Shown here piece after piece: positions 1-64,000 of a DNA stretch of 64,000 nucleotides. Source of the stretch: Pseudomonas oryzihabitans. Its GTDB lineage: Bacteria > Pseudomonadota > Gammaproteobacteria > Pseudomonadales > Pseudomonadaceae. The stretch is taken from positions 958,001 through 1,022,000 of the forward strand of contig NZ_CP021645.1 in NCBI RefSeq assembly GCF_006384975.1. Reading direction: 5' to 3'. How positions within the stretch are numbered: the stretch's first letter is position 1; every line of letters starts with the position of its first letter. The notes under the pieces were generated by a model. It ran no database searches. It saw only the letters and a list, made by a program, of their open reading frames with translations, and was not told the origin of the DNA. Made by a program: the position numbers and the translations under genes.

Positions 1-788
1 TCACCGGGGTCATCGGCTCCATGTGCTGGCCCATGAGTTTCCAGCGTATCTACACCGCCAGCGGCGTACGGTCGGTGAAGAAGGGCACGGTCTACACCAT
101 CCTGCTGGTGGGCGGTTTCTACGGCATCCTGATGCTGTTCGCCGCCGCGGTCAGCCAGGACCCGAACGTGGCGGCTCATCCGCAACAGGGCTGGTTCCTG
201 GCGCTGTTCGACATCGGCGGCCCCTGGCTGTTGGCCCTGGCCATCGCCATCGTCCTGGCCGCGAGCATCGGCCACGTCGACGGCTGCGTGCAGGTCTGCG
301 GCGTGCAATTCGCCAACGACCTCGCCACCTGGACCACGCCGCGCACCGACCGCCAGCTCACCGCGCTGGCCAAGGGTGGGATGATCGTCTTCATCGCCGC
401 CGCCGCGGTGGTGGCCTATCTGACGTTCAACTACTCGCGCCTGCAACTGCTGGCGCAGATCTCCTACCAGGGCATCATCCAACTGGCCGTACCGCTGTTC
501 TTCGGGATCTTTACCCGCTGGGGTAACAAGCAGGGCGCCATACTCGGCATGCTCACCGGGATCCTCATCGCCATCGTGCTGACCGTTATCTACCCGGACG
601 ACATCGCCGTGCTCGGCTCGCTCACCAGCGGCATCGTCGGGGTGATCTTCAACGCCCTGGTGTTCGTCGGGTGCGCCCTGGCCATCAAGCCCAGCGAGGC
701 GGAAAGCCGGCGCGTCGCCGAGCTGTTCGAGCTCGGCGTGGCTTCGCGTTCGGCTGCCAAGGGCGCCGTTGCACCAGCCATGGGCTAG
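1..788 (+). CDS. Sodium:solute symporter (SSS family), C-terminal part
   Basis: The reading frame is open from the left edge, so the gene begins upstream of the window; about 261 C-terminal residues are visible. The product is an integral inner-membrane protein with at least six hydrophobic helices, separated by short loops such as the one with NDLATWTTPRTDRQL, and it ends in a hydrophilic tail. The helix pattern and the motif LAQISYQGIIQLAVPLFFGI are typical of the C-terminal half of SSS-family cation/solute symporters. The substrate cannot be told from this half. Its stop codon overlaps the stop of the convergent allophanate hydrolase gene by four bases (CTAG), so no terminator separates them. 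It may import a nitrogen compound, but that rests only on position. Confidence 0.8.
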   Translation, partial: TGVIGSMCWPMSFQRIYTASGVRSVKKGTVYTILLVGGFYGILMLFAAAVSQDPNVAAHPQQGWFLALFDIGGPWLLALAIAIVLAASIGHVDGCVQVCGVQFANDLATWTTPRTDRQLTALAKGGMIVFIAAAAVVAYLTFNYSRLQLLAQISYQGIIQLAVPLFFGIFTRWGNKQGAILGMLTGILIAIVLTVIYPDDIAVLGSLTSGIVGVIFNALVFVGCALAIKPSEAESRRVAELFELGVASRSAAKGAVAPAMG

Positions 789-2581
789 ATAGAGCGCGCC
801 AGCCAGGCGCGCCAGCCGCCGTAAGCCGTGATGTCCTCGGCCCCCGCCAGGCCATAAGGCTCGCAGATGAAGCCGGTTTCCCAGCTGCCGTCGGCCAACT
901 CCACCTTGCCCAGGCCGAGCGGGGCGGGGATGCCGGCGAGGAAGCTGCCCAGTTCGCTGCTGGGCAGTTCCCAGACCTCCACCTCGATGGCCGCGCCGTC
1001 CTGCTCGACTCTCACCATGCCGGGCCGCAAGGGCGGTCCGCCAGCCAGGGCGTAAAGGCGATAGCGTGGGGCGCTCTTGGTCAGGGCCAGGCGGCGGGCG
1101 CCACGGGCGAGCAGTTGGCCGTTGAGCGGTAGGCCCTGCAGATGGGCGCCGCAGACCACCAGACGGGTGCGATCATGGCGCGCGGCGCGAGTGGGCAGGC
1201 TGGCGTTCGGCAGATTGCCGCCCACCAGCGGCAGGCCCTGGCTCTCTTGCAGCGCCGCCGCCAGGCTGAGCAGGTACTGGTCGGTGAAGACCCGGCCGAA
1301 CAGCGTCACGCCCCAGGGCAGGCCGTTGCTCATCACCCCGGCGGGTACCGCCACCGCCGCATAGTCCAGCAGGTTCATGAAGTTGGTGTAGTAGCCGAGG
1401 TCGGCGTTGCGCGCCACCGGCTCGGCGGCCAGCTCCGCCAGGGTGACCGGCCGGGGATAGGTGGGGGTGAGCACGCAATCCAGCTCGGCCAGCAGTGCAT
1501 CGCACTGGGCCTTTAGCGCCTGCAGCCGGTAGCCGGCGCGGAAGGCGTCCACCGCCGAGGCACCGGGCGCCTTTTCCAGCACGGCGCGGATCACCGGCAG
1601 CACCGCCTCCGGATCGGCTTCGATCAGGGCTCCGGCCACGCTGTAGCGCTCGGCTACCCAGGGGCCCTCGTAGAGCAGGCGGGCGGCTTCCAGAAAAGGC
1701 GTGAGATCGAGCGGCACGGCTTCACCACCCAGGGCTTCCAGCTGGGCCTTGGCCGCTGCGAACAGCGCGGGGCTTTCCGGGCAACCGAGGAATTCCAGCT
1801 GGGTCGGCACGCCGAAGCGGAAGGGGCGTGGGCGGCCGAAGGCGCTGGCGTCGTTCCATTGCGGATTGGCGCGGCTGTAGGGATCGCGCGGGTCGGGCTG
1901 GGCGCCCAGGGCCAGCAACTCGCTGGCCTCCAAGGCGGTGGCGGTAAAGAAGGTCACGCAGTCGAGGGTCTGGCAGGCCGGTACCACGCCAGCGGTGGAC
2001 AGCAGCCCCTTACTGCCCTTAAGGCCGACCAGGTTGTTCAACGCTGCCGGTACCCGTCCGGAGCCGGCAGTATCCGTGCCCAGGGCGAAGCTGGCGACGC
2101 CCAGGGCCACGGCCAGCGCCGAGCCGGCGCTGGAACCACCGGCCGGATAGTCCGGATGGACGCTGTTGCGGCAGGCGCCATAGGGCGAGCGGGTGCCGTT
2201 GAGGCCGGTGGCGAACTGATCGAGATTGCACTTGCCCAGGGGTATGGCGCCCAAGGCCACCAGCCGCTCCACCAGGGTGGCGGAGCGCTCGGGCACATAG
2301 GCGTAGGCCGGGCAGGCCGCCGTGGTGGGGATGCCGGCCAGGTCGATATTGTCCTTGAGCGCGAAGGGAATGCCGTACAGCGGCAGCTCGGCCGGCTCGC
2401 GGCCGTCGAGTGCGGCCAGATAGGGCTCCAGTTCCGCCGGGGTCAGCAGGTGGATGAATAGCCGATACTCAGGGTTCAGCTGCTCAGCCTTTTCCAGAAG
2501 TTCGGCCACGAGAGCCCGTGGCGTCCGGGTACCGGCGGCATAGGCGGCGCGCAGGGTGGCGAGGCGCAGGTCGAATGTCAT
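785..2581 (-). CDS. atzF: Allophanate hydrolase
   Basis: The enzyme hydrolyses allophanate to two ammonia and two CO2, the last step of the pathway encoded by this operon. The 598-residue product has an amidase-signature domain with the Ser-Ser-Lys triad visible: Lys76 in ALKDN, cis-Ser151 in AGGSSAGSA and nucleophile Ser174 in TDTAGSGRV. A C-terminal domain of about 130 residues is typical of AtzF and of the allophanate half of urea amidolyase. I choose the ATG at 2581, preceded by AAGGAAG, rather than an in-frame TTG at 2596 that would overlap the carboxylase stop. It lies 11 bases after the carboxylase gene and is the last gene of the operon. Length is normal for the family. Confidence 0.93.
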   Translation of the reverse strand: MTFDLRLATLRAAYAAGTRTPRALVAELLEKAEQLNPEYRLFIHLLTPAELEPYLAALDGREPAELPLYGIPFALKDNIDLAGIPTTAACPAYAYVPERSATLVERLVALGAIPLGKCNLDQFATGLNGTRSPYGACRNSVHPDYPAGGSSAGSALAVALGVASFALGTDTAGSGRVPAALNNLVGLKGSKGLLSTAGVVPACQTLDCVTFFTATALEASELLALGAQPDPRDPYSRANPQWNDASAFGRPRPFRFGVPTQLEFLGCPESPALFAAAKAQLEALGGEAVPLDLTPFLEAARLLYEGPWVAERYSVAGALIEADPEAVLPVIRAVLEKAPGASAVDAFRAGYRLQALKAQCDALLAELDCVLTPTYPRPVTLAELAAEPVARNADLGYYTNFMNLLDYAAVAVPAGVMSNGLPWGVTLFGRVFTDQYLLSLAAALQESQGLPLVGGNLPNASLPTRAARHDRTRLVVCGAHLQGLPLNGQLLARGARRLALTKSAPRYRLYALAGGPPLRPGMVRVEQDGAAIEVEVWELPSSELGSFLAGIPAPLGLGKVELADGSWETGFICEPYGLAGAEDITAYGGWRAWLARSI

Positions 2582-2592
2582 GGCGGCTTCCT

Positions 2593-5500
2593 TCAATTCT
2601 TGTCGATGACGAGCAGGCGCTGGCCGGCGCGGACCGGAGAACCTGGCTGGACATGGAGGTCGCGAATCCGGCCGCTGCAGGGAGCAAGCAGGGGGATTTC
2701 CATCTTCATGGATTCAAGGACGAGTAGCGGCTGGCCGGCGTCCACCTGATCGCCAGGCTGGACCTGCGCCTGCCAGAGATTGCCGGCGACCGGACTTTCC
2801 AGTGCCTGCTGGCCAGCGGTGAGCGGCGCGTCCGTGGTCGGCTCGGCAAGGGGCTCGACGCTGTCGAAATGCGCCTGGCCGGAGTCGATCCAGCGTTGCC
2901 GCTCGGCGGCGAAGGCGGCTTGCTGGCGGCTGCGGAAGGCGGCGATGCCCTCGGCTTCGCGGGCCAGGAAGGCCTGGTAGTCGGCCAGCGACAGCTCGCT
3001 GTCCTCGATACGTAGCGGCACGCGCCCCAGGGGAAAATCCGCCCGGATGCGCAGCAATTCCTCGGCCGAGACCTCGTAGAAGCGGATCTGGTCGAAGAAG
3101 CGCAGTAGATAGGGCTGGCCCTGGAAGGCCTCGACCTCGCGGTAGCGATTCCACATCTGCAGGGTGCGGCCGACGAACTGGTAACCGCCCGGTCCCTCCA
3201 TGCCGTAGACGCAGAGATAGGCGCCGCCGATACCCACCGAGTTTTCCGCGGTCCAGGTGCGGGCGGGGTTGTACTTGGTGGTCACCAGGCGATGACGCGG
3301 ATCGAGCGGGGTGGCGACCGGTGCCCCGAGGTAGACATCGCCCAGCCCCATCACCAGGTAACTGGCGTCGAAGACGATGCCCTTGATCGCCTCCAGGGAA
3401 TCCAGGTCATTCACCCGACGGATGAATTCCAGGTTGCTCGGGCACCAGGGCGCGTCCTTGCGCACCGTGGTGGCGTACTTCTCGATGGCCAGGCGGCAGG
3501 CCGGATCGTCCCAGGACAGCGGCAGGTGGACGATGCGCGAAGGCACCCGCAGATCCTGGGCATCCCCCAGGGCCTGCCAGCAGCGGGTCACAGTCGCCAG
3601 CAGCTCGGCCAGCGGCAACGCCTCGGGCTGGTAGTGCACCTGCAGCGAACGAATGCCGGGGGTAAGTTCGCGCAGGCCGGGCAGGGCCAGGGCGGCCAGT
3701 GCCTGCATCAGGCCATGGCCGCGAAAGCGCAGGGCCAGGTCCAGCTCCGGCGGGCCGATCTCCAGCAGCAGATGGGTATCGCCGGAGAGCCGGGCCACCA
3801 GTCGTTCGGCGCCCTGGCCGAGGTCCAGCACCACGGGATCGCCGCGCTCGGGGGTAACGGCGATCTCCGCCTGCGACTGCAGACTGCTTTCCTCGGCCAG
3901 GCGTGCCTGCTGCAGGCGCCGAGCGGTCCCCAGGTTCACCGGCAGGAAGCGTACCCGGTCGCCGGCCTTGAGTTGGCCCAGTTGCCAGAGATCGGCCTCG
4001 ATCACCGTGACCGGGCAGACGAAGCCGCCCAGGCTCGGGCCGTCCGGACCGAGGATGACCGGCATATCGCCGGTGAAATCCACGGCGCCCACCGCATAGG
4101 GGTTGTCGTGGATGTTGGAGGGATGCAGGCCGGCCTCACCGCCGTCCTCCCGCGTCCATTCCGGCTTGGGTCCGATCAGGCGCACCCCGGTACGGCTGGA
4201 ATTGAAGTGCACCTCCCAGTCGGTGGCGAGGAAGAGGTCGAGATAGGCCGGGCTGAAATAGTCCGGCGCGCCATGGGGACCGTAGATGACGCGCAAGGTC
4301 CGGGTGGCGGGCAGGTGGGTGGTCAGCGCCTCCGGCAGACGGGCGCCCACACTGGAGTCGTTGAGCCTGTGCAGATGGAGCACGTCACCGGCGCGCAGGG
4401 CACGGCCGCCATGGCCGCCGAATTGGCCGAGGGTGAAGGTACTGCGGCTGCCCAGGTACTCGGGCAGGTCAAGGCCCCCGCGCAGGCAGAGATAGCTGCG
4501 CGCACCCGCACCCTCGATGGCGCCCAGTTGCAGGGTGGCACCGGCCGGCACCCGGAAGGCGCTGTCCATGGCCTGGGGCTGGTCATCCAGCAGGATCGGC
4601 AGGGCCGCGCCGGTGACCGCCACCACGGCCTCTGTGTTGAACCTGAGGGTGGGGCCGGCCAGGGTGATTTCCAGGGCGGCGGCGCGCTCGTCGTTGCCCA
4701 GCAGGCGATTGCCCAGGCGCAGGGCGCGGTCGTCCATGGGGCCGGACGGCGGAATCCCCACCGACCAGTAGCCGAGTCGACCGGGGGCATCCTGCACCGT
4801 GGTCTGGGTGCCGGCGCTAAGCACCTCCAGGGTAGTGGCCTGGTAGCTGAGGCCTTCCAGGCAGCGGGTCCAGGGGTGGCCCTCGGCGAAGGGCGCGGCG
4901 GCGAGGATCTGCCGCAGATAGTCGCGATTGGTTTCCACGCCGTAGAGCTGGGTCTCGGCCAGCGCCTGGTCGAGGCGCTGGCGGGCAGCCTCGCGATCGG
5001 GCGCCCAGGCGATGAGCTTGGCCACCAGGGGATCGAAGTAGGGCGGGATCTCGCAGCCAGCCTCGACCCAGGTATCCAGGCGCAGGGCGCGGCCATCCGC
5101 TGGTGGGAAGTCGACCTGGGTGAGCAGGCCTGGGCTGGGCTGGAAGTCACGGCCCGGGTCCTCGGCATAGAGGCGCGCCTGGATGGCATGGCCCGAGGGA
5201 TTGAGACCCTGGGCCAACTCGGCCAGCGGCGGCAGCTCGCCGGCCGCCAGTTCGATCATCCAGCGCACCAGGTCGACACCCCAGGCCTGCTCGGTGACCC
5301 CATGCTCGACCTGCAGCCGGGTGTTCACCTCAAGGAAATAGAAGCGGTCGGCGGCGCTGTCGTAGACGAATTCAACGGTGCCGGCGCTGCGATAGCCTAC
5401 CGCGCGGGTCAGGGCCAGGGCGGCGGCGCAGAGGGCCTCGGCCATGCCGGCCGGCAGGTTGGGCGCCGGGGTTTCCTCCAGTACCTTCTGGTTGCGCCGC

Positions 5501-6192
5501 TGCACCGAACAGTCGCGCACCCCTAGGGCCAGCACCTCGCCCTGGCCATCGCCGAACACCTGCACCTCCAGGTGCCGCGCCCGTTCGATGTATTTCTCCA
5601 GGAACACGCCAGCATCGCTGAAGTTGTTCTGGCCCAGCCGGCGTACCGTCTCGAAGGCCTCGCCGAGTTCGCTGGCCGAGCGGCAGACGCGCATGCCGAT
5701 GCCACCGCCACCCGCGGTGCTCTTGAGCATCACCGGATAGCCGACCTGCTCGGCGGCGCTCAGCGCGGCGGCCAGGTCTTCCAGCAGCTCGGTGCCTTCC
5801 AGCAGGGGCACGCCCTGGGCGCGGGCCAGGGCGCGGGCGGTGTGCTTGAGGCCGAAGGTGCGCAGCTGCTCGGGGGTGGGGCCGACGAAGGCGATGCCGG
5901 CGACCTCGCAGGCTTCGGCGAAGGCAGCGTTCTCCGATAGAAAGCCATAGCCGGGGTGGATGGCCTGGGCGCCGCTGCGGCGGGCCACGTCGAGCAGCTT
6001 GGCGGTGTCCAGGTAGGTCGCCGCGGCGGCGCCCTCACCGAGGCTGAAGGCCTGGTCGGCCCCGCTGACATGGCGGCTGGCGCGGTCGGCTTCGCTGTAG
6101 ACGGCGACCGAGGCAACGCCCAGCTCGCGCAGGGTGCGTTGGATCCGGCAGCCAATGGCGCCACGGTTGGCGATGAGCAGGGTGGTGAACAT
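2593..6192 (-). CDS. uca: Biotin-dependent guanidine carboxylase (annotated as urea carboxylase)
   Basis: A 1199-residue single-chain carboxylase. Order of domains: biotin carboxylase (about 1-450, starting MFTTLLIANRGAIGCRI, with the ATP-grasp glycine loop STAGGGGIGM), a KipI/KipA-type carboxyltransferase (about 470-1000) and a biotinyl domain with the biotinylation site ESMKME at Lys1163. Proteins of this architecture were long called urea carboxylase, but enzymes encoded next to two DUF1989 genes and a guanidine-I riboswitch have been shown to carboxylate guanidine (P. syringae work by Schneider and colleagues). Both markers are present here, so guanidine is the likely substrate; activity on urea may be secondary. 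The ATG at 6192 is chosen because the family N-terminus starts there and GAGGA precedes it; the longer open frame upstream has no homology. Confidence 0.88.
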   Translation of the reverse strand: MFTTLLIANRGAIGCRIQRTLRELGVASVAVYSEADRASRHVSGADQAFSLGEGAAAATYLDTAKLLDVARRSGAQAIHPGYGFLSENAAFAEACEVAGIAFVGPTPEQLRTFGLKHTARALARAQGVPLLEGTELLEDLAAALSAAEQVGYPVMLKSTAGGGGIGMRVCRSASELGEAFETVRRLGQNNFSDAGVFLEKYIERARHLEVQVFGDGQGEVLALGVRDCSVQRRNQKVLEETPAPNLPAGMAEALCAAALALTRAVGYRSAGTVEFVYDSAADRFYFLEVNTRLQVEHGVTEQAWGVDLVRWMIELAAGELPPLAELAQGLNPSGHAIQARLYAEDPGRDFQPSPGLLTQVDFPPADGRALRLDTWVEAGCEIPPYFDPLVAKLIAWAPDREAARQRLDQALAETQLYGVETNRDYLRQILAAAPFAEGHPWTRCLEGLSYQATTLEVLSAGTQTTVQDAPGRLGYWSVGIPPSGPMDDRALRLGNRLLGNDERAAALEITLAGPTLRFNTEAVVAVTGAALPILLDDQPQAMDSAFRVPAGATLQLGAIEGAGARSYLCLRGGLDLPEYLGSRSTFTLGQFGGHGGRALRAGDVLHLHRLNDSSVGARLPEALTTHLPATRTLRVIYGPHGAPDYFSPAYLDLFLATDWEVHFNSSRTGVRLIGPKPEWTREDGGEAGLHPSNIHDNPYAVGAVDFTGDMPVILGPDGPSLGGFVCPVTVIEADLWQLGQLKAGDRVRFLPVNLGTARRLQQARLAEESSLQSQAEIAVTPERGDPVVLDLGQGAERLVARLSGDTHLLLEIGPPELDLALRFRGHGLMQALAALALPGLRELTPGIRSLQVHYQPEALPLAELLATVTRCWQALGDAQDLRVPSRIVHLPLSWDDPACRLAIEKYATTVRKDAPWCPSNLEFIRRVNDLDSLEAIKGIVFDASYLVMGLGDVYLGAPVATPLDPRHRLVTTKYNPARTWTAENSVGIGGAYLCVYGMEGPGGYQFVGRTLQMWNRYREVEAFQGQPYLLRFFDQIRFYEVSAEELLRIRADFPLGRVPLRIEDSELSLADYQAFLAREAEGIAAFRSRQQAAFAAERQRWIDSGQAHFDSVEPLAEPTTDAPLTAGQQALESPVAGNLWQAQVQPGDQVDAGQPLLVLESMKMEIPLLAPCSGRIRDLHVQPGSPVRAGQRLLVIDKN

Positions 6193-6371
6193 TCGAGGCG
6201 TCCTCGAAGGTGGCGGGCCGTCCCGCCGGGTAAGAGCTCTTGGGGTCGTCCCCGAGAGGCGCACGAAGGTGGCTGATTAGGGCTGGCGCGGATCTCAATA
6301 GCGCCCGGCGCGTATCTCGCAGAAGCGCTGGAGGCGCGGGCGCAGCCAGTGCCAGAGGCGCGCGGTACGGC

Positions 6372-7007
6372 TTAGTCCCATATGAGCACCTCCGCCGGCG
6401 TGGGATTCCAGCCATTGCAAGGGTTGTTCAGCTGCGGGCAATTGGAGATCAGCAGAATGACGTCCATCTCGGCACGCAACTCCACGTACTTGCCGGCGCC
6501 GGAGATGCCGTCCTCGAAGGTCAGGCCGCCGTCGGCGGTCACCGGTACGTTCATGAAGAAGTTGATGTTGGCGCCGATGTCGCGCTTGCCCAGGCGCCCG
6601 TCATGGCCACCGGCACAGAGGAAGTTGTCGCGGCAGCTGTGCATCTGGCGGCGGTCGAGGGCGTAGCGCACCGTGTTGCTTTCCTGGGAACAGGCGCCGC
6701 CCAGGGTGTCGTGGCGGCCACAGGTGTCGGCGACGATGGTCAGCAGCGGATTGCCGAGGTTGGAATAGAGCACGCTGCCGGTCGATAGATAGACCCGCCC
6801 CTGACGTCTCAGGGTGCGCTGGGGATCGTAGCGCTCCTGGGGATTGGCGGCGGCATAGAAGAGGGTGTCCACCGCCTGGTTGCCTTCCAGGTCATGGATG
6901 CGCAGGGTCTGGCCGGCCTTGATTTCCTTGAGGTACGGCGCCCCGGCGGGCAGGACGGCGCGGTAGCTGGCTTCTTCCGGGCGTTTGGTGCTGGCGTTCA
7001 GGGTCAT
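6372..7007 (-). CDS. DUF1989 protein UAAP2, likely carboxyguanidine deiminase subunit
   Basis: A 211-residue protein of the urea-amidolyase-associated (DUF1989) family. The motif [21 protein letters not shown] carries the conserved Cys and His that probably bind a metal. Paired DUF1989 proteins form the carboxyguanidine deiminase CgdAB, which removes one amino group from carboxyguanidine to give allophanate (established for P. syringae homologues). It is 9 bases downstream of its paralogue and about 180 bases upstream of the carboxylase on the same strand. The 180-base gap between this gene and the carboxylase holds no convincing gene. I do not assign A or B subunit identity. Confidence 0.85.
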
Positions 7008-7016
7008 GGCGAGGCC

Positions 7017-7727
7017 TCAGACGAAGTAGCGGGCGGTGTTGAGGAAGGCGCGCTCGTTTTCCGGGCGCGAGGTGCGGCAGCCCTCGGCCACCTCTGGCGT
7101 GGCGCGCAACTGGGTCAGCTCGACCGGCCGCGGCGCATAGACCGGATCGGGGTCCAGCGGATGCTGCAGGGCGGTGAGCACCACCAGGGTGTTCATGGGC
7201 GCATAGAGCTCGACGACATCGCCGGCGCGGGAATTGCCCGGGACGAAGCTGAAGGCGCCCTCGGCATCCACGTCGACCCGGCTGAACAGATTCAGGGTCA
7301 TCAGCAGGTCTTCGAGGCCCAGGCCCCACTTGGCCAACTCCACCAGCAGGTTGTCGGTACCGTTGCGGTGGAAGCCGTTGCGCAGCTCCTGGTAGCGCCC
7401 CTCGCCGTACCGCTCGGCCACCTCGGCGGCGTTGGCCACGCCGCCGAAGCTGTCGTGCCAGCCGCAGGTGTCGCGCACCAGCGCCGCCAGCACCCGGCCC
7501 ATATCGGAATAGAGGCAGTGGCCGGCGGTGAGGCGGGCGGTGTGCTGGCCCTTGAGGGTGTCGGGCAGGTTCAGGCGTTCGCTACGGTCGTCGGCATTGA
7601 ACAGCAGCAGGCTGACATTGGCGCCGCCCTCCACATCGGTCAGCCGCAGGACCTGGCCGCGGCGGAGGATGAAGGAGGCGGTACCGCCGCCGGGAATGCG
7701 TTCCTGGTAGAGCACGTCGTCAGGCAT
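7017..7727 (-). CDS. DUF1989 protein UAAP1, likely carboxyguanidine deiminase subunit
   Basis: A 236-residue DUF1989 protein, paralogous to the next gene in the operon. It carries the matching motif VRDTCGWHDSFGG and a second conserved stretch GNSRAGDVVELYAPMNTLV. With its partner it is expected to form the heteromeric carboxyguanidine deiminase. It starts 11 bases after the ABC ATPase stop, so the transporter, deiminase, carboxylase and hydrolase form one transcription unit. Older annotation names it urea carboxylase-associated protein 1. Confidence 0.85.
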   Translation of the reverse strand: MPDDVLYQERIPGGGTASFILRRGQVLRLTDVEGGANVSLLLFNADDRSERLNLPDTLKGQHTARLTAGHCLYSDMGRVLAALVRDTCGWHDSFGGVANAAEVAERYGEGRYQELRNGFHRNGTDNLLVELAKWGLGLEDLLMTLNLFSRVDVDAEGAFSFVPGNSRAGDVVELYAPMNTLVVLTALQHPLDPDPVYAPRPVELTQLRATPEVAEGCRTSRPENERAFLNTARYFV

Positions 7728-7738
7728 GGGTGACCTCG

Positions 7739-8497
7739 TCAGGTAAGGGCCGGCCGGACCGTCGCCGGAGCGACGGTGCGAGCCTTGGCGGTCAGGGGAA
7801 TGTCGTAGGTGATGCGGGCGCCATAGGCACCGGGGGCTTGCGGGTCCTGGCGGACCTTGTCGAACACCAGCACCCGGGTGGCCAGGCTGAAGCCCTCGTG
7901 CAGGTCATGGGTGACCATGAACACGGTCAGCGGCCGCTCGTGCCAGAGTTCCAGCAGCAGGGCATGCATGTCCTTGCGAATGCCCGGGTCCAGGGCGCCG
8001 AAGGGTTCGTCCAGCAGCAGGATGCGCGGCCGGACGATCAGCGCCTGGGCAATGGCGAGACGCTGCTGCATCCCGCCGGAGAGCTGGCCCGGGTACTTGT
8101 CCAGCGCCTGGCCCAGGCCCACCCGTTCGAGCAGCGCCGCGGCCTGGGCCCGCGCCTCGCGCTTGGCGCCGCCCAAGAGCCGGCCGAGCAGGGGAGCCTT
8201 GGGCAGTTCCAGGCCCAGGGCGACGTTGTCCAGCACGGTCAGATGGGGAAACACCGAGTAGCGCTGGAAGACCACGCCGCGCTCGGGGTCCGGCTCCGCC
8301 GACAGCGGCCGGCCGTCGATGCGGATCTCGCCGCGGCTGGGCCGTTCCTGGCCGAGCAGCAGCCGCAGGAAGGTGGACTTGCCGCAACCGGAGGCGCCGA
8401 CCAGGGCGCAGAATTCACCTTCGCGCACCTGCAGGTTCAGGCCTTCCAGTACCACCTGCTCGCCATAACGCTGCCAGAGATTGCTGACCTCGATCAT
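7739..8497 (-). CDS. ABC transporter ATP-binding protein (guanidine/urea-type uptake)
   Basis: A 252-residue ATPase of the nitrate/taurine (TauB/SsuB-like) importer family. Walker A GASGCGKST is at residues 34-42, the signature is LSGGMQQRL and Walker B is ILLLDEPF. The true start is the ATG at 8497, which shares one base with the permease stop (TGATG), a sign of translational coupling; a longer frame runs back into the permease gene but is a shadow. Co-expression with guanidine-pathway genes under a guanidine riboswitch suggests that the importer takes up guanidine or a related compound. Confidence 0.9.
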   Translation of the reverse strand: MIEVSNLWQRYGEQVVLEGLNLQVREGEFCALVGASGCGKSTFLRLLLGQERPSRGEIRIDGRPLSAEPDPERGVVFQRYSVFPHLTVLDNVALGLELPKAPLLGRLLGGAKREARAQAAALLERVGLGQALDKYPGQLSGGMQQRLAIAQALIVRPRILLLDEPFGALDPGIRKDMHALLLELWHERPLTVFMVTHDLHEGFSLATRVLVFDKVRQDPQAPGAYGARITYDIPLTAKARTVAPATVRPALT

Positions 8498-9309
8498 CAG
8501 CGAGCCTCCCCGAACCAGGGAAAGGCGCGCCGGGTGAGCAGGCGCAGTCCCGCATCCATCAGCCAGGCGAGCAGGGTGATCCAGGCGACATAGGGCAGGA
8601 TCACGTCCATCGCCAGATAACGCCGCACCAGGAAGATGCGATAGCCCAGGCCATCGGTGGCGGCGATGGCTTCGGCAGCGATCAGGAACAGCCAGGCGCA
8701 ACCCAGCTGCAGCCGCAGGGCGATGAGCAGGCGTGGCAGCAGCTGCGGCAGCACCAGCCGCAGGATCACCGTCCAGCTGTTGGCCCCCAGGGTCTGGGCC
8801 TTGATCAGCAACTCCCGCGGCAACTCCCGGGCGCGCTGATCCAGCTCGCGGATCAGCACCGGCGTCACGCCGATCACGATCAGCATTACCTTGGCCAACT
8901 CGCCCAGGCCGAAGACGATGAAGAGGATCGGCAGGATCGCCAGCGGCGGGATCATCGACAGCACCGTGACCAGCGGTGACAGCGGCGCTCCCACCAGCGG
9001 CAGGCTACCGGCGGCGATGCCCACCACCAGGGCGATCAGCGCGGCGATGCCCAGGCCGATACCGAGGCGTTGCAGGCTGGCCAGGGTGTCCTGCCAGAAG
9101 GGATAGCCGCCGGTGCGGACATCGGCGGTGAAGGCCAGGCGCTGCATCGCATCGGCCATCTGCGCCACGCTCGGCAAGAGCTTGTCGCTGGGGTTCTCCG
9201 CCAGCCGCGTGGCCGAGCCGACCAGATAGAGTAGGGCGAGCAGGGCGAAGGGCAGCAGCACCAGCAGGAGCCGGCCACCGCGGTCGGGATGCCGATTGAT
9301 GAAGCGCAT
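8497..9309 (-). CDS. ABC transporter permease
   Basis: A 270-residue inner-membrane permease with about six hydrophobic helices and the EAA-type loop (ELDQRARELPRELLIKAQTLG) that contacts the ATPase. It resembles TauC/SsuC-type permeases. It lies 23 bases downstream of the binding-protein gene and overlaps the ATPase start by one base. It would work as a homodimer, since only one permease gene is present. Confidence 0.9.
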   Translation of the reverse strand: MRFINRHPDRGGRLLLVLLPFALLALLYLVGSATRLAENPSDKLLPSVAQMADAMQRLAFTADVRTGGYPFWQDTLASLQRLGIGLGIAALIALVVGIAAGSLPLVGAPLSPLVTVLSMIPPLAILPILFIVFGLGELAKVMLIVIGVTPVLIRELDQRARELPRELLIKAQTLGANSWTVILRLVLPQLLPRLLIALRLQLGCAWLFLIAAEAIAATDGLGYRIFLVRRYLAMDVILPYVAWITLLAWLMDAGLRLLTRRAFPWFGEAR

Positions 9310-9332
9310 GGGAGTCTTCCTCGCGACCGGGC

Positions 9333-10397
9333 TCAGAGCTTGCCGTCGGCAGCCAGCTGCACGAAGGTCGGGTCGAAGCGCAGCTTGACGTTGTGGGCGT
9401 CGCCCGTGGTCTTGCCACCGGGATAGGCGATGCCGATGGCGTCGGCACTGGGCGCGCCCTGGCCCAGCAGGCCGTGGTCGAAGGAGAACTGGGCGATCCG
9501 CTGCATGGTGGCGGGCAGCGCGGGGTCCTTGACGAAGGCGACGGCCTCGGCAGGCGTGCTGAACAGGCGGGTGTTGTCGAGTTGCGCCTGGAAGCCGGCA
9601 AGGTCGGTGCCGGAGGCCTTGGCCATGGCTTCCAGGGCCGCCTTGCCCTTGGCATCGCCGGACTTCATCAGCGCCATCATCTCGAACCAGGCACCGGTCA
9701 AGGCCTTGCCCAGGGCGGGGTTATCCTTGAGCGTGGCCGTGTTCACCACCAGCATGTCGAGGATCTCGCCGGGGATCTTGCTGGAGTCGAACACCTCGGT
9801 GGTATCCGGCTGGGCCTTGATCTCCGCCAGCAGCGGATTCCAGGTCACCACGTTGCGCACGTCAGGCGTCTGGAAGGCGGCCACGATATCGGCGTCTGAG
9901 GTATTGACGGTGGTGAGGTCCTTTTCACTCAAGCCCACGGTCTGCAGTGCCCGCGCCAGCAGGTAATGGGAGACCGAGAATTGCACCAGGTTGACCTGCT
10001 GGCCCTTGAGGTCGGCCAGGGTCTTGCCCTGGCCCTTCATCACTATGCCGTCGTTGCCGTTGGAATAGTCACTGACGATCAGTGCCGTGCTGTCCACGCC
10101 ACCCGCGGCCGGAATGGTCAGGGCGTCCATGTTGGTCATGGCGCAACCATCGAACTGGCCGGCGGTGTATTGATTGATGGATTCGACGTAGTCGTTGAGC
10201 TGCACGACCTCGATGTGGATGCCGTATTTCTTGGCCCACTTGTCGATGATGCCCTGGGCCTGGGCTTCGCCCCAGGGCATCCAGCCGGCGTAGATCGTCC
10301 AGCACACCTTGAAGTCGTCGCGCGGCGCCGCCTGAGCGGTGGCACCGAGCAGCAGGGAACAGCCCAGAACGAGCGAGGCGAGCAGGGGATGGCGCAT
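9333..10397 (-). CDS. ABC transporter periplasmic substrate-binding protein
   Basis: A 354-residue TauA/NMT1-like periplasmic binding protein. The Sec signal peptide MRHPLLASLVLGCSLLLGA is followed by a likely cut after TAQA. The ATG at 10397 is chosen because GGAGG sits seven bases upstream and the signal peptide begins there; the open frame extends further back, but only into the riboswitch. It is the first gene of the guanidine operon. Binding specificity is inferred from the operon, not read from residues. Confidence 0.9.
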   Translation of the reverse strand: MRHPLLASLVLGCSLLLGATAQAAPRDDFKVCWTIYAGWMPWGEAQAQGIIDKWAKKYGIHIEVVQLNDYVESINQYTAGQFDGCAMTNMDALTIPAAGGVDSTALIVSDYSNGNDGIVMKGQGKTLADLKGQQVNLVQFSVSHYLLARALQTVGLSEKDLTTVNTSDADIVAAFQTPDVRNVVTWNPLLAEIKAQPDTTEVFDSSKIPGEILDMLVVNTATLKDNPALGKALTGAWFEMMALMKSGDAKGKAALEAMAKASGTDLAGFQAQLDNTRLFSTPAEAVAFVKDPALPATMQRIAQFSFDHGLLGQGAPSADAIGIAYPGGKTTGDAHNVKLRFDPTFVQLAADGKL

Positions 10398-10440
10398 GGG
10401 ACCTCCAATAGGATGGACGACGGGACAGGAGCACGCGACT

Positions 10441-10541
10441 GGCGCTGTGTCTCCCGGGCTTTTATCCCGCCGTGTAACCCCATCAGAGGTCGACGACTCT
10501 CGGACCAGACACTCGCCGTGGCGAGTCGGAACCCTAGTCAT
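10441..10541 (-). promoter_or_regulatory. Guanidine-I (ykkC class) riboswitch
   Basis: The minus strand reads through the hallmark conserved blocks of the ykkC aptamer in order: CTAGGGTTCCG (about 10537-10527), CTGGTCCGAGAG (about 10507-10496), then ACGGCGGGATAAAAGCCC (about 10473-10456) and GGGAGAC. This aptamer binds guanidinium and usually switches expression on. It sits 44 bases upstream of the binding-protein ATG. I see no clear rho-independent terminator with a U-run between aptamer and gene, so control may act on translation or through a less canonical terminator. Confidence 0.93.
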
Positions 10542-10600
10542 CCATTGCAAATTGTGGTGCATCAAACCGGCTGGCCGGTGCTCCTGCACGCTTTAGGCGT

Positions 10601-10616
10601 AGCCAGATGCGTGCCA
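10601..10616 (-). promoter_or_regulatory. Putative sigma-54 promoter of the guanidine operon
   Basis: The minus strand reads TGGCACGCATCTGGCT, matching the -24/-12 consensus TGGCACG-N4-TTGCA with the invariant GG and GC at exact spacing. Transcription would start near 10590, about 50 bases before the aptamer. This fits nitrogen-limitation control (NtrC/RpoN) of a nitrogen-scavenging pathway. The -12 half is imperfect (TGGCT). Confidence 0.6.
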
Positions 10617-10741
10617 ATTGTCGCCAAGTCCCGTGGCCAGGGGGATGGCGCCGGTCGGAGAAGGCGGGAGAGGGCAGGTGGTGCGCCGTTGCAGTGCTCC
10701 TGGGAAGTCGTTGCGCACCGCTTTGATACACCGCCCCTTGC

Positions 10742-11647
10742 TCAGACTCCGAGCGCCTCGACCAGCACCTCGCGAAAGGCCGCTACCGCCGGTGGCAGTT
10801 CTCGACCGGCCATGCTCTGCAACTCGACCCGCCGCGCCGCCAGGCCTTCGTCCAGCAGCGGCAGGGCCACCATCTGGCCGTCGCGCAGCCGACTGCGCAG
10901 ACTCAGTTCGTTGAAGAACCCCACGCCGTCGCCCAGGGCGGCGAAGCGGTAGAGCGCCTGCATGTTGTTGCTCACCAGCACCGGCTCGAAGGACAACCCC
11001 TGGACGCCGCAGCAGATGTCGAACAGCTGACGTACCGTGGTATCCGATGTCGGTAGGGCCACGGGATAGGGCTGCAGATCGGCCAGCGCCAAGCCCGTGC
11101 GTCCGGCGAGTGGATGGCCGGGTGCGACGATGGCCTTGATGGCACCGCTCTGGGTGGCTTCGACGCGGATGTCGGGCTCGGGCTTGAGGCTGAAGGTGAG
11201 GCCCAGGTCGGCATCACCGTCCTGTACCCGCCGGGTCACCGTCGCCGGTGCGCAGACGTCCAGGGAGAAGTGGATACCGGCGAAGTCCCGGCGAAAGGCG
11301 GCGATCACCTCGGGCAGGAAATCCAGCGAGAAGCCCTCGGTGGCCGCCAGGCGCACCTGGCCGCGGCGCAAATCGGCCAGGCCCCTCAGCTCGGCCGCCA
11401 CCTGTTCGCTGGCCAGTTGCGCCTTGCGCGCATGCACCGCCAGGCGTTCGCCGGCGGCGCTGGGCACCACGCCGCGGGCGCGGCGCTCCAGCAGCGGCGT
11501 CTCCAGTTCCCGTTCGAGCTTGGCGATCTGTCGGCTCACGGCACTGGCCGCGACATTGAGGCGCTGGGAGGCTTCGCTGATGGAGCCGCAGCGCACCACC
11601 TCGAGGAAATAACGCAGGGCGGTCGACTGAATTCCGTGCAGATGCAT
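10742..11647 (-). CDS. LysR-family transcriptional regulator
   Basis: A 301-residue LysR protein. The N-terminal winged helix-turn-helix (FLEVVRCGSISEASQRLNVA followed by ASAVSRQIAKLE) spans about residues 13-55, then comes a periplasmic-binding-like effector domain. The ATG at 11647 has AAAGGAGA just upstream; the longer frame has none. It is divergent from the peptide ABC operon at 11827 with a 179-base gap, so it is likely that operon's regulator. It also lies upstream of the guanidine operon on the same strand, but the riboswitch and sigma-54 promoter in between make read-through control unlikely. Confidence 0.88.
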   Translation of the reverse strand: MHLHGIQSTALRYFLEVVRCGSISEASQRLNVAASAVSRQIAKLERELETPLLERRARGVVPSAAGERLAVHARKAQLASEQVAAELRGLADLRRGQVRLAATEGFSLDFLPEVIAAFRRDFAGIHFSLDVCAPATVTRRVQDGDADLGLTFSLKPEPDIRVEATQSGAIKAIVAPGHPLAGRTGLALADLQPYPVALPTSDTTVRQLFDICCGVQGLSFEPVLVSNNMQALYRFAALGDGVGFFNELSLRSRLRDGQMVALPLLDEGLAARRVELQSMAGRELPPAVAAFREVLVEALGV

Positions 11648-11826
11648 GACGTCTCCTTTGCCGAATTGGCATGGCTTGCATCTAAATATTCTGCTTGTGG
11701 CATGGGATGGCAAGACCTAGAGTCGGGCCAAGGGACCAAAAACAGTCTCACGCAAAACAGCAAAACCTTCTTTCCCGCGCTTCGCGGACCTGCCTTTGAC
11801 CAACCACAGCTCTGGAGACAGACGGC

Positions 11827-13347
11827 ATGGGATTCAAAGGTTTCGTTTGTAGCTTCGCGCTTTTCCTCGTCCTGGCCCAGGGCCAGGCCTTCGCCAGCAA
11901 GGCCAACGACACCCTGGTCTACGCCTCCGATACCGAGCCCGAGAACGTCAGCCCCTATCACAACGATGTCCGCGAGGGCGTCATCCTGGCCCACCTGGCC
12001 TGGGACGACCTGGTTTATCGCGACCCCAATACCGGCAAGTACCTGCCGATGCTGGCCACCCACTGGGAGCAGGTCGATCCGCTGACCATCGATTTCGATA
12101 TCCGCAAGGGCGTGACCTTCCACAACGGCGATCCCCTCACCGCCGACGACGTGGTCTTCACCTTCAACTACGTGACCTCGCCCGAGGGCAAGGTGGTCAC
12201 CCAGCAGAACGTCAACTGGATCAAGAGCGCCGAGAAGCTGGGCGACTACAAGGTCCGCCTGCACCTCAAGCAACCCTTTCCCGCCGCTCTGGAATACCTG
12301 GCCAACGCCTTGCCCATCTATCCGGCCAAGTACTTCCAGCAGGTGGGCCTAGCCGGCTTCGCGCAAAAGCCGGTGGGTACCGGTCCCTACCGCATCGTCT
12401 CCGTCACCAGCGGGCAGGGCGTCAAGCTTGCGCGCAATCCCAACTACTTCAAGGACAGCCCCCAGGGTCAGCCGCGCATCAGCCATATCGAATTCCGCGT
12501 CATCCCCGATCCCGAGACGCGCATGGCCGAACTCATGACCGGCGGCGTCGACTGGATCTGGCGCGTGGCGCCGGACCAGGCCGCGCAGCTCAAGGGAATC
12601 CCCAATGTCACGGTGGAAAGCGGCGCCAGCATGCGCATCGGCTTCCTCAGCATGGATGCCCAGGGCACCTCTTCGCCGGATTCGCCCTTCGCCAAGTTGC
12701 AGGTGCGCCAGGCGGTCAACTACGCCATCAACCGCCAGGCCATCGCCAGCCAGCTCATGGGCGGCGGCAGCCAGCCGCTACAGGTAGCCTGCTATCCCGG
12801 ACAGTTCGGCTGCGATGCCAAGGCGGTGACGGGTTATCCCTACGACCCGGCCAAGGCCAAGGCGCTGCTCAAGGCCGCTGGCTATCCCAACGGCTTCAGC
12901 ACCGAGCTGTTCGCCTACCGCGACCGCGACGTGGCCGAGGCGATCATCGGTGAACTGCGCGCCGTGGGCATCGACGCCAAGTTGCGCTACCTGAAGTTCG
13001 CCGCCCTACGGGACCAACAGCGCGCCGGCAAGGTGCCCATGGCGCTGCTCGCCTGGGGCTCCTTCTCCATCGCCGATGCCTCGGCGTCCACCGGCGTCTA
13101 TTTCAAGGGCAATGCCGACGACGTGGCCAAGGACCCGCAGGTGATCGACTGGCTCAAGGAAGCCGATACCTCCATGGACCCGGAGGTGCGCAAGGCGGAC
13201 TACCGCAAGGCGCTGCAGCGGATCGCCGCACAGGCCTACTGGGCGCCCCTGTTCAACTACTCCGTGAACTACGCCTTCAACTCGGACCTGGCCTTCCAGC
13301 CCTATCCGGACGAGTTGCCCCGTTTCGCCCTGGCGCACTGGAACTGA
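11827..13347 (+). CDS. Peptide ABC transporter substrate-binding protein (DppA/OppA family)
   Basis: A 506-residue SBP_bac_5 family protein. The signal peptide MGFKGFVCSFALFLVLAQG ends near AFAS. Family stretches are visible: the entry region YDPNTG-like LVYRDPNTGKYLPMLATHW, the FHNGDPLTADDVVFTFNYV segment and the GTGPYRIVS motif. GGAGA precedes the ATG. It is first in an operon with two permeases, two ATPases and two M20 peptidases, so it probably captures short peptides or acylated amino acids that the peptidases then cleave. Confidence 0.92.
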   Translation: MGFKGFVCSFALFLVLAQGQAFASKANDTLVYASDTEPENVSPYHNDVREGVILAHLAWDDLVYRDPNTGKYLPMLATHWEQVDPLTIDFDIRKGVTFHNGDPLTADDVVFTFNYVTSPEGKVVTQQNVNWIKSAEKLGDYKVRLHLKQPFPAALEYLANALPIYPAKYFQQVGLAGFAQKPVGTGPYRIVSVTSGQGVKLARNPNYFKDSPQGQPRISHIEFRVIPDPETRMAELMTGGVDWIWRVAPDQAAQLKGIPNVTVESGASMRIGFLSMDAQGTSSPDSPFAKLQVRQAVNYAINRQAIASQLMGGGSQPLQVACYPGQFGCDAKAVTGYPYDPAKAKALLKAAGYPNGFSTELFAYRDRDVAEAIIGELRAVGIDAKLRYLKFAALRDQQRAGKVPMALLAWGSFSIADASASTGVYFKGNADDVAKDPQVIDWLKEADTSMDPEVRKADYRKALQRIAAQAYWAPLFNYSVNYAFNSDLAFQPYPDELPRFALAHWN

Positions 13348-13395
13348 TCCGTCCCGGCGCCCCCGGTCGGGGCGCTGCCATCCGAGGAACCGAGC

Positions 13396-14313
13396 ATGTC
13401 CGGCTATCTCTTGCGTCGCCTGGGTATCGCCCTGGCCGTGGCCTTCACCGTTTCGCTGATCAGTTTCTTCCTGCTGCACCTGTCCGGTGACCTGGCCACC
13501 GCCATCGCCGGACCGGAAGCCACCGCCGAACAGATCGAGGTGGTGCGCCATCAATACGGGTTGGACAAGCCCCTGCCCACGCAGTACGTGGAGTGGGTGG
13601 GGGATCTGGCGCACCTGGACCTGGGGCAGTCGTTCTTCTTCCAGGAATCGGTGCGTGACCTCATCGCCACCCGGCTGCCCATCACCCTGACTCTGGGCGC
13701 CATCGCCCTGGCGGTGGCCTTGCTACTCGCCATCCCGCTCGGCGTGCTGGCGGCGGTCAAGCGCGACACCTGGGTCGACCGGGTGGCGCTGACCCTGGCC
13801 ACCTTCGGCCAGGCGATGCCCAGTTTCTGGTTCGCCCTGGTGCTGATCGTCATCTTCGCCGTCAACCTGCACTGGCTGCCGGTCTCCGGCAACACCAGCT
13901 GGAAGAACTTCATCCTCCCGGCGATCGCCCTGGGCTACTACGCCACGCCCTCGCTGATGCGCCTGACCCGCGCCGGCATGCTCGACGTGCTGGGCGCCGA
14001 CTACATCCGCACCGCCCGCGCCAAGGGCCTGAGCCCGGCGCGGGTCCTGTTCAAGCACGCCTTGCGCAATGCGCTGATCCCGGTGGTAGCCCTGGCCGCG
14101 GTGGAATTCGGCTTCATGCTGGGCGGCTCGGTGGTGATCGAGGCGGTGTTCTCCCTGCAGGGCATCGGCCAACTGGCCTGGGATGCCATCGCCCGCAACG
14201 ACTTCCCGGTGGTGCAAGCCATCGTCCTCTTGATCGCGCTGATCTACATCGTGCTGACGCTGGTCGCCGATCTGCTCAACGCCATGCTCGATCCGCGCAT
14301 CCGCGTGCGCTAG
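13396..14313 (+). CDS. Peptide ABC transporter permease (DppB-like)
   Basis: A 305-residue inner-membrane permease. It begins MSGYLLRRLGIALAVAF, as DppB/OppB proteins do, has about six transmembrane helices, and the cytoplasmic loop ADYIRTARAKGLSPARVLFK that engages the ATPase. It follows the binding-protein gene by 48 bases with GAGGAA before its ATG. Confidence 0.92.
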   Translation: MSGYLLRRLGIALAVAFTVSLISFFLLHLSGDLATAIAGPEATAEQIEVVRHQYGLDKPLPTQYVEWVGDLAHLDLGQSFFFQESVRDLIATRLPITLTLGAIALAVALLLAIPLGVLAAVKRDTWVDRVALTLATFGQAMPSFWFALVLIVIFAVNLHWLPVSGNTSWKNFILPAIALGYYATPSLMRLTRAGMLDVLGADYIRTARAKGLSPARVLFKHALRNALIPVVALAAVEFGFMLGGSVVIEAVFSLQGIGQLAWDAIARNDFPVVQAIVLLIALIYIVLTLVADLLNAMLDPRIRVR

Positions 14314-14321
14314 GAGGCTCC

Positions 14322-15224
14322 ATGACCGTCGCCAATCCCTTCGTCCTCGACGACTATCTACCGCCACGCCCGACCTTCGCTCGCCAACTGCGCCGCTGGT
14401 TCGGCCACCGCGGTTTCGCCATCGGCGCCGTGCTGCTCCTGCTCATCGTACTGGCCGCCCTGGCCGCGCCCTGGCTGGCCCCCCACGATCCCTATGCCCA
14501 GGACATGATGCAGCGGATGCACCCGCCGGTGTGGATGGCCAAGGGCACCTGGAGCCATCCGCTGGGCACCGACAAGCTCGGCCGCGACTACCTGTCCCGG
14601 CTGCTCTATGGCGCCCGTATCTCGCTGTTCATTGGCCTCGCCGCCGCGCTCATCTCCGGCGCCATCGGCACCCTGCTGGGGGTGCTGGCCGGCTACTACG
14701 GCGGCAAGGTGGATGCCCTGGTGAGCTACCTGGTGACCACCCGCCTGGCGCTGCCGATCGTGATGGTGGCCCTGGCCTCGGCCGCCCTGGTCGGTGGTTC
14801 GCTGAAGGTGGTGGTGATCCTGCTCGGCTGCCTGCTGTGGGATCGCTTCGCCGTGGTGGTCCGCGCCGCGGTGCAACAGATCCGCGATGCCGAATACGTC
14901 ACCGCCGCCCAGGCGCTGGGCTGCTCCACCTGGCGGGTGGTGGTCGGCGAGATCCTGCCCAACCTGCTGGGCGCCCTGATCGTGGTGATCACCCTGGAGA
15001 TGGCCCACGCCATCCTACTGGAAGCGACCCTGTCATTTCTCGGCGTAGGGGTACAGCCGCCGCTGCCGTCCTGGGGCCTGATGATCGCCGAGGGCAAACC
15101 CTACATGTTCTTTTCGCCCTGGGTGATCGCCATTCCCGGCGTCGCCCTGATGCTGCTGGTGCTGGCCATCAACCTGGTCGGCGATGGCATCCGCGACCTG
15201 GCCGCGCCTGACGGCCGCAACTAA
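14322..15224 (+). CDS. Peptide ABC transporter permease (DppC-like)
   Basis: A 300-residue permease with the DppC features: a long N-terminal cytoplasmic segment, a first helix, the periplasmic HPLGTDKLGRDYLSRLLYG motif and the coupling loop RDAEYVTAAQALGCSTWRVV. It starts 8 bases after dppB-like with TAGGAGG upstream. It forms the heterodimeric membrane channel with the preceding permease. Confidence 0.92.
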   Translation: MTVANPFVLDDYLPPRPTFARQLRRWFGHRGFAIGAVLLLLIVLAALAAPWLAPHDPYAQDMMQRMHPPVWMAKGTWSHPLGTDKLGRDYLSRLLYGARISLFIGLAAALISGAIGTLLGVLAGYYGGKVDALVSYLVTTRLALPIVMVALASAALVGGSLKVVVILLGCLLWDRFAVVVRAAVQQIRDAEYVTAAQALGCSTWRVVVGEILPNLLGALIVVITLEMAHAILLEATLSFLGVGVQPPLPSWGLMIAEGKPYMFFSPWVIAIPGVALMLLVLAINLVGDGIRDLAAPDGRN

Positions 15225-15238
15225 GCAGAGGATTGGAT

Positions 15239-16234
15239 ATGGCACTGCTCGACGTACGAGACCTGCGCATCGACATCCCCCTGGGTGGCGATACCCTGCA
15301 TGCGGTCCGCGGGCTGGACCTGCAGGTGGAGCGGGGCGAGATGCTCTGCCTGGTGGGGGAATCCGGTTGCGGCAAGTCGCTCACCTCCCTGGCGCTGATG
15401 GACCTGCTGCCACGCCAGGCCCGGCGCCAGGCGGCGCGGCTGAGTCTGGGCGAGCACGATCTGCTGACGGTGGGCGAGAAGGGCATGCGCGACCTGCGCG
15501 GCAATCGCCTGGCGATGATCTTCCAGGAGCCCATGACCGCCCTCAATCCGGCCTACAGCATCGGTGACCAGCTCGCCGAGGTCCTGCGCCGGCATCGCCA
15601 GCTGGACCGCAAGAGCGCCTGGGCCCGCGCCGAGGCCATGCTGGAAAAGGTCGGCATCAGCAACGCCGGCGAACGCCTGCGGCAGTATCCGCACCAGCTC
15701 AGCGGCGGCCTGCGCCAGCGCGTGGTCATCGCCATGGCGCTGCTCTGCGAGCCGGACCTGATCATCGCCGACGAGCCCACCACGGCGCTGGACGTCACCA
15801 TCCAGGCGCAGATCCTGCACCTGCTGCGCGACCTGCAGCGCGAATTCGGCACCGCCATCGTCTTCATCACCCACGATCTGGGCCTGGTGGCGCGCATCGC
15901 CGACCGGGTAGCGGTGATGTACGCCGGGCAGATCGTCGAGCAGGCGCCGGCCGCCGAGCTCTTCGCCGAACCGCGACATCCCTATACCCGCGGCCTGCTG
16001 GCGAGCATCCCGGTGCCCGGACGTACCCGGCCCGGGCAACCGCTGGGCGCCATCCCCGGTCTGGTGCCGAGCCTGGTGGGCGAGCAGCACGGCTGCGCCT
16101 TCCGCAATCGTTGCCCGCAGGCGGTGGCGACCTGTGCCGAGAGCGTGCCGCTGATAGAGGAGGGCGCGCACCTCATCCGCTGCCATTTCGCCGTGCAGGA
16201 CGAGCCCCTGCGCCTGATGGGAGGTGTGCGATGA
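15239..16234 (+). CDS. Peptide ABC transporter ATP-binding protein (DppD-like)
   Basis: A 331-residue ATPase with Walker A GESGCGKS (40-47), signature LSGGLRQRV and Walker B LIIADEPTTALD. The C-terminal oligopeptide/dipeptide extension contains the Cys-rich stretch CAFRNRCPQAVATC typical of DppD/OppD. I take the ATG at 15239 over a TTG six bases earlier; AGAGGA is upstream. It overlaps the next gene by four bases (ATGA). Confidence 0.92.
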   Translation: MALLDVRDLRIDIPLGGDTLHAVRGLDLQVERGEMLCLVGESGCGKSLTSLALMDLLPRQARRQAARLSLGEHDLLTVGEKGMRDLRGNRLAMIFQEPMTALNPAYSIGDQLAEVLRRHRQLDRKSAWARAEAMLEKVGISNAGERLRQYPHQLSGGLRQRVVIAMALLCEPDLIIADEPTTALDVTIQAQILHLLRDLQREFGTAIVFITHDLGLVARIADRVAVMYAGQIVEQAPAAELFAEPRHPYTRGLLASIPVPGRTRPGQPLGAIPGLVPSLVGEQHGCAFRNRCPQAVATCAESVPLIEEGAHLIRCHFAVQDEPLRLMGGVR

Positions 16235-17193
16235 GCCGCGAGATCGCCCTTGAACTCTGTGATATCCGCCGGGAATTCACCCTGAACCGTGGCCTGTTCC
16301 GGCCGCCGGCGACCCTCAAGGCGGTGGATGGCATCTCCCTGCGGCTCCACCGTGGCGAGACCCTCGGGCTGGTGGGAGAGTCGGGTTGCGGCAAGAGCAC
16401 CCTGGCCAAGCTGCTGCTGGGCCTGCTGGCGCCCACCAGCGGCGACATTCTGGTAGGTGGCGAACACCTGCGCGGCGTGGATCGCAAGCGGATGGCGCGG
16501 CATATCCAGCCGATCTTCCAGGATCCCTATTCCTCGCTCAATCCGCGCAAGACGGTGCGCCAGATCGTGGCGCTGCCGCTCAAGGTGCATGGCCTGGGCT
16601 CGGCCGCCGAGCAGCAGCGCCGGGTCGCCGAGATGCTCGACGTGGTGGGCTTGCCCCGGCGCGCCGCCGACAGCCATCCCGGCCAGCTCAGTGGCGGGCA
16701 ACGCCAGCGCGTGGCCATCGCCCGCGCCCTGGTGATGCGCCCCGACGTGCTGATCTGCGACGAACCCACCTCGGCGCTGGACGTCTCGGTGCAGGCGCAG
16801 ATCCTCAACCTGCTGCTGGAACTCAAGCGTGAATTCGGCCTGACCTACCTGCTCATCAGCCACAACCTGGCCGTGGTGGAGCACCTGGCCGACCGGGTCG
16901 CCGTGATGTACCTCGGCAAGATCGTCGAGGAGCGCGAGCGGGCGGCGTTGTTCGCCCAACCGGCCCATCCCTATACACGGGCGTTGCTCGATGCGGTGCT
17001 CACGCCCGATCCGTCCCTGGGGCTGCCGGCCTTGGGGCTCGGCAACAGCTTTCCCAATCCCATCAATCCGCCCAGTGGCTGCGCCTTCCATCCGCGCTGT
17101 CCGCGCTGCTTCGCCCCCTGCGCCGAGCGCTATCCCGAGCGCGAAAACATCCCTGGCGGCACCAAGCGCTGCCATCTGCCGGAACCCGCCTGA
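16231..17193 (+). CDS. Peptide ABC transporter ATP-binding protein (DppF-like)
   Basis: A 320-residue ATPase, partner of the preceding one. Walker A is GESGCGKST (49-57), the signature LSGGQRQRV, and Walker B LICDEPTSALDVS. The C-terminal CAFHPRCPRCFAPC motif is the usual DppF/OppF cysteine cluster. The start ATG at 16231 overlaps the upstream stop by four bases; a longer frame into the upstream gene has no support. Confidence 0.92.
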   Translation: MSREIALELCDIRREFTLNRGLFRPPATLKAVDGISLRLHRGETLGLVGESGCGKSTLAKLLLGLLAPTSGDILVGGEHLRGVDRKRMARHIQPIFQDPYSSLNPRKTVRQIVALPLKVHGLGSAAEQQRRVAEMLDVVGLPRRAADSHPGQLSGGQRQRVAIARALVMRPDVLICDEPTSALDVSVQAQILNLLLELKREFGLTYLLISHNLAVVEHLADRVAVMYLGKIVEERERAALFAQPAHPYTRALLDAVLTPDPSLGLPALGLGNSFPNPINPPSGCAFHPRCPRCFAPCAERYPERENIPGGTKRCHLPEPA

Positions 17194-17244
17194 GCCGGGG
17201 CGGGCGCTGGCGCCCGCTACCCCCGAATACCCCTGGAGCCTGCC

Positions 17245-18639
17245 ATGACCAGCCGTACCCACGCCCTCGAGCTTGCCGCCGCCCACTTCGACGACGGCGC
17301 CTTCCGTGACCGGCTCGCCGCCGCCGTCGCCCAGCCCACCGAAAGCCAGGAACCCGAGCGCCAGGCGGAGCTGGGACGTTACCTGGAGGATTTCATCGCC
17401 CCCTATGTCGCCCGCCTGGGCTTCACCAGCCGGCGCCTGGACAATCCCGTCGCCGGCAAGGGCCCCTTGCTGATCGCCGAGCGCATCGAGGACCCGGCGC
17501 TGCCGACCTTGCTCAGCTACGGCCACGGCGACGTGGTACGCGGCGACGCCGCCAACTGGCGGCCCGGCCTGGCACCCTGGACGCTGGTGGAGGAGGGCGA
17601 GCGCTGGTACGGCCGGGGGACCGCCGACAACAAGGGCCAGCACCTGCTCAACCTGGCGGCGCTGGAACAGGTCATCGCCGCCCGGGGCGGGCGCCTCGGC
17701 TACAACGTCAAGCTGCTGCTGGAGATGGGCGAGGAGATCGGCTCGGTGGGGCTGCGCACCTTCTGCCAGGAGCAGCGCGAAGCCCTGGCCGCCGACCTCT
17801 TCATCGCCTCCGATGGTCCCCGCGTGTCGGCGCAACGGCCGACGCTGTTCCTCGGCGCCCGCGGTACCTTCAACTTCGACCTGCACCTGGACCTGCGCGA
17901 GAGCGGCCATCACTCCGGCAACTGGGGCGGGCTGCTGGCCAACCCCGGCATCATCCTCGCCCATGCGCTGGCCAGCCTGGTCGATGCCCACGGGCAGATC
18001 CGCGTGCCGGGTCTCAAGCCAGCCGAATTGCCCCTGCCAGTAAGACGCGCCCTGGCCGACATCGAGCTCGATAGTGCCACGGGCGATCCGCAGATCGATC
18101 CGGACTGGGGCGAACCGGGGCTCACCCCGGCCGAGCGCGTCTACGGCTGGAACACATTCGAGGTGCTGGCCTTCACCACCGGCAACCCCGAGGCGCCGGT
18201 CAACGCCATTCCGCCCCGCGCCCGCGCCCACTGCCAGATCCGCTTCGTCGCCGGCTGCGATTGCGACTCCTTCATCCCGTTGATCGAGGCGCACCTGGCC
18301 GAACAGGGCTTTGGCGCCGTGCGCGTGACCCGCACCAAGGATGAAATCCTGCACGCCTCGCGCCTGGACCCGGAGAATCCCTGGGTCGACTGGGCCATGA
18401 CCTCCCTGACCCGCACCCTGGGCGAGAAGCCGGCGCTGCTGCCCAATTTCGGTGGCGGCTTGCCCAACGACATCTTTGCCGACATCCTCGACCTGCCCAC
18501 CCTGTGGGTACCCCATTCCTATCCCGCCTGCTCCCAGCACGCGCCCAACGAGCACCTCCTGGCCCCGGTGGCGCGGCAGGGGCTGCAATTGATGGCCGGG
18601 CTGTTCTGGGACCTGGGCGATCGCTGGAGTCAGCGCTAA
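17245..18639 (+). CDS. M20-family metallopeptidase
   Basis: A 464-residue zinc peptidase or amidohydrolase of the M20 family. Visible metal and catalytic residues: His94 and Asp96 in YGHGDVV, Asp128 in GTADNKG, Glu163-Glu164 in MGEEIGS. No signal peptide is seen, so it acts in the cytoplasm. It starts 51 bases after the last ABC gene and ends one base into the next peptidase gene, so it probably processes what the transporter imports. Substrate unknown. Confidence 0.88.
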   Translation: MTSRTHALELAAAHFDDGAFRDRLAAAVAQPTESQEPERQAELGRYLEDFIAPYVARLGFTSRRLDNPVAGKGPLLIAERIEDPALPTLLSYGHGDVVRGDAANWRPGLAPWTLVEEGERWYGRGTADNKGQHLLNLAALEQVIAARGGRLGYNVKLLLEMGEEIGSVGLRTFCQEQREALAADLFIASDGPRVSAQRPTLFLGARGTFNFDLHLDLRESGHHSGNWGGLLANPGIILAHALASLVDAHGQIRVPGLKPAELPLPVRRALADIELDSATGDPQIDPDWGEPGLTPAERVYGWNTFEVLAFTTGNPEAPVNAIPPRARAHCQIRFVAGCDCDSFIPLIEAHLAEQGFGAVRVTRTKDEILHASRLDPENPWVDWAMTSLTRTLGEKPALLPNFGGGLPNDIFADILDLPTLWVPHSYPACSQHAPNEHLLAPVARQGLQLMAGLFWDLGDRWSQR

Positions 18640-19793
18640 TGTCCCTCGCCAAGTCCGCTGCCCTGGAGTGGCTCGCCACCCAGCGCGAGCCCATGACCCG
18701 CCTGCTGCAACGCCTGGTCGATACCGATTCCAACAGTTACGACAAGGTCGGCGTCGATGCCGTCGGTGCGGTGCTCGCCGCGGCCCTGGCCGAGGATGGC
18801 ATCGACGTCGAGCGCACACCGATCGCCGACTTCGGCGACATTCTCGCCGCCCAGGTAGGCCCCGCCAGCGGTGCCAGCGTGCTGCTGCTGGGGCACCGCG
18901 ATACCGTCTTCCCGCCGGGTACGGTGGCCAGTCGCGGCTTCACCCGCGATGAAAAGCAGGCCTACGGACCGGGCGTCGCCGACATGAAGGGTGGTCTGGT
19001 GGCCAGCTGCTTCGCGCTACGCGCCCTCAAGCGCGCCGGCCAGTTGCCGTTCCCGGTCAGGGTGCTCTACACCGGTGACGAGGAAATCGGCTCCGGCAGC
19101 GCCCGCCCGCATCTGGAGGCAGCGGCGCGCGGGGCCCGTGCCGTGCTCAACTGCGAGCCCGGCCGCATCACCGGCAACGTGGTCAAGGCGCGCAAGGGCG
19201 GCGCCAGCCTCACCATCAGGGTAAGCGGGCGAGCGGCGCATTCCGGGGTCAACCACGCCGACGGCGCCAGCGCCATCCAGGCCCTGGCGCTCAAGGTCAT
19301 CAAGCTGCACGCCCTGACCGACTACGGCCGTGGCATCACCACCAACGTCGGCCTGATCGAGGGCGGTACCTCCAGCAATACCGTCGCCCCTAGCGCCACC
19401 GCACGACTGGACGTGCGCTTCGTCGCCCTGGCCGACTGGCCCGAGCTGCAGGCCCGCATCGCGGCCATCGTCGCCGAGGAAGAGCTGCCGGGTACCAGCG
19501 CCAGCCTCACGCCCACCGGTCTGTTCCTGCCCATGGAAGAGCATCTGAGCACCGACCTGCTCGCGCTCTACCAGCGTGAAGCGCGCGAACTCGGTTTCGC
19601 GGTGGAGGGCGAATTCACCGGCGGCTGCGCCGACTCCGGCTTTACCGCCAGCCTGGGTATACCCACTCTTTGTGGCCTGGGCCCGGTGGGCGGCAAGGTC
19701 CACACCGATGCCGAATTCCTCGTGCTCGACACCCTGGTCCCGCGCACCCAAGCGCTGGTCGCCACCATCCTGGCCCTGGCCGCCTCTGCCTGA
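18639..19793 (+). CDS. M20-family peptidase, carboxypeptidase G2-like
   Basis: A 384-residue M20 metallopeptidase similar in layout to glutamate carboxypeptidase (CPG2). His86 and Asp88 in LGHRDTVF, Asp115 in GVADMKGG and Glu148-Glu149 in TGDEEIGS are the expected zinc and catalytic positions; AHSGVNHADGASAI is the dimerisation-domain signature. The ATG at 18639 shares a base with the preceding stop (TAATG). A cytoplasmic hydrolase that likely removes a C-terminal residue from imported peptides or pteroyl/acyl-amino acids. Confidence 0.87.
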   Translation: MSLAKSAALEWLATQREPMTRLLQRLVDTDSNSYDKVGVDAVGAVLAAALAEDGIDVERTPIADFGDILAAQVGPASGASVLLLGHRDTVFPPGTVASRGFTRDEKQAYGPGVADMKGGLVASCFALRALKRAGQLPFPVRVLYTGDEEIGSGSARPHLEAAARGARAVLNCEPGRITGNVVKARKGGASLTIRVSGRAAHSGVNHADGASAIQALALKVIKLHALTDYGRGITTNVGLIEGGTSSNTVAPSATARLDVRFVALADWPELQARIAAIVAEEELPGTSASLTPTGLFLPMEEHLSTDLLALYQREARELGFAVEGEFTGGCADSGFTASLGIPTLCGLGPVGGKVHTDAEFLVLDTLVPRTQALVATILALAASA

Positions 19794-20210
19794 TCTTTGA
19801 GATTGCGCATCGGTGGCGCCTCAGCTGGACTGTACGACGCGAGCGATGACTGCTTCTTCAACACTGAGGCGAAGTCTCGCGTCGCGATACAGGAGTTCGG
19901 ATGCGGCGGACGATCAATACGGAGATCCCATCCGAATTGAAGACGTCACCCTCCAGTTCCACTGTTCATCTGGTGCTCAACGCCTACAAAATTACCGAGG
20001 CGCGTATGTCGGACACAATCGCTACTAAACATTGAACCGACTAAAAGCCGCTTGTGACCACCGATGTCATAGAGGCTCACCCGAAAGGGTGAATCCCCTA
20101 CAGCGTAATCAATATCAGTAGATTTTCAATCATCAAAAATATATTAGGCAGATTGAAAAGCGAAGGCAGGGCTAGATGTAGTTAAAGGTCGGTTTGCGAT
20201 GACTTTATTG
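19794..20210. other. Intergenic, no gene seen
   Basis: About 420 bases between the peptidase operon and the convergent lipoprotein gene. Base composition shifts from GC-rich to AT-rich here. A small stem-loop (TCACCC-GAAA-GGGTGA, about 20079-20094) lacks a T-run and is a weak terminator candidate. I see no credible coding frame or RNA gene. Confidence 0.5.
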
Positions 20211-21140
20211 TTAATTTTTTGTTTTGCTCCAAGCCTCAAGTAGCGACTTTGATTGCGCAACAGTGGTCGCAACCAATTCAATACCTGTCGTGTCCGTTGT
20301 GGCGGCTGCTGCTAGGTTGGCACCGCATACTGAGTGAAAACTTATGGTGCCCTTCTTAGGCAGTGGAATGGTTTGAACGTAACTGGGGTCTGCAACTTTC
20401 GTAGTGAACGATTTTCCTCTAAACTTTCCGCTTCGAATTTCCACATTGATGGTTCGGCAGGCAGAAGTGAGCAATACGTGGCGCATCTGGTTGAGTTCTC
20501 CTCGCGATTCTTTGTCTCTAAAGAGCGCTGCTCCTGGCGGAGCGTCTTCAAGAAAGTTGACAAATAGAGTTATGGAGGATTTTCCAGATTTTAGCACGAA
20601 CTCTTGGTTAATCTTTACCCTAGGAAAATCATACGGGTCGAAGGCTACTGGATAGGGTTCCTGTGGCGGTGTGGCTACCGGATCTGCCGATATGGCTCCA
20701 AGCACGTTACCCTCAAGGGTGCCACTCCAGAAGGGGCTTTTCACAATGCTTAGCCCATCCACAGCGGCGGCCCCAATTGCTGAGATGACAGTTTTTCGAT
20801 TATCCACCACCTCAGTCCCTACGCTTGCAAGAAGATCAGTATTGGAAATTTTAGTCCATTGTAGTGTGGTTTTGCGCCCCCAAGGATCATTGGCTGCGAC
20901 TGCGAGAAATGTCTTCGACTCTGCAGGAACAGCGGTCAGTTCTATTCCCGACTCTCCTGAACTGATGCGCTCCCCGTTTTTGTCTTTCGGATAATCAATT
21001 ACGATGATTGACTTGGGCAAGGCGTAACGCATCCGTCCCTCTGGATCCCACCCATCTAGCTTCTTATACTCTACTGTCGGTAACGAGCCGCAACCGGCCA
21101 GTGCTCCTAATGCTACGAAAGCCCACTTGCACTTTTTCAT
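20211..21140 (-). CDS. Hypothetical lipoprotein
   Basis: A 309-residue protein with a lipoprotein signal (MKKCKWAFVALGALAGC; lipobox LAGC), so it is likely anchored to the inner or outer membrane. The ATG at 21140 is preceded by GGAGGG. The rest is soluble and mostly beta-rich in appearance; I recognise no domain. The gene is clearly AT-richer than its neighbours, uses codons unlike the core genes and is flanked by AT-rich spacers, which points to horizontal acquisition. It stands alone. Confidence 0.7.
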   Translation of the reverse strand: MKKCKWAFVALGALAGCGSLPTVEYKKLDGWDPEGRMRYALPKSIIVIDYPKDKNGERISSGESGIELTAVPAESKTFLAVAANDPWGRKTTLQWTKISNTDLLASVGTEVVDNRKTVISAIGAAAVDGLSIVKSPFWSGTLEGNVLGAISADPVATPPQEPYPVAFDPYDFPRVKINQEFVLKSGKSSITLFVNFLEDAPPGAALFRDKESRGELNQMRHVLLTSACRTINVEIRSGKFRGKSFTTKVADPSYVQTIPLPKKGTISFHSVCGANLAAAATTDTTGIELVATTVAQSKSLLEAWSKTKN

Positions 21141-21460
21141 CGCAATGCCCTCCGTTGCACGGCCCCAAACGGCCGACTCAAGCAATAGATTGCTCCGACA
21201 TGTTTTTATGTCAAGTGTCAAAAACAGTGACGACCACTCTTGCCGTTTTTAGATAACATTGTGCTGGTAAGCTGGAAGCCGGGATTAGCTCCTTCCTATA
21301 AGGGTTTAGTTCTTTTTTCCTAAGTGCACGGCATTCAATAGGAAAAATTAATTCCGCATAAAATAAGGATTGAATAGAAAATCAATCCATTAAGAAAAAG
21401 AGCATTTGACTCGGGAGCCCTGGGAGCAAAAACCCTCCTACGGTGCTCTGTAGCCTCTTA

Positions 21461-21931
21461 CTAGATGGGCAACAACCCATCGGTCTTGATCTCGTTCAGC
21501 ACGAAAAAGGTGCGTACCTGGCGCACGCCGGGCAGGGCGATCAGCCGCTCGCTGTGCAAGCGATTGAAGGCCGCGATGTCCTTGACCCTGAGCTTGATGA
21601 AGTAATCGACGTCACCGGCCACCAGGTAGCACTCGAGGACCTGGGGCAGGGCGCGCGCGGCTGCCTCGAAGGCCTGGAAGGAGTCCGGCGTCGACCTATC
21701 CAGCACCACGCCCACCAGCACCGCGGTTTCCCGCTGCACTGCCTTGGGGTCCACATGCGCCCTGACACCGGTGATGACGCCGCTCTCGAACAGCTTGCGC
21801 GTGTGGTTCCAACAGGCGCTCGGACTCAGGGAAACTTGGCGCGCCAACTCGGCATTGCTCAGGCGTCCATCCTGCTGCAGCGCCCGTAGGATCTTGCGTT
21901 CGACGGGGGTCAGTTCAACGGCTTCATTCAT
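21461..21931 (-). CDS. acdR: Lrp/AsnC-family regulator of ACC deaminase
   Basis: A 156-residue Lrp-type regulator: N-terminal helix-turn-helix (LSNAELARQVSLSPSACWNH, about 24-43) and a C-terminal RAM ligand-binding domain (CYLVAGDVDYFIKLRVKDI). It is divergent from acdS, the arrangement known for AcdR-AcdS in Pseudomonas, where the Lrp protein activates the deaminase gene. The ATG at 21931 has GGAG nine bases upstream; a much longer open frame through the acdS region on this strand is a shadow. The 159-base space to acdS should hold the Lrp box. Confidence 0.87.
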   Translation of the reverse strand: MNEAVELTPVERKILRALQQDGRLSNAELARQVSLSPSACWNHTRKLFESGVITGVRAHVDPKAVQRETAVLVGVVLDRSTPDSFQAFEAAARALPQVLECYLVAGDVDYFIKLRVKDIAAFNRLHSERLIALPGVRQVRTFFVLNEIKTDGLLPI

Positions 21932-22090
21932 CGAAAGAATCTCCATTAAAAATTGGTTTTTACTGAACGCTATGACCGATAGGTCGCAATTACAGAAAGA
22001 AAAGCATCTTTCGTACCGCATCTTCGAAAGCACCTTTTTCGAGGTTTTCCCTAGCATTGAAAGCGTTCTCTCACCACTGGAGTCGCCGCC

Positions 22091-23104
22091 ATGTCCCTGG
22101 ATCTCGAAAAACGTTTCCCCCGCGTCAAGCTCGGTTATTTCCCGTCGCCCCTGCACAAGCTCGAGCGCATGTCGAAAGACCTCGGTGTCGAAATCTGGGC
22201 CAAGCGCGATGACGTCTCGTCCGGCCTCGCCTATGGCGGTAACAAGGTGCGCAAGCTGGAATGGCTGGCCGCCGATGCCCTGGCCAAGGGCTGCGACACT
22301 CTGGTGTCCATCGGCAACATCCAGTCCAACCATACCCGCCAGGTCGCCGCCGTCGCCGCGGCGCTGGGTCTGAAGTGCCGCCTGGTCCAGGAAGAGTGGA
22401 CCAAGTGGGAAGACCCGGTATACGACAAGGTCGGCAACATCCTGCTGTCCCGCCTCATGGGCGCCAAGACGCTGCTCGAAGGCGAGGGCTACTCCACCGC
22501 GGTGAAGGCCACCTGGGAACGTGCCCTGGAAGAGGTGCGCCGTGAAGGCGGCAAGCCCTACGCCATCCCCGCTGGCGCCTCGGACCATCCGCTGGGTGGC
22601 CTCGGCTACGCGCATTTCGCCGACGAGTTGGCCGCCCAGGAACAAGACCTCGGCATCTTCTTCGATACCGTGATCACGGCGACCTGCACCGGTTCCACCC
22701 AGGGTGGCATGGTGGTGGGCTTCCGCGCCCAGGAGCGTGAGCGCCGGCTGATCGGTATCGATACCGCCGCCGATGCCGAGATGACCCGCACCGCCGTCAC
22801 CAAGATCGCCCGCAACACTGCCGAACTGATCGGCCTGAACAAGGAGATCCGCGACGAGGACGTGATCATCGATCCGCGCTTCTGCGGCCCGGACTATGGC
22901 TTGCCGGACGGCCCGACGGTCGAGGCCATCCGCTACACCGCGCAGATGGAAGCGATGCTGACCGACCCGGTCTATGAAGGGAAATCCATCGCTGGCCTGA
23001 TCGCCATGGCCCGCAGCGGCGAACTGCCCAAGGGCAGCCGGGTGCTCTATGTGCACCTCGGCGGTGCGCCGGCGCTCAACGCCTACCACAACGCCTTCGA
23101 GTAA
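22091..23104 (+). CDS. acdS: 1-aminocyclopropane-1-carboxylate (ACC) deaminase
   Basis: A 337-residue PLP enzyme that splits ACC into 2-oxobutanoate and ammonia, lowering ethylene in plant hosts. Lys52 in GGNKVRK binds PLP. Two residues that separate true ACC deaminases from D-cysteine desulfhydrases are both of the deaminase type: Glu296 in VYEGK and Leu323 in HLGG (equivalents of Glu295/Leu322). Length is normal, GGAG precedes the ATG. Divergent acdR supports the call. The gene is GC-rich like the core genome although AT-rich segments flank the locus. Confidence 0.92.
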   Translation: MSLDLEKRFPRVKLGYFPSPLHKLERMSKDLGVEIWAKRDDVSSGLAYGGNKVRKLEWLAADALAKGCDTLVSIGNIQSNHTRQVAAVAAALGLKCRLVQEEWTKWEDPVYDKVGNILLSRLMGAKTLLEGEGYSTAVKATWERALEEVRREGGKPYAIPAGASDHPLGGLGYAHFADELAAQEQDLGIFFDTVITATCTGSTQGGMVVGFRAQERERRLIGIDTAADAEMTRTAVTKIARNTAELIGLNKEIRDEDVIIDPRFCGPDYGLPDGPTVEAIRYTAQMEAMLTDPVYEGKSIAGLIAMARSGELPKGSRVLYVHLGGAPALNAYHNAFE

Positions 23105-23152
23105 CCCCAGGCCACCCAGACCCAGCCACGTCCGGTCAAGAGGAAATCCAGC

Positions 23153-23557
23153 ATGGCGATCCCCCCATGGAAAACCCTGGACCACACCCGACCGGCCGTG
23201 GCGCTGGTCATCCTGCATGGCAGCCTCGAGCTGGCGGTAGCGAACGCGCTACTAGCCGGCCTGCCCAGTTGCCTAGAGCTTCCCGTCCTGCAATTGGACG
23301 AGGTTACCGCCTTACATGACGACTGGGCATCCCACGGCTCGGGAAGCCAGGTCGCCAGCCAACTGGCCCGCCTGGGCAGCGATTGCCTGCTGCTGGCCGT
23401 CGAACCGGAAGGGTCGAACGAACTCGAGTGGCTCGGCTCGGTTACCGGTCAGCGGCTGCTGCATTTCCACACCGGGGCGCAGGTGCCGGTTGAGGATTTG
23501 GTCGCGCAGCTGCAGCAGATCAGGCGGGAGCGGTTGTTGTCGGTGTTGCCGCTTTGA
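23153..23557 (+). CDS. Hypothetical protein downstream of acdS
   Basis: A 134-residue soluble protein with no signal peptide or membrane segment, about 48 bases after acdS on the same strand and preceded by AGAGGAAAT, so probably co-transcribed. I recognise no domain. It is leucine-rich with an alternating beta/alpha look. Nearness to acdS suggests a role tied to ACC use, but nothing in the sequence proves it. Confidence 0.65.
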   Translation: MAIPPWKTLDHTRPAVALVILHGSLELAVANALLAGLPSCLELPVLQLDEVTALHDDWASHGSGSQVASQLARLGSDCLLLAVEPEGSNELEWLGSVTGQRLLHFHTGAQVPVEDLVAQLQQIRRERLLSVLPL

Positions 23558-23663
23558 ATGACTAGAGCGATTTATGGCAGTTTGATATCTTTTCTCTCGG
23601 TTATGGGATGAGATCTCCGACTAGGAATCTCAGTCTTGGGCTTAGGAGAAGGTAGGCGAACGA

Positions 23664-24416
23664 GTGGTAAGTCGAAATAATCGAGATGAGTTTGGAGCGG
23701 CGAATACTCGTATTTTGCAAGAGCGTGTTGGCAACAAGTGTTCTAATCCAGATTGTCGAAGAACTACCTCTGGTCCAAATTTTCAAGAGGATAAATCTAC
23801 GAGGATTGGGGTTGCTGCTCACATTACCGCTGCTGCACCCGGCGGTCCTCGTTTTGATTCTTCCCTTACGCCGTCTGAGCGTAGCTCAATCTGGAATGGC
23901 ATTTGGCTATGCCAGACTTGCTCTCGATTAGTCGACGTCGACCAGTTCCGATATCCGGCAGTAATGCTTCATCAGTGGAAGCACGACGCGGAGAATAGTG
24001 TGCTGGAAGAAATCGAAGGAAAAACCAAGCCGCTGAGGGTAAGTTACCCCTCTGAGCCCGAGGAAAAAGAGGGATGGATTTGTCCGTACTGCAAAACAAT
24101 AGCCGATTACGATCAGCTGGTTTGTCTCGGGTGTCACGCCGATATTGTTCATGGATCAACAAATAAAGAGCGTGAGGAAGCCGCAAAATTTGGACTGATG
24201 ATCGGCGGAGCTTTTTCATTTTTACTATTCATGCTTTTTCCAGGCTGGTTAAATTCAACTTTTGACTGGCATGTTCCGGTGGCATTTGGCTTTGGCTTCT
24301 ATGCACTTTTGTTAGGGGTAGTGGTTAGCGTAGCCTTGGCTAAATTATGTCTTTCTTTCGAAGTCAGACGTCGCGCCTCTCAGCCGCCTAGATTTTTTAG
24401 AAATACTTTAAATTGA
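23664..24416 (+). CDS. HNH-like treble-clef / zinc-ribbon membrane protein
   Basis: A 250-residue protein in AT-rich DNA. Residues 26-110 carry Cys26, Cys31, the motif GVAAHITAAAPGGPRFD (His53), and NGIWLCQTC (Cys83, Cys86), the layout of an HNH-like nuclease fold found at the N-terminus of many accessory proteins. A second Cys4 zinc ribbon follows (Cys140, Cys143, Cys154, Cys157), then two hydrophobic helices (about 177-195 and 204-230). The start is probably GTG at 23664. The mix of a nuclease-like domain with membrane anchors is unusual and resembles defence effectors, but function is unproven. It faces away from the two-gene module downstream. Confidence 0.7.
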   Translation: MVSRNNRDEFGAANTRILQERVGNKCSNPDCRRTTSGPNFQEDKSTRIGVAAHITAAAPGGPRFDSSLTPSERSSIWNGIWLCQTCSRLVDVDQFRYPAVMLHQWKHDAENSVLEEIEGKTKPLRVSYPSEPEEKEGWICPYCKTIADYDQLVCLGCHADIVHGSTNKEREEAAKFGLMIGGAFSFLLFMLFPGWLNSTFDWHVPVAFGFGFYALLLGVVVSVALAKLCLSFEVRRRASQPPRFFRNTLN

Positions 24417-24740
24417 CCTACCTTGGTTAGCGAGATGAGCTCCTAGAAGAAATCATGCTAGATGATCCGGACTTTAGCTCTAGCAGCCCTAAGCGCCTTA
24501 CGAAATGAAGTCTACGCATCATAGGGAAATAGCATATGGCTTGTCTGGAAATTCGCCGAGCGAAGGCTAGGCGAAAATCAGTGAGGAGGGATGGTTCTAA
24601 GTGGTAAATTAAAATTCTGAGTTGATTTTCTAATGCAGGACGGAAAAGTACAGGAACTTTCCCGAACAGCTTAACGTGGTAGTTGCACTAAGGAAGTGCA
24701 AAAGCTTGATGTTACTCTAATGTATCCCCCATTTTGGCAA
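24417..24740. other. AT-rich intergenic, no gene seen
   Basis: About 320 bases between two convergent genes. It is AT-rich and has no open frame of note. I see no clear terminator hairpin with a T-run for either gene and no transposase remnant. Confidence 0.45.
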
Positions 24741-26570
24741 CTAAACGAGATGAATTTTTTTGTGTTCGCTTGGACTCAGGTTTGCACTGGTTCGGCGCGA
24801 GGACCAATAAACCGAGTGAGCCTGGAGAGTTTCTAAGGTAGGTTGCCAAGTATCTGAAACCACACTTGAAACGGGCTCTTCCCTCTTAATTAGTGGGAAC
24901 CAAAGCTGTGGCGGCAATGGAAGCCGACTATGACGGCAGGCCATTACAAAGACCGGCCAATGGCCAAGGCGTACAGAAGACAGAGCAGTATAGTGCCCCC
25001 CGTCAGAACACTCCCTTATTAGGATATCTCTGGCTGCAGCACCATCGGCTGTGATAGGTATGTCACAAAGGGCAAAGCCATGCGAGGAGTCACCGTGATA
25101 CAGGGCAACCTCCGTATCAGGCCCGGGCATCCAAAGCTGGTGATTGCAATGCTTCATTTCGCTTCGTGCGAATCTAGCGAAATGTTCGCTAGCCTCCGTT
25201 TTGCCACCCAGGGTGGAAAAGAGCAGCATGATCGGAATGAGAGTGCTACCCTTTGTATGCTGCGCCCGACATTCTTCAGTCCTGGCCTGGGGATGCCTTA
25301 TAAGCTCCTGGTAGCTGCCGTAAATGGTTGGGTATCGATAGTGTCTAATAAAATTGAAGTGGTAGTAGTTTAGAAGCTCACGGCAGTATTCCTTCGCATG
25401 GCTGCGCCAGTCTTTCATCATCGATAGGAAGGTTAAAGCGCAACTGATATTAGTGACTTGCTCATCGGCTATTGGCGAGAACAGAGCTTGATTATTATTG
25501 ATGAGTTCGACGATGTGCCGGGCAAGATCAGATGCTTCCTCCGGTACATCTGAGGTATCAAGCACTTGTAGCGCATTTGTATCTAAGTGAGGCCAGAGCA
25601 CCCACAGCCCCCTGACCGCGATACGTCCCAAAACCTCAAACAGCTTGAGGTTGATGTCCACTGCACTGTGGGAATTTACGGAGCTGGCTAACGCATCTCG
25701 TTTGGCCGTCAGCGGCAGAATTTTAACTTCTATCAGCTCTGACCAGATATTGGTGTGCAGATCGAGCAGTTCATTGAAGGTCAACCCAATATGCTTGTGT
25801 CCTATCGATGCATCCTCAATATCTCTCTTGACCAGCTCCCATGCACGTAGAATAACTAGTTCGCTGGCTCGATATGGGGCTTCTAGGTTTTCCTGCGTGC
25901 GCGCCCAGACGAACAGCACCGAGAGACAAATATACATTTGTCTTAGCGTGGCAAGCCGCTGGGAGGCTTCGAGGTTTTCGGCCTTCACTAACCCTTCAAT
26001 TAATGCGGTAAAGTGGCGAATTGAGACATCAGGCTCATCAAGCATTGCGATAGACTTCTGGAAGTGAGACTGCAGGGTCTTGCTTACGTGCTGGTGCTGG
26101 AGCACTCCATTAGCAAGCAAGCCTGCCATGTAATCGCCATTCCACTCCTCAAAGGAAATTCGGTCATTAGCAAGCCTGCTCATCAAGCCTGTCAAATTAT
26201 CTCTTACAGCCTCTTTAACATCACCCCCGAAGCACAGGCAGATTACAATCCTCAATGACTCGTATTGGGTAGAAATCCGCTTGGGGATGTATACGTCTAT
26301 GATGTCGTTGATTGAAGTTCTTACCCCTTGGGGTACTGCGTCCCACTCTGCCCGAGTTAGGTCTCCCTGCTTGATTGTAAACAGGTAAAGCTTCCGCTCA
26401 CCATCTATCTCTGGGCCTACAGCGGCCACATCAACTCCAAATTGACGTGGCCCCGTCGATGGACGCGAGATAACATTAAAGCCAAGTTCGCTCAACAGAT
26501 CGGGTAAAACGACGTCCAGTTCATTACGCTCGCGGAGCGAAGCGAGGTATTCACGGAATACGAGTTTCAT
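24741..26570 (-). CDS. Large protein with N-terminal PD-(D/E)XK nuclease-like domain
   Basis: A 609-residue protein in AT-rich DNA. Residues 20-100 look like an Mrr-type restriction-endonuclease fold: Glu28 in a helix, Asp47 in QFGVDVAAVG, and Lys67 in LYLFTIKQGDLTRAEWD. The position two before Lys67, normally Glu or Gln, is Thr65, so catalysis may be altered. The rest (about 150-600) is mostly helical and matches nothing I know. Its ATG overlaps the stop of the HEAT-like gene by four bases (ATGA), so both are made together. Candidate nuclease effector of a two-gene system; defence is inference. Confidence 0.72.
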   Translation of the reverse strand: MKLVFREYLASLRERNELDVVLPDLLSELGFNVISRPSTGPRQFGVDVAAVGPEIDGERKLYLFTIKQGDLTRAEWDAVPQGVRTSINDIIDVYIPKRISTQYESLRIVICLCFGGDVKEAVRDNLTGLMSRLANDRISFEEWNGDYMAGLLANGVLQHQHVSKTLQSHFQKSIAMLDEPDVSIRHFTALIEGLVKAENLEASQRLATLRQMYICLSVLFVWARTQENLEAPYRASELVILRAWELVKRDIEDASIGHKHIGLTFNELLDLHTNIWSELIEVKILPLTAKRDALASSVNSHSAVDINLKLFEVLGRIAVRGLWVLWPHLDTNALQVLDTSDVPEEASDLARHIVELINNNQALFSPIADEQVTNISCALTFLSMMKDWRSHAKEYCRELLNYYHFNFIRHYRYPTIYGSYQELIRHPQARTEECRAQHTKGSTLIPIMLLFSTLGGKTEASEHFARFARSEMKHCNHQLWMPGPDTEVALYHGDSSHGFALCDIPITADGAAARDILIRECSDGGHYTALSSVRLGHWPVFVMACRHSRLPLPPQLWFPLIKREEPVSSVVSDTWQPTLETLQAHSVYWSSRRTSANLSPSEHKKIHLV

Positions 26571-28327
26571 TGTGATCGCTTCTCGTACAGAAAGTGGAGG
26601 ATCTGAAGCTCCAGCGTAGAGGGTTCTAGAATCGAATGTCTTGGCAACTGAAATGAATGTTGAATAGTGGCGAGCGATTGCTCCACACGTCGCATTGACC
26701 CTGTTTCACCTTCGGCCGATCCCTGTGGGGGAGGGAACTCCGGAACCCAGCTAGCAATACTATTGCCGTAAAGCATGATTTTTTCAGTGGCCAGCTTCGC
26801 TATAATTGAAGATTTACGAGCCTTTATCATCTGACTTTGCATTTCCTCATTGCCCCGATGACGCTCCAGCTGACGCTCACGCTCCGAGGGCTGCAGTTCG
26901 CGGATGTGCCTGCTGCCGAGGTCTTCCAAGTATTTCTGCAATTCCTGCAAGACTTTCTTAACAGCCTTCGAAGCGAGATCTGTGCTACTCCCTGCAATCT
27001 CATCCAGGTAATCTGATCGCAGACCAGAATAGTTGATAAGAATAGGATCGAACAGAAGACTCTGCAGTGCACCCATGGTCATGTCCGTGGCGTTACGCAT
27101 TAGGCTGACTATAAAAGAAGCAATGAAGACTGGTTTCAAGAAAAAGCTCCCAAGAGCTTTTTTTGCAATGAATATGTAATCACTTTCCGGCACATCCAAC
27201 GCGTGACAAAAAATGAGCGTAAACACTCGACCTTCACTGGCTACAAATAGGCTGTCTCTGATCGCAATAGATAAACGCAATGGCTCAGACCGGAGCCAGT
27301 TGACTATCCACTCGTCCAAGATTCTATGTTCGCCGCTCTCAAGTTGATGTAGCACTGAACTGAAACGAATGAATGGAACGCCGGGCTCACTGAGGATGAA
27401 CTTCTCAATCACATTTCGAGCTTCTGAAACATCACCTTTCCTGATTAGTTCAGCTAACAAGATGTCTAGTAACTGGACAATTTCATCCTCTGGCTGGCCT
27501 GAAGCTACAAGCTCAAGGAGGTCGCGACGGACTTGAGCACTGTAGTAGCTGGAGTTGCCCAGTAATTGACGAGCAACCGTTTCTTTTGCTGTCAATGTAA
27601 TGGGAGTACTAGCTCGCTTTATTAGTTTGTATGTTGATTGCTCAAGTTCTACTGGAGCTTCTTTTTGCCATGCAAGTGCTAAGGCGAGGAGAGCGTCTCG
27701 TACCATAGGTTCGGTCTCACGCTCGACCACGACAAGGATGGTCTCGATCAAGCCAACGTTCGAACGTCGTACTTCAGCAGACAAATTGCAGAGGGCTCTG
27801 GCTGCCTGGGCGCGCTGAGAGGCGTCGCCGTTTTCAAGAAACTTAATCGCCTGATCCAAGTAAAATTCAGCATCCACCATGACTCCAGCGCTTATGCATG
27901 CTTGGAGGCAATGAAATCGCTGAGAAAGTAGAGCGTCTGATTTGATGAGCTGCAGCAGTTCAACGGGCCGCTCCGGCGATGTTTGACACCACTTAAGTAT
28001 CTGAGCGTACGAGGAATGGCTGAGTATGGGATTGTCATTAGGGATTACCCGAGAAATTAGCTCAAGTAAATCTTCAGTGCTAATGGCAATTGAGCCAAAC
28101 GCCGGTAGGAGAATCTCCATCCCATATAGCAATTCGTTGTTCGAAAAGCGGGAATGCTCAGGCAGAGGGATGAGGGTGCGCAGATCGACATCCATTGACT
28201 GATGAGCATCGATCAAAGCTTGGGAGAAGAGCGCGCTATCGTGCCGCCAGCTATTCTCAATTATTAGATCTAATAGCTTGTTTTCTGCAAAGGCTCTAAC
28301 AATTTCATCTCGCGATTGGGTAGTCAT
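26567..28327 (-). CDS. Large helical, HEAT/ARM-like repeat protein
   Basis: A 586-residue, almost wholly alpha-helical protein without signal peptide. Segments such as ASQRAQAARALCNLSAEVRR and EPMVRDALLALALAWQKEAP look like HEAT/ARM repeats. A charged, possibly coiled segment lies near the C-terminal third (ELQPSERERQLERHRGNEEM). The ATG at 28327 is favoured by AGGAG five bases upstream over an ATG eight codons earlier. It is the first gene of the pair with the PD-(D/E)XK-like protein and starts 100 bp from dif. Such helical solenoids often sense or bind nucleic acid or protein partners; the role here is unknown. Confidence 0.7.
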   Translation of the reverse strand: MTTQSRDEIVRAFAENKLLDLIIENSWRHDSALFSQALIDAHQSMDVDLRTLIPLPEHSRFSNNELLYGMEILLPAFGSIAISTEDLLELISRVIPNDNPILSHSSYAQILKWCQTSPERPVELLQLIKSDALLSQRFHCLQACISAGVMVDAEFYLDQAIKFLENGDASQRAQAARALCNLSAEVRRSNVGLIETILVVVERETEPMVRDALLALALAWQKEAPVELEQSTYKLIKRASTPITLTAKETVARQLLGNSSYYSAQVRRDLLELVASGQPEDEIVQLLDILLAELIRKGDVSEARNVIEKFILSEPGVPFIRFSSVLHQLESGEHRILDEWIVNWLRSEPLRLSIAIRDSLFVASEGRVFTLIFCHALDVPESDYIFIAKKALGSFFLKPVFIASFIVSLMRNATDMTMGALQSLLFDPILINYSGLRSDYLDEIAGSSTDLASKAVKKVLQELQKYLEDLGSRHIRELQPSERERQLERHRGNEEMQSQMIKARKSSIIAKLATEKIMLYGNSIASWVPEFPPPQGSAEGETGSMRRVEQSLATIQHSFQLPRHSILEPSTLELQILHFLYEKRSQ

Positions 28328-28426
28328 AGCAGCTCCTGCCAAGAAGTCCATTGCTCAGGTATCGCTTAGCTTGGTCGTATACTAGATGTTACGACCGCCA
28401 TGAAGCGAGTGACTAGCAAGTCTTTT

Positions 28427-28454
28427 ATTTAACATAATATACATTATGCGAAGT
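28427..28454 (-). other. dif: dif site (XerC/XerD chromosome dimer resolution)
   Basis: The minus strand reads ACTTCGCATAATGTATATT then ATGTTAAAT: the XerC arm (TTCGCATAA), a six-base centre (TGTATA) and the XerD arm (TTATGTTAAAT). It matches the E. coli dif at every position except the outer three bases of the XerC arm. This marks the chromosome's replication terminus. It lies in a roughly 410-base non-coding gap between the HEAT-like gene and the aldo-keto reductase gene; I see nothing else convincing in that gap. Confidence 0.92.
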
Positions 28455-28740
28455 TACGGTTATGCCTGCCTGCACCGAGACGACCTTTGCCTATCCATCT
28501 CTCTGGCTCACCGCCAGGCGATCCCGGTCACAGACTATCAGCCACCAGCGATTCAGAATCTGAGCCCTCTGCCGGCTTGCTCGGTTTTGTCTGGCAAATC
28601 CCGGCGACGGTTTGCTCAAGGTGCTGCTGCCGGCTTTACTCTCGTTGGCGCTGCCTTTCCACTCGCTGCATCGCGGTCTGTGTCGTACGCGAATATCTTG
28701 TTCGTTCCGTCGATCCAATTTCTCTCCACAGGAGCTGTTC

Positions 28741-29778
28741 ATGGCTTATCAAGCCGCTTCCGATCGCTACGACCGTATTCCTTACCGCCGAGTCGGCCGC
28801 AGTGGCCTGGTGCTGCCGGCGCTGTCGCTTGGGCTGTGGCACAACTTCGGCGATACCACGCCGCTGGATCGTCAACGCGCCTTGCTGCGGACCGCTTTCG
28901 ATCTGGGCATCAACCACTTCGACCTGGCCAACAATTACGGGCCGCCCTATGGCAGTGCCGAGATCAATTTCGGCCGGCTGCTGCGTGAGGACTTTGCGGC
29001 CTATCGCGACGAGCTGATCATCTCCAGCAAGGCCGGCTGGGACATGTGGCCTGGCCCCTATGGTCAAGGTGGCGGTTCGCGCAAGTACGTGCTGGCCAGC
29101 CTGGACCAGAGCCTCAAGCGCCTGGGACTGGACTACGTCGATATCTTCTATTCGCACCGTTTCGATGAGCATACGCCCCTGGAAGAAACGGCCGGTGCCC
29201 TGGCCAGCGCTGTCCAGCAAGGCAAGGCGCTCTATATAGGCATCAGCTCCTATTCGGGGACCAAGACCCGCGAAATGGCCAAGCTGCTGGCTGAATGGAA
29301 GATCCCGTTGCTGATCCATCAACCAGCCTACAACTTGCTCAATCGCTGGATCGAGAAGGATCTGCTGGATGCAACCGAGGAAATCGGCAGCGGCGTGATC
29401 GCCTTTACGCCGCTGGCCCAGGGGCTGCTGACCGATAAATACCTCAACGGTGTGCCCGCGGAAGCCCGGGTCAATCAGCCCGGTGGCCAGTCGCTGCAGC
29501 AAGGTCATCTGTCGGCCGAAAATCTCGAGCGGGTTCGCGCCCTGAACGCCATCGCCCAACGCCGTGGGCAGAGTCTCGCGCAACTGGCATTGGCCTGGAC
29601 CCTGCGCGATCCGCGGATCACCAGCGCCCTGATCGGCGCCAGTCGGCCGGAGCAGATCGTGGAGAACGTGGCGGCCTTGGACAACCTGGCCTTTACCGCC
29701 GAAGAACTGGCCGAGATCGATACCCATGCGGTCGAAGGCGATATCAATCTCTGGGCCAAGCCGTCGAGCGCCGAATAG
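28741..29778 (+). CDS. gpr: Aldo-keto reductase, L-glyceraldehyde 3-phosphate reductase type
   Basis: A 345-residue NADPH-dependent aldo-keto reductase (TIM barrel, cytoplasmic). The stretch LANNYGPPYGSAEINFGRLL with the catalytic Tyr is nearly that of E. coli YghZ/Gpr, which reduces L-glyceraldehyde 3-phosphate and detoxifies methylglyoxal. The C-terminal NADPH-site motif ITSALIGASRPEQIVEN is present. The ATG at 28741 has AGGAG upstream; an open frame reaching 28612 has no homology. Transcribed alone, divergent from the dif region. Confidence 0.88.
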   Translation: MAYQAASDRYDRIPYRRVGRSGLVLPALSLGLWHNFGDTTPLDRQRALLRTAFDLGINHFDLANNYGPPYGSAEINFGRLLREDFAAYRDELIISSKAGWDMWPGPYGQGGGSRKYVLASLDQSLKRLGLDYVDIFYSHRFDEHTPLEETAGALASAVQQGKALYIGISSYSGTKTREMAKLLAEWKIPLLIHQPAYNLLNRWIEKDLLDATEEIGSGVIAFTPLAQGLLTDKYLNGVPAEARVNQPGGQSLQQGHLSAENLERVRALNAIAQRRGQSLAQLALAWTLRDPRITSALIGASRPEQIVENVAALDNLAFTAEELAEIDTHAVEGDINLWAKPSSAE

Positions 29779-29844
29779 TCTCGCATCGTCACCGCGGGTG
29801 ATGGGGTTACCACCACCCTCACCCGCCCTCACCCTCCGTCCTGG

Positions 29845-30756
29845 TCAGGGCTCCACACTGGCCTTGCTATTGGTTAGCTTGCGCCGGTACTCGCTTGGCG
29901 TCTGCTGCATCTCGGTGCGGAAATGCCGATTGAAATTGGACAGATTGGCGTAGCCCACCTCGAAGCAGATGGCCGCGATGGACAGCTCCGGACGCATCAA
30001 CAGGCGGCAGGCGCGCTGGATGCGCAGCTTGCGGGCCAGTTCGATGAAGCCATGGCCGGTGACCTTCTTGAAGAAACGGGAAAAGCCGGCTTCGCTCATA
30101 CCCACGCGCTGGGCGATCACCGGTAGCCGGATGTCCTCCGTCAGTTCGCTCAACAGGTAGTCGAAGGCGTGATGGATGCGCGCCGAACTGCGGGCGTCCA
30201 GGGCCGGTGCATAACAGGCACTGGCCAGACAGACCACCTCGGCAGCCGGTGCGCGAGCCAGGAGCTCCAGCAGGGAAAACAGCCCCAGCAGCCGCCGGGC
30301 GCCCCGTAACGCTCCGATTTCTTCGATCAGCTCGGCCGCGCCGCGGGCCGTTGCACCGGTGAATTCAAGGCCGCGCCTGGCTCGTTCGAGCAACGGCAGA
30401 TACTCGCCGAGCTCCGGGGCCAGGGTACTCAGGGAGCGCAGCAGTTCGCCGCTGAACTGGATGACCACATCGCGACCTTCCAGCACCTCGCCCGGTGAGA
30501 GGTCACCGATCCAGTCATGCGGTAGGTTCGGGCCGATCATGGCCACATGGCCTGCGTCGAAGGGACCGACATAGTCACCCGCCAAGAGGCGTCCACTGCC
30601 CTTGCGGATCAGGTGGATCTCGTACTCGGGATGATGATTCCAGCGTGCCAGCGCGAAGGGATAGTCGTGCTGGTACCAGCGAAAGCTCTGGTCGGGCTCG
30701 GCGAGGATCACCTCCAGCTCCGCAGGCCGGGGTTCCAGAAAGGCGGCGACGTGCAT
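29845..30756 (-). CDS. AraC-family regulator, probably of polyol genes
   Basis: A 303-residue regulator: N-terminal cupin-like sensing domain (HHPEYEIHLIRKGSGRLLAGDYVGP region is the beta-barrel) and two C-terminal helix-turn-helix motifs (LPVIAQRVGMSEAGFSRFFK and IAAICFEVGYANLSNFNRHF). The ATG at 30756 is preceded by GAGG. It is divergent from the polyol-binding protein gene at 31039, the place MtlR occupies beside mtlE in fluorescent pseudomonads, so it likely controls that gene. Confidence 0.85.
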   Translation of the reverse strand: MHVAAFLEPRPAELEVILAEPDQSFRWYQHDYPFALARWNHHPEYEIHLIRKGSGRLLAGDYVGPFDAGHVAMIGPNLPHDWIGDLSPGEVLEGRDVVIQFSGELLRSLSTLAPELGEYLPLLERARRGLEFTGATARGAAELIEEIGALRGARRLLGLFSLLELLARAPAAEVVCLASACYAPALDARSSARIHHAFDYLLSELTEDIRLPVIAQRVGMSEAGFSRFFKKVTGHGFIELARKLRIQRACRLLMRPELSIAAICFEVGYANLSNFNRHFRTEMQQTPSEYRRKLTNSKASVEP

Positions 30757-31038
30757 GGGGTGACCTCGATGTGCCTGGAGCGAATCGGACCACCCTAGGC
30801 CGATACGGCCGTCCAGACAAGCTGCGAGTCCTGCCGGATCGATACTTTTTTGACTTGGATAGGCAGACACGCGACTGATCAAAAAAGTATCGGTGGCCGG
30901 TCAGAGACTCGTTAGCAAAGGCCGGAGCTGTGCTGCTGTAATCAGCGCCAGCCTAGGTGCCGAAATCAAATTCCTACCGATGGCGATCTTTCATAACAAC
31001 AACAAGCTGCCGTACGCGGCAGTCACGGAGAGAAGACG

Positions 31039-32346
31039 ATGAAGCCCTCCTTCGCTTTGCTGCTGTCCGCCAGTCTCAGTTTCACCGGCGTCGCCCAGGC
31101 TGTCGAGTCGGTCACCATCGCCACGGTCAACAACAGCGACATGATCCGCATGCAGCGGCTGTCCCAGGTGTTCGAGCAGCAGCATCCCGATATCAAGCTC
31201 AATTGGGTGGTGCTCGAAGAGAACGTCCTGCGCCAGCGCCTGACCACCGACATCACCACCGGTGGCGGCCAGTTCGACGTCCTCACCATAGGTACCTACG
31301 AGACTCCGCTCTGGGGTGCCAAGGGCTGGTTGGAGCCGATGAAGGAGCTACCCGCGAGCTACGACGTCAACGACATCTTCCCGGCCGTAAGGGAGGGCCT
31401 GTCGGTCAGGGGGACCCTCTATGCCCTGCCGTTCTATGGCGAGAGCACCGTCACCTACTATCGCAAGGACCTGTTCCAGCAGGCCGGCCTTACCATGCCC
31501 GCCCAACCCACTTGGTCGCAGCTGGGCGCCTTCGCCGCCAAGCTCAACCAGCCGGACAAGGAACAGTACGGTCTGTGCCTGAGGGGCAAGCCCGGCTGGG
31601 GTGAGAACGTCGCGCTCATCAGCATCCTGGCCAACGCCTTCGGCGCCCGCTGGTTCGACATGCAGTGGCAGCCACAACTCACCAGTCCCGAGTGGAAGGC
31701 CGCCGCCACCTTCTATGTCGACACCCTGCGCAAATACGGGCCGCCCGGTGCTTCCAGCAACGGCTTCAACGAAAACCTGGCACTGTTCAACAGCGGCAAG
31801 TGCGCCCTCTGGGTCGACGCCAGCGTGGCCGGCTCCTTCACCACCGACAAGAGCCAGAGCAAGGTAGCCGATCAGGTCGGTTTCGCCGCCTCGCCCCACG
31901 AGGTCACCGACAAGGGCTCGTCCTGGCTGTACGCCTGGTCACTGGGCATCCCGGCCACCTCCAAGCACAAGGACGCGGCCAAGGCCTTCATCACCTGGGC
32001 CACTTCGAAGGACTACATCAAGTTGGTGGCGGACAAGGACGGCATCGCCAACGTGCCGCCGGGCACCCGCGAATCCACCTACAGCCCGGCCTACCTGGCG
32101 GCGGCGCCCTTCGCCAAGATCACCCTGGAGATGATGCAGCACGCCGATCCGGCGCATCCCTCGGCCCAGCCGGTGCCCTATGTCGGTATCCAGTACGTGA
32201 CCATCCCCGAGTTCCAGGCCATAGGCACCAGCGTCGGCCAGTTGTTCGCCGCCGCGCTCACCGGGCAGATGAGCGTCGACCAGGCGCTGAACGCCGCACA
32301 AACCTCCACGGCCCGCGAGATGAAGCGCGCCGGTTATCCCAAATAG
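31039..32346 (+). CDS. Polyol (sorbitol/mannitol) ABC transporter substrate-binding protein
   Basis: A 435-residue periplasmic binding protein of the SmoE/MtlE group. The signal peptide MKPSFALLLSASLSFTGVAQA is followed by VESVTIATVNN. GGAGAG precedes the ATG. In other bacteria the gene is followed by two permease genes, a dehydrogenase and an ATPase; here the next gene is the dehydrogenase and no permease or ATPase gene is present. The protein may serve a transporter encoded elsewhere or be left from a deletion. Confidence 0.87.
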   Translation: MKPSFALLLSASLSFTGVAQAVESVTIATVNNSDMIRMQRLSQVFEQQHPDIKLNWVVLEENVLRQRLTTDITTGGGQFDVLTIGTYETPLWGAKGWLEPMKELPASYDVNDIFPAVREGLSVRGTLYALPFYGESTVTYYRKDLFQQAGLTMPAQPTWSQLGAFAAKLNQPDKEQYGLCLRGKPGWGENVALISILANAFGARWFDMQWQPQLTSPEWKAAATFYVDTLRKYGPPGASSNGFNENLALFNSGKCALWVDASVAGSFTTDKSQSKVADQVGFAASPHEVTDKGSSWLYAWSLGIPATSKHKDAAKAFITWATSKDYIKLVADKDGIANVPPGTRESTYSPAYLAAAPFAKITLEMMQHADPAHPSAQPVPYVGIQYVTIPEFQAIGTSVGQLFAAALTGQMSVDQALNAAQTSTAREMKRAGYPK

Positions 32347-32360
32347 CGCCCGAATCACCC

Positions 32361-32399
32361 AAGGCCCTGGCGCTGTGCCTTGCCTGCACCAGGGGCCTT
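32361..32399 (+). other. Intercistronic stem-loop
   Basis: AAGGCCCTGG at 32361-32370 pairs with CCAGGGGCCTT at 32389-32399 around an 18-base loop. It has no T-run, so it is more likely an mRNA-stabilising or attenuating element after the highly expressed binding-protein gene than a full terminator. Confidence 0.5.
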
Positions 32400-32419
32400 C
32401 CTCGATAGGAGTACAACAC

Positions 32420-33193
32420 GTGAACAGACTGGAAGGAAAAAGCGCCCTCATCACCGGCGCCGCGCGTGGCATCGGCAAGGCCTTCGCCCAGGCCTATCTC
32501 AAGGAAGGGGCAAGGGTGGCGATCGCCGACATCAACAGCGAAAGAGCCCAGGCGACCGCTACGGAGCTGGGGGAAGGCGCCTATGCGGTGACGATGGACG
32601 TCACCGATCAGGCCTCCATCGAGGCGGCCATCGCCCAGGTGGTCGCCACCGCCGGCAAGCTGGATATCCTGGTCAACAACGCGGCCCTGTTCGATCTGGC
32701 CCCCATCGTCGAGATCACCCGGGAAAGCTACGACCGACTGTTCTCGATCAATGTGGCCGGCACCCTCTTCACCCTGCAGGCCGCGGCGCGGCAGATGATC
32801 GCCCAGGGCCATGGCGGCAAGATCATCAACATGGCCAGCCAGGCGGGCCGCCGCGGCGAGGCGCTGGTGGCCGTCTATTGCGCGACCAAGGCCGCGGTGA
32901 TCAGCCTTACCCAGTCGGCCGGGCTCAACCTCATCGAGCACCGCATCAACGTCAATGCCATCGCCCCTGGGGTGGTCGACGGCGAGCATTGGGAAGGCGT
33001 GGACGCCCTCTTCGCCCGTTATGAAAACCGTCCCCTGGGTGAAAAGAAGCGCCTGGTCGGCGAAGCCGTGCCCTACGGTCGCATGGGGACGGCAGAGGAT
33101 CTGGTCGGTATGGCGATATTCCTCGCCTCCAGTGACAGCGACTTCGTGGTCTCCCAGACCTATAACGTGGATGGCGGCAACTGGATGAGTTGA
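32420..33193 (+). CDS. Sorbitol (L-iditol 2-) dehydrogenase, SDR family
   Basis: A 257-residue short-chain dehydrogenase with NAD-binding TGAARGIG and catalytic Tyr/Lys in YCATKAA. Long identical-looking stretches with Rhodobacter SmoS (for example NNAALFDLAPIVEITRESYD and INVNAIAPGVVDGEHW) make sorbitol/galactitol oxidation to fructose/tagatose the likely reaction. The start is a GTG at 32420 with AGGAG eight bases upstream. It follows the polyol-binding protein gene. Confidence 0.9.
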   Translation: MNRLEGKSALITGAARGIGKAFAQAYLKEGARVAIADINSERAQATATELGEGAYAVTMDVTDQASIEAAIAQVVATAGKLDILVNNAALFDLAPIVEITRESYDRLFSINVAGTLFTLQAAARQMIAQGHGGKIINMASQAGRRGEALVAVYCATKAAVISLTQSAGLNLIEHRINVNAIAPGVVDGEHWEGVDALFARYENRPLGEKKRLVGEAVPYGRMGTAEDLVGMAIFLASSDSDFVVSQTYNVDGGNWMS

Positions 33194-33203
33194 GCGGGTG
33201 CGG

Positions 33204-33797
33204 CTAGCTCAGATCGTGCAAGTCCTTGACGATCGCCGGCCCGATCTGGAGGTCGGCGAAGGTCACCTCCAGGCCTTCCCGCTGTGGCGAACAGCAATAG
33301 GGGCCGACCTCCAGCGTTTCGCCTTCATCCGCCGTAAAACGACACAGGCGCAGCAGCGGCCAGGTCAAGCCATCCAGGGAGTACTGGATGCGCAGCACCT
33401 CGGCATGCAGCGTCAAGCGCAGCCAGAAACCCCAGACCGCATCGGGCATGGGCCCCAGGGCCCAATCGGAATAGCCCTGGGTCAGCACGCTGCCCAGGTG
33501 GGGGATGTCATCGCTGATCTCCAGCCCGGTCTTGCACCAATGTTCGGTACTTGCCCGGACCATCAGGCCGGCCTGGTCATAGAGCTGGGTAAAGGTGCCG
33601 GTGATGCGCACCTGGACGGTGAAGTCGTTTCCGGCCGCATAGCCGAGAAAATGCCCGCTATCCCGCTCAAAGCCGTATTGAGTCTTCTGCCAGAAGTCGG
33701 TGCCTGCGTCGGTGCGGATCTGTAACAGCCCGTCCGCCTCCGACCAGTGCGTCGGCTCATTCAGCCAGAGGGATGGCAGGGTCTTGGCGAGAGTCAT
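33204..33797 (-). CDS. DUF1349 domain protein
   Basis: A 197-residue cytoplasmic protein of the DUF1349 family (concanavalin-like beta-sandwich); the stretch YDQAGLMVRASTEHWCKTGLE is the family's best-known block. Homologues are common but their role is uncertain; some are thought to bind carbohydrate. It converges on the sorbitol dehydrogenase gene with only 10 bases between the stops. Confidence 0.85.
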   Translation of the reverse strand: MTLAKTLPSLWLNEPTHWSEADGLLQIRTDAGTDFWQKTQYGFERDSGHFLGYAAGNDFTVQVRITGTFTQLYDQAGLMVRASTEHWCKTGLEISDDIPHLGSVLTQGYSDWALGPMPDAVWGFWLRLTLHAEVLRIQYSLDGLTWPLLRLCRFTADEGETLEVGPYCCSPQREGLEVTFADLQIGPAIVKDLHDLS

Positions 33798-33912
33798 GGC
33801 TGGCTATCCGCAGTCGATGGGCTGTCGAAACCTTAGATCATGAATCTCACCTGCGCCAAAGCGTGATTGGCGGATCTAGGTCAGGAAGACCAGCAGCTGA
33901 TGGGGATAAAGC

Positions 33913-34268
33913 TTGGTGACCATAGTCACCGGACTCGTGCTGGCCAATGGGTTGGTGCTGGGCCTGCTCGAGGGCTTTCAGCCGGCCTATATCAGCGAAC
34001 TGCTGCCGGCGCGGCTACGCTTCTCCGGCTTGGGTATCGGTCGGGAAGTAGCGTCCGTTTGGCCCCGATCATCGCCACCGCGCTGCTGGCGCACTATCGC
34101 TCGCCAGAGCCCACTGCTCTGTACCTGGGTTGCATGGCCTTGATCACCGTGGTCGCCACCCTCTTTACGCCCGAGACCTACACCCGCCAGCAGCGTCGGG
34201 AAGACCGAGCTGTGCTCAACTCGAGGCAGCAGCCCTATCCATCCTCGCCGTCAGCGGTTATGCCCTGA
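33913..34268 (+). pseudogene. Broken MFS transporter remnant (metabolite:proton symporter type)
   Basis: Two frames together encode the C-terminal part of an MHS-type major facilitator: LEGFQPAYISELLPARLRFS in the first frame, then, after a frameshift near 34050, APIIATALLAHYRSPEPTAL in another. Several residues of the expected ASVLGG segment are missing at the junction, so a small deletion caused the shift. The N-terminal two thirds are absent. Not functional. Confidence 0.75.
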
Positions 34269-34353
34269 CTCTTGGGAAGGACGAAAAGATTGACGATTGT
34301 CACTACCCGCGTCACGGTGCCTCTTCTAATGACTGAAATCGGCTTTACCCCTG

Positions 34354-35424
34354 ATGACAAGCTCGCAGCGCAAGATCCCTTGGTTACCTCTACTGGGCAT
34401 AGGCGCTATCGTCAGTGGCCTTTCCTTCACCTTTGCCTGGGCCTCTGGTTGGATAGGCAACCGTGTCACCACTCGCACCTTCCTCGGCGCGAGCTTAGAC
34501 GACTTCGAACCAGGCTACCGCCGCGCCCACGGCAAGGGCGTCTGCTTCGTCGGCGTTTTCCGCAGCAGTGGCGCTGCCGCCTCCCTATCCCAAGCGCGCG
34601 TCTTCTCCCAAGCTGCACTGCCCGCCCTGGGGCGCTTTTCCATCGGTGCCGTGGATCCCCACGCGGCGGACAACTCGACAGCCACGGTCAGCATGGCACT
34701 GCTGCTCACCGCCGATGATCACTCCCAGTGGCGCATGAAGCTCAATAACGCGCCTTACTTCGATACCCGCAGTCCAGAAGGCTTTCTTGCGCAACAACAG
34801 GCATTTGCGCCGGATCCGCTAACTGGCAAACCCGACCCAGTGCGCGTCACCGCCTTCCTCGCGGCCTATCCTGAAGCGCGCAAGGCAATTGAACGCAAGG
34901 CCAAGGCGCCATGGCCCAGTAGCTTTGCCGGTGCCCAATACAACGTCATCAACGCCTTCATCCTGGTCACAGCTGACGGCAAGCGCCAACCGGTACGCTG
35001 GTCCATGCGTCCCCACACTGCCTTTGTCGGCGTTTCTGGCGAGCAGCGAAGCCAGGCGCGTCACGACGTCCTGTTCGAAGACGTGGCCCAGCGGCTGACC
35101 AAGGGGCCGCTCTATTGGGACCTGGTTCTGCAGCTCGCCGATCCGGGTGATCCGGTCGACGACCCCTCGCAACCTTGGCCATCGGAGCGCCGTCAAGTGG
35201 TGGCCGGTACCCTGGAGGTCCGCAGCGTGGCCGACCAACGCCTGGGCGGCTGTCGCGACGTCAACTTCGATCCTACACTGGTGCCTCCGGGTATCGAGTT
35301 GTCTGCAGATCCGGTTTTAGCAGCCCGCGCCGGAATCTATTCGCACTCTTATAACGCTCGTTTACGCGAGATCGCCCAGGGCAAGGCGAAGGATGCCGTG
35401 AGCCAGCAGGAACCCACGCCATGA
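34354..35424 (+). CDS. srpA: Catalase-related (SrpA-like) heme peroxidase
   Basis: A 356-residue catalase-family peroxidase. An uncleaved or cleaved N-terminal hydrophobic segment (about 9-30) targets it to the periplasm. Catalase-fold landmarks: the distal-histidine region around YRRAHGKGVCFVGVF, RFSIGAVDPHAADN and the proximal Tyr region YSHSYNARLREIAQGKA near the C-terminus. It lacks the long C-terminal domain of true catalases. It overlaps the cytochrome b561 gene by four bases (ATGA), the usual pairing, suggesting that the cytochrome feeds it quinol electrons to reduce peroxide. The Shine-Dalgarno is weak. Confidence 0.85.
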   Translation: MTSSQRKIPWLPLLGIGAIVSGLSFTFAWASGWIGNRVTTRTFLGASLDDFEPGYRRAHGKGVCFVGVFRSSGAAASLSQARVFSQAALPALGRFSIGAVDPHAADNSTATVSMALLLTADDHSQWRMKLNNAPYFDTRSPEGFLAQQQAFAPDPLTGKPDPVRVTAFLAAYPEARKAIERKAKAPWPSSFAGAQYNVINAFILVTADGKRQPVRWSMRPHTAFVGVSGEQRSQARHDVLFEDVAQRLTKGPLYWDLVLQLADPGDPVDDPSQPWPSERRQVVAGTLEVRSVADQRLGGCRDVNFDPTLVPPGIELSADPVLAARAGIYSHSYNARLREIAQGKAKDAVSQQEPTP

Positions 35425-35975
35425 ACCACCGCCCCAAGCATTTCAACGGACTCGCTCGTACGCTTCACTGGCTGATGGCCGTCGCGATCATCGCCATGCT
35501 ATTCATCGGTGCGGGCATGATGACATCCCTGACCTGGCGGCCCTGGTTGATCAATCTGCACCAGCCGCTCGGCATCGCCATCTTGCTATTGGCCGTGCTA
35601 CGCCTGGCTAACCGGCTGCTGAGTCCCGTTCCCGAGTTGCCCTCCAGCCTGCCGCGCTGGCAGGTAAGCGCGGCCCTGGCCTCGCATCGACTGCTCTATC
35701 TACTGATGATCTGCCTGCCCCTGTTGGGCTGGGCCGTGCGTTCAGCCGGCAACTGGCCGGTCACCTTGGCACCTGGCTGGTATCTACCCGCCATCGTTGC
35801 CCCTAACAGCACGCTCTACGCCTGGCTGCGCCTGGCACACACGGCATTCGCCTGGTTGCTCTTCGCGTTGATCCTCGGCCACCTCGGCGCCGCCCTGGTG
35901 CACGCCTGGATTCATCGGGATGGCGTCTTCTCCAGCATGGCGCGCGGCCAGAAAAAAACTGAGGTCGAGGCTTAG
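35421..35975 (+). CDS. Cytochrome b561
   Basis: A 184-residue, four-helix inner-membrane b-type cytochrome. Heme-ligand histidines are seen in ARTLHWLMA, INLHQPLG and RLAHTAFAWLL. It is translationally coupled to the catalase-related peroxidase gene, so it likely transfers electrons from ubiquinol to that periplasmic enzyme. A short hairpin (GTAGCCT-TTGG-AGGCTAC, 35981-35998) follows the gene but has no T-run. Confidence 0.9.
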   Translation: MNHRPKHFNGLARTLHWLMAVAIIAMLFIGAGMMTSLTWRPWLINLHQPLGIAILLLAVLRLANRLLSPVPELPSSLPRWQVSAALASHRLLYLLMICLPLLGWAVRSAGNWPVTLAPGWYLPAIVAPNSTLYAWLRLAHTAFAWLLFALILGHLGAALVHAWIHRDGVFSSMARGQKKTEVEA

Positions 35976-36208
35976 GGTTGGTAGCCTTTGGAGGCTACGA
36001 AGTGCGTGTAAACGTGGAAAAGGTGGGCTTAAGCGCCCAGTCTTAGTGCGCCAATGCGGGGCGATGCCTGCCTAGGAAAAGCATTTTTAGGTGTTCGAAC
36101 GGGTTACTGCTGTTCAGTAGACCCGCATCAGATAGGCGTCCCGATTGCCGTCCAAGGCTCAGGTAGAAGACAACACCTCGAACCTGACCGCACTTTCCGC
36201 CAGGCATG

Positions 36209-36231
36209 AAAAAAGGGAGCACTAGGCTCCC
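36209..36231 (-). terminator. Rho-independent terminator of the Crc-type sRNA
   Basis: On the minus strand GGGAGC-CTAGT-GCTCCC is followed by six T. Perfect six-pair stem with a five-base loop. Confidence 0.9.
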
Positions 36232-36429
36232 CTATCCAATACGTCGTTGTCCTCTTGTTTTTGTTGTCGGACGCCAACGCCATCGATTGTCAGTACGCCC
36301 CACCAAGGGGTGGGAAGTGAACAGATTACTTTGGTGACTCAAGGGAGCTCCAAAATGATCGGTTCGCGAGCCTAGGCCTTCTTGTTTTTGTTGTGGGCTG
36401 TTAGCGGCGCATCTTGTTGTTCTTGTGCC
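36209..36429 (-). ncRNA. CrcZ/CrcY-family sRNA (Hfq/Crc antagonist)
   Basis: A transcript of about 220 nt on the minus strand, from near 36429 to the terminator at 36209. It holds three blocks of the A-rich CA motif bound by Hfq/Crc: ACAAGAACAACAAG (36426-36413), ACAACAAAAACAAG (36394-36381) and ACAACAAAAACAAG again (36267-36254). A sigma-54 promoter lies just upstream and a rho-independent terminator ends it. This is the build of the CrcZ, CrcY and CrcX RNAs that relieve catabolite repression in Pseudomonas. cbrB is not adjacent, so it is more likely a CrcY- or CrcX-like copy than CrcZ itself. Confidence 0.87.
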
Positions 36430-36437
36430 AATAATAA

Positions 36438-36453
36438 AGCAGGCACTGTGCCA
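36438..36453 (-). promoter_or_regulatory. Sigma-54 promoter of the Crc-type sRNA
   Basis: The minus strand reads TGGCACAGTGCCTGCT: -24 TGGCAC and -12 TGC with the invariant GG and GC at exact spacing. Start of transcription falls near 36427-36429, right at the first CA motif. CrcZ/CrcY promoters are known to be RpoN-dependent and activated by CbrB. Confidence 0.85.
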
Positions 36454-36529
36454 ACATTTTCAAGCTATTGAATTTGATGGAAATTTTAAAAAATCCCCTA
36501 ATGTCGGGGCACCTGTCGCCTAAGATTTC

Positions 36530-36586
36530 GTTACCTTTCCACTCGCTTGCGAGGGCTCTGGTTACGACACCGAAGCATCCGGTAAC
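36530..36586. promoter_or_regulatory. Candidate CbrB upstream activating sites
   Basis: Three GTTAC/GTAAC half-sites lie 75-150 bases upstream of the sigma-54 promoter: GTTAC at 36530-36534, and a dyad GTTAC-N16-GTAAC at 36561-36586. Position and motif fit an enhancer-binding protein such as CbrB, but the assignment rests on recalled consensus. The dyad sits just outside the tus-like gene's 3' end. Confidence 0.4.
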
Positions 36587-36608
36587 GCTATGAGCGCTCG
36601 GGTCGCCG

Positions 36609-37562
36609 TCACCGGCTATAGGTGGATCTCTTGAGGGTCGCTTCGTTGTGCCGCTGCGCGACCGGTCGCGCCGGGTTCTCGGTGGGGAGGTACAGCAATC
36701 GTGTTGCCAGTACTTCGCGACGAGGCTTGATATCGGGTCGTAGCGCGCCACGTTGGGTGCGATCGAAATCCCGCAAATCCACCACCTGCATGCCGTCCTG
36801 GGCCGGCACCACGAATACCGGCAGGTTCGCGTGGATCATGGCGTCGTAGCGGCTCTCTTCACCGAACCACAGCATCGCGCGCGGATGCGGCGCGATCTTC
36901 TTGTGCCTGACCAGGATGTCATCGTCCGCCATCCGGTTGAGCGCCTGGTGCTCCTGCCATTCCGGTGTGCGATCGAGGGCGATCCGTTCGCGGTCCGCGC
37001 GGGCCAGGGCCAGGGTCTTCAACTGTTCCCTTACCTTCGCCACCTTGACCCGCTCACCGCCAGAGGTATGACCGGCCCAGGTAAAGGTCAGCTGCCGTAC
37101 TGGATCGGGGAAACCCTGCACCTTGCGGATCAGTTGCTTGGTATTGAACGCCCCACCCAAGGCCTTGCGCATGATCCGCGGCCGCGCCTCTGGAGCCAGC
37201 TCCAGTTCCAGGCGTGTCTGCTCGATCGCCGCGCTGAAGGCGCTCTTGCAGGTGTTGATGGCCAGGATTTCCTCGACCAGAGGCTCGGCGAGCGCGATGT
37301 AGCCTGGCAGCCGGCTCACCGTGCCCGGCGCCTGGCCAGGCTGCAGGTGAAAGGCCAGCAAGGCCTCCTGGGTGAGCGCCACCGCCTCTGCGCCATCGAA
37401 GACTTCCACGGCGATGTGATCCGGCACCCGCTGCTGAGCCAGCAGCGGCAGTCGCCAAACCTGAGCAGCCACCACCTTGCTCGGCCATAGCTCGTTGAAG
37501 GCATTAATGGTGCTCTTGAGGGTCTCGAAGGCGTTCTTGATGTCTTCGTACATGGGTCGCAT
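36609..37562 (-). CDS. tus: Tus-like DNA replication terminus site-binding protein
   Basis: A 317-residue protein that aligns over its length with E. coli Tus: SRLPGYIAL versus VRLPGVLCY, LTFTWAGHT versus LRFGWANKH, HKKIAPHPRAMLWFGEE versus KRPVKVQPIARVWYKG, and the C-terminal PVFVVPAQDGMQVVDLRDFD block. Tus blocks DnaB helicase at Ter sites in one direction. It lies 8 kb from dif, as expected for a fork trap. A basic tail follows. ATG at 37562 or 37553; neither has a strong ribosome site (see leader entry). Tus is best known from enterobacteria, so its presence in a Pseudomonas terminus is notable. Confidence 0.8.
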   Translation of the reverse strand: MRPMYEDIKNAFETLKSTINAFNELWPSKVVAAQVWRLPLLAQQRVPDHIAVEVFDGAEAVALTQEALLAFHLQPGQAPGTVSRLPGYIALAEPLVEEILAINTCKSAFSAAIEQTRLELELAPEARPRIMRKALGGAFNTKQLIRKVQGFPDPVRQLTFTWAGHTSGGERVKVAKVREQLKTLALARADRERIALDRTPEWQEHQALNRMADDDILVRHKKIAPHPRAMLWFGEESRYDAMIHANLPVFVVPAQDGMQVVDLRDFDRTQRGALRPDIKPRREVLATRLLYLPTENPARPVAQRHNEATLKRSTYSR

Positions 37563-37577
37563 CCAACCTAATGACCA

Positions 37578-37601
37578 CTAGATTGTAGCATTTAGCGCCA
37601 T
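37578..37601 (-). CDS. Seven-codon leader ORF with strong Shine-Dalgarno before tus
   Basis: The minus strand has AAGGAGGAG five to six bases before an ATG, then seven codons (MALNATI) and a TAG. The TAG is in frame with tus and the tus ATG follows 15 bases later. The tus gene itself lacks a good ribosome site, so translation may restart after this leader, or a nonsense change has split an older, longer N-terminus. The A-rich stretch ACAAAAAGGAGGAG could also bind Hfq/Crc. Confidence 0.4.
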   Translation of the reverse strand: MALNATI

Positions 37602-37653
37602 TTTCTCCTCCTTTTTGTTAACTAAGGCAGAGGATCAACGTTAAACACTCCCA

Positions 37654-39228
37654 CTATATAGGGGTGGTATTACTCTGGACGGGTTTCAGCAGTTGAGCGA
37701 ATTGGGCTTCCCCATCCTGATTGCGCAAGGTGACCTTCAACTCGGCCGATTCTCCATCGATCTCCACTTCCCCAAAGAACTGGAATTTGCTCAGGGGTGA
37801 GGTGTTTGGCTGGGGCGGCGCCTTCTGGAATACGACGCTGGGGCCAAAGGTGGCATCCAGCGGATTCGGCCCGAAGCTACCGGCGTTGAGCGGGCCGGCG
37901 ACGAACTCCCAGAAGGGTTCGAAATCCTGGAAGGCTGCCCGATCCGGGTGGTAATGGTGAGCCGCGCAATAATGCACGTCGGCGGTCAACCACAGGGTGT
38001 TGCGGATTTGCTGGCGAGCAATGAAACCCAGCAACTCGGCTATCTCCAACTCCCGCCCCTTGGGTTGGCCGGGATCGCCATTGGCGATGGCTTCCCAACG
38101 CGGCTGTCCCTGATCGTCCTTGCCGTCCGGTACCTGCAGTCCGATAGGCATGTCGGCGGCGATGACCTTCCAGGTGGCCCGCGATGACTGCAGCTCCTGC
38201 TTGAGCCAATCCAGTTGCTCTCGCCCGAGGAACGCCCCTTTCCCGCTCGCGTCATCTCCCAGGTTGCTGTCGTTCCCAGCGCGATAGCTGCGCATATCCA
38301 GGACGAAGACGTCCAGCAGCGGGCCGTAGGCGATCCTCCGGTAGATGCGCCCTGCCCCGTCGGCGGATACACCGCGCATGGGCGCGTATTCCAGGAAGGC
38401 CTGGCGAGAACGACCGCTGAGGAGACCGATATCCTTGACCTTGTAGCGGTCGTCCAACTGCTTGCTTGGCGACCAGTTGTTGGTGGTCTCGTGGTCATCC
38501 CATTGCCAGACCTGGGGCACCTCGGCATTGAACCGCCGCAGATGGTCATCCATCAGGTTGTAGCGATAGTTGCCGCGGAATTCGTCGAGCGTCTCGGCCA
38601 CCTTGCTCTTGGCTTCCGTGGTGACGTTGCGCCAGATGCGGCCCTCTTCCACGGTCAATTGGGCCGGCACCGGGCCGTCGGCATAGATGGTATCGCCGCT
38701 GTGCAGGAAGAAATCCGGACGGCGCTCGCGCATGGCGTTGTAGATGCGCATACCGCCGATATCGGGATTGATCCCGAAGCCCTGCCCCACTGTATCGCCA
38801 CCCCAGACGAATCTGATGTCGCCACGCTGCGTCGGTGCCGAGCGCAGGTGTCCGGCGACTGGCTCGCTGAGCGCTCCGGTATCCACGTCCTCGAAGCGGA
38901 CCCGATAGAAGATGTGCTGATCGGCGGGCAGCCTGGCGAGATCGAGACGGGCCGTATAGTCCTGGGCCGCCGTGGTTACCGGCCCCAGCACCTTGCGCGG
39001 CGAGCTGAAGCTCGCCTGGGTATCCCACTCCACCAGGAGGCGTGCCGGTCGATCCGTCCGGCTCCAGATCAGGGCCCGATCCTGGGTCACATCCCCGGCC
39101 TGGACGCCGTCGGTCACGACAGGCCGGCCGGAGGGCGCCGCCCAGGTACGGGAGCCCAGGGCCGGTAACAACAGCGTGGCCCCCAGGCCTTGCAGGACAC
39201 GGCGTCGATCAGGACGAAGCAGGGACAT
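37654..39228 (-). CDS. phoD: Alkaline phosphatase D (PhoD), Tat-exported
   Basis: A 524-residue PhoD-family phosphodiesterase/phosphatase. A twin-arginine signal (RRRVLQGLGATLLLPALG, residues 8-25) sends it folded to the periplasm. Family landmarks: FVWGGDTVGQ, DFFLHSGDTIYADGP, WDDHETTNNW and LWLTADVHYCAAHHYHP with metal-binding Asp/His residues. GAGGAA precedes the ATG and a Pho box lies upstream, so it is expected to be made under phosphate starvation. The stop codon sits next to one of two 17-bp direct repeats that bracket the gene. Confidence 0.92.
   Translation of the reverse strand: MSLLRPDRRRVLQGLGATLLLPALGSRTWAAPSGRPVVTDGVQAGDVTQDRALIWSRTDRPARLLVEWDTQASFSSPRKVLGPVTTAAQDYTARLDLARLPADQHIFYRVRFEDVDTGALSEPVAGHLRSAPTQRGDIRFVWGGDTVGQGFGINPDIGGMRIYNAMRERRPDFFLHSGDTIYADGPVPAQLTVEEGRIWRNVTTEAKSKVAETLDEFRGNYRYNLMDDHLRRFNAEVPQVWQWDDHETTNNWSPSKQLDDRYKVKDIGLLSGRSRQAFLEYAPMRGVSADGAGRIYRRIAYGPLLDVFVLDMRSYRAGNDSNLGDDASGKGAFLGREQLDWLKQELQSSRATWKVIAADMPIGLQVPDGKDDQGQPRWEAIANGDPGQPKGRELEIAELLGFIARQQIRNTLWLTADVHYCAAHHYHPDRAAFQDFEPFWEFVAGPLNAGSFGPNPLDATFGPSVVFQKAPPQPNTSPLSKFQFFGEVEIDGESAELKVTLRNQDGEAQFAQLLKPVQSNTTPI
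37657..37673 (+). repeat. 17-bp direct repeat, left copy
   Basis: TATAGGGGTGGTATTAC, identical to 39320-39336. This copy overlaps the last codons of phoD on the other strand. The two copies bracket phoD and its promoter (1.66 kb apart). Confidence 0.85.
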
Positions 39229-39272
39229 GGCAGGTTCCTCGGGTAGAAAACAGCTAGCACTACCCCGACCTG

Positions 39273-39290
39273 ATGACCTGTTCGTGACAG
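39273..39290 (-). promoter_or_regulatory. Candidate Pho box upstream of phoD
   Basis: The minus strand reads CTGTCACGAACAGGTCAT: two 7-base half-sites (CTGTCAC and AGGTCAT) spaced by four bases, like the PhoB consensus CTGTCAT-N4-CTGTCAT. It ends 44 bases before the phoD ATG. Confidence 0.55.
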
Positions 39291-39319
39291 TAGAGGGTGG
39301 ATGACGACTCGATCACACC

Positions 39320-39336
39320 TATAGGGGTGGTATTAC
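39320..39336 (+). repeat. 17-bp direct repeat, right copy
   Basis: TATAGGGGTGGTATTAC, identical to 37657-37673. It lies between the phoD promoter and aroA, 98 bases before the aroA ATG. Confidence 0.85.
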
Positions 39337-39434
39337 GAAACAAGCCGCCTGGGCCTGAGCCACGCGAAATGGCATCATGGCGCCCTTGTTGCGATCCGCC
39401 GCCATGGCCTGTCGCGAAGTTGCTTGGAGCCCCC

Positions 39435-40703
39435 ATGTCTGCCAGACCCTACATCACCGTTACCCCTCCCAACGCTGCGCTGAAGGGGCGGATCGCCCCG
39501 CCCGGCTCCAAGTCCATCACCAATCGCGCCCTGCTCCTGGCCGCTCTGGCGAAGGGAACGAGTCGCCTGACCGGCGCGCTCAAGAGCGATGACACCCGCC
39601 ATATGTCCGAGGCCTTGCGGCTGATGGGCGTCACCATCGAGGAGCCGGATGCCACTACCTTCGTGGTGACCAGCTCTGGTCGCCTGCAGCAGCCCTCCCA
39701 ACCGCTGTTTCTCGGCAACGCTGGCACCGCGGTGCGCTTCCTTACCGCGGCGGTGGCGACCGTTGATGGCGCCGTCACCCTGACCGGCGATGCCTATATG
39801 CAGAAGCGCCCCATCGCGCCCCTGCTCGACACCCTGAACGCCAATGGCATCCAGGTAGCAGCCCCGACGGGCTGCCCGCCGGTGACGGTCCAGGGTCAGG
39901 GGCGCCTCACCGCCCGGCGTTTCGAGGTCGATGCCGGGCTGTCCAGCCAGTACGTCTCGGCATTGTTGATGCTGGCCGCCCTGGGCAGCGAGCCCGTGGA
40001 CGTGGCCTTGCGCGGTAGCGAGATTGGCGCGCGTGGCTACGTCGATCTGACCGTGGCCGCGATGCGCGCCTTCGGCGCCGAGGTGGAACAACTCGATGCC
40101 GCTACCTGGCGGGTCGCCCCGACCGGCTACGTGGCCCGCGACTATTTCATCGAGCCGGATGCCTCGGCCGCCACCTACCTCTGGGCCGCCCAGGCACTGA
40201 CCGGCGGCGCCATCGACCTGGGGGTCGCCGACGATGGCTTCACCCAGCCCGATGCCAAGGCCCGCGAATACATCGCCGCCTTTCCGCAGTTGCCGGCCGT
40301 GATCGATGGCTCCCAGATGCAGGACGCCATTCCCACGCTGGCCGTAGTGTCGGCCTTCAACGAGACGCCGGTGCGTTTCGTGGGGCTGGCCAACCTGCGC
40401 GTAAAAGAGTGCGACCGGGTAGCCGCGCTGCACGATGGCCTGAATGCCATCCGCCCCGGCCTGGCCAGCGTGGAAGGTGACGACTTGCTGGTGGCGGCCG
40501 ATCCGGCATTGGCGGGCAGCCAGGTCGACGCGGTAATCGAAACCCACGCCGATCACCGCATCGCCATGTGCTTCGCCCTGGCCGGTCTCAAGGTCGCGGG
40601 CATCCGCATTCTCGATCCGGAATGCGTCGGCAAGACCTATCCTGAGTACTGGAATGCCCTGCGCAGTTTGAATGTCCAACTGCACGAGGGTGTCGAGGCC
40701 TAA
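39435..40703 (+). CDS. aroA: EPSP synthase, standalone, non-class-I type
   Basis: A 422-residue 3-phosphoshikimate 1-carboxyvinyltransferase (shikimate pathway, cytoplasm). The motif PPGSKSITNRALLLAALAKG binds shikimate-3-phosphate, and DAGLSSQYVSALLMLAALG and RVKECDRV are also diagnostic. The loop class I enzymes write as GNAGTAMRPL is here GNAGTAVRFL, with Phe102 at the place of Pro101; this is typical of glyphosate-tolerant-type enzymes such as that of P. stutzeri A1501. Pseudomonads normally carry a second, essential aroA fused to prephenate dehydrogenase, so this is probably an extra copy. GGAG precedes the ATG. Confidence 0.9.
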   Translation: MSARPYITVTPPNAALKGRIAPPGSKSITNRALLLAALAKGTSRLTGALKSDDTRHMSEALRLMGVTIEEPDATTFVVTSSGRLQQPSQPLFLGNAGTAVRFLTAAVATVDGAVTLTGDAYMQKRPIAPLLDTLNANGIQVAAPTGCPPVTVQGQGRLTARRFEVDAGLSSQYVSALLMLAALGSEPVDVALRGSEIGARGYVDLTVAAMRAFGAEVEQLDAATWRVAPTGYVARDYFIEPDASAATYLWAAQALTGGAIDLGVADDGFTQPDAKAREYIAAFPQLPAVIDGSQMQDAIPTLAVVSAFNETPVRFVGLANLRVKECDRVAALHDGLNAIRPGLASVEGDDLLVAADPALAGSQVDAVIETHADHRIAMCFALAGLKVAGIRILDPECVGKTYPEYWNALRSLNVQLHEGVEA

Positions 40704-40742
40704 CCGCCAAATTGCCGCGCGCCAGTCCAAGGGAATCCCTGA

Positions 40743-43700
40743 ATGTCGATCTCTCCGCTCGAACAGCTGGCGCTTCTGCAATTGACGTCCCATGCCCTGG
40801 TCATCACCGACCGGCACGGGCGCATCGAGCGCTGGAATCGCGGTGCGGAGCTGCTGTGTGGCTGGAGCGCCGCGGATGCTGAAGGTCAGCTCTTCAGCGA
40901 GTTGCTGACAGCCGGTCGCGATGCAGCCTTTCTCGCGACCGCTCAGCACCAGGCGCTGATCGACGAGTATGGGCAAGGGGCAGGCTGGATCGGGCTTCGC
41001 AAAGGCCAGTCCCGCTGGGTGGAAGTGGCGACGACCGCCCTGAGGCAAGCCACCGAGCTGCTCGGTTTTGCCCATGTCCTGCAGGACCGGACCGAACAGC
41101 TGGTGTCCGAGGAACGGGTACGCCTCGCCCAGCAGGTCGGCCGGGTCGGGACCTTCGAACTCCTGCCGGGCGAGGCGCGACTGCTGGTGTCGTCGGGCTT
41201 TTGCCACCTCTGGGGGCTGCCGGAACGGCGCAGCTACCCCTTGGAGGAATTGATCAAGCAACTGCACCCCGACGACGTGGCCAGCCTGAGAACGCTCTCG
41301 GCGGAGCCCGACGATGATGCCTTGGATTATCTTGAATACCGCATCCGGCGCGCCGATACCGGCGAGGAGCGCTGGCTGGGGCGGCGCGGCCAACTGATGT
41401 CCAGCCAGGGTGCGGGGCGCTACCTGGGGGTGTGCTACGACATCACCGAACGCAAACGCAACGAGGCGGCCATCACCGAGCGGGATATCTGGCTGCAGGA
41501 GCTGTACCACGGCATGCGCGAGGGCTTCTACATGGCCCAGGCGATCCGTGATGACGCGGGCCTGATGCAGGATTTCCGTTTTCTCGAGGTCAACCCGATC
41601 TTCGCCACCCTGACGGGCATTCCGCTGGACCAGGTACTGGGCAAGACGCTGCGCGAAGCCCTCCCGCCATTGGAAGCGGATCTGCTACCCGCCTACGCCG
41701 ACTTCATGAACTCCGATGCGGAATTCACCCAGTTCGATATCCTGCTGAATCTGCAGCACGAGCACTGGTACGAGGTACGCGCCCACAAACTGCCGGCGGA
41801 TCGCTTCGCCGTACTGTTCATCGACATCAGTGGCCATCGACGCCAGGCGCAAGAGCTGGCCCGCAACGAGGCGCAGCTGCGCGCCATCATCAACTCCATC
41901 GACCAGATGGTGTGGGCCACGCGCCCGGATGGTCATCATTTCTACTTCAACGATCGCTGGTACGAATTCACCGGTGTCCCGGAGGGCTCCACGGAAGGCG
42001 ATGGCTGGTCCAATGTCTTCCATCCGGAGGACCAGGAGCGCACCTGGAAGGTCTGGCACCACAGCCTCAGTACCGGCGAGCCCTACCATATCGAGTACCG
42101 CCTGCGGCATCGCTCGGGCCGTTACCGCTGGGTGCTCGGCCGTGCCCAACCCGTGCGTGACGCCAAGGGACGCATCGAGCAGTGGTTCGGCACCTGTACC
42201 GACATCCAGAGCATCGTCGATGCCCGCGAAGTCCTCACCCGCTCGCGCCAGGAGCTCGAGCACCAGATCGAATTGCGCACCCGCGAGCGCGATCGGATGT
42301 GGCGCATCAGCCACGACCTGATGGTGATCTGCCGTGCCGATGGCGAGGTGAAGACGGTGAACAGCGCCGCCACCCGGCTGCTGGGCCGTCGCGAAACCGA
42401 CCTGGCCAGTCTCCAGCTGACCGAGCTGCTGCATCCTGAGGACCAACGCCGGGTGTTCGATACCTTGCACAGTCTGGGCACCAATCAGGGGGCGGCGAAC
42501 CTCAGGGCGCGAGTGCGGGCCCGGGATGGTAGTTATCGCATCCTCGACTGGACGGCCAGCGCCGAGGACGGCCTCATCTATGCCGTCGGGCGCGACGTCA
42601 CCGAGCAGGAAGAACTGCAGGAGCAGTTGCGCCAGGCGCAGAAGATGGAAGCGGTGGGCCAGCTCACCGGCGGGATCGCCCATGACTTCAACAACTTGCT
42701 CACTGGGATCATGGGCAGCCTCGATATGCTGCAACGTCACCAGAAGGCCGGCCGGCAGGAGAAATTCGAGCAGTATCTGGGGAGTGCCCTTACCTCGGCC
42801 CAGCGTGCCGCCGCCCTCACCCAGCGTTTGCTGGCCTTTTCCCGCCGCCAGGCGCTGGACCTCCAGCCGGTCCAGGTCAATGCCAGCGTGCAATCCATGG
42901 AAGAGTTGCTGCTGCGCAGCCTGCGTGGCGACATCGCGCTCGTCCTGGATCTGTATAGCGGTCTCTGGCAGGCACTCACGGATCCCCACCAGTTGGAAAG
43001 CGCCCTGCTCAACCTGGTCATCAATGCGCGAGACGCCCTGCCCCATGGCGGTAAGATCAGCATCGAGACGCACAACGTCTATCTGGCTGAAAGTGGCAAC
43101 GGCCTGGATGCGGTGAGCGCCGGTGACTACGTCGCCCTGCTGGTGACGGACGATGGGACCGGGATGCCACCGGAGGTCATGGCCCGCGCCTTCGATCCCT
43201 TCTTCACCACCAAGCCCATCGGCCAGGGTACCGGCCTGGGGCTGTCGATGATCTATGGCTATGCCAAGCAATCCAAGGGGCATGTGCGCCTGGAGTCCAA
43301 GCCCGGCAAGGGGACGACCGTCGGTCTCTACCTGCCCCGCTACCTGGGCGCCGACGTGGAGCCAACCCCGGTCGCCCCACCGGCCATCACGCCGCGAGGC
43401 GGTGGCAAGATCATTCTGGTGGTCGAGGACGAGCCTGTGGTCCGGCAGATGGTGGTGGAGCTGCTCAGGGAGCTGGGCTATGCGACGCTACAAGCCGAAG
43501 ATGCCCGTGCCGCCCTGCCCATCCTGGAAAGCAGCCAGCCCATTGATCTGCTGCTATCGGATGTCGGCCTACCCGGCATGAACGGTCGCCAACTGGCGGA
43601 AATCGCGCGCCAGCGCCGACCCCGGCTCAAGGTGCTCTTCGCTACCGGCTATGCGGAAGGGGCTCACCTGGAAGGCTATCTGGAGCCAGGGATGACGCTG

Positions 43701-43814
43701 ATCACCAAGCCTTTCAATCTGGATGCCCTGGCCAACCGGGTGGCGGAAACCCTGGATGCCCCGGTTGAAGCTTCCAGCCCTACCCCGGCACTGCTGCCTG
43801 ACGGCGATAACTGA
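40743..43814 (+). CDS. Hybrid sensor histidine kinase with multiple PAS domains and receiver
   Basis: A 1023-residue cytoplasmic hybrid kinase; no transmembrane segment is evident. About five PAS modules precede the kinase (roughly 10-115, 120-235, 250-370, 375-490, 510-620; for example [15 protein letters not shown] is a PAC-like segment). His[22 protein letters not shown] with phospho-acceptor His647. HATPase_c follows ([25 protein letters not shown]). The C-terminal receiver has Asp940 in [10 protein letters not shown]. The input is unknown. It starts 39 bases after aroA, so read-through is possible, and its 3' end overlaps that of the convergent pobR by 35 bases. Confidence 0.92.
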
Positions 43815-44658
43815 GCGGGCTCTCGCCGGTGCCACGACGAAAGAAGCGCGCGAAGTAGGCGGGATCGGCGAAGCCAAGGGCATCGGCGATCTCCGCCACC
43901 GATGCCTGGGTGAAACTCAGATTGCGCCGCGCCTCCAGCAGCAGCCGCTGGTGGACGATCTCCAACGCCGAGGTGCCGGCCAGTTGGCGGCACACGGCAT
44001 TCAAATGCACTCCGGAGATACCCAGGGCGCCGGCGTAACGGCCCAGGTTCCAATGGTCGCGATAATGCTGCTCCACCAGGGCCAGAAAGCGCCCCAGATG
44101 CTGCTCGGCACGCCTTGGCAGCGCAGCCGCCTTGTTTCGCGTCTGCTGCCGTACCAGCCAGACGGCCAGGCTATCCAGCAAGGCCTCCAGCATCACCTCC
44201 CGCCCGGGCCGCCGCCCCTCGTATTCGCCGACCAGTTGGCCGATCAGCCGTTCGATCCACAGCGCCTCCTCACCGACGAGTTCGAAGCGCGTCGCACTGA
44301 GAAACAAGCCCTGCCCATTGCCCTGGCAGCGCTGCTTCAGGCGCTCCACCTGGGGCAGCGGCAAGGTGATCACGAAGCCTTCGACGGCGGGATCGAATTC
44401 GAAGGCATGTACGCAGAGCATCGGCAGCACCACCAGTAGCGGACCGGACAGCGCGCCGTGCCAGTCCTCCAGTTGCAGGCGCAACGAACCCGTTCGGACA
44501 TAGAGGATTTGCACCAGATCGGCGTGCCTGTGGGTATCGATGCACCAGGCATGCAACCGGCTCCGACTCGCGATCGTCTCGCAATGCAGCAGGTCGGGAG
44601 CGGGCCAGGCCTGCGCCTCGCCATACAGCTTGAAAATAGGTGGATAGCCGTCGTTCAT
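43780..44658 (-). CDS. pobR: AraC-family activator PobR
   Basis: A 292-residue AraC regulator with an N-terminal ligand-binding cupin region and C-terminal helix-turn-helix pair (LGRYAGALGISGVHLNAVCR and VAEIADALGFADPAYFARFF). It is divergent from pobA with 146 bases between the genes, the standard PobR/PobA arrangement in Pseudomonas, where 4-hydroxybenzoate-bound PobR activates pobA. I take the ATG at 44658 with CGAGGT upstream rather than the longer frame. Confidence 0.88.
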   Translation of the reverse strand: MNDGYPPIFKLYGEAQAWPAPDLLHCETIASRSRLHAWCIDTHRHADLVQILYVRTGSLRLQLEDWHGALSGPLLVVLPMLCVHAFEFDPAVEGFVITLPLPQVERLKQRCQGNGQGLFLSATRFELVGEEALWIERLIGQLVGEYEGRRPGREVMLEALLDSLAVWLVRQQTRNKAAALPRRAEQHLGRFLALVEQHYRDHWNLGRYAGALGISGVHLNAVCRQLAGTSALEIVHQRLLLEARRNLSFTQASVAEIADALGFADPAYFARFFRRGTGESPLSYRRQAAVPG

Positions 44659-44741
44659 CGTCAGACCTCGGGCGATAGCCGCACGAACCATCGGAAAGTA
44701 CCAGAAATTGGTGGATAGCAGCCTGACTATCCTGCCTCTAA

Positions 44742-45989
<1,248 letters not shown>

Positions 45990-46067
45990 ACCTGCGGGGA
46001 GACGGGTGGTGACCAGGGCGTGACTGGTGCATGATGGCGCCCCCGTTTGATCTGGCCCGCCGCTCCC

Positions 46068-46844
46068 ATGCTCGAATTCGCCTTGGACCCCACGACCCTG
46101 GTACTGCTCGCCGGGGTCGCCTTTCTCGCCGGTTACATCGATGCCATCGCCGGTGGCGGGGGATTGCTGACGGTACCCGCGCTGCTCATGGCCGGTGTCC
46201 CCCCGCACCTGGCCATCGGCACCAACAAGCTCAGCTCCACCTTCGGCAGCGCCACGGCGGCCTACACCTTCTACCGACGCAAGCTCTTTCAGCCGCGCCA
46301 ATGGCGCCATGCCCTACTCGCGACCGCCATCGGCGCCGGTGTGGGTGCCCTGGTCGCGCATCATCTGCCTGCGGATTTCCTCAACCAGCTGCTGCCCGTG
46401 GTGGTCTTCAGCTGTGCGCTGTATCTGCTGTTCGGCGGCACGCCCAAGGCGCCCCTACTCAGCGATGCCCCCATCCCGCAACGTCGCCAATGGCCACAGG
46501 GCGTGACTCTGGGAATGTACGACGGGGTCTTCGGTCCCGGCACCGGGGCCTTCTGGACGGTCAGTAGCCTGCTGCTCTATCCACTGGACCTGCTCAAGGC
46601 CAGCGGCGTCGCCCGCACCATGAATTTCGTCAGCAACGGTGTCGCCCTGGCGATGTTCATCGCGCTCGGTCAGGTCCTGTGGGTGCTGGGCCTCACCATG
46701 GGCCTGTCGCTGACCCTCGGCGCCTATCTGGGGGCCCGCAGCGCCATCGCCGGCGGAGCCAAGTTCATTCGCCCGGTATTCATCTGCGTCGTACTGGCGC
46801 TGACGATCAAGCTAATCTGGCAGCACTGGTTTGGCGCCGCCTAA
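46068..46844 (+). CDS. TSUP (TauE/SafE, YfcA-like) family membrane protein
   Basis: A 258-residue inner-membrane protein with about eight hydrophobic helices and the repeated TSUP motif: [20 protein letters not shown] in the N-terminal half and [15 protein letters not shown] in the second half. Such proteins are thought to move sulfur-containing or organic anions; substrate unknown. The ATG at 46068 is chosen; no strong ribosome site is seen. Its 3' end overlaps the convergent nudC by 33 bases. Confidence 0.85.
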
Positions 46845-47639
46845 GCGTTCGGCGCGATAGAGATCGATCAGATAGCGGGAGATGGAAAAGGCAGGTGGCA
46901 GCGTCGGCAGAGCCCGCAGCTCGAACCAGCGAGCATCCTCGATCTCATCGGGCTGGCAGCGAATCTCGCCGGCCACGTAATCGACGTGGTAACCGAGCAT
47001 CAGGGAATGCGGATACGGCCAGTTCTGGCTGCCCTGGTAGCGCAGGTTGGTCACGCTGACGCCCACCTCTTCCATGATTTCCCGGTGCACACAGGCCTCG
47101 GCCGACTCCCCCGGTTCGACGAAGCCCGCCAGGGTGCTGTAGACGCCCGGGGCGAAACGGGGCGAGCGGGCCAGCAAGACCTCATCGCCCCGGGTGATCA
47201 GCGCGATCATGCTGGGCGACAGCCGGGGATACTGGGTGAGCTGGCAGTTCGGGCATTGCAATCCGCGCTGGCCATCGAGGGGGAAGGTGCGGGTCCCACA
47301 CTGACCGCAGAAGCGATGTTGCCGCGCCCAGGTACCGATCTGATTGGCGTAGCCCAACAGCTTGAACAGCGCATGGGGCGATTGCAGCATCAGCGGTCGC
47401 AGTGGCTGCCAGTTGCACCCTTCGACGTCTTTCGGGCTATCGAGCTCGATCAGGGTGACGGCCTGACCCTGCCATTGGCCGAGTCCATGCAGATCCCCTT
47501 CGAGCCCCTGGAGGAGCGGATCGTCGCTGGTGAAGAGTACGTTCGCCCCACAGGTGAGAAAAACCTGGCCACTGTGGACGACCAGCCAACCGGGCGATGT
47601 TCGCGCCGCCTGGAACCAGCCAGGTTGCCACGGCGTCAT
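46812..47639 (-). CDS. nudC: NAD(+) diphosphatase / decapping hydrolase NudC
   Basis: A 275-residue Nudix hydrolase cleaving NADH/NAD and NAD-capped RNA. The Cys4 zinc site [15 protein letters not shown] and CPNC, the Nudix box [20 protein letters not shown] and the family signature SQNWPYPHS are visible. The ATG at 47639 overlaps the fimL stop by four bases (ATGA), so it is co-translated with fimL, the same order as PA1822-PA1823. Confidence 0.93.
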
Positions 47640-49336
47640 GCGGCAGCCGACGTCCAACCCAGGGCGCGAATGCTTTGCGCCGCGATATCGAGAATGTCCG
47701 GCGTACCGCCATGGCCCTCGGTACCACCGCTCTCGACGAAGAACTCGATGCTGCTCAAGGCATCCGCCAAGACTTCCAGGGTAGCCGGCTCGCAAGCCTG
47801 ACCACCGTCGATCAAGCACCGTTGGATATAACCGGTGCAGGCCCGCACCAACTCGGCGGCGCGCGGATTACCCAAGAAGAACAGGGCTCCCCGTACCGTA
47901 TCGAGCAAAGCAGGGACGGTGGTGAGGTGAAGGGTATCGCCACGCGAGTCGAGGAAGGCGCCAATGGCGCGCTTGGCATCGGTGAGCCCCTGGTAGGCCT
48001 CCTTGTGCAGCAGCGCCTGGGCTTCACCCAGCTGGTAATTGGCCACGCTGACCTGGACATCCTGGGCGTCGAGGGTGGCATCGAGCAAGGTACCCTGCCC
48101 CTCGGGCTGACCGATCAGGCTTTCCACGAGCAACAAGGCATCCGCCAGCGGTGCCAGATCCTCGAGCACCAGCGTCTTGTCTTTCCATTCGGAGATGCTC
48201 GGCAGGCACTGCTGCAGCACACGGCCAGCGTTGTCCTGGCCCACCATCTCCAAGGTCTTGCCCAGCAGGCCGACTTGGATATACAGCCGCGAGAAATTAT
48301 CGGAGACCGCGGAACGGCCTTGTTCGCCGCCGTTGCGCACCTCGGTCTCGATGAGATCGATCAGATCCTTGACCGTTTCCAGCTCTTCGCGAATGGCGGC
48401 GGACAGCGAGTGCAGGACCGCATGACCGGGCCCGGCAAGGCGTTTCTTACCGGCCTCCAGTTGCGCGTCGGTGAAGCCCAGCCGCTCGATGCCGTAGGCG
48501 TTCATCACCTGCTGCGGATGGGCCGCATCGACACCGGCGAGGGCCAGTAGATACAGGAGTTCCTTGAGCGTACTGCGCGCCGGCTCGTGCAACTCGTTAC
48601 CCAGCATCTGGCGCAGTTCGCGATCGACGCGGGCGAACAGTTGCTTACGCTCCCGCGTGGGCGTCAAACGACCCTGGGCGAAGCCCTCGGCAGTCGCCGC
48701 AGCGACCCAGGGCAGGTAGCCGCCGACATGGTCGTGCAGCAAGGCGGCCGAACGTTCCAACGCCCGGGCCATGAGCCTCAGGCTGGCCAGGCTATTCACG
48801 TCGCGCAGGAAGCCGAGCAAGCCGACCTGGTACATCTGCCGCATTCTGCGCGCCTGGGCCGCCCGCTCACGGACCGCCAGCCGGGTTGGCTCGGTGATCT
48901 GCGGACGTTGATCCAGGCGCACACTGAAGAAATAGCTTTCCGGCAACTCCGGCTCGCCTCCCGCCATGCGCAGGGCATTGATGGCAGGCAGCAGCAATTC
49001 GGGCATCTCCTCCTGCCCGCTGCGGAGTTGCTCGAGGTAGCGGCGCAAGATGTGCAGGCCGCGACAGATCGACATCAGGTGCTCGTCATGTTCCGGACCA
49101 GCGCCTGCGGGAATGTCGTTGGCAATCTGCAGGGTCTCGTGCGCCAGGAGTTGGGCACCTGTCAGCTCGATGAGTGTCAGGGCACCACGAATCTGGCCGA
49201 TACTCTCGACAGCACGTTGCAGCAGGCTGCTGCAATGCCGCTCGACGATGAATCGTTCAAGATAGGATTCAGCTTCCTCTATGGTCGCGAACAGCTGTTC
49301 ACGAACCAAGCTCAAAGCTCTCGCTCCAGTCACCAT
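47636..49336 (-). CDS. fimL: FimL, type IV pilus / twitching regulator
   Basis: A 566-residue, helix-rich protein like the N-terminal domains of the chemosensory kinase ChpA but without phosphotransfer or kinase parts; P. aeruginosa FimL (about 556 residues) has this build. In that species it works with the Pil-Chp pathway and raises cAMP for twitching motility. GGAGG lies 10 bases before the ATG. The adjoining nudC confirms synteny. It may act at the cell pole through protein contacts (family knowledge). Confidence 0.88.
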
Positions 49337-49802
49337 GGTGCCTTACGCCTCCTGCGCCAATACAACTTCGCAAACGTCACCCTAGACGGGGAATAAGGCT
49401 TGCTATTCCTGATGAATCTTAAGTGCCGCGTCATCCTGACGAGGCAACACTAGGCGCCATACGGCAAAGGCTCAGCTCGGTGCTGCCTCATCGTACGAAA
49501 CCTAACAATCCAGTACTGCTGGTGCTCAAGCGCGCCGGACGGTCACTACGACCTATCCCGCTGACCGCTCCGCCCTGCATCCGCAGCAGCGAAGCGACAG
49601 TTCCAATTCGCCATATGAATGCTTGGAAGCGATAAAAGTTCCCAGGAGATCGAAATTCGGCGACCCGTCCAGGTTCAAACGATCAGCCTGCACCGTCTTT
49701 GTTGAACGATAGCTGAAATTTGTGAAGTCTTTCCGCCTATTCGGACGAGCGTAACCGCGCGCGCCTTACCGATTGAGCAAGCCGCCTTGCCCCTACCGCG
49801 CC
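49337..49802. other. Intergenic, no gene seen
   Basis: About 470 bases between fimL and dnaQ, both leftward. It must hold the fimL promoter. I see no tRNA, no clear terminator and no well-supported frame; a 70-codon open frame (49423-49635, plus) lacks a ribosome site and normal codon use. Confidence 0.45.
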
Positions 49803-50537
49803 TCACTCAGCGCCAGTCCCCGCGAGCCAGAGCGGAACCTTGCCGCAACTCTTCTCGATGGCAGCCATGCGCACGGCATGAGCCTCGAGATCCGCGGAAC
49901 TGGCACTGATCACCCGGGTGCGTGGACGATCGGCCGGCAGTCGCTTGATCGGCATGACGTAGTTACCGTCACCGTTGCCTTCCTGGCCATGGGCTGCCAG
50001 GGAAAGACTGGTCTGGCCACCGGTCATGGCCAGATAGACGTCGGCGAGGATCTCGGCGTCGAGCAGTGCGCCGTGCAGCTCGCGATTGGAGTTGTCTACC
50101 CCATAACGTTTGCACAGCGCATCCAGGCTGTTGCGCTGCCCGGGATGGCGCCCACGGGCCATGACCAGGGTATCGAGTACCGAGCAGTGCTGGGTGATGT
50201 CGGCACGCTCAGGGTGAACGCCCAGGCGCGCGAATTCGCTGTTGATGAAGCCCACGTCGAAGGGAGCGTTGTGGATGACCAGCTCGGCGCCTTCGATGAA
50301 CTCGAAGAAGCTATCGGCGATCTCGGCGAAGCGTGGCTTGTCGGCGACGAAGTCATTGGTGATGCCGTGTACCGCGATGGCGCCTTCGTCGATCTCTCGA
50401 TCCGGATTGAGATAGACGTGGAAATGACGCCCGGTCAGGCGGCGCCCGATGACCTCGACCCCACCGATCTCGATGACCCGGTGGCCGTCGGTTACCGGCA
50501 TGCCGGTGGTTTCGGTATCCAGAACTACGTATCTCAT
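49803..50537 (-). CDS. dnaQ: DNA polymerase III epsilon subunit (3'-5' proofreading exonuclease)
   Basis: A 244-residue DEDDh exonuclease. Exo motifs: Asp7/Glu9 in VLDTETTG, VIHNAPFDVGFIN and the third motif around HGALLDAEILADVYLAMTGG with catalytic His and Asp. The short C-terminal tail ties it to the polymerase alpha subunit. GAGGTAGCG precedes the ATG. Follows rnhA by 33 bases, an order found across gammaproteobacteria. Confidence 0.96.
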   Translation of the reverse strand: MRYVVLDTETTGMPVTDGHRVIEIGGVEVIGRRLTGRHFHVYLNPDREIDEGAIAVHGITNDFVADKPRFAEIADSFFEFIEGAELVIHNAPFDVGFINSEFARLGVHPERADITQHCSVLDTLVMARGRHPGQRNSLDALCKRYGVDNSNRELHGALLDAEILADVYLAMTGGQTSLSLAAHGQEGNGDGNYVMPIKRLPADRPRTRVISASSADLEAHAVRMAAIEKSCGKVPLWLAGTGAE

Positions 50538-50570
50538 CGCTACCTCTTGGCCTGTTTCGCTCGGCCGGTG

Positions 50571-51035
50571 TTAGGCCTTGGCGGCCTGCTTGACTTGTCT
50601 TACCTCATCCACGCCACGATTGGCCAACTGATCGGCCCGCTCGTTTTCGGGATGACCGGTGTGCCCTCTTACCCAGCGCCATTCCACGTCGTGCCGCTGT
50701 ACCTGGGCATCGAGTGCCTGCCACAGCTCGGCGTTCTTCACCGGCTGCTTGGCGGCGGTCTGCCAGCCACGCTTCTTCCAGTTCGCCAGCCACTGGGTGA
50801 TTCCCTTCATCACGTACTCGGAGTCGGTGGTCAGCCGGATACGACAGGGACGCTTGAGCGCCGCCAGCGATTGGATGGCCGCCATCAACTCCATGCGATT
50901 GTTGGTGGTGTTGGCTTCGCCGCCCCACAACTCGCGCTCCGCACCGCGATACTTCAGCAGGGCGCCCCAGCCGCCGGGACCCGGATTGCCCTTGCAGGCG
51001 CCGTCGGTAAAGACCTCGACGATGTCGTCACTCAT
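50571..51035 (-). CDS. rnhA: Ribonuclease HI
   Basis: A 154-residue RNase H1 that removes RNA from RNA-DNA hybrids. Catalytic residues: Asp11 in [11 protein letters not shown], Glu in NRMELMAAI, Asp in TTDSEYV and His/Asp in [16 protein letters not shown]. The ATG at 51035 lies within the end of the methyltransferase gene (8-base overlap); a GTG three codons earlier is an alternative. Confidence 0.95.
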
Positions 51036-51804
51036 TGGATTCACTCGATTCGCGCCGGGCGATCTTGGCGACCGGCATGGGCACCAGCTTGCCGCGAGGT
51101 TCCTTGCGGACCTGGGGCACCGGGCGCAACCCGAACATCAGCTTGCGGGCCGATAGCAGGTAGAAGCCGGCACCGGCGGCCTGCTCGCTGCTGGGATCTA
51201 TGTCCCCCTGCTCCATCCAGGCCAGGCGCTGCTGCCACTTGTGGGATGAAAGCGGCGGACGATAACACCCGAAGCGCCGTTTCTCCAGCGCGAAGCCCAG
51301 TAGCGACAACCAGTCCGCGACCCGGCTGGCTCCGAAGCAGCGGGCCTTGCGCAAGGCGTCGCGGGCCAGATAGTGGCGCACGCCCCACAGGCTCCAGGGA
51401 TTGATGCCCACCACCACCAGATGCCCACCGGGCCTCACGCTCAGCGCCGCTTCGCGGAGCAGACGATGGGGCGACAGGGAAAAATCCAGACCGTGTTGCA
51501 ACAACACCACATCCGCGGCGTGCTCGCCCAGCGGCCAGGCGCCTTCCTCGCAGATGATGTCGACATCACCCAGCGGTGGCCCGATCCGCACCGTATGCCG
51601 GAGCTGACCGCAGTTGGCCGGAGATTCCGGATGCGGCCCGTAGTGGACGAGGTAGCTGCCGAAATGCCGCTTGAGCTCTTCGTCGATCAGCACCCGCTCC
51701 TGCTCGAGCAACAGTTGCCCCAGTGGGCCGGACATCCACTCCCGCGCCGAGCTCATGAGCTTGAGCCAGCGTGGATCGACCTGGGCCGAGAATTCGTCGT
51801 GCAT
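51028..51804 (-). CDS. SAM-dependent methyltransferase (YafS-like)
   Basis: A 258-residue class I methyltransferase-like protein; the SAM site is degenerate but the stretches [30 protein letters not shown] and [16 protein letters not shown] are typical of the family found between gloB and rnhA in gammaproteobacteria (PA1814, YafS). Substrate unknown. The ATG at 51804 has GGAGAGGA upstream. Divergent from gloB by 90 bases. Confidence 0.85.
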
Positions 51805-51894
51805 CGTCTGGTCCTCTCCTGAAGAAGCCTGAGCTGTTGCCGTACCACCTGCTGCTACCCTAGAGACTCGCCGTCCGACCAGAGAGCTCACCCC

Positions 51895-52674
51895 ATGTTC
51901 GATATCGTTCCTCTACCCGCTTTCAACGATAACTATATCTGGCTCATCAAGGACGCCGGGACGAGACGGGCGGTCGTCGTCGACCCGGGCGATGCCGCTC
52001 CGGTAATGACTTGGCTCGATAGCCACCCCGACTGGCAGCTGACCGACATCCTCATCACCCATCATCATCACGATCACACCGGCGGGATCGCCCCCCTCAA
52101 GCAGCGCACTGGCGCCCGGGTCACGGCGCCTGCCGACGAACGTATCGCCGACGTCGACCTGCCGCTGGCGGATGCGGACCGTCTCGAGGTGCTGGGGGCC
52201 ACCTTCGAAGTCATCCGGGTGCCCGGTCACACCGCCGGCCATATCGCCTACTACCAGGCTGGCGAGCGACCGCTGCTGTTCAGTGGCGATACGCTGTTCT
52301 CGGCCGGCTGCGGCCGGCTGTTCGAGGGTACGCCTACGCAGATGCTGGAGTCCCTGCAGCGATTGGCCAGCCTGCCGGATGCCACCGAGATCTATTGCGG
52401 CCACGAGTACACCCAGAGCAATCTACGCTTCGCCCGCGCGGTCGAGCCGCAAAGCGCTGCGGTGCAAGACGCGCAGGAGCATACGCGGCGCTTGCGGGAA
52501 GCCAACCGCCCCACCCTACCCACCACCTTGGGGCGCGAACGCGGTATCAATCCCTTCCTGCGCACCGCCGATCCCGAGGTTAGACGGCAGTTGCAGGAGC
52601 AACGCGGCGTGGCAGCGGATGCGCCGGAGGATACCTTCTTCGCCGCCCTGCGCGCCTGGAAAGACACGTTCTGA
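51895..52674 (+). CDS. gloB: Hydroxyacylglutathione hydrolase (glyoxalase II)
   Basis: A 259-residue metallo-beta-lactamase-fold thioesterase that turns S-lactoylglutathione into lactate and glutathione. The metal motif THHHHDHTGG (55-64), PGHTAGHIAYY, FSGDTLFSAGCGRLFEG and YCGHEYTQSNLRFA are all present. Confidence 0.95.
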   Translation: MFDIVPLPAFNDNYIWLIKDAGTRRAVVVDPGDAAPVMTWLDSHPDWQLTDILITHHHHDHTGGIAPLKQRTGARVTAPADERIADVDLPLADADRLEVLGATFEVIRVPGHTAGHIAYYQAGERPLLFSGDTLFSAGCGRLFEGTPTQMLESLQRLASLPDATEIYCGHEYTQSNLRFARAVEPQSAAVQDAQEHTRRLREANRPTLPTTLGRERGINPFLRTADPEVRRQLQEQRGVAADAPEDTFFAALRAWKDTF

Positions 52675-52808
52675 CACGCATTGACAACCCCCCGGCAAGG
52701 ACGCCGCAGGGCCTTGTTTTACGTCGTCGTACAGGTCACAGGCTTACGGGTTGTTCCTTGACCCTCCGGGAGACGGTTCCTAGAATCGCCCATCATCCAA
52801 ATCCCGGA

Positions 52809-54452
52809 ATGCCCAAACCAATGCCGCCAGCGACGCCGAAAACCCGCGAAATAGACGTGCTGGCCACCTCCTTCAAAGTCTCTGCGCTGTGCCTTGCCAT
52901 CTTTCTCGCCGGCTGTCAGAGCAACAACCAGACGACAGATAATAGCTATCAAGCCGACCTGGAAATGACGCCGCACAAGATGCAGCGTCCGCCGGAATGG
53001 CTGCGGAAGGCACCCTCGGTGGCAGCCACCAGCGGCGATATTTGGGACCGGGTTCGGGATGGCTACCAGCTCCAGGACCAGGGCGAAAACGGCACCAATC
53101 CGCGCATCGATCGCCAGCGCCTCTGGTACGCCAGCCACGAGGCCGACCTCGCCCAGTCCTGTAGCCGTGGCGCGCCCTATCTGCACTACATCGTGGAGCG
53201 GTTGGAAGAGCGCAAAATGCCCCTGGAACTGGCCCTGCTGCCAGTCGTGGAAAGCTCTTTCAACCCCAACGCCCTCTCACGCAGTGCCGCCGCCGGTCTC
53301 TGGCAATTCATTCCGACCACCGGCAAGTACTTCAATCTGCGCCAGACCCGCTTCTATGACGGTCGCCGCGACATCACCGCCTCGACCAACGCCGCGCTGG
53401 ACTACCTGAGCAAGCTGCACGACATGTTCGGCGGTGACTGGCTGCTCGCCCTGGCCGCCTACAATGCGGGCGAAGGCACGGTCAGTCGCGCCATCGAGCG
53501 CAACCAGTCGCTGGGCCTGCCGACCGATTACTGGAACCTCTCCTCACTGCCGCAAGAAACCCAGGATTACGTTCCCAAGCTGCTGGCGGTCTCGCAGATC
53601 GTGCGTAATCCGGGCGCCTATGGCCTCGCCCTGGAATCCATCCCGGACGAACCCTATTTCGAAGTGGTGGACATCAAGCAGCATCTGGACCTGAACCGTG
53701 TCGCGGAGCTGGCCAACCTGGATGCCAAGGAGCTCTACCGACTCAACCCCGCGTACACCCAAGGGGTGACCATGGACGGCCCCAAGCATCTGCTGGTGCC
53801 GGCGGAGAAAGCCAAGCGTCTCGCCGCGACCCTGCCGTCCATCGCCTCCGATGCGGTCGTTCAGTGGCAGGAATATCGTGTCCGCCGTGGCGACACCCTG
53901 CGCGGCATCGCCAAGCGCAACCACGTCAGCGTCGAGCAGCTCGTCGCACTCAACAAAATCAGCAGCCATAGCCGCCTATCCGCCGGACGGGAACTGATGC
54001 TTCCGCGGCGAGAGACCGGCAATACCACGACGCCGCTGGAGACCATCGCCGTCGCCGAGGAACCGGTGGTACGCACCTACAAGGTCCGCACCGGCGACAG
54101 CCTCTGGTCCATCGCCCGCGCCAACGACGTGGAGCTGGCCGATCTCAAGCGCTGGAACGATCTGGGCAAGCGTGGCCTGAAGGTGGGCGAGACCCTGAAG
54201 CTACACGATACGGGCAGTACGACGACCACGGCGGCAGCGGCCCTGCCCGCCGCCTACACGGTCAAGCTCAAGACCGCCAAGGCCACCCAGAATGCCAAGG
54301 GCGCGCCAACCTACTATCGGGTCAAGGCCGGCGATTCGCTGTATCAGATCGCCAAGCGCTACAAGATAGGGGTACAGGCCCTGCAGGACTGGAATCCGCG
54401 GATCGCTTCCGCCCTGACTCCCGGCCAAACACTGACGCTCTTCCTCAACTGA
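52809..54452 (+). CDS. mltD: Membrane-bound lytic murein transglycosylase D
   Basis: A 547-residue outer-membrane lipoprotein that cuts peptidoglycan glycan strands. Lipoprotein signal with lipobox LAGC (VSALCLAIFLAGCQ), SLT domain with catalytic Glu in LLPVVESSFNP and the AAGLWQFIPTTGK motif, then three LysM repeats at the C-terminus (YRVRRGDTLRGIAKRN, YKVRTGDSLWSIARAN, YRVKAGDSLYQIAKRY) that bind peptidoglycan. ATG 52809 gives a long n-region; a GTG at 52857 would give a more typical signal peptide and may be the true start. Follows gloB as in P. aeruginosa. Confidence 0.92.
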   Translation: MPKPMPPATPKTREIDVLATSFKVSALCLAIFLAGCQSNNQTTDNSYQADLEMTPHKMQRPPEWLRKAPSVAATSGDIWDRVRDGYQLQDQGENGTNPRIDRQRLWYASHEADLAQSCSRGAPYLHYIVERLEERKMPLELALLPVVESSFNPNALSRSAAAGLWQFIPTTGKYFNLRQTRFYDGRRDITASTNAALDYLSKLHDMFGGDWLLALAAYNAGEGTVSRAIERNQSLGLPTDYWNLSSLPQETQDYVPKLLAVSQIVRNPGAYGLALESIPDEPYFEVVDIKQHLDLNRVAELANLDAKELYRLNPAYTQGVTMDGPKHLLVPAEKAKRLAATLPSIASDAVVQWQEYRVRRGDTLRGIAKRNHVSVEQLVALNKISSHSRLSAGRELMLPRRETGNTTTPLETIAVAEEPVVRTYKVRTGDSLWSIARANDVELADLKRWNDLGKRGLKVGETLKLHDTGSTTTTAAAALPAAYTVKLKTAKATQNAKGAPTYYRVKAGDSLYQIAKRYKIGVQALQDWNPRIASALTPGQTLTLFLN

Positions 54453-54647
54453 GCCGCGACCGCTCACCGCAGCGGTCATCCAGCGCTTTTGTCGAAGGTA
54501 TCGACCTGCTACCTTACCGCCCCACCCGTGCCCGCCCCTCCGGGGATCGGGACAAGATCTTGCTCTGACCTGCGCAGAGCCCTGCCCAACCCGACCGTCG
54601 GCCCTGCGGCTGAGGCGTCGGATTCAACATAGAAAGAGGAAAAAACC

Positions 54648-55448
54648 ATGGGATTTCTCGCCGGTAAGCGCGTTCTCATCGTCGGCGTCGCCAGTAAGCT
54701 GTCCATCGCCTCCGGCATCGCCGCCGCCATGCACCGCGAAGGCGCGGAACTGGCCTTCACCTACCAGAACGAGAAGCTCAAGGGCCGCGTAGAAGAATTC
54801 GCTGCAGGCTGGGGCTCCAACCCCGAGCTGTGCTTCCCCTGCGACGTTGCCGACGACGCCCAGATCGAAGCCGTCTTCGCCGCCCTGGCGCAGAAGTGGG
54901 ACGGCCTGGACTGCATCGTCCACTCGGTCGGTTTCGCCCCCGGCGATCAGTTGGACGGTGACTTCACCAGCGTTACCACCCGCGAAGGCTTCAAGATCGC
55001 CCACGACATCAGCGCCTACAGCTTCGTGGCCCTGGCCAAGGCCGGCCGCGAGATGATGCGCGGCCGCAACGGCAGCCTGCTGACCCTGTCCTACCTGGGC
55101 GCCGAGCGCACCATGCCCAACTACAACGTCATGGGTATGGCCAAGGCCAGTCTCGAAGCCGGCGTGCGCTACCTGGCTGGCAGCCTCGGCCCGGAAGGCA
55201 CTCGCGTCAACGCGGTGTCCGCCGGCCCCATCCGCACCCTGGCCGCGTCGGGCATCAAGAGCTTCCGCAAGATGCTGGCCGCCAACGAGCGCCAGACCCC
55301 CCTGCGTCGCAATGTGACCATCGACGAAGTCGGTAACGCTGGCGCCTTCCTGTGTTCCGATCTGGCCTCGGGCATCAGTGGCGAGATCCTCTACGTCGAC
55401 GGCGGCTTCAACACCACCGCGATGGGCCAGCTCAACGACGACGAGTGA
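54648..55448 (+). CDS. fabI: Enoyl-[acyl-carrier-protein] reductase (NADH) FabI
   Basis: A 266-residue SDR enzyme, last step of fatty-acid elongation and target of triclosan. Tyr149, Tyr159 and Lys166 ([19 protein letters not shown]) match E. coli Tyr146, Tyr156 and Lys163; the N-terminus [20 protein letters not shown] binds NADH. AGAGGAAA lies before the ATG. A strong terminator follows, so it is transcribed alone. Confidence 0.96.
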
Positions 55449-55456
55449 TGGCAGAC

Positions 55457-55484
55457 AGAAGGGCCGGCATTTGCCGGCCCTTCT
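55457..55484. terminator. Bidirectional hairpin terminator between fabI and FNT gene
   Basis: AGAAGGGCCGGC (55457-55468) and GCCGGCCCTTCT (55473-55484) form a perfect 12-pair stem with loop ATTT, followed by GCTTTTC on the plus strand. It can serve both convergent genes. Confidence 0.88.
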
Positions 55485-55489
55485 GCTTT

Positions 55490-56353
55490 TCAGTTCTCGC
55501 TACGCACCTGGGCGTGGCTGATCAACGCGAAGATCAGACTACCCCCGACGATATTGCCCGCCAGCGTAGGCCCGGCGAAGGTCAGCCAGAACTCTCCCCA
55601 GGTCGCCTCCCCGGCGAACACCAGATAGGCCACCTCCAGGCTGCCCACCACGATATGGGTGAAATCGCCTAGTGCCATCAGATAGGTGATGAGCACGATG
55701 ATCCAGATCTTGGCGCTCTCCGCTGCCGGCAGCATCCAGACCATGGTGGCGATCATCCAGCCGGACACTATGCCCTTGGCGAACATGCCCGTGGCGTCGT
55801 TCTCCATGACCTTGGTGCCAATCGCGAGAAATTTCGCATCAGCCTTGGCATCGAACAGCGGCAGATGCAGGATCACGTAGGCCACCAGTATCGTACCCAG
55901 CAGGTTACCGATGAGCACCACGCCCCACAGCCGCCCAAGTCGACCGAAATTGTGCAACGTGGGCTCGCTCATCACCGGCAGGACTGCCGTCAGGGTATTT
56001 TCGGTGAACAGCTGCTGGCGCGCGAGGATCACCCCGAGAAACCCGGCTGAATAGCCAAAGCTGGCGATGATCTTGCTATAACCACCTTCGGGCAGATTGG
56101 CGTTGAGCAAGCCCATGGCCATCAGCGAAAGCCCCATGGTCAGCCCTGCTGCCAGCGCCGACCAGAACAGCGCGGCGATGGTGCGCTCCAGCTCGTGATC
56201 ACCCTGGGAACGAATGATCTCGTGCAGCACCACGGCACGTGGCAGTTGGCTCTCGTCGACGTTTTGTTCTTCCTCGCGTGTCAGTTCTGGATCGTCCGGA
56301 CCGGACTCATGACGCTGTCGTGGCTCTTCGGCCTTTCCCTGGTCTCGACTCAT
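55490..56353 (-). CDS. Formate/nitrite transporter (FNT) family protein
   Basis: A 287-residue protein with a charged N-terminal tail of about 60 residues and six membrane helices (YfdC-like). Typical blocks are GLSLMAMGLL, ARQQLFTENTLTAVLP and LGDFTHIVVGSLEVAYLVFAG. It would move small monovalent anions across the inner membrane. The ATG shares one base with the stop of the upstream small gene (TGATG), so they are co-translated. Confidence 0.9.
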   Translation of the reverse strand: MSRDQGKAEEPRQRHESGPDDPELTREEEQNVDESQLPRAVVLHEIIRSQGDHELERTIAALFWSALAAGLTMGLSLMAMGLLNANLPEGGYSKIIASFGYSAGFLGVILARQQLFTENTLTAVLPVMSEPTLHNFGRLGRLWGVVLIGNLLGTILVAYVILHLPLFDAKADAKFLAIGTKVMENDATGMFAKGIVSGWMIATMVWMLPAAESAKIWIIVLITYLMALGDFTHIVVGSLEVAYLVFAGEATWGEFWLTFAGPTLAGNIVGGSLIFALISHAQVRSEN

Positions 56354-56598
56354 CAGACGGCCTGCTCATCCCAAAGGAGTTCATCGTCGTCACCTATTTC
56401 CGTCACTCGGTTGAGTGCGGCGTCGGCGGCCTCTTCTGCTTCGGATGCCAGATCGAAATGACGCTCGGTGGCCACCTTGTGGAAGGTGGGCTGGGCGTCG
56501 TCCCGCCGTGCCTTGACGGCGATGACCGCCTCGAATCCCTGTTCAGCGGGAACGGCGGACGAGATAGCTTCGTGATGAGTGAAATGCTTGATGGCCAT
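56353..56598 (-). CDS. Small hypothetical protein coupled to the FNT gene
   Basis: An 81-residue acidic cytoplasmic protein (C-terminus rich in Asp/Glu), no membrane segment. It is real because its stop overlaps the FNT start (TGATG) and AGGAG lies 12 bases before its ATG. I do not recognise a domain. Likely a partner or regulator of the FNT protein (inference). Confidence 0.6.
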   Translation of the reverse strand: MAIKHFTHHEAISSAVPAEQGFEAVIAVKARRDDAQPTFHKVATERHFDLASEAEEAADAALNRVTEIGDDDELLWDEQAV

Positions 56599-56695
56599 GG
56601 GCGCCGATGTCTCCTGAAAACTGAGGCGACCGGATTGGTCGCGTCTGTTCTAGTAGACTGTTTCGGCGGAAAAACGATCTCCGTGACGAAGCGGA

Positions 56696-57079
56696 TCAGC
56701 TACCCAGCAGTTTCTGAACCTGCAGGTGGAGACGTTCGAGAGAGAAAGGCTTGGTCAGCAAGGGGACCTTGCCCAGTAGCGAGGAACCGGTATCGATGAT
56801 CTCGGCGGGGTAACCGCTGATGAACAACACCTTGAGATCCGGACGCAGCTTGAGGGCGGGTTCGGCGATCATCACACCGGAGACACCATCAGGCAGGCGG
56901 AAATCGGTGATCAGCAGATCGAGACGCGGACGCCCCGCGAGGATACGAAAGGCTTCCAGTGAGGAAGGTGCTTGGAGAACGGTATAGCCCAGTTCGGAAA
57001 GATAGTCCGCGAGAATCATCAATATCTGCGGCTCGTCCTCGACTACCAGGACGACCTTGCTCGTTTCCGCGCTCACCAT
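56696..57079 (-). CDS. Single-domain response regulator
   Basis: A 127-residue receiver-only protein. Acidic pocket Glu14/Asp15 (VVEDEPQ), phospho-acceptor Asp59 in LLITDFRLP, and the conserved Lys in PLLTKPFS. No output domain. It resembles receivers fused to hybrid kinases, such as the one at 40743-43814 in this window. AGGGG precedes the ATG. Partner kinase unknown. Confidence 0.88.
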   Translation of the reverse strand: MVSAETSKVVLVVEDEPQILMILADYLSELGYTVLQAPSSLEAFRILAGRPRLDLLITDFRLPDGVSGVMIAEPALKLRPDLKVLFISGYPAEIIDTGSSLLGKVPLLTKPFSLERLHLQVQKLLGS

Positions 57080-57186
57080 CAAACCCCTATACGCACTCGC
57101 TCGGCTCCCTTGGACCGAAGGAGACCGTAAAGTTCAAACTTGTAGGATCAGTTACAGGCCGCCGGCTCGCCAGCGGCCTGTCGCCA

Positions 57187-57399
57187 TTACTGCTGTTGCT
57201 TTTGGCCTTGATCATTGAGCGTGGTCTTGCCACCACCGGTGGCGGCGCCAGCACCTTCACCGGTCTTCTGGCCAGCCGGCGTACCCAGACCAGAGCTGTT
57301 GGCCTTGGGCGGATTGCCCACGCCCTCGGCAGCGAAGGCGGCGCCACTCACGGCGATCAGACCAGCAAACATCAAGGCAGCGGTTTTCTTAGCGTTCAT
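57187..57399 (-). CDS. Small exported protein of unknown function
   Basis: A 70-residue protein with a clear Sec signal peptide (MNAKKTAALMFAGLIAVSG, cut likely after AFA). The mature part is about 46 residues, Gly/Ser/Gln-rich and unstructured in appearance (ending in KQQQ). GGAG precedes the ATG. Periplasmic; function unknown. Confidence 0.65.
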   Translation of the reverse strand: MNAKKTAALMFAGLIAVSGAAFAAEGVGNPPKANSSGLGTPAGQKTGEGAGAATGGGKTTLNDQGQKQQQ

Positions 57400-57653
57400 G
57401 GTAGGACTCCGGTTTGATTGGACACTGTTTAGGCAGGCCAAGCGCCGATTCGTTCTCCATTCCCGCTCGCATGGGCTGTAACCGAATGCGAAATACCGCG
57501 TAAGCCACCACTTTAGCACAGAAGCCTTATGCCAGAGCCATCGCTCAAGCCTGAGTGCTTTCTCGTGCCCCCGCCCGACAATTCTGGCGCCCGCACAAAC
57601 CAGTCCATCACCGGCAACCCTTTGGCCTGGCAGCCGCCGATTTATACGACGAA

Positions 57654-57678
57654 GCCCGGAACGCAGGACGTTCCGGGC
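57654..57678. terminator. Hairpin terminator downstream of catA
   Basis: GCCCGGAAC (57654-57662) and GTTCCGGGC (57670-57678) form a 9-pair stem with a seven-base loop, 22 bases after catA. On the plus strand it is followed by TCTTTAT; on the catA strand by a T-poor tail, so termination of catA may be partial. Confidence 0.65.
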
Positions 57679-57699
57679 TCTTTATCGACTGGTTCCGGT

Positions 57700-58629
57700 T
57701 CAGGCCTCGAGCGCCCGGACCCGCTCACGCCGCTCCTGGGCCGCCGGCTCCGCGGTGGGTTGCAGCTCGAAGTCGAATTCGATTTCGGCGAAACGTCCGC
57801 TCACCCCTAACGCCTCCGCGCGCGCCGGGTCCTCGTGGAAGTCGATCTGGGCGATCAGCTCGTCCCGTGTGGCATAGGCGAAATCATCGTGCAGGTACTG
57901 GTCACCCGCCAGGTTGATCTGGGTGGTCAGGTGGCGATGCTGGGGTGCCGAGATGAAGAAGTGGATATGCGCCGGGCGCTGGCCATGACGGCCCAGTTGG
58001 TCCAGCAGCTGCTGGGTCGGACCGTCCGGCGGGCAGCCATAGCCCGAAGGCACGATGCTCTGGAAGCGATAGCGTCCTTCGCTGTCGGTGACGATCCGCC
58101 GACGCAGATTGAACTCGGACTGGCTTGGATCGAAGTAGGAATAGGTGCCACCGGTGTTGGCGTGCCAGACATCGACGATGGCACCGGCCAGCGGCTGGCC
58201 ATTCACGTCACGCACCACGCCCTGCATGAACAGCGGCGTACCGGCGTCGGCGCCATCGTCCAGACGTGCGCTGCCCTGGCACAGGGGCGCACCCGCGACA
58301 TAGAGTGGGCCTTCGATGGTACGCGGCGTACCGCCCACCTGGCCTTGCTGGGCGTCTTCGGCGTCCAGGCGCAGATCCAGGTAATGCTCCAGCCCGAGTC
58401 CGGCCACCACCAGGCCCGCTTCCTGCCGCGCCCCCAGGACGTTCAGGTAGTTCACGGCGGCCCAGAATTCCTCGGTCGTGATGTCCAGATCGTCGATGAT
58501 CTTGATGGTGTCGGTCAGTACCCGATGCACGATGGCCTTCATGCGGGCGTTGCCTGCGGGCTGCTCGAAGCCGCTGACGGTTTCGAAGAATTTCTGCACC
58601 TCGGCGGTGTGGGCGATACGTACGGTCAT
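57700..58629 (-). CDS. catA: Catechol 1,2-dioxygenase
   Basis: A 309-residue intradiol dioxygenase that opens catechol to cis,cis-muconate. Iron ligands are the Tyr pair and His pair: Tyr in GTYSYFDP, Tyr in PSGYGCPPDGP, and His in RPAHIHFF. N-terminal helical dimerisation domain with EEFWAAVNYLNVLGARQEAG. Last gene of catBCA. Confidence 0.95.
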   Translation of the reverse strand: MTVRIAHTAEVQKFFETVSGFEQPAGNARMKAIVHRVLTDTIKIIDDLDITTEEFWAAVNYLNVLGARQEAGLVVAGLGLEHYLDLRLDAEDAQQGQVGGTPRTIEGPLYVAGAPLCQGSARLDDGADAGTPLFMQGVVRDVNGQPLAGAIVDVWHANTGGTYSYFDPSQSEFNLRRRIVTDSEGRYRFQSIVPSGYGCPPDGPTQQLLDQLGRHGQRPAHIHFFISAPQHRHLTTQINLAGDQYLHDDFAYATRDELIAQIDFHEDPARAEALGVSGRFAEIEFDFELQPTAEPAAQERRERVRALEA

Positions 58630-58682
58630 GGCGGTAATCCTCGTATTGTTCTTATCAGGCAGTCAGGCGAAACACAGCGTCG

Positions 58683-58973
58683 TTAGCGGTCGTCGGCATG
58701 GATTGACGAAGGATGTCGGCAGAGGGCGTTAACCTCGATCTCCATGTAGGGATACAGCGGCAGTTGCATCAGGGTGTCGTGCAGCGCCTGGGCGTCGGGT
58801 ACGTCGAAAAGGCTTACGTTGGCGTACAACCCGGCGATGCGCCAGAGGTGACGCCAGGTACCCTCGCGCTGCAGACGCTGCGCTAATTCCTTCTCGTCGG
58901 CCTTGAGCCGGGCAGCCTGTTCAGCGGGCATGTCGGTAGGCAGCTTCACGGTCATGCGGACATGGAAAAGCAT
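58683..58973 (-). CDS. catC: Muconolactone delta-isomerase
   Basis: A 96-residue isomerase (normal length) converting muconolactone to 3-oxoadipate enol-lactone. The start MLFHVRMTVKLPTDMP and the active-site region WRHLWRIAGLYANVSLFDV are typical. It lies between catB and catA on the same strand with gaps of about 27 and 53 bases. Confidence 0.95.
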   Translation of the reverse strand: MLFHVRMTVKLPTDMPAEQAARLKADEKELAQRLQREGTWRHLWRIAGLYANVSLFDVPDAQALHDTLMQLPLYPYMEIEVNALCRHPSSIHADDR

Positions 58974-59000
58974 GGTAGGGACTCCTGGGCGAAAAGGGGG

Positions 59001-60122
59001 TCAACGGCGGGCGAAGCGCGCCAGGCGTTCTTCATCGAGCTGGACGCCGAGTCCCGGAGTGGTCGGGACCAGTAGCTGGAAGTCGCGGTACTGCGGCGGA
59101 TCGATGAGGATGTCCTCGGTCAGCAGCAAGGGCCCGAAGAGCTCCGTGTGCCACTCCAGGCGGTCCAGGGTGGCGAAGGCATGGGCACTGGCGAGGGTAC
59201 CGATGCTGCCTTCGAGCATGGTGCCGCCATAGAGTCCGATGCCGGCGGCTTCGGCGATGGCCGCGGCGCGCAGGACGGCCCTGGGGCCGCCGGTCTTGGC
59301 GATCTTCAAGGCGAAGATGGGAGCGACACCGGCCTGGGCCAGGGCAAAGGCATCGGCAACGGACTCGATGGCTTCGTCGGCCATCAGCGGAATCGGGCTG
59401 TGGGCGTTCAGGCGAGCCATGCCCAGGCGGTCATAACGCGGCAGCGGCTGCTCGACCAGCTCAACGCCGGCGGCGGCCAGGTCACGCACGGCCTTGATCG
59501 CCGCCGCCTCGCTCCAGGCCTGGTTCACGTCGACCCGTACGGAGGCGCGCTCGCCGAGCGCACGCTTGATGGCGGCGACATGGGCGACGTCCTGGGCGGG
59601 GCTGCGACTGCCGATCTTGAGTTTGAAGTGCCGATGCCGACGCAGGTCGAGCATGAGTTCGGCCTCGTCGATATCCTTGCCGGTGTCACCGCTGGCCAGG
59701 GTCCAGGCGCACTCCACCCCGTCGCGCACCCGCCCCCCGAGCAATTCGGCCACCGGCAGCCCCAGGCGCTTGCCCTGGGCATCCAGCAGCGCGGTCTCCA
59801 CGGCGCTGCGGGCAAAGGTGTTGCCGCGCACGCTGCGATCGATACGCTGCATGAGCGCATTGAGGTTGGTGGCGTCCTGGCCGATCAGCGCGGGGGCGAT
59901 CCAGGTATCCAGGTTGGTCTTGATGCTTTCCGGACTTTCGCCGGCATAGCTGAGTCCGCCGATGGTGGTCGCCTCGCCTAGACCGACGATACCGTCGCTG
60001 CAATGCAGCTTGAGGATCACCAGGGTCTGCCCGTGCATGGTATGCATGGCCAGCTTGTGCGGGCGGATGGTCGGCAGGTCGACGATCAGTGTCTCCAACC
60101 TTTCTAGAGTAGGACTGGCCAT
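59001..60122 (-). CDS. catB: Muconate cycloisomerase
   Basis: A 373-residue enolase-superfamily enzyme converting cis,cis-muconate to muconolactone. The Lys-X-Lys catalytic motif is HFKLKIGS; metal ligands lie in RVDVNQAW, LVEQPLPRYD and LMADEAIESV. The ATG at 60122 is chosen; the longer frame enters the promoter region. First gene of catBCA, divergent from catR. Confidence 0.94.
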   Translation of the reverse strand: MASPTLERLETLIVDLPTIRPHKLAMHTMHGQTLVILKLHCSDGIVGLGEATTIGGLSYAGESPESIKTNLDTWIAPALIGQDATNLNALMQRIDRSVRGNTFARSAVETALLDAQGKRLGLPVAELLGGRVRDGVECAWTLASGDTGKDIDEAELMLDLRRHRHFKLKIGSRSPAQDVAHVAAIKRALGERASVRVDVNQAWSEAAAIKAVRDLAAAGVELVEQPLPRYDRLGMARLNAHSPIPLMADEAIESVADAFALAQAGVAPIFALKIAKTGGPRAVLRAAAIAEAAGIGLYGGTMLEGSIGTLASAHAFATLDRLEWHTELFGPLLLTEDILIDPPQYRDFQLLVPTTPGLGVQLDEERLARFARR

Positions 60123-60208
60123 GGGCTCTGTACCAATGCGCGTTGTTGTTTGAGCCGAGATTGACGCGCAGGGAGGGTTACCGTCCAATATGGATTAGGT
60201 CTGGCTCC

Positions 60209-60223
60209 ATACCTTGGAGGTAT
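60209..60223. promoter_or_regulatory. Putative CatR operator (LysR T-N11-A box)
   Basis: ATACCTTGGAGGTAT is a dyad with T-N11-A spacing, between catB and catR. It overlaps the catR ribosome site (GGAGG), so CatR bound here could both activate catBCA and block its own gene. Confidence 0.55.
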
Positions 60224-60224
60224 T

Positions 60225-61106
60225 GTGGAACTCCGGCAACTACGCTACTTCTGCGTGCTGGCGAAGACGCTCAACTTCACCCGGGCAGCGGAACTCCTGC
60301 ACATTGCCCAGCCGCCGCTGAGCCGGCAGATCCAGCAGATGGAAGATGAACTCGGTGTGGTACTGATCGAGCGCGGTCGCCCGTTGAAACTGACTGAAGC
60401 CGGTCGGTTCTTCAACGAGCAGGCGGCGCAACTGCTCGAGCAGTTCGAACGTACCTGCGCCGATACCCGTCGTATGAGCGAGGCCAGCAAGAGATTCCTC
60501 AGTATCGGCTTCGCGCCGTCGACCCTCTATGGCCAACTTCCCGATCTGATCCGCCGGCTGCGCAGCCACGGCGACATCGAGCTGAATCTCGCGGAGTTGA
60601 TCACCCTGCAGCAGGTCGAGGCGCTCAAACGCGGACGCATCGATATCGGCTTCGGGCGCATCCTCATCGAGGACCCATCCATCACCCAAGTCATCCTCCG
60701 CGAGGATCCCCTGGTGGCAGTGCTACCCAAGGGCCATCCGCTGCTGGCGGCACCGGTCAGCCTGGCTCAGCTGGCGCGACAACCCTTCATCCTCTATCCG
60801 GGCTCGCCCCGCCCCAGCTACGCGGACCATGTGCTCAAGCTGTTCGCCAGCCAGGGCCTGAACATTCATGTGGCCCAGACACCCAATGAACTGCAGACGG
60901 CCATTGGCCTGGTGGCAGCCGGGGTCGGAGTGACCCTGGTGCCGGCGTCGGTGCAGCGCCTGCACCGCGATGACATCGGCTACACCCCGCTGCTAGACGC
61001 CCAGGCAACCTCGCCCATCGTGGTCAGCTACCGTGCCGACGACCACTCCGCCATGCTGCTGGAAGTCTTGGCGGAACTGGAACAGTTAGCGCCCACAGGC
61101 GTGTGA
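60225..61106 (+). CDS. catR: LysR-family regulator CatR
   Basis: A 293-residue LysR activator of catBCA that responds to cis,cis-muconate. The N-terminus MELRQLRYFCVLAKTLNFTR and helix-turn-helix AAELLHIAQPPLSRQIQQME are those of CatR/BenM. The start is a GTG at 60225 with GGAGG five bases upstream. Divergent from catB. Confidence 0.93.
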   Translation: MELRQLRYFCVLAKTLNFTRAAELLHIAQPPLSRQIQQMEDELGVVLIERGRPLKLTEAGRFFNEQAAQLLEQFERTCADTRRMSEASKRFLSIGFAPSTLYGQLPDLIRRLRSHGDIELNLAELITLQQVEALKRGRIDIGFGRILIEDPSITQVILREDPLVAVLPKGHPLLAAPVSLAQLARQPFILYPGSPRPSYADHVLKLFASQGLNIHVAQTPNELQTAIGLVAAGVGVTLVPASVQRLHRDDIGYTPLLDAQATSPIVVSYRADDHSAMLLEVLAELEQLAPTGV

Positions 61107-61109
61107 GAA

Positions 61110-61140
61110 CCCGGCGACCGCTGCAGGAGCGGCCGCCGGG
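61110..61140. terminator. Hairpin between catR and the porin gene
   Basis: CCCGGCGACCGCT (61110-61122) pairs with AGCGGCCGCCGGG (61128-61140), with one mismatch, around a five-base loop. It lies between two convergent genes. It lacks a clear T-run, so termination strength is uncertain. Confidence 0.55.
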
Positions 61141-61148
61141 CCTGCTGC

Positions 61149-62501
61149 TTAAAGCAGTCGCAGGGGGTAGTCCACGATCAAGCGCAACTGATCGACCGAA
61201 CCACCGGTGGACGGCGATCCGCGGTGCCAGGCTTGACGCACGCGGATCGACAGCCCTTTGGCAGCGCCCGACTGAAGGACGTAGCGACCTTCCAGGTCGA
61301 GTTCCCGCTCGCGATCATCGGCCCCATACAGCCCGCGGTAGGCGCTGTTGGCAGGAAGACCGCTACCGTCGATATCGGTACCCTTGACGTACCGGGTCAT
61401 CAGACTAAGACCGGGCACCCCCAGTGTCTTGAAGTTGAGGTCGTAGCGTGCCTGCCAGGAGCGTTCGTTGGGGGCGTTGAAGTCGGAGAACATCACGGCG
61501 TTGCCGAGGAGCAGCCCCGAGCCGAGGCGGTTGTTATCGCCCATGCCAACATAGTCGGCCGGGGTATCGCCGTTGATCTTCTGCCAACCCAAGGTGAACG
61601 TCTGAGGGCCCTGAGTGTAGGCAGCTGCCAGGCTGTAGGACGTATTATCGATAGGACCAGCGTTCGCCTTACCTGTATCGACCGTGTGATAGAGGTTCGC
61701 ATCGAAGGTCAGCGACTGGGTGCTGGACAGCGCCTTGACCAAATTCAGGTTGCCGTAGTACTGATTCCAGATGTTATCCAGTTGCGCCCCATACAGCGAT
61801 ACACTGACGCCTTTTACCGGGCTGTACTTACCCCCGGCGAAGTCGATGCTAGCGGCCCGCCGCCGTGCGTAGCCGGCCCAGAGATCCCCGTCCCTATTAG
61901 TACTGACCTGATCGGTAGCCGAGGTGAAATGCCCAGCCTCCATCATCAGATCGGCAACGTCGGCACTGACCACGCTCCAGCCCGTTGCGGTTTGCGGAAA
62001 CAGCCGACTGGTACTGATGGCGAAAACCGGCGCCGAGGGTGCCTGCTGGCCATAACGAACCACCGTCTTGCCCACGCGTAGCTTGACCGCTGCACCAGCA
62101 CGAGAGTACTCATCCGCCGGCTCGTTCCCCGCATGGACGGGTAAGTTACCCGTCCCACGACGGCCCGGGCCACCATCTAGCTTGAGCCCTAGATAGCCAA
62201 AGGCGTCGACCCCGACACCCACGGTGCCCTGAGTGAACCCCGACTGATAATCCATCAGGAAGCCCTGAGTCCAGTCCTGCTGATTAGCCCGGCGGTTGGC
62301 ACGGTCACTACTGAAGTAATAGTTACGCAGGGTCAGCGTAAGCTTGCTGTCGTCCACGAAACCTTCGGCAAGGGCCGCTTCGCCGCTCGATAACAGCGCA
62401 CAGCCTCCCACCACACCCAGTGCCAAGGGGCGGAAAAGTCGGCTAAGACCTGGTTTATAAATATTAGTTGGTGTTCCTATCTGACAATGCGAGCGTTCCA
62501 T
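61149..62501 (-). CDS. OprD-family outer-membrane porin
   Basis: A 450-residue porin. Signal peptide with hydrophobic core PLALGVVGGCALLSSGEA and cut near ALA. The mature N-terminus EGFVDDSKLTLTLRNYYFSS is the classic OprD start, and alternating beta-strands continue to the C-terminal aromatic-poor end YPLRLL. AGAGGA lies before the ATG. Next to cat genes, it may be a BenF-like channel for benzoate or related aromatic acids (inference). Confidence 0.9.
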   Translation of the reverse strand: MERSHCQIGTPTNIYKPGLSRLFRPLALGVVGGCALLSSGEAALAEGFVDDSKLTLTLRNYYFSSDRANRRANQQDWTQGFLMDYQSGFTQGTVGVGVDAFGYLGLKLDGGPGRRGTGNLPVHAGNEPADEYSRAGAAVKLRVGKTVVRYGQQAPSAPVFAISTSRLFPQTATGWSVVSADVADLMMEAGHFTSATDQVSTNRDGDLWAGYARRRAASIDFAGGKYSPVKGVSVSLYGAQLDNIWNQYYGNLNLVKALSSTQSLTFDANLYHTVDTGKANAGPIDNTSYSLAAAYTQGPQTFTLGWQKINGDTPADYVGMGDNNRLGSGLLLGNAVMFSDFNAPNERSWQARYDLNFKTLGVPGLSLMTRYVKGTDIDGSGLPANSAYRGLYGADDRERELDLEGRYVLQSGAAKGLSIRVRQAWHRGSPSTGGSVDQLRLIVDYPLRLL

Positions 62502-63831
62502 GACGTCCTCTGTTCGTTATTGGCAAGGCTTGATGGGAGGGGCGCGCAGCCAGGAGCACTAGGGCAGCGAGGCCACCCCATCACGCCATGTACTGCGCGT
62601 TGGATAGGGCCCGCACTCCCCCATGCGGGCCCAAATATCGGGTCAGAGAGCGCCGGCAAGTCGACCGCTGAAAAAGAAAAAGCTTCGAAGAAAGGCCTCG
62701 AAGGGTTTCTTCAATTTGAATAGGATGGATTTATTGCTCAATGCAGCAACGTCTACTGATAAGTAATCTGGCGGCTGCATCTTCATTTTGGAATCATTGG
62801 CGGAAAACGGTATTTTTATCGATGTCATCGGTTTGCCGTCTTACAACATGAAGAAAATAGCCGAGCCATTGGATGTGCTCCATCATTTAACGAGAAACGA
62901 CGCTGACTGAGGTTCTCACTATAGTGCAGCAGGCCTTCGCATAGGCTTTACCGAAAACTAGAGACGAACGCTTCGAGATGGTGCCGGTTACGATGCTTGA
63001 CGGCTCAAGCCCAATGTAGAAACAAATTGTCGCTTGGGTTCCCTCTATGGATTTTCCGTTCAGATGTCACGTTGCAACCGGAGAAAATCTACGACATGAA
63101 ATATAAAGAGACCTCATCCTGCTTTCTTTTTTCGTCATGTGTCAAGCACCTAGAGAAACACTTTTAAAAAGTCTTAAAAGTAAAACTTTTATTACGTAAA
63201 AATGATAATTCAATTTAGACCACGACCCCATGCTCTTCGACCACAGAAAAGCAGCAGAGATAAAAGACAAAGATATACTATGACCAGGATATAACTGAAG
63301 GAGTGACAACCAACAAGCTCTGCGACAGCTGTATTCATATCGCCAGGATCGACGACCAGCAACGCCGCCTAATGCCTTGACCCGCCTGGTAATTGCGGAT
63401 CTTGTCGCCTAGGCGAGCCAATCATTAAGACCAATAACCAATAGGACCCAAAGCAATACCTGATCAGTACTAAGATATTACTAAATAATTCGCGACACTC
63501 AAACGTTTGCCTTAACACCTAGCTACCGGCTGCTATTCGTCTCTTATTGCTCGTCGCTAATACCTAATCGCAGGTCGCTATTCATTAGCCTCCATACTGA
63601 GCAGTATGCTGTGATTGACAGTTTTTAATGTATAGCCTGTAGACTAATTCAATAGATGAATGATCGTTGATTTTCTCGAAGACGCGTTGAGCAAACCCCG
63701 CCAACACCCATCCATTGAGCGATCTCCGGCAGCTAAATGTCCGCCAGCACCTTCAATAGATGGGTGATATTCTGAATTAGCGTCCCGCGTACCAGGGCAA
63801 AAGGTTAGTTGTGCGAATGCCAGCGAAAGCT
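62502..63831. other. AT-rich 1.3-kb non-coding stretch
   Basis: No frame here has a ribosome site and normal codon use; the 61-codon minus-strand frame at 62643-62828 is unconvincing. The stretch is AT-rich, most strongly from 63150 to 63220. It holds the oprD-like promoter at the left and an imperfect inverted repeat at the right (see separate entry). A sequence like a partial Fur box (ATGATAATTC, near 63201) is too weak to call. Confidence 0.5.
63705..63766. repeat. Imperfect inverted repeat
   Basis: CACCCATCCATTGA (63705-63718) and TCAATAGATGGGTG (63753-63766) pair over 14 positions with one mismatch around a 34-base centre. Just outside are further complementary blocks (TAATTCA near 63644-63650 and TGAATTA near 63774-63780). 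Also TTCAATAGATG recurs as a direct repeat near 63649 and 63752. Could be a small mobile-element end or a protein-binding dyad. Confidence 0.5.
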
Positions 63832-64000
63832 TTAGACAGTCTTGGTTAGGATCTCTTCCAGGTTCTCAGGACGAGGCTCCAGATCTGGCAGATTCCGCGT
63901 GAGCGCCGCCGGGTCTGCCAGATGGATGCGCCGATCGGCCACAGCCTCGACCAGAGCTTCGTCATGACTCACCAGCAGGATGGCGGTTCGTGCTTCCTCG
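63832..64000 (-). CDS. ABC transporter ATP-binding protein, C-terminal end only
   Basis: The frame enters from the right edge and ends at a TAA at 63832; about 55 residues are visible. The H-loop motif AILLVSHDEALVEAVADRRI is that of ABC ATPases, followed by a short variable tail. Substrate cannot be told. The gene runs beyond the window. Confidence 0.75.
   Translation of the reverse strand, partial: EEARTAILLVSHDEALVEAVADRRIHLADPAALTRNLPDLEPRPENLEEILTKTV

Follow-up and report, generated by a model that had tools for sequence, protein, structure and literature searches.

An Olokun gene pair beside the dif site of a Pseudomonas oryzihabitans chromosome

Described systems and identity of the gene pair

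Olokun (oloA-oloB) was reportedly described as an anti-phage system by Millman et al. 2022. Later papers count it among the defence systems of E. coli islands and of a Pseudomonas genomic-island hotspot, and among the systems present in strains lysed by one phage. Concerning its mode of action, one paper gives the mechanism as unknown, one terms the system not thoroughly characterised, and a table of mechanisms, either validated or predicted, places it under nuclease activity. Other PD-(D/E)XK effectors, those of Lamassu (LmuA), Hachiman (HamA) and Shedu, work with partner proteins different from those of Olokun, and structural comparison of OloB with them gave Z values in the range of a common arrangement. 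With two further PD-(D/E)XK groups, the cleavage domain of FokI and the nuclease domains of MspJI/AspBHI, OloB shares 7–9% identity; it differs from them in that Ser/Thr replaces the acid preceding xK and in that no restriction-type recognition domain was recognised in it.

The window (the whole stretch of 64,000 nucleotides that was analysed) contains a pair of genes (Table 1) which an earlier note had put forward as a candidate new defence system, matching no named one. That proposal must be rejected, as PADLOC assigns both proteins to Olokun. OloA was recognised by profile PDLC03925 (E 7e-81; residues 7–585 aligned to positions 12–595 of 596) and OloB by profile PDLC03926 (E 1.4e-208; residues 1–562 aligned to positions 1–555 of 556). 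Since both profiles match nearly full length, the pair is, on sequence grounds, an ordinary member of this already named two-gene anti-phage system. Its unnamed appearance comes from Pfam, NCBIfam and PHROGs, none of which gave a useful match to either protein. A chance resemblance is excluded by the near full-length family matches and by the homologue search for OloB, in which 1260 of the 7995 scored candidates reached E ≤ 0.001. The lead is thus settled as a known defence system with a widespread OloB. The pair shares with Olokun both genes, their order, their coupling and the near full-length profile matches. It represents a Pseudomonas-type branch; of the 13 genomes compared within the genus, only that of the window has an OloB, and the OloA of the window is only 14–34% identical to those outside the group formed by the four nearest loci (L003–L006), whose OloB proteins are 79–85% identical to that of the window.

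Table 1. Coordinates of the gene pair, its leader, dif and the recombinase genes found beside dif in relatives
Feature	Location	Strand	Description
oloB	24741..26570	-	609 aa; predicted PD-(D/E)XK nuclease-fold domain 1–156 (E17, D47, T65-x-K67), then helical domain of ~400 residues
oloA	26567..28327	-	586 aa; predicted HEAT/ARM-type alpha solenoid ~1–470, conserved C-terminal segment ~477–586
ATGA stop-start overlap	26567..26570	-	Translational coupling of oloA/oloB, from the sequence; overlap common in related loci
oloAB conserved leader	28328..28400	-	~73 bp; upstream end of shared cassette, by nucleotide homology with four relatives
dif	28428..28452	+	XerCD chromosome dimer resolution site; exact, single in genome
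Tyrosine recombinase	L048:1569-2924		Right side of dif, within 100 bp
Tyrosine recombinase	L050:147-1433		Right side of dif, within 100 bp
Tyrosine recombinase	L051:122-1408		Right side of dif, within 100 bp

The two genes are adjacent in one operon with a four-base overlap, and in 43 of 44 related loci the upstream ORF likewise overlaps oloB, by 1, 4 or 17 bases (three of these 43 upstream ORFs being either short or truncated at, or close to, the end of a contig). A longer in-frame start of oloA at 28351 would encode 594 residues; the 586-residue form is the better candidate because its start is preceded by GGAG 5 nt upstream and its M1 is invariant in 37 alignment rows. Nucleotide homology to four relatives begins at 28393–28400, at the upstream edge of the leader, which likely holds the promoter region and the ribosome site. 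The DNA common to the window and L003–L006 is limited to the two genes and about 70 bp of this leader.

The G+C content over the pair, in 1-kb windows, is 47–50%, versus 60–70% in most flanking ones, with low exceptions at 23.0–24.7 kb and about 19.8–21.5 kb. So, the earlier description of two ORFs of 586 and 609 residues with an ATGA overlap, lying in AT-rich DNA of a GC-rich genome, proved correct. The more distant low-GC patch (19800–21400, about 48%) contains an ORF of 336 residues on the minus strand (20211–21221), lipoprotein-like by eye, for which Pfam gave no match.

Predicted structures and proposed mechanism

The AlphaFold model of OloA, built from 37 sequences and with a pLDDT of 76, shows helix pairs stacked into an alpha solenoid of the HEAT/ARM type, and its structure matches were the PP2A-A scaffold and karyopherins, which are common matches for repeat proteins. 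The model of OloB contains the alpha-beta-beta-beta-alpha-beta core of the PD-(D/E)XK fold, while its residues 565–609 were modelled at low confidence. Both predictions agree with the earlier note, which had taken one protein for a helical repeat protein and the other for a nuclease fold with Asp47, Thr65 and Lys67. A Foldseek search of the PDB with OloB gave no match at E ≤ 0.001 (the MspJI row had E 0.2 and probability 0.98), the nuclease-fold match resting on a VIA second look and on residue conservation. A sequence search of the PDB with the two proteins found no relative of either (best E 0.89 and 0.35).

The Asp and Lys of the PD-(D/E)XK motif are present as D47 and K67 in 44 of 44 alignment rows, and the usual acid or Gln two positions before the Lys is absent, position 65 being Ser in 39 rows and Thr in five. 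OloB is thus read as a variant PD-(D/E)XK protein in which catalysis is probable from the conserved residues and not assured, because of what stands at position 65. The same replacement, found in every row of a near set (120 of 120) and of a diverse set (44 of 44) that partly overlap, is what would be expected if the domain did not cut but only bound nucleic acid, protection then coming from the helical domain or from a block of phage replication. We regard this as quite unlikely, as D47, K67 and the acid E17 of helix 1 are invariant down to about 32% identity, which resembles an active site and not a dead domain. Moreover, some restriction enzymes with an (S/T)xK motif are active, their acid being displaced (Cfr10I/Bse634I type), and TnsA and Hjc are enzymes using a Glu of helix 1.

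Concerning OloA, its detection by tblastn succeeded in 42 of 44 loci; the two misses were L033, whose upstream protein is OloA by profile (E 1.5e-85), and L046, which is a fragment. In an alignment of 41 rows (the conservation set leaves out the fragment L046, and the OloA set leaves out L018, L031, L032 and L046), nine OloA columns were kept in at least 40 rows and eight of the nine fall within 433–569. Judged from the alignment, the C-terminal segment is the most conserved part of OloA, and it is retained where OloA is short. Residues 496–586 were modelled at low confidence when OloA was taken alone, and a segment so conserved and yet so poorly modelled would fit an element that folds on its partner. 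Considering the 820 pairs of the 41 rows, mean identity was 29% for OloA and 46% for OloB, with OloA lower in 99.9% of pairs; this fast divergence is compatible with a sensor, but also with weak constraint.

Altogether, we consider it probable that the pair is a chromosomal Olokun system, with OloA as the sensor and OloB as the nuclease, which arrived as a small foreign cassette to the left of dif. The HEAT solenoid, as the variable part, would most likely recognise an infection cue, the conserved C-terminal segment of OloA would most likely dock OloB, and the helical domain of OloB would most likely restrain or assemble the nuclease domain. Sensing of infection by OloA would release or position the nuclease, and activated OloB would then cut DNA, either that of the phage or both host and phage DNA. 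The direct support obtained here consists of the profile matches, the predicted fold, the conserved residues, the coupling of the genes, their variable position in genomes and, in a small sample, the defence neighbours. The mechanism can be tested at the three candidate catalytic residues, the unusual Ser/Thr-x-Lys motif and the OloA docking segment.

The coupling of two genes with a putative inhibitor first, along with the patchy distribution described below, could also be understood as a toxin-antitoxin pair, with OloB as the toxin and OloA as its antidote, such that a phage disturbing OloA would free OloB. This is unlikely, in view of the large size of both proteins and of an OloA without meaningful Pfam or NCBIfam match, and it overlaps the sensor-nuclease explanation if OloA inhibits OloB.

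Distribution, short OloA forms and defence neighbours

Among 144 related genomes, OloB was found only in that of the window; in wider sets that include this genome, it was found in 4 of 369 genomes for the class and in 9 of 398 for the phylum. Of the nine phylum matches, one is a fragment of 45 positions and one is distant (G306, E 7e-50), the OloB profile built in this analysis finding no OloB ORF in the corresponding locus, L075. OloB was also present in 34 of 72,556 plasmid records and in five virus-derived contigs, and in none of 50,697 phage records. When a Citrobacter OloB was searched at the DNA level against E. coli, 14 of 5426 genomes matched, none over 80% of the query (32% coverage in the best 10 of the 14); searches of this kind are little guide to rarity. 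The homologues do not keep to a fixed core context, a circumstance that the earlier note had set against its own reading: their genomic position is variable, plasmids included, and a core gene in a fixed context was rejected, OloB being absent from the 143 other relatives searched.

Co-occurrence with known defence genes, which had been suggested as a check, was observed around seven Olokun loci. Their 88 neighbour ORFs (one of the seven stretches being cut to 12 kb) matched 33 PADLOC families at E ≤ 1e-20, versus three (two DinG models and mad3) for 103 control ORFs of the same seven genomes; these counts are of families, several models overlap and distinct proteins are fewer. The mad3 model matched in both sets. 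Septu PtuA and PtuB, a type II methyltransferase and SoFic, with one ORF each, are among the 25 neighbour families listed of the 33.

Within the window, a gene for a 250-residue HNH protein lies at 23664–24416 on the plus strand. Its residues 11–119 match the PADLOC model PDC-M68A (8.9e-26), and there are weaker matches to endonuclease effector and SAVED_HNH models; the PADLOC matches end at about residue 124, the SAVED domain not being matched. C-terminal to the HNH domain, a zinc-ribbon-like Cys motif and two membrane segments are seen by eye. It may be a defence gene in its own right. A role as third component of Olokun was rejected, a relative being found in only one of 44 Olokun loci (L007, 38% identity). 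In L003 a different HNH-like ORF, by eye, adjoins oloA.

Short forms of OloA occur in a few loci. On a Burkholderia ubonensis plasmid (L071:979-6039), a protein of 141 residues matches only positions 481–595 of the OloA profile and lies in a run of touching genes formed by a CBASS cyclase, a 2TM effector, the 141-residue protein and an OloB gene interrupted by IS3. Since OloB is interrupted and only one other short relative was found, decay of this one locus is as likely an explanation as a functional short form, and a new class was rejected. An OloA of 300 residues, matching only the later half of the profile, is found on a Klebsiella plasmid and in genome G661, and a 355-residue upstream ORF in G847 matches profile positions 227–577. 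In the Klebsiella plasmid locus (L072:1-5686), the 300-residue OloA and OloB have a DUF6932 protein ahead and the end of a GajA-like gene nearby.

The dif site and its surroundings

The site TTTAACATAATATACATTATGCGAA, which we take to be dif from its consensus, has one exact copy in the 5.36-Mb genome, and none was found in 100 shuffles at ≤ 3 mismatches. It lies 100 bp from the start of oloA, the distance given in the earlier note, and each of the 13 genus genomes has a dif. Between 23451 and 28600 the next best site had 11 of 25 positions mismatched, leaving aside the one-base-shifted overlap with dif itself. An element integrated by Xer (IMEX-type), with dif at both ends, was thus rejected, as there is one dif only.

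The proximity of the pair to dif, repeated in two close relatives, might suggest a role in the biology of the chromosome terminus or of dif rather than in defence. This is poorly supported and highly improbable: the 143 related genomes searched that lack OloB include all 12 genus mates, all keeping dif; no dif-like site (≤ 4 mismatches) was found in the flanks, some of them short, of 42 of 44 Olokun loci; and Olokun also occurs on plasmids and virus-derived contigs. The preferred reading remains that of a defence cassette that settled in a variable stretch.

In the nearest branch, dif lies upstream of oloA at a distance of 0.1 kb in the window, 2.6 kb in L004 and 4.6 kb in L005, with identical relative orientation. 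Side and orientation thus coincide in three of four testable genomes, the window counted, L006 being outside the comparison with a contig that begins less than 0.9 kb upstream of oloA. In the 8.2 kb upstream of oloA in L003, only a site with 8 of 25 mismatches was found, 1.7 kb from oloA and in the same orientation, which was too weak to count. Both L004 and L005 have, between dif and oloA, a protein related to the tyrosine recombinase that adjoins dif in other relatives (Table 1; 23–24% identity to it, pairwise E 4e-13 and 1e-9), and Pfam recognises neither of the two proteins. A broader proposition, that Olokun is modular, and also that one Pseudomonas branch is a two-gene cassette repeatedly settling on one side of dif, in fixed orientation, beside dif-associated tyrosine recombinases, seems doubtful when both parts are taken jointly. 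Modularity would mean that OloA ends in a conserved stand-alone adaptor, which both docks and arms OloB, and that the HEAT solenoid preceding it can be varied, halved or replaced (on one plasmid, by the CBASS cyclase and 2TM effector that lie ahead of it in one gene run). Modularity and dif-side docking are leads, with few cases each.

To the right of dif, an aldo/keto reductase gene is kept in nine of 12 relatives and a tyrosine recombinase gene occupies this place in the other three (Table 1). The one scanned matches Phage_integrase (E 2.7e-7), and the remaining two share 83% and 93% identity with it. To the left, the anchor genes were found in five of the 12 relatives; among the other seven, L063 ends at about 5 kb. 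The left interval holds Olokun and the HNH gene in the window, a Septu-like PtuA in two ORF pieces plus PtuB in the nearest relative G010 (L067:15540-17226), and in G004 (L070:2031-4556) an 841-residue protein with NERD and helicase parts, at 45% GC and 515 bp from dif. The scan of this interval covered nine ORFs picked from seven relatives, not every gene; the remaining five corresponded to bacterial PH domain proteins (two), a dehydrogenase, a chemotaxis receptor and a LacI-type regulator, and four relatives have genes of metabolic appearance, by eye. So, defence-like genes lie next to dif in three of 13 genomes of the genus, which suggests that defence cassettes may turn over, in this genus, in the stretch on the left side of dif.

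A report on Vibrio describes filamentous and tailless prophages integrating at dif, which thereby hosts mobile DNA with defence cargo (PMC11630473). The window resembles that case in that dif attracts mobile DNA able to bring in defence genes, and differs from it in an island without a second dif-like motif and, by eye, without a phage gene among its ORFs. A literature search found nothing joining Pseudomonas dif, terminus and genomic-island hotspot with antiphage genes. In one relative (L066), a second copy of the aldo/keto reductase gene lies, inverted, about 5 kb to the left of dif, besides the usual right-hand one.
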